The translations under genes and the position numbers were made by a program. 21,645 nucleotides of DNA, taken from IMG/VR virus record IMGVR_UViG_3300042691_032800, positions 1 to 21,645 of that record. One strand, written 5' to 3'. The DNA comes from a virus. The first letter of the stretch is position 1, and each line of letters starts with the position of its first letter. Below the pieces are notes generated by a model. The model was not told where the DNA came from. It worked only from the letters and a program-made list of their open reading frames with translations, and made no database searches. Positions 1 through 21,645 of the stretch are shown in pieces.

Positions 1-3000
1 CCGAGCAGGAAAAGGACACCGCGATTGACGAGGCGGTTTCCGAACTGATGGAGGCGGAAATCCTTCGGACCCGGAAGAACGGAAGGGCACCGGCTGGCGT
101 GATTTCAAAGAACCTCTCGGCGATGGCGAAGCTCGGGAACCCGAAGGCGGTGAAGAAGTTCAAGGCGTTCGTGGATGCGGTTCGCGACTTCTTCGGGCTT
201 GCGATGTCACGCGCCTACGCGATCAAGCAGGGAATCAGGGAGGGACGCATCAAGGAATCCGAATTGGATGATTTCACCGCAAAACTCTTCGGGCTCGAAA
301 CGCAGGACCAGCACGAGGCGGCGGTTGTCGAGGAGATCGCGGCGATTGTCGAGGAACCCGCGCCAGTTCAACAGGAGCCCGCGCAGAAGAAAGAAGCCAG
401 ACGCCGGAAGTTTACCACCACCCATTCGCGACACGCCGAGTTGTTCAGGGCAAATCCGTTTGTCGCTTCCGTTCTCGAGCAAGGCGGAATGATGTCTGCA
501 TCCCGCGCCCGCAAGGAGCGCGGTGAGGAGTGGTGGAAAGAAAACGGATCGCTGTATGATGACGCTCCAATCTTCAAAAACCCGACTTTCAACGCGATCT
601 ATTCCAAAGCCGGTCAACTGACACCCGACCAGATTGCCGATGGCATCGCCAGTGATGGACTCATGCCAGACGGTGACGTAAACCGCATGTGGAGAGAACT
701 CCGCAAAGCGGCGGAATCCACGACCAACCAAAACAGGCAGCTTGGCGCGGAGATGAAGAATCAGGCTGCTGCCGAACGGCTGGTAATCAAACAGGGCAAG
801 GAGTTCGAAAAGGCAAACCGCCCGAAGCGCAAGGGCGTCATGGAGTTTACCGCCGGGGACCATGAACCAGGATTTACCATTATCATTGGAGGCGAGCTTT
901 TCACCGTGATCAAAAACGACGGTGAGTTTGTCACGATCAAGGATGGCGACAAATTCGGGACTCAGACAATCCCAGCGGCCGAAGGGCTTTGGGTGGAAAT
1001 CGATAATTCCGAAATGTTTGACGCGGCGGAGATGGCCGAGATTGAAGAGGCGGCAAAGCGCAGGGTTGACGAAACCATGGCCAAGGGCTACCAGTCGGCC
1101 GATGAACTCGCCGAATCAGTCGATGTCGAAACGGAAAGCGGCAATGCGGGAGATGCTGATTCGGCAGGAAGCCCGCAAGGAGGAAATGAGGCGCAAGGCG
1201 ATGGAGGACAAGGCTCGGCAGGGGGCTTCTCGCTAGAGACTCAGACCGACGAGGACATTGACCGCGAGGAGGCCGCCGCCAAAACCAAGGCGGAAATCCA
1301 AAAGCGGCAGGATGCACGATTGACCGGATCGGCTGGCGATCTCTCCGCCGATATGTTCGGGGAGGGAGAAACCCCGCTGTTCAACGAACGGAGGGACACA
1401 CTAAGCGAAGGTGATCCGTTTTCCCTCGGACCGGCCAAGATGGCCGACGCCCTCATTGCCAACGCCCGCAAGCGGATGAAAAACCCTCGGGCGAAGATGA
1501 GGATTTTCGGCAACATCATCGACCGGCTTCACAAGCTCAACGCCCTGATCAACGCCACCGGCAACGCCTACAACTTCGACGCCTTCGGCAAGCCGTTCGA
1601 AGGGCGGTTCTCGGATGAGAAGAGCGGAATCCTCAATGCTCTGGCAATCCTCGATGCCGTTCTTGCCGCTGTCCCTCCCGACCTTCGGGGCCGGGTGGGC
1701 GGATACACCCAGCTTGCCAAGCTCGACACCGACGAGAAGCGGCTCGACTACCTCAAGCGCCGGATGAAGACCGTCGAGCGGGTAGTGAACGAATGGCTCG
1801 GCCGCGAGTTCACCAATGAACTCGAAAAGCTCCTTGAGCGGGCGAAACCGGCGAAGGATCAGGCTGGCAAGAAGAAGGTCGGCAAGGCCGGGGCCGATGT
1901 GCATTCGCTCTTCGACGTTCTGAGGCAGGCGAAGAACTGGGGACAGGCGGAAGTGGACAAGCACATTGCCGGACTGGAAGCCGGGATCTTGTCGGGAAAT
2001 CTCACCCCGGAGCAAGAAGCCCACGACACGCTCGAAATGAACCTTGTCGGCATGGTCGGCAACTGGCGCGAGGCCGACGTTTCCCGCAAGGCTGCCGCGC
2101 TGGAAAACGCGGCCAGCGTCTTTGAGGCGGGATACGCCAAGTTCAAGCTGGCGAAGCTGCTGGAAAAAGAGGATCGCGAGATTCGGCGGAAGAATCTCCG
2201 CGCCGACACCGGCAAGCAGGGCACCGCCGCGGAGCGGGACAAGCGCACCCTCGCCGACAACGGCCTGAAAGCTGGATGGCGCGATTCGTTCCTGTCGCTG
2301 ATTTCGTTCGAGCAGCTTTCCGAATACCTGTTCGGTCGCGGATCGAAAGAGGCGGTCCGGCTGGTGGACATGGAGCGCGAGGCATCGGCCGCCAAGGAGG
2401 ATGGCACACAGGCAAAGATGGATGCGCTTGAGGATCTTTTCACGAGACTCGGCAAGGGGTCGCAACTCGAAGGGGAGAAGATCCGTTTCAATCTTTCGCA
2501 GAAGACCTTGACCATTCAAGGCCGCACGCTTTCACCGCTCGAAGCGATCACCGCAACTCTGATGTGGAGGCAAGAGGATGGACGCCGCCACATGGAAGGC
2601 CACAAGGATGAGAACGGGCAGTTCACCGGACCTTGGCACTACGATCAGTCGTTCGTGGATGAGATCGAATCGAAGCTTTCCGACGAGGCCAAGGCGGTTC
2701 GCGATTTCCTCGCGCTGTCCTATGGCGAGGAATGGGCGGTCCTGAACCCGATCTACAAGGCCATCAACGGGATCAACCTCCCGCAGAACCAGAACTATTC
2801 GCCGCTTACGGTGAAGCCTCAGCAGGCATCGGCCGGCCAGATGGTTGACCCGGTTACTGGCAGCACGATGAGCGGAGCAAGCGCGACGCCTGGCAGCCTT
2901 CGGACCCGTGGAGCATCCATTGCTGAGCCGGACTTTCGCGACGCGCTGCAAACCTACATCGCGCACACGAAGCAGATTCAACACTGGATGGCCTACGCGC

Positions 3001-4199
3001 CATTTATGCAGGAAGCTGGCGCGATCCTCCGCAACCGGGAACTCGGCAACAGCATCGAGGAGAAGGGCGGCAAGGAGGCGCTTGGCGTTCTCCGGTCATG
3101 GCTGGATTTCTTTCAGATGGGCGGGACCCGCGACGCCGCCGCTCACCTGGCGATCAACCAGACCCTCAACCGGGTTTCCGGCCGGGTGGCGGCATCGATC
3201 CTGATCGGACGCATGGGCGTGCTGGCGATCCAGACGACGCAGCTTGCCGCGAGTCTCGCGGAGATGCCGGTGGGGGCGTTCGCCCTTCGATTCGGCAAAC
3301 TGCTGACGGGCCAACTCCAATGGGGCGCGGCGTTTCGCTCCGACTACATCCAGCGGCGACTCAAGCAAATGCCGGTTGTCGTTCAGCAGGCGATGGACGG
3401 ACTCAAGGCTAGCAAGCCCAACCGGCTGAAATACCACGTTCAACAACTCGGACGACTGATCGCGGGAACCGACGCGCTAATGACCGCCGGAACTTTCGCC
3501 ATCGTCCACGACTACCAGATAAAACAGGCGAAGGCGCTCGGGCTTTCCGGCGCCGACGCTGACGCCTACGCGATGCAGGCGGCGGAAAGGTCGGTTGATC
3601 GGATCGCGCAGCCGACGCGGGCCGGAACCCGGTCGCTCTATGAGAACGTCGAAACGCGCCCGGCTATGCGAGTGCTTTGGGCATTCGCCTCGGAAAGCCG
3701 CCAGAAAATCGCCCTTGGCTTGTGGCGGGTGACAGCGAAAGACCGGAGCCTTGGGGAAAAGGCAAGGGCGCTTGCCGTGACCTGGGTTGTCGGCGGCATG
3801 GTCGCGTCCATCATCCGGGCCGCGATGCGCGACGTTCGAAGCGACGATGACGACGAGGTTTTCGATGAACGGAATTGGAGTCCGAAGCGCCTGCTTCTCT
3901 CGTCTCTCACTGGACCCTTGCAGGGGATTCCGTTTTTGGGCGATGCACTCGAAGCCGGGGTTTACAGCGCGGCCGGTGAATACCAGCACGAAGGCAACCT
4001 GTTTTCCTCGCTGCCGAAGGCATTCAAGTCGGCGACCAGGGTTTCCGATTGGGGTGACAAAAAGCCGGATGAGATCATGAAGGACATCGAGACGATTCTT
4101 TCCGGCGCGGCGTTCTTCAACGATTCGCTTTCCGCCGCATCCTCACTCTCGCATCTCGCCCGCGACATTTTCGGAATCACCGACAACTTCACCGACTGA
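1..4199 (+). CDS. Giant phage virion polyprotein, C-terminal part (5' end outside window)
   Basis: The frame is open from the first bases of the window (codons from base 3), so the true start is probably upstream; the first in-window ATG is at 48. About 1,398 residues are visible. The order is a charged N-terminal part, a Gly/Asp/Glu-rich low-complexity linker (about residues 365-420 counted from ATG 48), a long helical Ala/Lys/Glu-rich region, then a C-terminal part with hydrophobic helices (around AVTWVVGGMVASIIRAAM) followed by an acidic DDDDE run. This architecture fits the large polyvalent or internal virion proteins of short-tailed phages, which enter the cell with the DNA or help DNA cross the envelope. 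It sits directly upstream of the tail-fibre genes, as expected for a virion module. I see no catalytic motif in the visible part. The family call is by architecture and context, not by a diagnostic motif. Confidence 0.75.
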   Translation, partial: EQEKDTAIDEAVSELMEAEILRTRKNGRAPAGVISKNLSAMAKLGNPKAVKKFKAFVDAVRDFFGLAMSRAYAIKQGIREGRIKESELDDFTAKLFGLETQDQHEAAVVEEIAAIVEEPAPVQQEPAQKKEARRRKFTTTHSRHAELFRANPFVASVLEQGGMMSASRARKERGEEWWKENGSLYDDAPIFKNPTFNAIYSKAGQLTPDQIADGIASDGLMPDGDVNRMWRELRKAAESTTNQNRQLGAEMKNQAAAERLVIKQGKEFEKANRPKRKGVMEFTAGDHEPGFTIIIGGELFTVIKNDGEFVTIKDGDKFGTQTIPAAEGLWVEIDNSEMFDAAEMAEIEEAAKRRVDETMAKGYQSADELAESVDVETESGNAGDADSAGSPQGGNEAQGDGGQGSAGGFSLETQTDEDIDREEAAAKTKAEIQKRQDARLTGSAGDLSADMFGEGETPLFNERRDTLSEGDPFSLGPAKMADALIANARKRMKNPRAKMRIFGNIIDRLHKLNALINATGNAYNFDAFGKPFEGRFSDEKSGILNALAILDAVLAAVPPDLRGRVGGYTQLAKLDTDEKRLDYLKRRMKTVERVVNEWLGREFTNELEKLLERAKPAKDQAGKKKVGKAGADVHSLFDVLRQAKNWGQAEVDKHIAGLEAGILSGNLTPEQEAHDTLEMNLVGMVGNWREADVSRKAAALENAASVFEAGYAKFKLAKLLEKEDREIRRKNLRADTGKQGTAAERDKRTLADNGLKAGWRDSFLSLISFEQLSEYLFGRGSKEAVRLVDMEREASAAKEDGTQAKMDALEDLFTRLGKGSQLEGEKIRFNLSQKTLTIQGRTLSPLEAITATLMWRQEDGRRHMEGHKDENGQFTGPWHYDQSFVDEIESKLSDEAKAVRDFLALSYGEEWAVLNPIYKAINGINLPQNQNYSPLTVKPQQASAGQMVDPVTGSTMSGASATPGSLRTRGASIAEPDFRDALQTYIAHTKQIQHWMAYAPFMQEAGAILRNRELGNSIEEKGGKEALGVLRSWLDFFQMGGTRDAAAHLAINQTLNRVSGRVAASILIGRMGVLAIQTTQLAASLAEMPVGAFALRFGKLLTGQLQWGAAFRSDYIQRRLKQMPVVVQQAMDGLKASKPNRLKYHVQQLGRLIAGTDALMTAGTFAIVHDYQIKQAKALGLSGADADAYAMQAAERSVDRIAQPTRAGTRSLYENVETRPAMRVLWAFASESRQKIALGLWRVTAKDRSLGEKARALAVTWVVGGMVASIIRAAMRDVRSDDDDEVFDERNWSPKRLLLSSLTGPLQGIPFLGDALEAGVYSAAGEYQHEGNLFSSLPKAFKSATRVSDWGDKKPDEIMKDIETILSGAAFFNDSLSAASSLSHLARDIFGITDNFTD

Positions 4200-4270
4200 A
4201 TCCGGGGCGCACGCCAAAACAATTCAACTCGTCAAATCATCCCGAAACCCGTAATAGAAACCCCGACGCC

Positions 4271-5413
4271 ATGGCCGTAACCTCCGAAACATCGTCTGTC
4301 AGCTACACCGGCAACAACTCGGCCGTGACCGCCTACACGGTGCCCTTCTTGTTCTACAAGAAGGAGCATCTTGAAGTGATCGTCACCGACGAGGACGGCG
4401 TGGAAACCGAGCGTGCCCTGACCACCGATTACACCGTGACCGGCGAGGGTGACGAGGACGGCGGAACGCTGACCACAGAAGAGGCATGGGACAACACTCA
4501 CACGGTGACGATCCGGCGTTCGGCTCTCGTGCTTCAGCCATTCGTTTTCGAGGAAGGCCAGCGCCTGCCGATGAAGACTCTGGAAAAGGCTCTCGACTGG
4601 ATCACGATGCACGTTCAGCGCGTGCTGAGAATCGCCACCAGCGCGGCTTCCGACCTGCTCGACCACATCGCCGACACGGACAATCCGCACGCGGTGACGA
4701 AGGCCCAGGTGGGACTCGGCAACTGCGACAACACCAGCGACGCGAACAAGCCGATCAGCACCGCGACACAGACGGCGCTCGATGGGAAATCGGATGTCGG
4801 TCACACCCACACCTTCGCGAGCCTGACCGACAAGCCGACGACTCTTGCGGGGTATGGCATCACCGATGGAGGCGAGCCGGTTATTCCCATCACCCGCACC
4901 GCCGCGGAGGGAGATCCGAACATCCCCGACACAATCACCGCCACCGGGTCAATGGTTGGCGCGTCTCTCGACCCGATACCGGTTCCAACGGTCCTGACTC
5001 GCGTTGCGGACGTGAATGACTTCCCCGCATGGGAAGGTGATAACTCAAGCACCTTGCAGAGAGTCGGGGGGGAATGGATTCTGGACATCGGAGGCGGCGA
5101 TTACCTGGCATCCAACGATTTGACCGAAGCCCTTCACCCCGGCGGGATGACCGGATGGACAATCGACACCGGTTCGGGACAGCCGACATTGACCCAATCG
5201 GCAGTAACAGCCACCCACCACGGCCAGAAGTGCGTCGTCGGAACAGTCAATCCCGTGGTCTATCAGGCTCTCAACTCCGAAGACCTCACCGAGTGGACGC
5301 TGGTCGGCCCCTACGGAGTGGTTTCCGACAATGAGAATCCCCTGCTCTACCGCCGCATCATCTTCGATGGCGGTGCCCTTTCCTCCCAAACCTACACCCC
5401 TGCCGACTCCTAA
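4271..5413 (+). CDS. Tail fibre / tail adaptor protein with T7 gp17-like N-terminus
   Basis: This 380-residue protein probably links a receptor-binding fibre to the tail. Residues 1-118 match the pattern of phage T7 tail-fibre N-terminal domains: a start like SYTGNNSAVTAYTVPFLFYK, a VTDEDG..T.L..DYTVTG core, then TVTIRRSALVLQP and a closing EKALDWITMHVQ helix. Residues 130-205 resemble the short repeats of phage tail collars and fibres (DNPHAVTKAQVGLGNCDNTSD, then HTHTFASLTDKPTTLAGYGITDGG). The C-terminal half is Asp/Gly/Thr-rich with no recognisable enzymatic site. The ATG at 4271 lacks a Shine-Dalgarno site; the leader is A/C-rich. The next gene starts two bases after the stop. The N-terminal domain is the main reason to call the phage short-tailed. 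Confidence 0.8.
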   Translation: MAVTSETSSVSYTGNNSAVTAYTVPFLFYKKEHLEVIVTDEDGVETERALTTDYTVTGEGDEDGGTLTTEEAWDNTHTVTIRRSALVLQPFVFEEGQRLPMKTLEKALDWITMHVQRVLRIATSAASDLLDHIADTDNPHAVTKAQVGLGNCDNTSDANKPISTATQTALDGKSDVGHTHTFASLTDKPTTLAGYGITDGGEPVIPITRTAAEGDPNIPDTITATGSMVGASLDPIPVPTVLTRVADVNDFPAWEGDNSSTLQRVGGEWILDIGGGDYLASNDLTEALHPGGMTGWTIDTGSGQPTLTQSAVTATHHGQKCVVGTVNPVVYQALNSEDLTEWTLVGPYGVVSDNENPLLYRRIIFDGGALSSQTYTPADS

Positions 5414-5414
5414 C

Positions 5415-6353
5415 ATGAAGCACATCATCGCCACGCTACTGATCGCCCTCGCCGTTTCGGTTTCCGCCCAAGAGCGGACATCGGCACTGAAAGACCTGTC
5501 GAACGTCGATCCCGCCACCGGGCGCACGGCGCTGGATGTTCCAAGCAATGCGGAAGCGGCTGCGCTCATTGATAACACCGCCGTCAACGCCGCCATTGCG
5601 GAAGACCCGGCGGCGAGTCGTGCTGCGCTAAATGTTGCCGAACAAGGCGGGGCGATGACAGCGGACACCATCACCGCCGATGCGTTCACGGTCAAAGGGT
5701 CTCCGGTTCCGTCCATCCTCTTGCAGAAAACATGGTATCCAGATTTCTCCAACTGGACGCTAAATACAGGCACCGTCGCCGCCACCAGCTATGCCGCGCA
5801 ACTGAAAATGCTTACCGCTGGCACAGCCTCCAGCACTGTAATTTGTCACACCGCTCCAAGCTCTGAGTGTTTCCCTATGCTGAGGTTCGGCAGCAGTTCC
5901 GCACGCGGCGACATAGATTTCACGGGCGAAGTGTGGATGTCATGGAGGTTCAACATTTTCACATCCAACGCAACCAGCGTATTGCGCGGATGGATTGGCC
6001 AATATACAGGCGCGACCACCGATCCCACCGCTGAAGGATTCGGTTTTGAAGTCACTAATACCGAACTCAAGATCCTAGCCTACAAAACCGGCACCGGAGT
6101 TACCAGATCGCCCTCCAGCATCGCAACGATCAATAACGATGACAACTACCGTCTCATCATGAGAAAGGAAGCTAATGGGACGATCTCCGCATGGCTGGAT
6201 GTCACCCCTGACCAGACTCCGACGGCGACACTTTCCACCGGCCCCACATCTTCATGCGCAAGCGGATCAATGGAGTTGATACTAACGAACGGCGCGACCG
6301 CATCGGCGGTTCGCGCCCATGCCGCCGTCCCATGTTTCCACATCGTCGATTAA
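5415..6353 (+). CDS. Putative tail or receptor-binding protein with an N-terminal signal peptide
   Basis: The frame extends upstream, but ATG 5415 is preferred because it follows the previous stop by one base and begins a textbook Sec signal peptide: Met-Lys-His, a hydrophobic core at residues 4-16, and a Val-Ser-Ala cleavage site before Gln19. Residues 20-90 are Ala/Asp-rich with repeated phrases (TGRTALDVPSNAEAA, then SRAALNVAEQGG), as in phage tail-associated spacers. Residues 110-312 look like a beta-rich carbohydrate-binding or lectin-like domain (WYPDFSNWTLNTGTV, WMSWRFNIF, YRLIMRKEANGTISAWLD). It also has several Cys residues. Export of a tail protein is unusual; a chance hydrophobic N-terminus or a surface role is possible. 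Base composition drops from about 5700 onward. The function is inferred from its position among tail genes. Confidence 0.6.
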   Translation: MKHIIATLLIALAVSVSAQERTSALKDLSNVDPATGRTALDVPSNAEAAALIDNTAVNAAIAEDPAASRAALNVAEQGGAMTADTITADAFTVKGSPVPSILLQKTWYPDFSNWTLNTGTVAATSYAAQLKMLTAGTASSTVICHTAPSSECFPMLRFGSSSARGDIDFTGEVWMSWRFNIFTSNATSVLRGWIGQYTGATTDPTAEGFGFEVTNTELKILAYKTGTGVTRSPSSIATINNDDNYRLIMRKEANGTISAWLDVTPDQTPTATLSTGPTSSCASGSMELILTNGATASAVRAHAAVPCFHIVD

Positions 6354-6354
6354 T

Positions 6355-7599
6355 ATGAGCCGCTACACACAGACATCATCATTTGATCTCGGATCAGGCG
6401 TGGACGGCACCAACCCAGCGACGGGAAACGCACTCCATGTTGAAGGGGACTGGATGTTCATTGGCGACCAAGAGGCACCAATTGCACGCGACGGCAGCGT
6501 TCATGTTTACAAGCGGATTGCCGGGGTTTGGACGTTCCACGAAACACTCTCAAAAGGAAACGGATTGGCGAACCCCGGTTGGTTTGGCTATGACCTCGAT
6601 CGCTCTGGTGATTGGTTGGCAGTTTCCACCACCCATCAAACGGGATGGGCATCTCCATCCGGAGCGGAGGGCGGCGTTGAGCTTTTCAAATACAACTCGG
6701 GGAACGACACATGGGAGCATCAGCAAAGCCTCATCGGCCACGATGCGGCATCGACATCGGAGTTTGGTTTGGCCGTTCGCATTTCTGGCAGCTACCTCGC
6801 GGTCGGATCACCATTCCACGACACGCCATCCGCCAACTGCGGGAAATTCTACATTTACAAACTGGTCAACGGAGTGTGGACCTTGGATTTTGAGTGGCAG
6901 GAGGCGTCTCCAACCGCTCAAAACACCCTTGGTCTGCAAGTCGAAATTGACGGCGACTATGCGTTCGCGTTTTCCGGATCGCCTGCCACCTATCGAGGCA
7001 CGCTTTATTGTTTCAAACTCACTGCCGGGACATGGGTGCTGCATCAAACCATCACATCTCCAAGTCCTCAGGACAATGAGGGATTCGGGCGCGGTGCATC
7101 CTGTGATGGAGAGTGGTTGGCGGTCGGAGGCAGCATGCGCGGAGCGAATTACGGCAGCACCAAGGGCTACATCCACATCTACAAACTCATCGGCACCACA
7201 TGGACGCATCAGGTTACCTACAACCCGCCAAATCTCCACAATCAAGCTTGGTTCCCGGCAAACGTCATGCTGTCTGGAAAATTCATCATCGCCGGATCTC
7301 TCTGGACCGACCGCAGCGAGTTTGATCCGCTCGTCGGAGACTCTAACGGCAATGGCAAGGGCCGCGTGATTGTCTTCGAGAGACTGCAAGATGACAAGTG
7401 GCGGCAATATCCGATGCCCGCAATGGACCTCAGATTCGGAGACTGGAACGGTGCTGGTGTTGCGGTCGAATCGGACGGGACCGCGTATTCGCTGGCATTC
7501 GGCACAGAAGCCGACCGCACTCAAATGCGCGTGAGAATGTTTGACCGCACGGCAGGAGCGTCTTACTCGTCACTATCATTATCATCAATCACCGCATGA
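6355..7599 (+). CDS. FG-GAP-like beta-propeller protein, probable receptor-binding tail protein
   Basis: The start at 6355 follows the previous stop by one base; an upstream in-frame ATG at 6319 lies inside the previous gene and is rejected. The 414 residues contain several repeats of about 50-60 residues with the pattern FG..V...G.WLAVG......G...IYK...GTW, for example near residues 15-60, 75-120, 135-185, 190-230, 235-290 and 295-350. This is the pattern of FG-GAP-type beta-propeller blades, common in surface and adhesion proteins. The gene is the last structural gene before the lysis cassette, where receptor-binding proteins often lie. It is richer in A/T than its neighbours: bases 6841-6900 hold 27 G/C of 60, against 43 of 60 at 2221-2280. 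This suggests exchange between phages. The blade fold is a confident reading; receptor binding is inferred. Confidence 0.65.
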   Translation: MSRYTQTSSFDLGSGVDGTNPATGNALHVEGDWMFIGDQEAPIARDGSVHVYKRIAGVWTFHETLSKGNGLANPGWFGYDLDRSGDWLAVSTTHQTGWASPSGAEGGVELFKYNSGNDTWEHQQSLIGHDAASTSEFGLAVRISGSYLAVGSPFHDTPSANCGKFYIYKLVNGVWTLDFEWQEASPTAQNTLGLQVEIDGDYAFAFSGSPATYRGTLYCFKLTAGTWVLHQTITSPSPQDNEGFGRGASCDGEWLAVGGSMRGANYGSTKGYIHIYKLIGTTWTHQVTYNPPNLHNQAWFPANVMLSGKFIIAGSLWTDRSEFDPLVGDSNGNGKGRVIVFERLQDDKWRQYPMPAMDLRFGDWNGAGVAVESDGTAYSLAFGTEADRTQMRVRMFDRTAGASYSSLSLSSITA

Positions 7600-7700
7600 C
7601 CACCCGCCTCCAGTCCATCGCCTTCCAGTGCGTGATCTACTCCGCGCTGATCGTGCTCGCTCTCTGGAACCGCATTCCAAAGTCCGACTCTGAACCATGA
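7596..7700 (+). CDS. Tiny membrane protein of the lysis cassette
   Basis: This 34-residue frame starts with an ATGA overlap on the beta-propeller gene and ends with an ATGA overlap on the transpeptidase-like gene, so it lies in a translationally coupled chain. It has a basic N-terminus (TTRLQ), one hydrophobic segment at about residues 8-23 (FQCVIYSALIVLALW) and a short polar tail. The size, single membrane segment and position just before a peptidoglycan enzyme suggest a holin, antiholin or other lysis regulator. There is no family motif to choose between them. Confidence 0.5.
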   Translation: MTTRLQSIAFQCVIYSALIVLALWNRIPKSDSEP

Positions 7701-8281
7701 TCCCGCCCAACAAACCGCGAGCCTCGCTTTCGATTGTCGTCAATGCCGCCGCCAAGGCTCTTGGTGAAAGGCCGATGCCGGAAATCTTTGTGCTGATGGA
7801 TCGCGCCTATTATGACCGGACCATGGGGAAGCCGGGGAACGATGTCGGGATCTACGATGACGCCGCTTTCATCGTCTCGCCGCTGGGCTTCACCTCGTGG
7901 AACGCGAACACCGATCCGAGCCGCTACGGCTGGAACCCGAACGCCGGGAAATACATGGCGAGGCTCAAGCCGGGGATCTACACGTTCCGCCGCCTCAAGC
8001 ATCGCGCTTCCTCGCCCTCCGGTTACATGGCCTTCGGACAAGGCCCCGATCCCGTCACGGTCGAGAGAATCCGCAGGGACGGCACCATTGCCGAAACCGA
8101 GACCGGATGCTTCGGGATCAACCTGCATCGCGGGGGAGTGAACGGAACAAGCTCCGAAGGCTGCCTGACCATTCCGCCGGTTCAATGGCCGGCATTCGAC
8201 CACACCCTTTCCGACATCCTCAAAAGGACCGAAGCCAAGACGTTCACCCTCATCCTGATCGACGGACCCATCATCCCTTGA
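7697..8281 (+). CDS. L,D-transpeptidase-like peptidoglycan enzyme, candidate endolysin
   Basis: This 194-residue protein has the signature of the YkuD-type L,D-transpeptidase fold near its C-terminus: INLHRGGVNGTSSEGCLTIP, with His144 and the candidate nucleophile Cys156 in an S-x-G-C motif. The N-terminal half is rich in aromatic and Gly residues and shows no signal peptide, so release would depend on a holin or similar partner. Enzymes of this fold cross-link or cleave peptide stems of peptidoglycan using cysteine. In a phage lysis cassette the likely role is cell-wall degradation. It overlaps the preceding tiny membrane gene by ATGA and is followed after 9 bases by a membrane protein gene. 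Chemistry (hydrolase or transpeptidase) cannot be settled from sequence. Confidence 0.65.
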   Translation: MIPPNKPRASLSIVVNAAAKALGERPMPEIFVLMDRAYYDRTMGKPGNDVGIYDDAAFIVSPLGFTSWNANTDPSRYGWNPNAGKYMARLKPGIYTFRRLKHRASSPSGYMAFGQGPDPVTVERIRRDGTIAETETGCFGINLHRGGVNGTSSEGCLTIPPVQWPAFDHTLSDILKRTEAKTFTLILIDGPIIP

Positions 8282-8290
8282 ATCACACCC

Positions 8291-8710
8291 ATGCGCCTGC
8301 ACACGATCCCTGCTGACACCCTCGCACTGGCATCCGTTTTCACCGCCTCAATCACCGGCTGGCTCTCAGATAAAGATTGGGAACGGATCGTCGGGCCGTT
8401 CGGCGGGCTTGTGGTTTCCCTTCTGATGCTTCTGGTCCTGATTCGCCACAGCAGCGCCAGGATCAAGCGGGATGACGAGAGGGCGGCCCATGACCGGGAA
8501 GAGCGGGAGAAGCGCCATCAGGAGGCCATGGAGATCCAGCGCGAGCTTGGCAAGCGACTCGACAGCCAAGGGGAAAAACTCATGGCGATCACGGTCGAAA
8601 GCATCAAGGCACAGGGAAAGGCCACGGTGGCGATTGAGTCGGTTGACCGCACGATGCAGCACCTCACCGCGGAGTGGGAACGGAAACCCTGCAACCCCTT
8701 CGGCAAATGA
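8291..8710 (+). CDS. Holin- or spanin-like membrane protein with coiled coil
   Basis: The 139 residues show two hydrophobic segments near the N-terminus (about residues 11-24 and 37-52, GGLVVSLLMLLVLI). A long charged helix rich in Lys, Glu, Arg and Gln follows (residues 55-110), probably a coiled coil. This layout fits a holin or an inner-membrane spanin-like subunit. It starts 9 bases after the transpeptidase-like gene and ends with an ATGA overlap on the DUF1353 gene. No outer-membrane lipoprotein partner is visible, so a complete two-component spanin is not supported. Confidence 0.55.
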   Translation: MRLHTIPADTLALASVFTASITGWLSDKDWERIVGPFGGLVVSLLMLLVLIRHSSARIKRDDERAAHDREEREKRHQEAMEIQRELGKRLDSQGEKLMAITVESIKAQGKATVAIESVDRTMQHLTAEWERKPCNPFGK

Positions 8711-9108
8711 ACCCTTACCCGTATCCGATCCACTTCGACAACGCCGGGATGCGCAACGGCCGCAGGTGCATCGTGCTGACGCGACCGTTTGCCGCCAAGA
8801 CCTCGCTCGGCATGGTCACAGCACCGGCCGGCTTCGTGAGCGATGGCGGTTCGATTCCCCGGTTCGCGTGGTCCATCATCGGCCATCCTCTCGACGAATA
8901 CCTTGAGGACACGGTGATTCACGACTTCATGTATTCGCCGCTCAACACCACGTTTGACCGGGCAGAAGCGGATTTCGTGTTCAAGGAACTGATGTGGAAC
9001 CACGACATTTCCCGGCCGAAGCTGATCGCCATGTATGCCGCCGTCCGCATGTTCGGCTGGCGGGGTTTCAAGGGGCGGCCGGCGATCACAGTTGAGAACA
9101 CTTGGTGA
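8707..9108 (+). CDS. DUF1353 family phage protein
   Basis: The start at 8707 is chosen over an upstream in-frame ATG (8674) because it gives the ATGA overlap seen throughout this phage and begins directly with the domain. The 133 residues carry the DUF1353 hallmarks: TAPAGFVSDGGSIPRFAWSI in the first half, the HDFMYS motif near residue 74, and a C-terminal AMYAAVRMFGWRGF helix. DUF1353 proteins are common in phage lysis or tail regions and their biochemical role is unknown. Its position closes the lysis cassette, 36 bases before the att core. Confidence 0.8.
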   Translation: MNPYPYPIHFDNAGMRNGRRCIVLTRPFAAKTSLGMVTAPAGFVSDGGSIPRFAWSIIGHPLDEYLEDTVIHDFMYSPLNTTFDRAEADFVFKELMWNHDISRPKLIAMYAAVRMFGWRGFKGRPAITVENTW

Positions 9109-9144
9109 ATCCCGACTTCAACGCATTGATTTTCAGTGCCAATC

Positions 9145-9167
9145 TGGCGGAGGGGGTGGGATTCGAA
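9145..9167 (-). other. attP: Putative phage attachment core (attP): 3' end of a tRNA gene
   Basis: Read on the minus strand, these 23 bases are a tRNA 3' part: T-loop TTCGAAT, the T-stem 3' strand CCCAC, the acceptor 3' strand CCCCTCC, discriminator G and CCA. The upstream bases do not pair with the T-stem and there is no anticodon arm, so it is a fragment rather than a gene. The implied 5' acceptor strand GGAGGGG and discriminator G fit tRNA-Ser best. It lies 60 bases beyond the 3' end of a tyrosine integrase gene, where attP usually lies. The T-loop edge falls in the palindrome GGATTCGAATCC. Integration here would restore an intact tRNA. Confidence 0.7.
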
Positions 9168-9226
9168 TCCGTTCTTTTGGTTTCGCCCTGCATCGCGGCG
9201 TTGCAATGTGCTGATTTCCGGCCAAT

Positions 9227-10417
9227 TCACCCCCGTTTGGAAGCACCGCGTTTCATGGCGTCGCGCCCATCCTGAGAACATTTGCGCACACCGAACCATC
9301 TCCGCGCCTCATCCTTTCCCTTGGCATCATTGTAGCTCTTCTTCGCCTCGCTCTCGCTGTTTCCAGCCTCCATGGCTGTTTGACCAAGGCCGACCAGCGC
9401 GGCGCGGTAGGAGATGAAGCTGTGTCGCAGGGCGTTGGGTTTCCATCCGCCGATCAATCCGCCAAGCCGCTTGGTCTCCGGCTCGTTCCCTGATGACGGA
9501 AGGCAGGACACCAGCGGCCCGGATTTCTTCCTCACCGGATAGAGCCAGTGCCGCAGCGCCGGGAGGATCGGAATCACCCGCCGATGCCCGTTCTTGTCGG
9601 TCTCTGGCCGCATGATGATGATCGAGCGGGACCAGTGGAAATCCGACCAGTCGAGCGGCGTCTTGTCGCTCTGGGCCATCGGATAGACTTCATCGGTCCT
9701 GATCCCGGCGAACGCTCCGCAGGCCAGCCACGGCAGGAACTTTGGCGAAACCGCGCCAAGCAGAATGGCAAGCTCCTCCGGGGTGTAGGTGTCCGGGATC
9801 TTCCTTTGGCTGATGGGCTTCTCGATGCGCTCGGCTGCTGTCTTCTCACCGTGCGGCAGATACTCGCGATCCTGGCACCAGCGAAAGAAGGTGACGATTG
9901 ATCCCCGGACGTTCTTCCGGGTGCGAGGCGCGAGGCTGGCAGGTATCAGCAGGTCTGAAACCTTCACCTCCGAAATGATCCGGTCGCGGAGCGGGTCGAG
10001 GATGGACAGCCGGGACTTGAGGGTTTTGACGTTTTGCGCCGATCTCCCGCGGTTGGCTTCCTTCGCCGCAATGAATTCGTCCAGCGCCTCTCCAAGCAGC
10101 TTCTGAGGTTTCCGCTTTGATCGCCACACGAGGTATTCGTCGGCCAGTTCAAGGCCGGGATCGACGTCGAGAAGCCGCTTGATCCGGTGCAGGGTATCCA
10201 GCGGCAGGCTGTTGAAATCGACGGTCCCACGAGCAAGCTCGATGGCCTTTTCCAGCGTGTCCCGCTTCGCGTCCGCAAGCTTCGCTCTGGTGATCGAGAG
10301 TCGTTTCCCGGTCGTCGGGTGGTGGTAGTAGGCCCGCCAGTAGTCCCGGCCGGAGGGGTGTTTCCACGGCTGAACCTCCAACGCGACGGACTGGAACTTG
10401 ATTCGATGGCTTGCCAT
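9227..10417 (-). CDS. int: Tyrosine-type site-specific integrase
   Basis: This 396-residue enzyme should catalyse recombination between attP and a host tRNA gene. The N-terminal part (residues 10-110) resembles an arm-binding domain, residues 105-190 a core-binding SAM-like domain, and residues 210-380 the catalytic domain. Visible catalytic residues are Arg240 (FAGIRTDE), Arg331 and His332 (NALRHSFISY) and Tyr362 (KKSYNDAK). The usual LGH box III reads AGNS here, with Asn353 in place of His, as in many integrases I associate with Verrucomicrobiota and Planctomycetota. It is divergent from the gene cluster that starts at 10451 and its 3' end faces the att core. Only 33 bases separate the divergent starts, so the promoters must overlap the coding ends. 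Confidence 0.93.
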   Translation of the reverse strand: MASHRIKFQSVALEVQPWKHPSGRDYWRAYYHHPTTGKRLSITRAKLADAKRDTLEKAIELARGTVDFNSLPLDTLHRIKRLLDVDPGLELADEYLVWRSKRKPQKLLGEALDEFIAAKEANRGRSAQNVKTLKSRLSILDPLRDRIISEVKVSDLLIPASLAPRTRKNVRGSIVTFFRWCQDREYLPHGEKTAAERIEKPISQRKIPDTYTPEELAILLGAVSPKFLPWLACGAFAGIRTDEVYPMAQSDKTPLDWSDFHWSRSIIIMRPETDKNGHRRVIPILPALRHWLYPVRKKSGPLVSCLPSSGNEPETKRLGGLIGGWKPNALRHSFISYRAALVGLGQTAMEAGNSESEAKKSYNDAKGKDEARRWFGVRKCSQDGRDAMKRGASKRG

Positions 10418-10450
10418 GCTTGCGGCACCATGCTACACGGCGCGTCAAGA

Positions 10451-10684
10451 ATGCCGTATGCCGATCCAGAAAAAAGACGCCGGGCGAACGCTGAAAGGAT
10501 GCGGAAACGGCGGGCCGAAGGGGCCGCGTGGATCGATCCCATCAAGGAAGCCGAGCGGAAAGCCCGCTGGTATCACGGACAGGGCGGCAAGGCGAAGCTG
10601 GTCGAGGCGACAAGGCGCAGACGGCAGGCGGAAAGGGATCAGGGCTTGGCGGCGATGGTCCGGAAACTTCAGGAACCCCAATGA
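10451..10684 (+). CDS. Small basic phage protein of unknown function
   Basis: The chosen start gives 77 residues beginning MPYADPEKRRRANAERMRKR, a highly basic helical opening common in small phage proteins near HNH or replication genes but without assigned function. An earlier in-frame ATG at 10406 would overlap the divergent integrase and is less likely. The whole protein is rich in Arg, Lys and Ala and is predicted to be helical. It ends with an ATGA overlap on the next gene, so it opens a coupled four-gene cassette. Nucleic-acid binding is plausible from charge alone. Confidence 0.6.
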   Translation: MPYADPEKRRRANAERMRKRRAEGAAWIDPIKEAERKARWYHGQGGKAKLVEATRRRRQAERDQGLAAMVRKLQEPQ

Positions 10685-11325
10685 AACACGACTACTTGCA
10701 GGCGGCCGGTCGGCCGGACATGACGATACCGGCGGATGTGAAGGAACGCTTCCGGGCGGGACTGCGGTTGCTCGATGCCGCCGCGGCGAACGTGGCGGAG
10801 GCCGGGAATCTGTTTGCCGGGATTCCGGATGAAATCTGGTCCGGTCTGATCGCGGAAGCGCCGCCACCGATGCGCAGGACGCTCGGATACGTCCGATCGG
10901 TGGGGGAGGGGAAGATGATCCCGCAACTGGCCACGGCGGCGGGAGAGGCGATCGTGAGGCTCAGGGCGCTGCCAGTGGCCGACCAACAGAGACTTTGGGC
11001 AAACCCGGTCGAGATGTTCGCGCCTGGGCGAATCGGCCGGCATGCGAAATACATGCGGTTCGTCACGGAAATGGACGGGGATGAGGTCAAGCGGGCGTTC
11101 GCGCGGGAAGGAACCGGGTGGAAGCTCCGGAGCTACGATGAACAGCGGGCGTGGGTGGCGGAACAGGAGGCCGTGAAAGAGCCTCAGAAGCCCAAGGGGG
11201 TTGACCGGCCCGGACGGTGGGCGGTTCGAGGCGGGAAGGTGATCGTGGCCCCGGCTAAGGCATCGGCCGGGTTGACACGACGGGATCTCGAAATGATGCT
11301 GCGGGATCTGGAGGAGGAGGCATGA
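10681..11325 (+). CDS. Unknown phage protein (214 aa), lysogeny-region cassette
   Basis: I do not recognise a family. The start at 10681 overlaps the previous stop by ATGA and has AGGA upstream. Residues 15-110 are a helical Ala/Leu-rich region (VKERFRAGLRLLDAAAANVA, then LPVADQQRLWANPVEM). Residues 110-150 contain RIGRHAKYMRFVTEMDGDEV. The C-terminal part is basic and ends in a helix with DLEMMLRDLEEEA. The protein has no membrane segment or signal peptide. Its position between integrase and repressor, in a cassette with two small membrane proteins, is typical of genes that alter the lysogen or exclude other phages. That role is an inference. Confidence 0.7.
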   Translation: MKHDYLQAAGRPDMTIPADVKERFRAGLRLLDAAAANVAEAGNLFAGIPDEIWSGLIAEAPPPMRRTLGYVRSVGEGKMIPQLATAAGEAIVRLRALPVADQQRLWANPVEMFAPGRIGRHAKYMRFVTEMDGDEVKRAFAREGTGWKLRSYDEQRAWVAEQEAVKEPQKPKGVDRPGRWAVRGGKVIVAPAKASAGLTRRDLEMMLRDLEEEA

Positions 11326-11537
11326 GCACTGGAATCAAAACCTGCATCGTGTTGCTTGCGCCCTGCATGATCGTCGCGTGTTTCGTGCCGGAAATACGGG
11401 TTGGAGTGTTGTCTTCGGGGGTTTTGCTGCTGGTGGTGATCTGGCAAGAGGCGTCCGCCATGCAGAGGCGAATCAACAGGTTGGAGTCAGACTGGAAAAA
11501 AGAGACGGGGCATAAACATTGGCCCGATTTTGAATGA
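11322..11537 (+). CDS. Small two-helix membrane protein
   Basis: This 71-residue protein begins with an ATGA overlap and a strong GGAGG ribosome site. It has two hydrophobic segments (about residues 5-22, KTCIVLLAPCMIVACFV, and 27-43, VGVLSSGVLLLVVIW), then a short charged helix (QRRINRLESDWKKE). It may place the preceding unknown protein or another partner at the membrane. It is also compatible with a superinfection-exclusion or holin-like peptide. There is no diagnostic motif. Confidence 0.6.
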   Translation: MSTGIKTCIVLLAPCMIVACFVPEIRVGVLSSGVLLLVVIWQEASAMQRRINRLESDWKKETGHKHWPDFE

Positions 11538-11620
11538 GAACGTGGACGGTGTATGACCTGCTTCTAGGTCTCGCCATCGTCGCGATTCTGGCGCTGGTCC
11601 GATGGCTCTCAGGCCAATAG
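11534..11620 (+). CDS. Single-helix membrane peptide (28 aa)
   Basis: The peptide starts with an ATGA overlap on the previous gene and consists of a short polar N-terminus, one hydrophobic helix (LLLGLAIVAILALV) and RWLSGQ. It ends inside the 3' end of the convergent repressor gene, with 12 bases shared. The coupled start and clean membrane-spanning pattern support it as a real small gene, though chance cannot be excluded at this size. Confidence 0.45.
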   Translation: MRTWTVYDLLLGLAIVAILALVRWLSGQ

Positions 11621-12052
11621 CTCGAGCACCAGCCGCGCGACCTTCCCCGGCTTGTCCTCGTTCGCGTAGGCGATGCGGATGATCTCATTGCCGATGGCGG
11701 CCATCTGCTCGGTGGGAATGAATTTCGGCGTGTAAACCGTTTCCTTCATCGCGACTTGAAGAGCCGTCGCGACGCTTGCAAAAGCGGGGCTTCTGTCGAA
11801 TTCGGCCGCAAGCTGCATGCCCTTGGCGCTGACCTGTGTATCGTCCACCCGGCGAAGCGTGAAAAACTCGATGTCGAGAATCCTCATCAGCTTTTCAGCG
11901 TGATCGTCTGACAGGGTTTTCAACTGGCCGTTGAGCAAGCGGGTTGCCCACGACTTGCTGAGGCCCATTTGCTCGGCGAGCCAAACCTTGTTTTGCTTCT
12001 TCCTGCGTAACCCTTGGAGGATCAGCGCCTTAACGTTTTCGTTGATGTTCAT
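11609..12052 (-). CDS. Phage repressor, CI-like with helix-turn-helix
   Basis: A 147-residue protein is obtained from ATG 12052; longer in-frame starts would run through the operator region and are rejected. Residues 20-45 form an XRE/lambda-type helix-turn-helix (KVWLAEQMGLSKSWATRLLNGQ). The C-terminal half is helical and lacks the Ser/Lys autoprotease site of LexA-like repressors, so induction may be by an antirepressor or another route. It is transcribed leftward, divergent from the small gene at 12153, with palindromic operators between them. This is the classic arrangement of a lysis-lysogeny switch. The gene shares its last 12 bases with the convergent cassette. Confidence 0.8.
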   Translation of the reverse strand: MNINENVKALILQGLRRKKQNKVWLAEQMGLSKSWATRLLNGQLKTLSDDHAEKLMRILDIEFFTLRRVDDTQVSAKGMQLAAEFDRSPAFASVATALQVAMKETVYTPKFIPTEQMAAIGNEIIRIAYANEDKPGKVARLVLELLA

Positions 12053-12062
12053 GGCAGAGTGT

Positions 12063-12090
12063 AGAATAAAAAAGTTTGCGAGTTGCGCAA
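12063..12090 (-). promoter_or_regulatory. Candidate repressor promoter, nearly leaderless
   Basis: On the minus strand TTGCGC (12090-12085) and TATTCT (12068-12063) are separated by 16 bases. A transcript would start around 12056, only a few bases before the repressor ATG at 12052. A leaderless repressor mRNA is known for lambda cI from pRM, so this is a plausible parallel. The -35 overlaps the proximal operator, which would allow autoregulation. The element matches consensus only partly. Confidence 0.35.
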
Positions 12091-12124
12091 CTTTTTTCTT
12101 GAAAGCGGTTGCGGGTTGCGCAAC
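12081..12124. promoter_or_regulatory. Paired palindromic operators of the lysogeny switch
   Basis: The perfect palindrome AGTTGCGCAACT lies at 12081-12092 and the same ten-base core GTTGCGCAAC recurs at 12115-12124. Their centres are 33 bases apart, close to three helical turns, so two repressor dimers would lie on the same face. Each palindrome is preceded by an extra related half-site (GTTTGCG at 12074, GTTGCG at 12108). The location between divergent repressor and cro-position genes makes binding by one or both proteins likely. Confidence 0.65.
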
Positions 12125-12152
12125 TCCTAACCCCGTCAACGCGACCGAACAC

Positions 12153-12335
12153 ATGAAGCAAATCATACTTACAGCACCAGTCGATCCCTCGGTTCAGAAG
12201 AAGGTCCGGGAGAAAGCCAAGTCACACAATGTCCCGATCCGCGTCCTTTGCGCGATGCTCATCAAGCAGGGCCTCAAGGATCTCGACGCCGGGCGAATCG
12301 AAATCTCCAAGCCCGGAATCAACCCCGTTCGCTAA
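12153..12335 (+). CDS. Small cro-position protein, ribbon-helix-helix-like
   Basis: The 60-residue protein reads as a short strand (KQIILTAPV), helix (PSVQKKVREKAKSH), turn and second helix (PIRVLCAMLIKQGLKDL), the layout of ribbon-helix-helix DNA-binding proteins. It is divergent from the repressor and lies just beyond the paired operators, so it is the candidate Cro-equivalent or an early regulator. ATG 12153 is preferred over upstream in-frame starts that would overlap the operators and the repressor. There is no ribosome site; the leader is C/A-rich. Confidence 0.6.
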   Translation: MKQIILTAPVDPSVQKKVREKAKSHNVPIRVLCAMLIKQGLKDLDAGRIEISKPGINPVR

Positions 12336-12354
12336 CCCCTCACCGACCGATTCA

Positions 12355-12624
12355 ATGAAACCCCGCTCCGTCCGATTCAGGGAGAAGGCGAAGGGCTTCG
12401 GCCTGTTCTCCTTCGTGTTCCTCATGTGCGCCGTCCTTGGCGGTTCACTCGGCTACGTGTGCCAGGCATCCGATTGGATCGGCATGGCCCTGACGCTCTA
12501 CGCGATGGCGGTCCTGATGTTCATCGCCTCCATCGCCCTCTTCGTTGACATGCTCGACGCCTACCGGGTTTCCGAGAGCGAAGAGTATTGGGAATCGAAG
12601 TATCCGGCGAACTATCACCATTAA
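12355..12624 (+). CDS. Small membrane protein with two transmembrane helices
   Basis: The 89-residue protein has a basic N-terminus (KPRSVRFREKAKG), two hydrophobic segments (about residues 15-34 and 42-65, including ALTLYAMAVLMFIASIALFV) and an acidic C-terminus (SESEEYWESKYPANYHH). It is the first gene after the cro-position gene in the early rightward direction. The function is unknown. Superinfection exclusion or host takeover roles are typical of such early membrane proteins but unproven here. The start at 12355 removes an upstream in-frame extension inside the previous gene. Confidence 0.65.
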   Translation: MKPRSVRFREKAKGFGLFSFVFLMCAVLGGSLGYVCQASDWIGMALTLYAMAVLMFIASIALFVDMLDAYRVSESEEYWESKYPANYHH

Positions 12625-12682
12625 CCCTTTCCCTCGCGCCGTGGCCGGGGGTGACGTTCCGGCTTAAAACGAACCGTCAACG

Positions 12683-12748
12683 ATGCAGTCAGCAATCAGG
12701 ATGAAAATGGAACACGGCGCGGGGAACCCCTCAACAGACACAAAATGA
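12683..12748 (+). CDS. Possible 21-aa leader peptide
   Basis: A short frame (MQSAIRMKMEHGAGNPSTDTK) ends with an ATGA overlap on the start of the next gene. It could couple translation of that gene. The size allows chance occurrence, and its only support is the coupling pattern seen elsewhere in this phage. The rest of 12625-12744 holds no other gene that I can see. Confidence 0.2.
   Translation: MQSAIRMKMEHGAGNPSTDTK
12733..12744 (+). promoter_or_regulatory. Leader motif copy (AACAGACACAAA)
   Basis: This is a degenerate copy of the leader GATAGACACAAACCAA found before other sub-operon-first genes of this phage. Here it directly abuts ATG 12745. Confidence 0.3.
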
Positions 12749-12999
12749 TAACTCTCACGAAAGAACAGGAAAAGGCACTTCTCGATTCCGCGAAGTCCGA
12801 ACTGGTTCGGCACCTGATCAAGACTCGCGGCAAGGAACTGGAACTGCTGGAAGCGTTCGAGGTTTCCGGAATCCTGAGACTGGACCGCAGGACATGGGAA
12901 AAGTCGATTCCGCGAGTCACCATCGCGCCGGGAGTTTATCGCTACCAAATGGCCGATGTCGTGAAGTTCATCGACGATAGAAAGGAACGGAAGCCATGA
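12745..12999 (+). CDS. Excisionase-like small DNA-binding protein
   Basis: The 84 residues begin with a helical segment (KEQEKALLDSAKSELVRHLI). A winged-helix pattern typical of excisionase or MerR-like HTH_17 proteins follows: EAFEVSGILRLDRRTWEKSI, a short wing, then GVYRYQMADVVKFIDD. Such proteins bend DNA at att sites or act as small regulators. The integrase upstream lacks any other visible excisionase, so this is the best candidate, although it lies about 2.3 kb from int. It overlaps the next small gene by ATGA. Confidence 0.55.
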   Translation: MITLTKEQEKALLDSAKSELVRHLIKTRGKELELLEAFEVSGILRLDRRTWEKSIPRVTIAPGVYRYQMADVVKFIDDRKERKP

Positions 13000-13139
13000 A
13001 TGATTCCGCCATCGTGAGAACTTACAGCGACGATGCCCTGAAAGGCATCATCCGCGACCTGACCAACAGCGGCGAATGGCCGTCAAGGCTCCGGGCCGCA
13101 TCCATCGAACTCCAACGGCGGAGGGCAATCCGCCGATGA
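12996..13139 (+). CDS. Small hypothetical protein (47 aa)
   Basis: It begins with an ATGA overlap on the excisionase-like gene and has AGGA upstream. The sequence contains YSDDALKGIIRDLTNSGEWP, then a basic helix (LRAASIELQRRRAIRR). The pattern resembles short helical phage proteins of unknown function. It ends with an ATGA overlap on a further micro-ORF. Confidence 0.55.
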   Translation: MNDSAIVRTYSDDALKGIIRDLTNSGEWPSRLRAASIELQRRRAIRR

Positions 13140-13192
13140 ACCATTTCCCCGCCTGCCGTGAAGTGATGTGTCGGGGGGCACAGCCAACATGA
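13136..13192 (+). CDS. Possible micro-ORF (18 aa)
   Basis: The frame encodes MNHFPACREVMCRGAQPT and is ATGA-coupled at both ends (13136 with the previous stop, 13189 with the next start). Its DNA contains the left arm of a strong hairpin, so translation would open that structure. It may be a regulatory leader rather than a functional protein. Confidence 0.25.
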   Translation: MNHFPACREVMCRGAQPT

Positions 13193-13208
13193 ACCGGCAG
13201 GCGGGAAA
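13144..13208 (+). other. Strong stem-loop A upstream of the recombination operon
   Basis: The left arm (13144-13158, TTTCCCCGCCTGCCG) pairs with the right arm (13195-13208, CGGCAGGCGGGAAA) over 14 base pairs with one bulged C. The 36-base loop contains a weaker TGTG/CACA hairpin around a GGGGGG run. No T-run follows, so it is not an ordinary intrinsic terminator. No riboswitch class is recognised. Confidence 0.5.
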
Positions 13209-13254
13209 CACAACGGGGCGGATGGGATGCCCGGCAACGCCATCCTCAGTCTGA
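13189..13254 (+). CDS. Possible micro-ORF (21 aa)
   Basis: The frame begins with an ATGA overlap on the 18-residue frame and encodes MNRQAGNTTGRMGCPATPSSV. It spans the right arm of stem-loop A and the left arm of stem-loop B. It is as likely to be a translated leader or chance frame as a functional peptide. Confidence 0.2.
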   Translation: MNRQAGNTTGRMGCPATPSSV

Positions 13255-13278
13255 GAAAGCTGCTACTGCATCCGCCCC
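13215..13278 (+). other. Strong stem-loop B with internal hairpins
   Basis: GGGGCGGATG at 13215-13224 pairs perfectly with CATCCGCCCC at 13269-13278. The 44-base interior contains a second possible hairpin (GGATG at 13225 with CATCC at 13241) and a CTC/GAG hairpin near 13246-13255. The result is a multibranched element about 30 bases before ATG 13308. It looks like a structured regulatory RNA; no known class is recognised. Confidence 0.5.
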
Positions 13279-13292
13279 ACCACTCTCCAACC

Positions 13293-13307
13293 GATAGACA
13301 CAAACCA
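13293..13307 (+). promoter_or_regulatory. Leader motif copy (GATAGACACAAACCA)
   Basis: This copy directly abuts ATG 13308 of a sub-operon-first gene that has no Shine-Dalgarno site. The same leader is found before 15972, 17137 and, in degenerate form, 12745 and 20468. Confidence 0.45.
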
Positions 13308-14267
13308 ATGACACAAGCACTGACTACCAACCAATCCACCGGCGCACTCGTTCAGACCGAATCGAGCCGCGCCATTCAAGAAGTTCAAGCCGCGATGGTC
13401 ATCGCCAAGCGGTTTCCTCGCGATGAGAAATCCGCACTCGATAGAATCCTGAACGCATGCAGCCGCCAAAGCCTCGCCGAACAGGCGCTTTACACCTATG
13501 GCCGTGGCGGCACCGACATCAGCGGTCCTTCGATCCGCCTTGCCGAAGCCATCGCGCAGCAGTGGGGCAACCTTCAATTCGGCATTCGCGAGCTTGAACA
13601 GCGCAACGGCGAATCGACCGTGGAAGCCTTCGCGTGGGATGTTGAAACCAACACCAGGCAGGTGAAGATTTTCCAAGTCCCGCATGTCCGATACTCGAAA
13701 AGCAAGGGCAACACGCCGCTTTCCGACCCACGCGACATTTACGAGCTTGTGGCGAATCAGGGAAGCCGCCGCCTTCGCGCCTGCATCTTGGGCGTGATCC
13801 CCGGCGACATCGTTGAGGAGGCCGTAAGGCAGTGTGACGCCACGCTTTCAGCTTCTGCGGACAACGGCCCGGAGGCACAAAAGAAGATCCTCGAAGCGTT
13901 CAAGAGCCACGGCGTGACGAAGGAACAGATTGAAAAGCGGATTCAGCGGAGGATTGACGCCATCACCCCCGCGCAGGTGATCCAGCTTCGGAAAATCGCC
14001 ATCTCGATCAGGGACGGAATGAGTTCGCCGGCCGACTGGTTTGAGGGAATCGCTTCTGAATCGGGAGGCAAGCCCGTAGGCGATTCCAACCCCTTCGACA
14101 AGTTCCCGGACACCGTTCCGCCGGAACCCGAGAAACAGCCTGCCAAGCGCGGGAAGAAGGAAGAGCCGAAGCCCGAGCCGGAAGCACCAGCGCCGGGAAT
14201 GCACGACAACCTTGACGAAATGCCGGATCAGCCATGGGGCGATGAAGAGGGGGAGGTGAAGCCATGA
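13308..14267 (+). CDS. Putative single-strand annealing recombination protein
   Basis: I cannot name a RecT, Erf or Red-beta family from motifs. However, this 319-residue protein sits three genes before a YqaJ-type exonuclease, the usual partner of phage annealing proteins. The core (about residues 15-230) contains ISGPSIRLAEAIAQQWGN, VEAFAWDVETNTRQVKIFQV and LVANQGSRRLRACILGVIPG, a conserved phage pattern I remember without a firm function. The C-terminal tail (about residues 260-319) is a low-complexity Pro/Glu/Lys linker ending in an acidic DEMPDQPWGDEEGE stretch, reminiscent of SSB-type interaction tails. The start at 13308 is used; an upstream ATG at 13227 lies inside stem-loop B. The next gene overlaps by ATGA. 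Confidence 0.6.
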   Translation: MTQALTTNQSTGALVQTESSRAIQEVQAAMVIAKRFPRDEKSALDRILNACSRQSLAEQALYTYGRGGTDISGPSIRLAEAIAQQWGNLQFGIRELEQRNGESTVEAFAWDVETNTRQVKIFQVPHVRYSKSKGNTPLSDPRDIYELVANQGSRRLRACILGVIPGDIVEEAVRQCDATLSASADNGPEAQKKILEAFKSHGVTKEQIEKRIQRRIDAITPAQVIQLRKIAISIRDGMSSPADWFEGIASESGGKPVGDSNPFDKFPDTVPPEPEKQPAKRGKKEEPKPEPEAPAPGMHDNLDEMPDQPWGDEEGEVKP

Positions 14268-14623
14268 GCCTTCTCGTTGACGCACTGCGCAAGATCGCCA
14301 ACCCGGAGAATGACCGGGTGAACGAACCCGTCGCCGCGGCCATCGCCGAATCCGCCCTGAAAGCGCTGGCCGCTGAACAGGGTTTGATTTCCTCCGATCT
14401 GCTCCGTGATGTCCGGTGTGAAATCCCGGATCTAATCGAGAACGTCGGCGAAGTCTCAGCCATGCTTTACGAGGCGATTGAGGCGGTTGACGAGAACAAC
14501 CTGAAAGGTGCCCGCGTCGTCGCCGGAGACACGCTCGAAAGCCTCACCCGGCTGGAATCAACCGTTTCAGAGATGGCTTCCAACGTGGTCAAGTGGATTC
14601 AATGGGTAGAGGAGGGCGCATGA
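14264..14623 (+). CDS. Small helical protein of the recombination operon (119 aa)
   Basis: It is ATGA-coupled to the annealing-protein gene with a GGAGG ribosome site. The sequence is helical and acidic (ENDRVNEPVAAAIAESALKA, then AMLYEAIEAVDENN), with no membrane segment or known motif. Function is unknown. Its fixed position between annealing protein and exonuclease suggests an accessory recombination role. Confidence 0.65.
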   Translation: MSLLVDALRKIANPENDRVNEPVAAAIAESALKALAAEQGLISSDLLRDVRCEIPDLIENVGEVSAMLYEAIEAVDENNLKGARVVAGDTLESLTRLESTVSEMASNVVKWIQWVEEGA

Positions 14624-14772
14624 ACCCGGCGCAAGGACTCAACCAATACCGCCTCGACACGCTGGAAGAGATGCTGGCGAGTTACGAGAAGATCAAAAAG
14701 CCGTCCCCATGGGACATTTCACGCCGCGAGGCGATCAGGGCGGAAATCCGTAGGAGAAAGGAAAAAGCATGA
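14620..14772 (+). CDS. Small basic helical protein (50 aa)
   Basis: ATGA overlaps at both ends and a GGAGG site before the start support a real coupled gene. The sequence is a helix-rich short protein (YRLDTLEEMLASYEKIKK, then SRREAIRAEIRRRKEKA). No function is assignable. Confidence 0.6.
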   Translation: MNPAQGLNQYRLDTLEEMLASYEKIKKPSPWDISRREAIRAEIRRRKEKA

Positions 14773-15488
14773 AGATCCACACAATGCCGCAACGCTCGGA
14801 AGAGTGGTTTGCCATCCGCAAGAGCGTGCTGATCACCGCTTCCGAAATGGGGGTGTTCCTCACGAAGAACGATGCCACCAGCGCGAAGGCCCGGCTGAAC
14901 CTCATCACCAAGAAGCTGGCCGAGCCGATCTATTCCGACGAATCCCTGTCAGGCTTTGAATTCCTGATGGAGCTTCGGGCGAAGGAAGAGAAGGCGTTTG
15001 AATACAACATCCCGGTGAAGCGCGGCAACGCTCTGGAACCGGAGGCGCGGGCGATGTATGAGGAGCGCACCGGTCATCACGTTTCCGAAGTCGGCTTCAT
15101 CACCGATGACAAAGAACGATTCGGATGCTCGCCGGATGGGTTGATTTCACTCGATTCAATTGGCCCGGAGTTCACGGATGCCATTCATCACGGCGTCGAA
15201 ATTAAATGCCCGATCCCGGAGACCCACATGAAATGGCTTCTCGCCGGTGGACTCCCGGAGGAGCACAAGTGCCAGGTTCACGGCTCCATGGCCGTGACCG
15301 GCCTGTCACGCTGGGATTTCGTGAGCTACTGCCCCGGCCTTCCTCCGCTGATCGTCAGGGTTGAGCGGGACGAATTCACCGACTCGATCAGCGCGGGTCT
15401 GATTACGCTCCATGCCGAATACCAACGCCACGGCGCGAAGCTCAAGGCGCTGTTCCGGGAAGCTTTTGAGAAAGGAGAGGCGGCATGA
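14769..15488 (+). CDS. YqaJ-family phage recombination exonuclease
   Basis: This 239-residue nuclease belongs to the PD-(D/E)xK superfamily that includes lambda Red-alpha. It probably digests one strand of double-stranded DNA to give substrate for an annealing protein. Visible motifs are QRSEEWFAIR (8-17), the acidic residue in LEPEAR (89-94), the metal-binding SPDG (121-124, Asp123), the E-x-K core in GVEIKCP (Glu144, Lys146) and a conserved Gln in HKCQVHG (about 169). The length suits the family. It is ATGA-coupled on both sides in the recombination operon, preceded by AGGAG. Confidence 0.9.
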   Translation: MKIHTMPQRSEEWFAIRKSVLITASEMGVFLTKNDATSAKARLNLITKKLAEPIYSDESLSGFEFLMELRAKEEKAFEYNIPVKRGNALEPEARAMYEERTGHHVSEVGFITDDKERFGCSPDGLISLDSIGPEFTDAIHHGVEIKCPIPETHMKWLLAGGLPEEHKCQVHGSMAVTGLSRWDFVSYCPGLPPLIVRVERDEFTDSISAGLITLHAEYQRHGAKLKALFREAFEKGEAA

Positions 15489-15754
15489 GCTTCGAAGATC
15501 CGATGCAAGTCCGCTTTGAAACCGGCGTCATGCACGTTGACGGGCGCAACCCGGAAACAGGGGAACGGTTTTCCAAAACCGAACCGACATACCGAATCGA
15601 GATCGGCTTCCCGCAGATTGGAACCATCGGCGTTCTTGCATCAAACACCGACAAGCAAGCCGTCTTCGACCGCGCGATCTCCCGCGCGGAAACCATGCTC
15701 GCGAACCTGAGAGTCATGAAACAAGCCAATCTCTCCACCACCACCAACCTATGA
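15485..15754 (+). CDS. Hypothetical protein of the recombination operon (89 aa)
   Basis: This gene overlaps the exonuclease by ATGA with an AGGAG site. The sequence mixes strands and helices (VRFETGVMHVDGRNPETGER, then YRIEIGFPQIGTIGVLASN and AISRAETMLANLRVM). No family is recognised. The next gene overlaps its stop by ATGA. Confidence 0.65.
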   Translation: MSFEDPMQVRFETGVMHVDGRNPETGERFSKTEPTYRIEIGFPQIGTIGVLASNTDKQAVFDRAISRAETMLANLRVMKQANLSTTTNL

Positions 15755-15933
15755 AAAACACCGACACAAGCCAACTGCCCTCATCCATCGAAACGCAGCT
15801 TTCCGAACTCGAAGCCCGTCACAAGGCCCATCAGGCGAAGATGGAGGAACAACGCCGACGCAAGATCACCCGACGCGAAGCCCATTACGCCCGACGCTTC
15901 ATCAACTCCACCCCGCCGATCGTTCTCGTTTGA
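15751..15933 (+). CDS. Small coiled-coil protein (60 aa)
   Basis: The start overlaps the previous stop by ATGA. Residues 8-40 form a charged helix (IETQLSELEARHKAHQAKME, then RRRKITRREAHYARR). The stop TGA is embedded in the leader motif that precedes the next gene. Function is unknown. Confidence 0.55.
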   Translation: MKNTDTSQLPSSIETQLSELEARHKAHQAKMEEQRRRKITRREAHYARRFINSTPPIVLV

Positions 15934-15949
15934 TAGAGACACAAACCAA
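15932..15949 (+). promoter_or_regulatory. Leader motif copy (GATAGAGACACAAACCAA)
   Basis: This is a variant copy of the recurring leader, with two extra bases. It begins within the stop of the preceding gene and is followed by an A/C-rich stretch to ATG 15972. Confidence 0.4.
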
Positions 15950-15971
15950 ACCACAGAAAGAAACCAACATC

Positions 15972-16502
15972 ATGCCCGTGCTCAACAGCATCGCCATCAC
16001 TCCGAAAGCCATCATCCTTTCGGTTGTTGAAAACTCTGGCAGCGATTCCGCTGACCTCATTGAATCCACTATCACCGCCCATGAAGAACCGCTGGCGTCG
16101 TTCACCAAGGCATTTGCCGCGCTCCCGGCCGTCTTCTGCGAAATCATGGAGATCGGCCCCGATTGGACCACCGGCCTTTCAGTCCGCAAGCTCGCGATCA
16201 AACGGACGAAAGCCGGAACCCGGTCGGTGATCATCGGTTGTACCAAGCAACTCGACGTTCGTCAGGACTTTCTTCACTCGGTTTCCACTCCCGTGGTTCA
16301 AATCGAGAAGTCATCCGAAGGCGAAAGCGGAGCCGTGGAAATCGAGGGCAAGCTTTGCAAGGCTATCCTCAAAGCAATCCACGAGGCTGAAAAATACATG
16401 GCCGGAGAACGGTCCCAACAGCTTCTGAACTTTGACCAGGCGAAGGCCGCTTTGCAGGCAACCGCCGATCAGGGCAAGGATCTATTCGCTGCCGAAGGTT
16501 AA
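15972..16502 (+). CDS. Conserved phage protein of unknown function (176 aa)
   Basis: ATG 15972 is chosen over an in-frame start at 15930, which lies in the leader. The protein has an N-terminal strand-rich part (VLNSIAITPKAIILSVVE), a middle with WTTGLSVRKLAIKRTKAG, RSVIIGCTKQLDVRQDF, and a helical C-terminus (AVEIEGKLCKAILKAIHEAE). The strand-then-helix layout could bind nucleic acid or a partner, but no motif proves this. It follows the exonuclease group and shares its orientation. Confidence 0.65.
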   Translation: MPVLNSIAITPKAIILSVVENSGSDSADLIESTITAHEEPLASFTKAFAALPAVFCEIMEIGPDWTTGLSVRKLAIKRTKAGTRSVIIGCTKQLDVRQDFLHSVSTPVVQIEKSSEGESGAVEIEGKLCKAILKAIHEAEKYMAGERSQQLLNFDQAKAALQATADQGKDLFAAEG

Positions 16503-16515
16503 ACCATCCAACGCA

Positions 16516-16881
16516 ATGCCCAAGATCCTAAACATCGGTGTGGCGAGGCTGTTCAACCTTGACCGCTACGAACACACCAAGATTTCCGTGAACGTGGAAC
16601 CCGGTGAAAATCCGGGAACGATGCTCCGGGAGATTCAATCGCTGATCGAGGACTTGAATCCGGCCTGCCCGGTCGAGGACTATCAGATTCGCGATGCTCG
16701 CGCCATCCTCGCCAAGCCGGAGAACAAAGAAGATCCATTCGGCTACTCCCACGAGGACGCTCAAAAGGTTCTCGATCAATACGAGGCGTGGCAGGCCAAG
16801 CGGAATGCCGCCTATGCTCGCCTCGATGAGATGGGGGCCGCGCCAACGGTTGAGGACATCGACAACACCCCGGTCAGTTGA
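16516..16881 (+). CDS. Conserved phage protein of unknown function (121 aa)
   Basis: The start at 16516 lies 13 bases after the previous stop. The N-terminus VARLFNLDRYEHTKISVNVE resembles phage recombination-region proteins with a NLGNYE..KIEV opening that I recall without an assigned function. A helix with TMLREIQSLIEDLNP and a C-terminal helix (YSHEDAQKVLDQYEAWQAKR) follow. There is no catalytic motif. Confidence 0.65.
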   Translation: MPKILNIGVARLFNLDRYEHTKISVNVEPGENPGTMLREIQSLIEDLNPACPVEDYQIRDARAILAKPENKEDPFGYSHEDAQKVLDQYEAWQAKRNAAYARLDEMGAAPTVEDIDNTPVS

Positions 16882-16885
16882 ACCC

Positions 16886-17110
16886 ATGGTCTCGAACTCA
16901 CCAGAACCGGCGAGAGACGATCCGAAGCCGCTCAAGGGCGTCGGCATCATCATCGCCGAACAACAGGCCGATGGATCGCATCAGACCCTTGGTGTCATCT
17001 TCTCCCCCAACCGCGAGAAGCTGCAACTGCTGATCCGATCCATCCACGGCCAGAAAATCACCGTGAACCTTGCCGACATCAAAGGCGGGTCGATCACGCT
17101 CGAACGATAG
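16886..17110 (+). CDS. Small hypothetical protein (74 aa)
   Basis: The frame starts four bases after the previous stop. It encodes a strand-rich small protein (GVGIIIAEQQADGSHQTLGV, then LQLLIRSIHGQKITVNLADI). Its stop lies within the leader motif that precedes the RecU-like gene. No family is recognised. Confidence 0.55.
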   Translation: MVSNSPEPARDDPKPLKGVGIIIAEQQADGSHQTLGVIFSPNREKLQLLIRSIHGQKITVNLADIKGGSITLER

Positions 17111-17122
17111 ACACGAACCAAC
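17106..17122 (+). promoter_or_regulatory. Leader motif copy (GATAGACACGAACCAAC)
   Basis: This copy of the recurring leader contains the stop of the preceding gene and lies 14 bases before ATG 17137, which has no Shine-Dalgarno site. Confidence 0.4.
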
Positions 17123-17136
17123 TTTTGCCGCCCGCC

Positions 17137-17715
17137 ATGGTTCCACCATCACTCAAAGGAAAGGAGTTCGAAACGCTGATTCTCGAAGCCGCAAGGCGCG
17201 AGGAAGCCAGCGGAGGGCTGACCCTCTCACGCTACGGCGTGCAGGGTGTCACCTTCGGGGATAAGACCATTCTCGTTCCCTCGCTCCCGGACTTTGAGGG
17301 GGTGCTGGCAGGCGGGCGGCAAATCATCATCGAGGCCAAGGCGTGTAAAACCCCCGGCCTTGAACTGAGGGACAAGAATTTCAAAGACCGCCAGTATTCG
17401 CACATGGCGAAGCGGGCGGAATTCGGTTCTCTGTGCTTCCTGCTGATCCACTTTGCCGAGCGCCAGCTTGTGACCAAGCGAGACCCAGGCATGACCGTGG
17501 CCGTCCCGGTCAACGCGCGGCATCCGTTCTGGATGCTCTACGAGACCGGCGAGCGCCGAACCCTCTCGCGCGAGGAGGCGCTGACCATCGGCCAAGCGGT
17601 CCCGTGGATCGTGCCGAAGGGCTGCCGGAAGCCTCTTCCTGACCTCCTTTCCTTCCTCTGGCCAGAAGCCCGGAAGATCCAGCTTTCAACCGCACAACCG
17701 ACACTTTTTCCATGA
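17137..17715 (+). CDS. RecU-like Holliday-junction resolvase / PD-(D/E)xK nuclease
   Basis: The 192-residue protein carries a PD-(D/E)xK nuclease core like the RecU family: GKEFE (8-12, Glu10), PDFEG (51-55, Asp52), the E-A-K triad in IIEAKA (64-69, Glu66, Lys68) and a conserved Gln in KDRQYSHM (about 86). The following strand, LCFLLIHF, fits the family. Such enzymes resolve branched recombination intermediates. It follows the annealing-protein and exonuclease genes and comes just before the replication module. TTG 17125 is an alternative start. It ends with an ATGA overlap. Confidence 0.75.
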   Translation: MVPPSLKGKEFETLILEAARREEASGGLTLSRYGVQGVTFGDKTILVPSLPDFEGVLAGGRQIIIEAKACKTPGLELRDKNFKDRQYSHMAKRAEFGSLCFLLIHFAERQLVTKRDPGMTVAVPVNARHPFWMLYETGERRTLSREEALTIGQAVPWIVPKGCRKPLPDLLSFLWPEARKIQLSTAQPTLFP

Positions 17716-17870
17716 CCAATCTCGAAAAACTCCAGCAGGAAAACGCCGATCTCCGGCGTATGAATCAACGATTGAAAGAGCAACTTGCGAAGGCGCTTGA
17801 GGCGGTGGCGGAAAACCACAACAGGGATTTGACGTGCGCCCCGGAAATGGATAGAACCGCCGCCGTCTGA
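17712..17870 (+). CDS. Small coiled-coil protein (52 aa)
   Basis: The gene overlaps the nuclease by ATGA. Residues 2-38 form a heptad-like helix (LEKLQQENADLRRMNQRLKE, then LAKALEAVAENH). It ends in TCAPEMDRTAAV. It may be an adaptor for a recombination or replication protein; function is unknown. Confidence 0.55.
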   Translation: MTNLEKLQQENADLRRMNQRLKEQLAKALEAVAENHNRDLTCAPEMDRTAAV

Positions 17871-17901
17871 GCAACGGTTTGGAACCCGCAGACACCACGA
17901 C

Positions 17902-18015
17902 ATGCACGACGATCAAACATCCTTCGACTCTCTTCATCCGCCCGCTGATCGTGCCGGGGTTCCAACGGGTGGAGAGAGTCGGGGGATTTTTGTTGCTTCA
18001 GAAAACCCCGGATGA
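17902..18015 (+). CDS. Possible small gene or leader peptide (37 aa)
   Basis: A frame starting at 17902 ends with an ATGA overlap on the initiator gene at 18012. It encodes MHDDQTSFDSLHPPADRAGV, continuing to EGRGIFVASENPG-like residues (actual end: SRGIFVASENPG). The DNA also forms a large hairpin. If translated, ribosomes would open that hairpin and couple expression to the initiator. Real protein function is unproven. Confidence 0.35.
   Translation: MHDDQTSFDSLHPPADRAGVPTGGESRGIFVASENPG
17925..18011 (+). promoter_or_regulatory. Large hairpin with possible pseudoknot over the initiator start site
   Basis: CGACTCTCTTCATCCG (17925-17940) pairs with CGGGTGGAGAGAGTCG (17966-17981) over 16 base pairs including two G-U pairs. 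A loop segment CCGGGGTT (17954-17961) is exactly complementary to AACCCCGG (18004-18011), the eight bases just before ATG 18012. Pairing there would occlude the initiator start. The T-run at 17987-17991 begins five bases after the stem, so partial terminator activity is also possible. Confidence 0.5.
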
Positions 18016-18716
18016 CCAACGGACACTTCAAGCTTCAGCGCCGCTTCTTCGACCACTGGTTATGGTCGGAAAGGCGTTCGTTCTCCAAAGCCGAGGCATG
18101 GCTCGACCTCTTGCAGATTGCGGCATTCAAGCCCACAAAGAGGATCGTTCGAGACAAGCTCTTGCCGATTGAGGAGGGCGAAATCATCGCTTCGTTGCGA
18201 TACCTGGCTGAACGCTGGATGTGGAACAAGGACAAGGTGGGGCAGTTCCTCGCCTTGTTGGAGTCTGACCGCATGATAAGACGTAGTTCCAGACAGGGGG
18301 AAAGCGTCATTTCCCTTACTCGTTACAAGGATTACGCGAGGTCACTAGACGCAGGTCCAGACACCGAAACAGACAGAGGCCAGACAGAGGCCAGACAGAG
18401 GCCAGACAAAGAAGAAGAAGGAAAAGAAGGTAAACCATATGAGAGAGAGAAAGGCGCATGGGGAAGAGTTGGGAGACCAACCCTTTCCCAAGCAAGATCA
18501 GCCGCTCAGAATCTCGGAATCACTCAGCAGAAAGCCGATGAATGGTGGAACTGCCGAGAGGCTTCCGAATGGATGAAGGGAATGGCTGGCGGCGGAATTG
18601 CCCCCGTAGGAACAAACTGGCAAGCCGACCTGAAGACCTACGCGGCAAGAGGCCACAACGGGAACGCTCCCAATCCCAAGAAGACCGCCCTTCGGGGAGC
18701 GGATATTGAACTTTGA
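18012..18716 (+). CDS. Replication initiator / replisome organiser protein
   Basis: The 234-residue protein has an N-terminal winged-helix pattern common in phage replication initiators: HFKLQRRFFDHWLWSERRSF, SKAEAWLDLLQIAAFK and IASLRYLAERWMWNKDKVGQ, then FLALLESDRMI (residues 5-90). A charged linker (about 110-155) is encoded by 11-bp tandem repeats. The C-terminal part (150-234) is basic and helical, possibly for helicase contact. The next gene, starting after three bases, is a DnaB-type helicase, which supports an initiator role like lambda O. It lacks a Shine-Dalgarno site and its start may be regulated by the upstream hairpin. Confidence 0.75.
   Translation: MTNGHFKLQRRFFDHWLWSERRSFSKAEAWLDLLQIAAFKPTKRIVRDKLLPIEEGEIIASLRYLAERWMWNKDKVGQFLALLESDRMIRRSSRQGESVISLTRYKDYARSLDAGPDTETDRGQTEARQRPDKEEEGKEGKPYEREKGAWGRVGRPTLSQARSAAQNLGITQQKADEWWNCREASEWMKGMAGGGIAPVGTNWQADLKTYAARGHNGNAPNPKKTALRGADIEL
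18370..18408 (+). repeat. 11-bp tandem repeats inside the initiator gene (iteron candidates)
   Basis: CAGACAGAGGC occurs three times head to tail at 18370-18380, 18381-18391 and 18392-18402, with a partial unit at 18403-18408. A related CCAGACA lies at 18357-18363. The unit equals about one helical turn and is not a multiple of three, so selection on protein repeats is unlikely. A purine-rich, A-rich tract follows (18408-18455). The arrangement resembles the lambda origin inside gene O. Confidence 0.5.
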
Positions 18717-18719
18717 CCC

Positions 18720-19988
18720 ATGAACGAAGCACAACCGTTTCCAAGCGCCATCCTCGCGGAGAAATCCGTGGTCTCCTGCTGCCTCCAAGACGAACGGCTT
18801 TACCGCCAAGCCAAGGCCGAAGGGATCGACTTGGACGCATTCCACTACCCGCAAACCCGGATCGTGTTCGAGGAAATCGGGCAAATGAAGCGCGACGAAA
18901 ACGGCCAGATTGATCTCGTCACGATCGTTCAACGGCTCAACGAAAAGGACATCCTCCAGCGGGCCGGAGGACCATCGGAGGTTTATTCGATTTTCGGATT
19001 CGCCCCGACCGCAGCCGGGTGGACGCAATGGGTCCAGACCTTGCGAGAGATGAAGGCCAGGCGTCTTGCCCTACGGTCGGCACAAAGGCTCTCGGAGACG
19101 AACGACAGTGAGGAGGCCATCACCGAAGCCGAAGCCACGCTGAAAGCGCTCAGGGCCGCCGTGAGAGGCCCGAAGCGGGCAGTCGAGGCCAAGGAATCAA
19201 CCCGCGAGTTTGTCGAACGACTGACGGCCGCCAACGCAGCCGGCGAAATCCCCGGACGCTCGACCGGACTGCTGGCGATTGACGCGGTTTCCGGAGGCAT
19301 GAAGCCGGGAGAGTTTTGGGTGATCGGCGGCAAGCCATCGCGCGGCAAGTCGGTGCTGATGATTCAACTCGCGTGTGAGTTCATCACCCGCGGCGAGCCG
19401 GTCGCGATCTTCTCGCTTGAGATGATGCGGCACGAAATCATCGGCCGCATGGTGTCCACTCTCGGACGGGTCAATTACGGCACGATCACGCAGCCGAAGA
19501 AGGCTACGAAGGGCGATCTGGTCGGCATTCAGCGATCCGTTGCCGAACTGGCCGAAGCGCCTTTCTGGATCGACGACACGGCCAACCAAAACACCGACAC
19601 GATCCTTTCCGAAGCGATCCGGCTCAGGGACGCGAACGGAAGCCTTGCCCTTGTCGTGGTCGATTACCTGCAACTCGTCAGGGGAAACCGCCAGCGCGGA
19701 GAGTCACGCGAAGAGGAGGTTGCCAGGGTGTCGGGCAGCCTCAAGCAACTGGCGAAGGAACTGAATTGCCCGGTCATTTCCGCGACTCAGTTGAACGAGA
19801 ACGGCCAGTCGAGGGAGTCGCGGGCCATCGAACAGGATGCCGACAACCTCCTTTACATCGTCGAGGATGGAATCAAGGTGGTGAAGCTCCGGAATGGCAG
19901 AAGGAACGACCTGCTGCCGCTGTTCCTCAATGGCGATTTCCAGCGATTCCAAGAGGGCAAACCCGTTACGACCGAGGACAACGAATGA
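18720..19988 (+). CDS. DnaB-type replicative helicase
   Basis: This 422-residue ring helicase would unwind DNA at the phage origin. The N-terminal domain (residues 5-100) matches the DnaB primase-interaction domain (EKSVVSCCLQDERLY, then DLVTIVQRLNEKDIL). The C-terminal RecA-like domain has Walker A GGKPSRGKS (203-211), the H1a glutamate in FSLEM (231-235), Walker B LVVVDYLQL (311-319, Asp315) and the ATQLN motif (355-359). The length is slightly shorter than cellular DnaB, as in many phages. It starts three bases after the initiator stop and overlaps the next gene by ATGA. No primase or polymerase lies in the window, so host enzymes are probably used. Confidence 0.93.
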   Translation: MNEAQPFPSAILAEKSVVSCCLQDERLYRQAKAEGIDLDAFHYPQTRIVFEEIGQMKRDENGQIDLVTIVQRLNEKDILQRAGGPSEVYSIFGFAPTAAGWTQWVQTLREMKARRLALRSAQRLSETNDSEEAITEAEATLKALRAAVRGPKRAVEAKESTREFVERLTAANAAGEIPGRSTGLLAIDAVSGGMKPGEFWVIGGKPSRGKSVLMIQLACEFITRGEPVAIFSLEMMRHEIIGRMVSTLGRVNYGTITQPKKATKGDLVGIQRSVAELAEAPFWIDDTANQNTDTILSEAIRLRDANGSLALVVVDYLQLVRGNRQRGESREEEVARVSGSLKQLAKELNCPVISATQLNENGQSRESRAIEQDADNLLYIVEDGIKVVKLRNGRRNDLLPLFLNGDFQRFQEGKPVTTEDNE

Positions 19989-20413
19989 CCCCCGCCATGG
20001 AAACGATCAGCTACCTCCGCCGCGGCCGGAAGCTCCGCGCATCCGGAACGATCATCACCACGGACCAGAAAACCCGAATGACCAAGGTGAAGCCGTCACG
20101 CGAGGATTGGGGAATCGTCTGGCTCGATGAGCAGGAAATTACCGCCGGTAAGGAAAAGCCGCCCATGAGGCCGCGAGAGAAGCGAGACGCCCCGGCCGAA
20201 AAGACGAAGCCGAAGCGCCAACGCGCACCGAAGCCGGAACCATTGCCGCGATGGAAGCAGTTGGTGGCCGATGTCCGAACGATGGAAATCGACCACGTTC
20301 CGGACGGTTGGCCAGCGGTAAGGATGGGAACACTTTCCGCTCTTGCGGACGAACTCGAAGCTGCGCATGCCAAGCTCGCGGAGTTTTTGCCGATTTCGAA
20401 CGATAAAGGCTAG
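19985..20413 (+). CDS. Hypothetical protein after the helicase (142 aa)
   Basis: The start at 19985 overlaps the helicase stop by ATGA; longer in-frame extensions lie inside the helicase gene. Residues 5-50 are strand-rich (ISYLRRGRKLRASGTIITTD, then IVWLDEQE). Residues 55-85 are a basic Lys/Pro/Arg linker. Residues 85-142 are helical (LPRWKQLVADVRTMEIDHVP, then LADELEAAHAKLAEF). A nucleic-acid-binding or helicase-partner role is possible from charge and context only. Confidence 0.65.
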   Translation: MTPAMETISYLRRGRKLRASGTIITTDQKTRMTKVKPSREDWGIVWLDEQEITAGKEKPPMRPREKRDAPAEKTKPKRQRAPKPEPLPRWKQLVADVRTMEIDHVPDGWPAVRMGTLSALADELEAAHAKLAEFLPISNDKG

Positions 20414-20453
20414 GCGATCCGGCCAACGATACACCCATGCACGTCAAATACCC

Positions 20454-20467
20454 TAGAGATACACAAG
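20454..20467 (+). promoter_or_regulatory. Degenerate leader motif copy (TAGAGATACACAAG)
   Basis: The segment resembles the recurring GATAGACACAAA leader and directly abuts ATG 20468. It supports that start for the Cys-rich gene. The match is weaker than at 13293. Confidence 0.3.
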
Positions 20468-20728
20468 ATGCCTGAAAATGCACAACAAACGAGAGACCTG
20501 GCCGGGTCGCCTATGCTGCCAGGTTCTCGGCCTTCGCTGACTCGGTGCGATGGGTGCCAGAATCGGCGTCCGTGTGTCACCATGGAATCAGGAATCATCT
20601 ACGAAGGAAAGGACTGTCACATTCACCTTTGCCGGTGGTGCCGTGGCCACCTATCACGCCGAATCAATGCAGCGAACGATCAAGGTGATGGACGGCGCGA
20701 TGGATGCCCAAACTCGCCACCGAGCTGA
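20468..20728 (+). CDS. Small Cys-rich, probably zinc-binding protein (86 aa)
   Basis: The protein contains CDGCQNRRPCV, then after about 12 residues CHIHLCRWCRGHL, a pattern of paired cysteines that suits a zinc ribbon. This argues for this frame over the overlapping frame at 20550-20789. The N-terminus (residues 1-25) is polar and the C-terminus basic and disordered. The start has a leader-like motif immediately upstream. Zinc ribbons in small phage proteins often bind nucleic acids or other proteins. No family is assigned. Confidence 0.5.
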   Translation: MPENAQQTRDLAGSPMLPGSRPSLTRCDGCQNRRPCVTMESGIIYEGKDCHIHLCRWCRGHLSRRINAANDQGDGRRDGCPNSPPS

Positions 20729-20772
20729 TCGCCGTTCCATCCACCGCCTTGTTCGATTTCTCTTTTGTGACG

Positions 20773-21645
20773 ATGAACTACTACAATGAACACGATCCCA
20801 AAGCCGCTGACTGGCTCCGCGAACTCATCGCCGGAGGACATATCCCCGATGGAATCGTGGACGAAAGATCAATCACCGATGTCTCACCCGATGAACTATC
20901 AGAATACACCCAATGCCACTTCTTCGCCGGAATCGGCGGATGGTCACTCGCACTTGAACTCGCCGGATGGCCAGCATCTCGACCTGTTTGGACAGGTTCT
21001 TGCCCCTGCCAACCTTTCAGTGTCGCAGGCCAAGGAAAAGGCGGCGGCGATGATCGCCACCTCTGGCCAGTCCTTCGTCGGCTTATCGCCTTCCAGCGTC
21101 CTGAGCGAGTATTTGGGGAGCAGGTTGCGCAGGCAATTGGATTCGATTGGCTCGATGGAGTATCAGCAGACTTGGAAGAGGAAGGTTACGCGGTCGGGGC
21201 GGCTGTATTGGGCGCACACAGCGTCGGCGCACCGCACATCCGACAACGCCTCTTCTGGGTGGCCGACTCCAACAGTGGACGATGCGAACAACGTGACCCG
21301 CGCCAGCGGGCAATTCCAATCTCTGCCACGAACGGCGCAACTGGCGGGATGGCATACGCCAGTGGTAAGGGATCATCGGAACTCTCACGGGGACGGAAGC
21401 AACCCAAGGGATCTGCCAAGGCAGGCGTTCTTGTGCGGATGGGGAACGCCAACGGTTCAGGACTCCAGACATGCGACAGTATCGCCAGCGGAGGAAAACA
21501 GGGATCAGCGGAACCTCAGAATTCAAGCGCATGGAGTGATTACGAAATCGCCCATTGCCGAGACGGAAAAGCCAGGCGCTTTGAACCCGGAGCATTCCCG
21601 CTGGCTTATGGGATTCCCGGCCGCGTGGGGCTCCTGCGGGGCTAC
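20773..21645 (+). CDS. C5-cytosine DNA methyltransferase (3' end outside window)
   Basis: The frame is open from ATG 20773 to the window end, 291 residues. It methylates cytosine at C5 in a target sequence, probably to protect phage DNA from restriction. Visible motifs are FAGIGG (51-56, S-adenosylmethionine binding), PCQPFS (78-83, catalytic Cys79), GEQV (115-118, replacing the common ENV) and APHIRQRLFWVA (153-164). The C-terminal RRFEPGAFPLAYGIPGRVG and LLRGY match the end of this family. GTG 20767 and ATG 20704 are alternative starts, but MNYYNEHDP matches the usual family opening. No restriction gene is visible. A second long frame lies within it from 20891. Confidence 0.92.
   Translation, partial: MNYYNEHDPKAADWLRELIAGGHIPDGIVDERSITDVSPDELSEYTQCHFFAGIGGWSLALELAGWPASRPVWTGSCPCQPFSVAGQGKGGGDDRHLWPVLRRLIAFQRPERVFGEQVAQAIGFDWLDGVSADLEEEGYAVGAAVLGAHSVGAPHIRQRLFWVADSNSGRCEQRDPRQRAIPISATNGATGGMAYASGKGSSELSRGRKQPKGSAKAGVLVRMGNANGSGLQTCDSIASGGKQGSAEPQNSSAWSDYEIAHCRDGKARRFEPGAFPLAYGIPGRVGLLRGY
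20891..21645 (+). CDS. Overlapping +1-frame ORF with conserved phage-family motifs (3' end outside window)
   Basis: In the frame one base ahead of the methyltransferase, an ATG at 20891 (alternatives at 20849 and 20786) opens a frame to the window end. It encodes a plausible second protein: DGQHLDLFGQVLAPANLSVS, GSMEYQQTWKRKVTRSGRLY, three W-x-T-P repeats (GWPTPTVDD, GWHTPVVRD, GWGTPTVQD) and ALNPEHSRWLMGFPAAW near the end. I recall a widespread phage protein family with these same features, sometimes labelled as methyltransferase-related. In several sampled stretches its third codon positions are at least as G/C-rich as those of the methyltransferase frame (21001-21060: 16 of 20 against 11 of 20; 21541-21600: 14 against 11; 21301-21360: 11 against 13). 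It may be a true overprinted gene or a conserved shadow. Confidence 0.45.
   Translation, partial: MNYQNTPNATSSPESADGHSHLNSPDGQHLDLFGQVLAPANLSVSQAKEKAAAMIATSGQSFVGLSPSSVLSEYLGSRLRRQLDSIGSMEYQQTWKRKVTRSGRLYWAHTASAHRTSDNASSGWPTPTVDDANNVTRASGQFQSLPRTAQLAGWHTPVVRDHRNSHGDGSNPRDLPRQAFLCGWGTPTVQDSRHATVSPAEENRDQRNLRIQAHGVITKSPIAETEKPGALNPEHSRWLMGFPAAWGSCGA

Follow-up and report, generated by a model that had tools for sequence, protein, structure and literature searches.

Two overlapping frames at the end of a phage contig

The window analysed here is a stretch of 21,645 nucleotides (an IMG/VR viral record, IMGVR_UViG_3300042691_032800, of 21.6 kb), and its final 870 bases hold a methyltransferase (MT) frame, which we call alpha, and an overlapping +1 frame, which we call beta. 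The remainder of the window includes a tailed-phage replication region at 14769-19988, with a YqaJ-like recombinase, a RecU-like nuclease and a DnaB-like helicase, and open reading frames for tail or structural proteins lie at 3-7599. The two frames are as follows:

20773..21645, + strand: alpha, C5-cytosine methyltransferase frame (PF00145, phrog_363); open also from an ATG at 20704; truncated by the window end
20849..21643, + strand: beta, +1-frame protein; likely start ATG 20849 (alternatives 20786, 20879, 20891); truncated by the window end

Homologues of alpha begin at M/AYYNE, which corresponds to window position 20773. An initial annotation had read this main frame as a C5-cytosine methyltransferase with the catalytic motif PCQPFS, and the matches to PF00145 (E 2.7e-16) and phrog_363 (E 2.4e-72) and the alignment to the M.HhaI catalytic core (E 6.9e-18) all agree with that reading. 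In addition, the top structural matches of an AF2 model of alpha are C5-MTs. The following motifs could be placed:

20776..20886, + strand: displaced motif II/III, YYNE.D..AA.WLREL...VDERSI.DV, ahead of motif I (from hhalign and AF2 strand order)
20920..20940, + strand: motif I, FFAGIGG, AdoMet binding (aligned to M.HhaI FAGLGG)
21004..21021, + strand: motif IV, PCQPFS, catalytic Cys (aligned to M.HhaI PCQAFS)
21115..21126, + strand: motif VI, GEQV (aligned to the motif VI region of M.HhaI)
21236..21265, + strand: motif VIII, HIRQRLFWVA, the final canonical motif matched within the window

Alpha of the window type appears to be locally rearranged, with motif II/III preceding motif I; hhalign of the displaced unit to the canonical motif II position gave P 0.0044. 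A gap of ~36 columns lies where the motif II/III unit would normally sit (20776-20940 and homologues), and distant beta-bearing relatives retain the canonical motif order. Both the Pfam and the M.HhaI matches stop at motif VIII, past which the alpha frame is weakly constrained. Motif X (GNAIVPQ) is conserved at the alpha end in relatives and would lie beyond the window in this copy, and an in-frame motif IX is absent from alpha in every overlapping member of the family.

The initial annotation had also reported a +1 frame open for more than 750 bases, and this frame does run open from 20786 to 21643. Its translation matches phrog_1008 (E 1.3e-27), a family labelled 'DNA methyltransferase', while sequence searches of Pfam, NCBIfam and PDB with beta returned nothing at a meaningful threshold. 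The described superposition of motifs is base-exact: WPTPT (21260-21274) lies over WVADSN (21257-21274) of alpha, and RWLMGFP (21599-21619) over PLAYGIP (21598-21618). As for the beta motifs that had been singled out, TWK..(T)PSGR, GWPTPT and LNPxHSRWLMGxPxxW are indeed the best conserved in the family; DLFGQ is not among them. Beta can be divided into three parts:

21089..21229, + strand: folded core, helix plus beta-hairpin (SVLSEYLGSRLRRQL...TWKRKVTRSGR), over alpha motifs VI to VIII; family-conserved (AF2)
21253..21550, + strand: beta-constrained region with GWPTPT-type repeats, presumed to serve DNA recognition (from codon-position divergence)
21584..21628, + strand: NPEHSRWLMGFPAAW, motif-IX-like (cf. 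Dcm RRLTPRECARLMGF), over alpha PLAYGIP

The AF2 model of isolated beta is for the most part of low confidence (pLDDT 60), with confident stretches only at the helix/beta-hairpin (pLDDT 83-92) and at the terminal motif, which fits a chain that would fold on its partner. A Foldseek search with this model found no fold match (best E 0.25); we disregarded cyanase-like matches, which at E 0.25 or weaker are meaningless at such model confidence.

The C-terminus of the beta family, LNPxHSRWLMGxPxxW, resembles motif IX. When beta was compared with canonical C-termini by hhalign, the best alignment fell exactly at motif IX, with a P of 0.21 that is not significant alone. A stronger argument than this profile alignment is that an in-frame motif IX and beta are mutually exclusive. 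The count covered MT genes that are complete and distinct. In each of the 52 single-chain MTs whose motif IX is in frame, the +1 frame contains three or more stops and lacks the beta motif, whereas in 273 of the 278 MTs with the motif in +1 that frame is free of stops up to the motif. Another 67 MT genes do not strictly follow either pattern, though +1 is open in 56 of them.

Conservation of and selection on the +1 frame

Homologues were collected by an alpha-similarity search of public viral contigs, genomes and phage records, giving 256 partly redundant sequences including the window. In all 256 of these MT-similar sequences (window counted) the +1 frame carries a homologue of beta, and in 255 alpha and beta share 600 bp or more. 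One stop interrupts beta in two sequences in which alpha is intact (L042, L172), possibly reflecting either loss of beta or re-initiation, and alpha is split in one (L028). Among members examined down to ~25% identity, no intact beta was found without an overlapping MT, so that a search for stand-alone members of the +1 family led back to an MT for each intact copy. A weak beta-like fragment (E 1.4e-4) is present without an MT in L316 and may be a chance match. Stand-alone beta had been considered for Mycobacterium phage Ochi17 (gp73/74) and Pseudomonas phage LPPA33; in both, beta was found over the MT frame. The Ochi17 MT (L290, 2531-3290) is annotated as the consecutive genes gp73 and gp74, the latter of which is overlain by the beta frame. 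The best phage match of the window alpha, at 54% identity, is in Cylindrospermopsis phage Cr-LKS3 (L298, 3113-3850).

An open +1 frame in the window by itself is only mildly surprising, since 5 of 300 synonymous-codon shuffles of its alpha also keep +1 open. Across 214 distinct genes the picture is different: no +1 stops per gene were seen where synonymous shuffling predicts 3.9, in a region that had been picked as the open one, and the +2 frame of the same genes has 14.7 stops against 13.0 expected. The shuffle retains codon usage already shaped by beta and is therefore a conservative test. In relatives, +1 stops are common only over the first ~100-110 nt and near the end.

Selection was assessed in 57 close pairs at 1-25% nucleotide divergence; the pairs were disjoint, so that shared ancestry was counted once. 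Upstream of the overlap, divergence at codon positions 1/2/3 is 3.6/3.1/28.0%; within the overlap it is 12.8/5.6/12.6%; and past the overlap it is 9.6/9.3/27.6%. Given that alpha position 3 is beta position 2 and that alpha position 1 is beta position 3, the position-wise divergence of the overlap matches the prediction for two coding frames. OLGenie-type statistics, counted with our own version of the method, gave a beta dNN/dNS of 0.10 (0.095; 0.084-0.122 over 15 bootstraps), with dSN/dSS at 0.43 and dNS/dSS at 0.41. Furthermore, MT-synonymous changes that would introduce a stop into beta account for 1 difference in 3464 site-changes, compared with 1825 in 57116 for other MT-synonymous, beta-altering changes.

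The balance between the frames shifts along the gene. Constraint is dominated by alpha up to ~codon 80 and acts on both frames up to ~codon 160; beta dominates over ~codons 160-260 (nt 21253-21550), where codon positions 1/2/3 diverge by ~0.25/0.11/0.11 in relatives. Both frames are tightly constrained in the shared PLAYGIP / RWLMGFP segment. For replication, we made two scans for distant MTs of canonical motif order and a control scan for single-chain Streptococcus-type MTs. Past motif VIII the ratio of position 1 to position 3 divergence is 1.71 in the window type and 1.50 and 1.51 in the two distant types, against 0.55 in the 52 single-chain control MTs. The dual-frame pattern is thus a property of the overlapping family and not of C5-MTs generally. 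The nearest relative of the window in our data is at ~57% identity, and the selection regime of the window itself is inferred from the family.

The substitution pattern shows that purifying selection acts on both frames over the shared DNA, as expected of an overprinted, same-strand +1 gene pair. The initial annotation had left a choice between such a pair and a conserved shadow of the MT; the former holds, with beta constrained beyond the demands of the MT and +1 stops rare in homologues whose MT is intact.

Initiation of the inner gene and unusual family members

Start signals were counted in 134 representatives at <85% identity, with expectations drawn 300 times from each gene's own codon usage. 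A +1 ATG is present at the equivalent of codons 25-41 in 125 of the 134, where 97 were expected (maximum 116 in 300 draws). A Shine-Dalgarno-like 4-mer precedes the +1 ATG in 88 of them (33.5 +/- 4.9 expected, maximum 49) and a strong Shine-Dalgarno 4-mer in 46 (8.9 expected, maximum 17). One conserved Arg codon is AGG in 40/134, as opposed to 8.8% elsewhere. In the window a comparable signal can be read from the sequence:

20833..20838, + strand: GGAGGA, Shine-Dalgarno-like, 10 nt 5' of the beta ATG at 20849

ATG 20786 is probably not the beta start, because the +1 frame of relatives is often stopped over the first ~100 nt; the likely candidates in the window are ATG 20849 and ATG 20879. On these computational signals, the inner gene is predicted to initiate independently.

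Several members depart from the usual arrangement. In L317 (111-2138; also L319 and L320) an intein with Hint and LAGLIDADG domains is inserted at the alpha catalytic Cys (SCP/CFPEG...HN/CQPFS, with slashes at the junctions). We had considered that the L317 insertion might be an intron, and rejected this as it has no Rfam match and the Hint and LAGLIDADG domains were found. The intein interrupts the N-terminal part of beta, and the downstream conserved beta core is open for 196 codons; this hints that beta can do without its first ~50 residues. In L265 (2370-3499) and L266 (600-1729) there is a frame swap near codon 210, such that the beta N-terminus is in frame with the alpha C-terminus and the beta C-terminus is in the third frame; this could be a frameshifted allele or an assembly error. 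Both frames are in pieces in L295 (3865-4972), and L296 and L297 are partial matches; all three are remnants of plasmids or prophages, carried by enterobacterial and Brucellaceae plasmids.

A probable two-polypeptide methyltransferase and its alternatives

Motif IX is missing from the MT frame and a segment resembling it is found in +1, which makes it probable that the two products are halves of one enzyme. We consider it very probable, from sequence evidence, that the nested, overprinted gene pair encodes a single two-polypeptide C5-cytosine methyltransferase; that the two chains assemble and that beta performs recognition are the inferred elements. In this working model one mRNA would yield alpha and, from its own internal +1 start, beta. 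Alpha would be the catalytic domain (motifs I, IV, VI, VIII and X) that binds AdoMet and flips and methylates the cytosine. Beta would combine a short folded part and a variable region of repeats with the motif-IX-like NPxxxRWLMGFPxxW; on assembly with alpha into one enzyme it would supply target recognition, together with motif IX, by which the recognition domain is ordered. That target recognition resides in beta is suggested by the region past motif VIII being constrained mainly in the beta frame. Judging by the phage context, the enzyme may allow the phage to modify its own DNA against host restriction.

There is precedent for such an arrangement. In M.EcoHK31I, the gene for the small chain is nested in the gene for the large chain, in another frame. 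This C5-MT, which recognizes YGGCCR, is made up of a larger polypeptide that carries motifs I-VIII and X and a smaller one that carries IX (PMC3404938), and it has been employed as a 'naturally split methyltransferase' (PMC3439449). By published motif layout, its split resembles the one proposed for alpha and beta. There are also differences: M.EcoHK31I is known from one restriction-modification system whereas the phage pair is widespread, and its target domain is predicted in the large chain whereas selection past motif VIII in the phage pair favours the beta frame. M.AquI (CYCGRG) is likewise a C5-MT of two chains, split near the variable region. However, its small chain has motifs IX and X while the phage pair keeps X in alpha, and the phage genes, unlike those of M.AquI, overlap in different frames over most of their length. 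Single-chain C5-MTs (M.HhaI, Dcm and the Streptococcus phage MTs) are the more distant comparison; alpha and M.HhaI have a catalytic core in common, but the single-chain enzymes have an in-frame motif IX, RRLTPRECxRLQGFPD, and a stop-ridden +1 frame, whereas alpha is without an in-frame IX.

It is also conceivable that the overprinted gene is real and that beta serves a separate function, for example in anti-restriction, regulation or DNA binding, without being an MT subunit. Viral overprinted proteins are often accessory, and beta has no significant structural or profile match to an MT domain. We nevertheless regard this as unlikely for the following reasons: (i) intact beta is never found without alpha; (ii) alpha has no motif IX and shows little constraint past motif VIII; (iii) beta and an in-frame motif IX exclude each other and (iv) M.EcoHK31I provides a precedent for the split.

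A different mechanism would be a +1 ribosomal shift from alpha, producing a hybrid chain (alpha N-terminus plus beta C-terminus) as the active enzyme. The change of the more strongly selected frame from MT to +1 along the gene would be in keeping with this, as would the confinement of +1 stops to the first ~110 nt and the vicinity of the end. Yet alpha stays open downstream with a conserved motif X, which requires reading without a shift, there are more internal ATGs with Shine-Dalgarno sequences than expected, and the beta segment over motifs VI-VIII is already under +1 selection; we therefore hold a shift to be very improbable. Least credible of all, to the point of being negligible, is that the MT protein and its codon usage alone force an open +1 frame and that beta entries are artefacts: GC-rich DNA does make open frames common and a few shuffles of the window sequence also keep +1 open, but the lowering of third-position and raising of first-position change inside the overlap only, the low dNN/dNS, the absence of the pattern from single-chain MTs, the avoidance of silent MT changes that create a beta stop and the initiation signals before the +1 ATG all speak against it.

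The two-polypeptide model bears on how the family has been annotated. In phage K1G the pair is ORF31 and ORF30, the latter, a 'Mte8-like protein', being the beta frame; in Paenibacillus phage Shelly it is gp55 and gp56, with gp56, the 'g55 internal gene', as beta; and in PhiXhv-28 both members are annotated as 'DNA methyltransferases'. The family phrog_1008 is the beta frame annotated over an MT gene. Only the beta frame is annotated in Cr-LKS3 (g58, a 'methyltransferase', with alpha unannotated), W5_chr3 and LPPA33, and only alpha in epsilon15 and N15. The 'Mte8-like', 'g55 internal gene' and phrog_1008 entries have been called DNA methyltransferase or left unexplained. Beta database entries thus represent real proteins, which are most likely subunits rather than independent methyltransferases. 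We searched the literature and found neither a description of the pair as halves of one two-frame enzyme nor a dual-frame selection test, although this is weak evidence of absence, as the search reached only a minority of subscription journals.

More broadly, the family may represent a phage-wide C5-methyltransferase lineage that encodes the DNA-recognition half of the enzyme in +1 within the catalytic gene itself, with specificity shifting by gain or loss of GWPTPT modules in beta and the catalytic frame serving there as an almost free linker; we regard this wider proposal as about as likely as not. Hundreds of phage and prophage records annotate only one protein of the pair, and either frame is often named 'methyltransferase'. 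If the two-part enzyme model is correct, such entries each show half an enzyme, and alpha cloned or modelled alone would yield an enzyme that is inactive or has the wrong specificity. The family spans phages of Gram-negative, Gram-positive and cyanobacterial hosts and is one of the larger natural data sets on prokaryotic dual-frame evolution.
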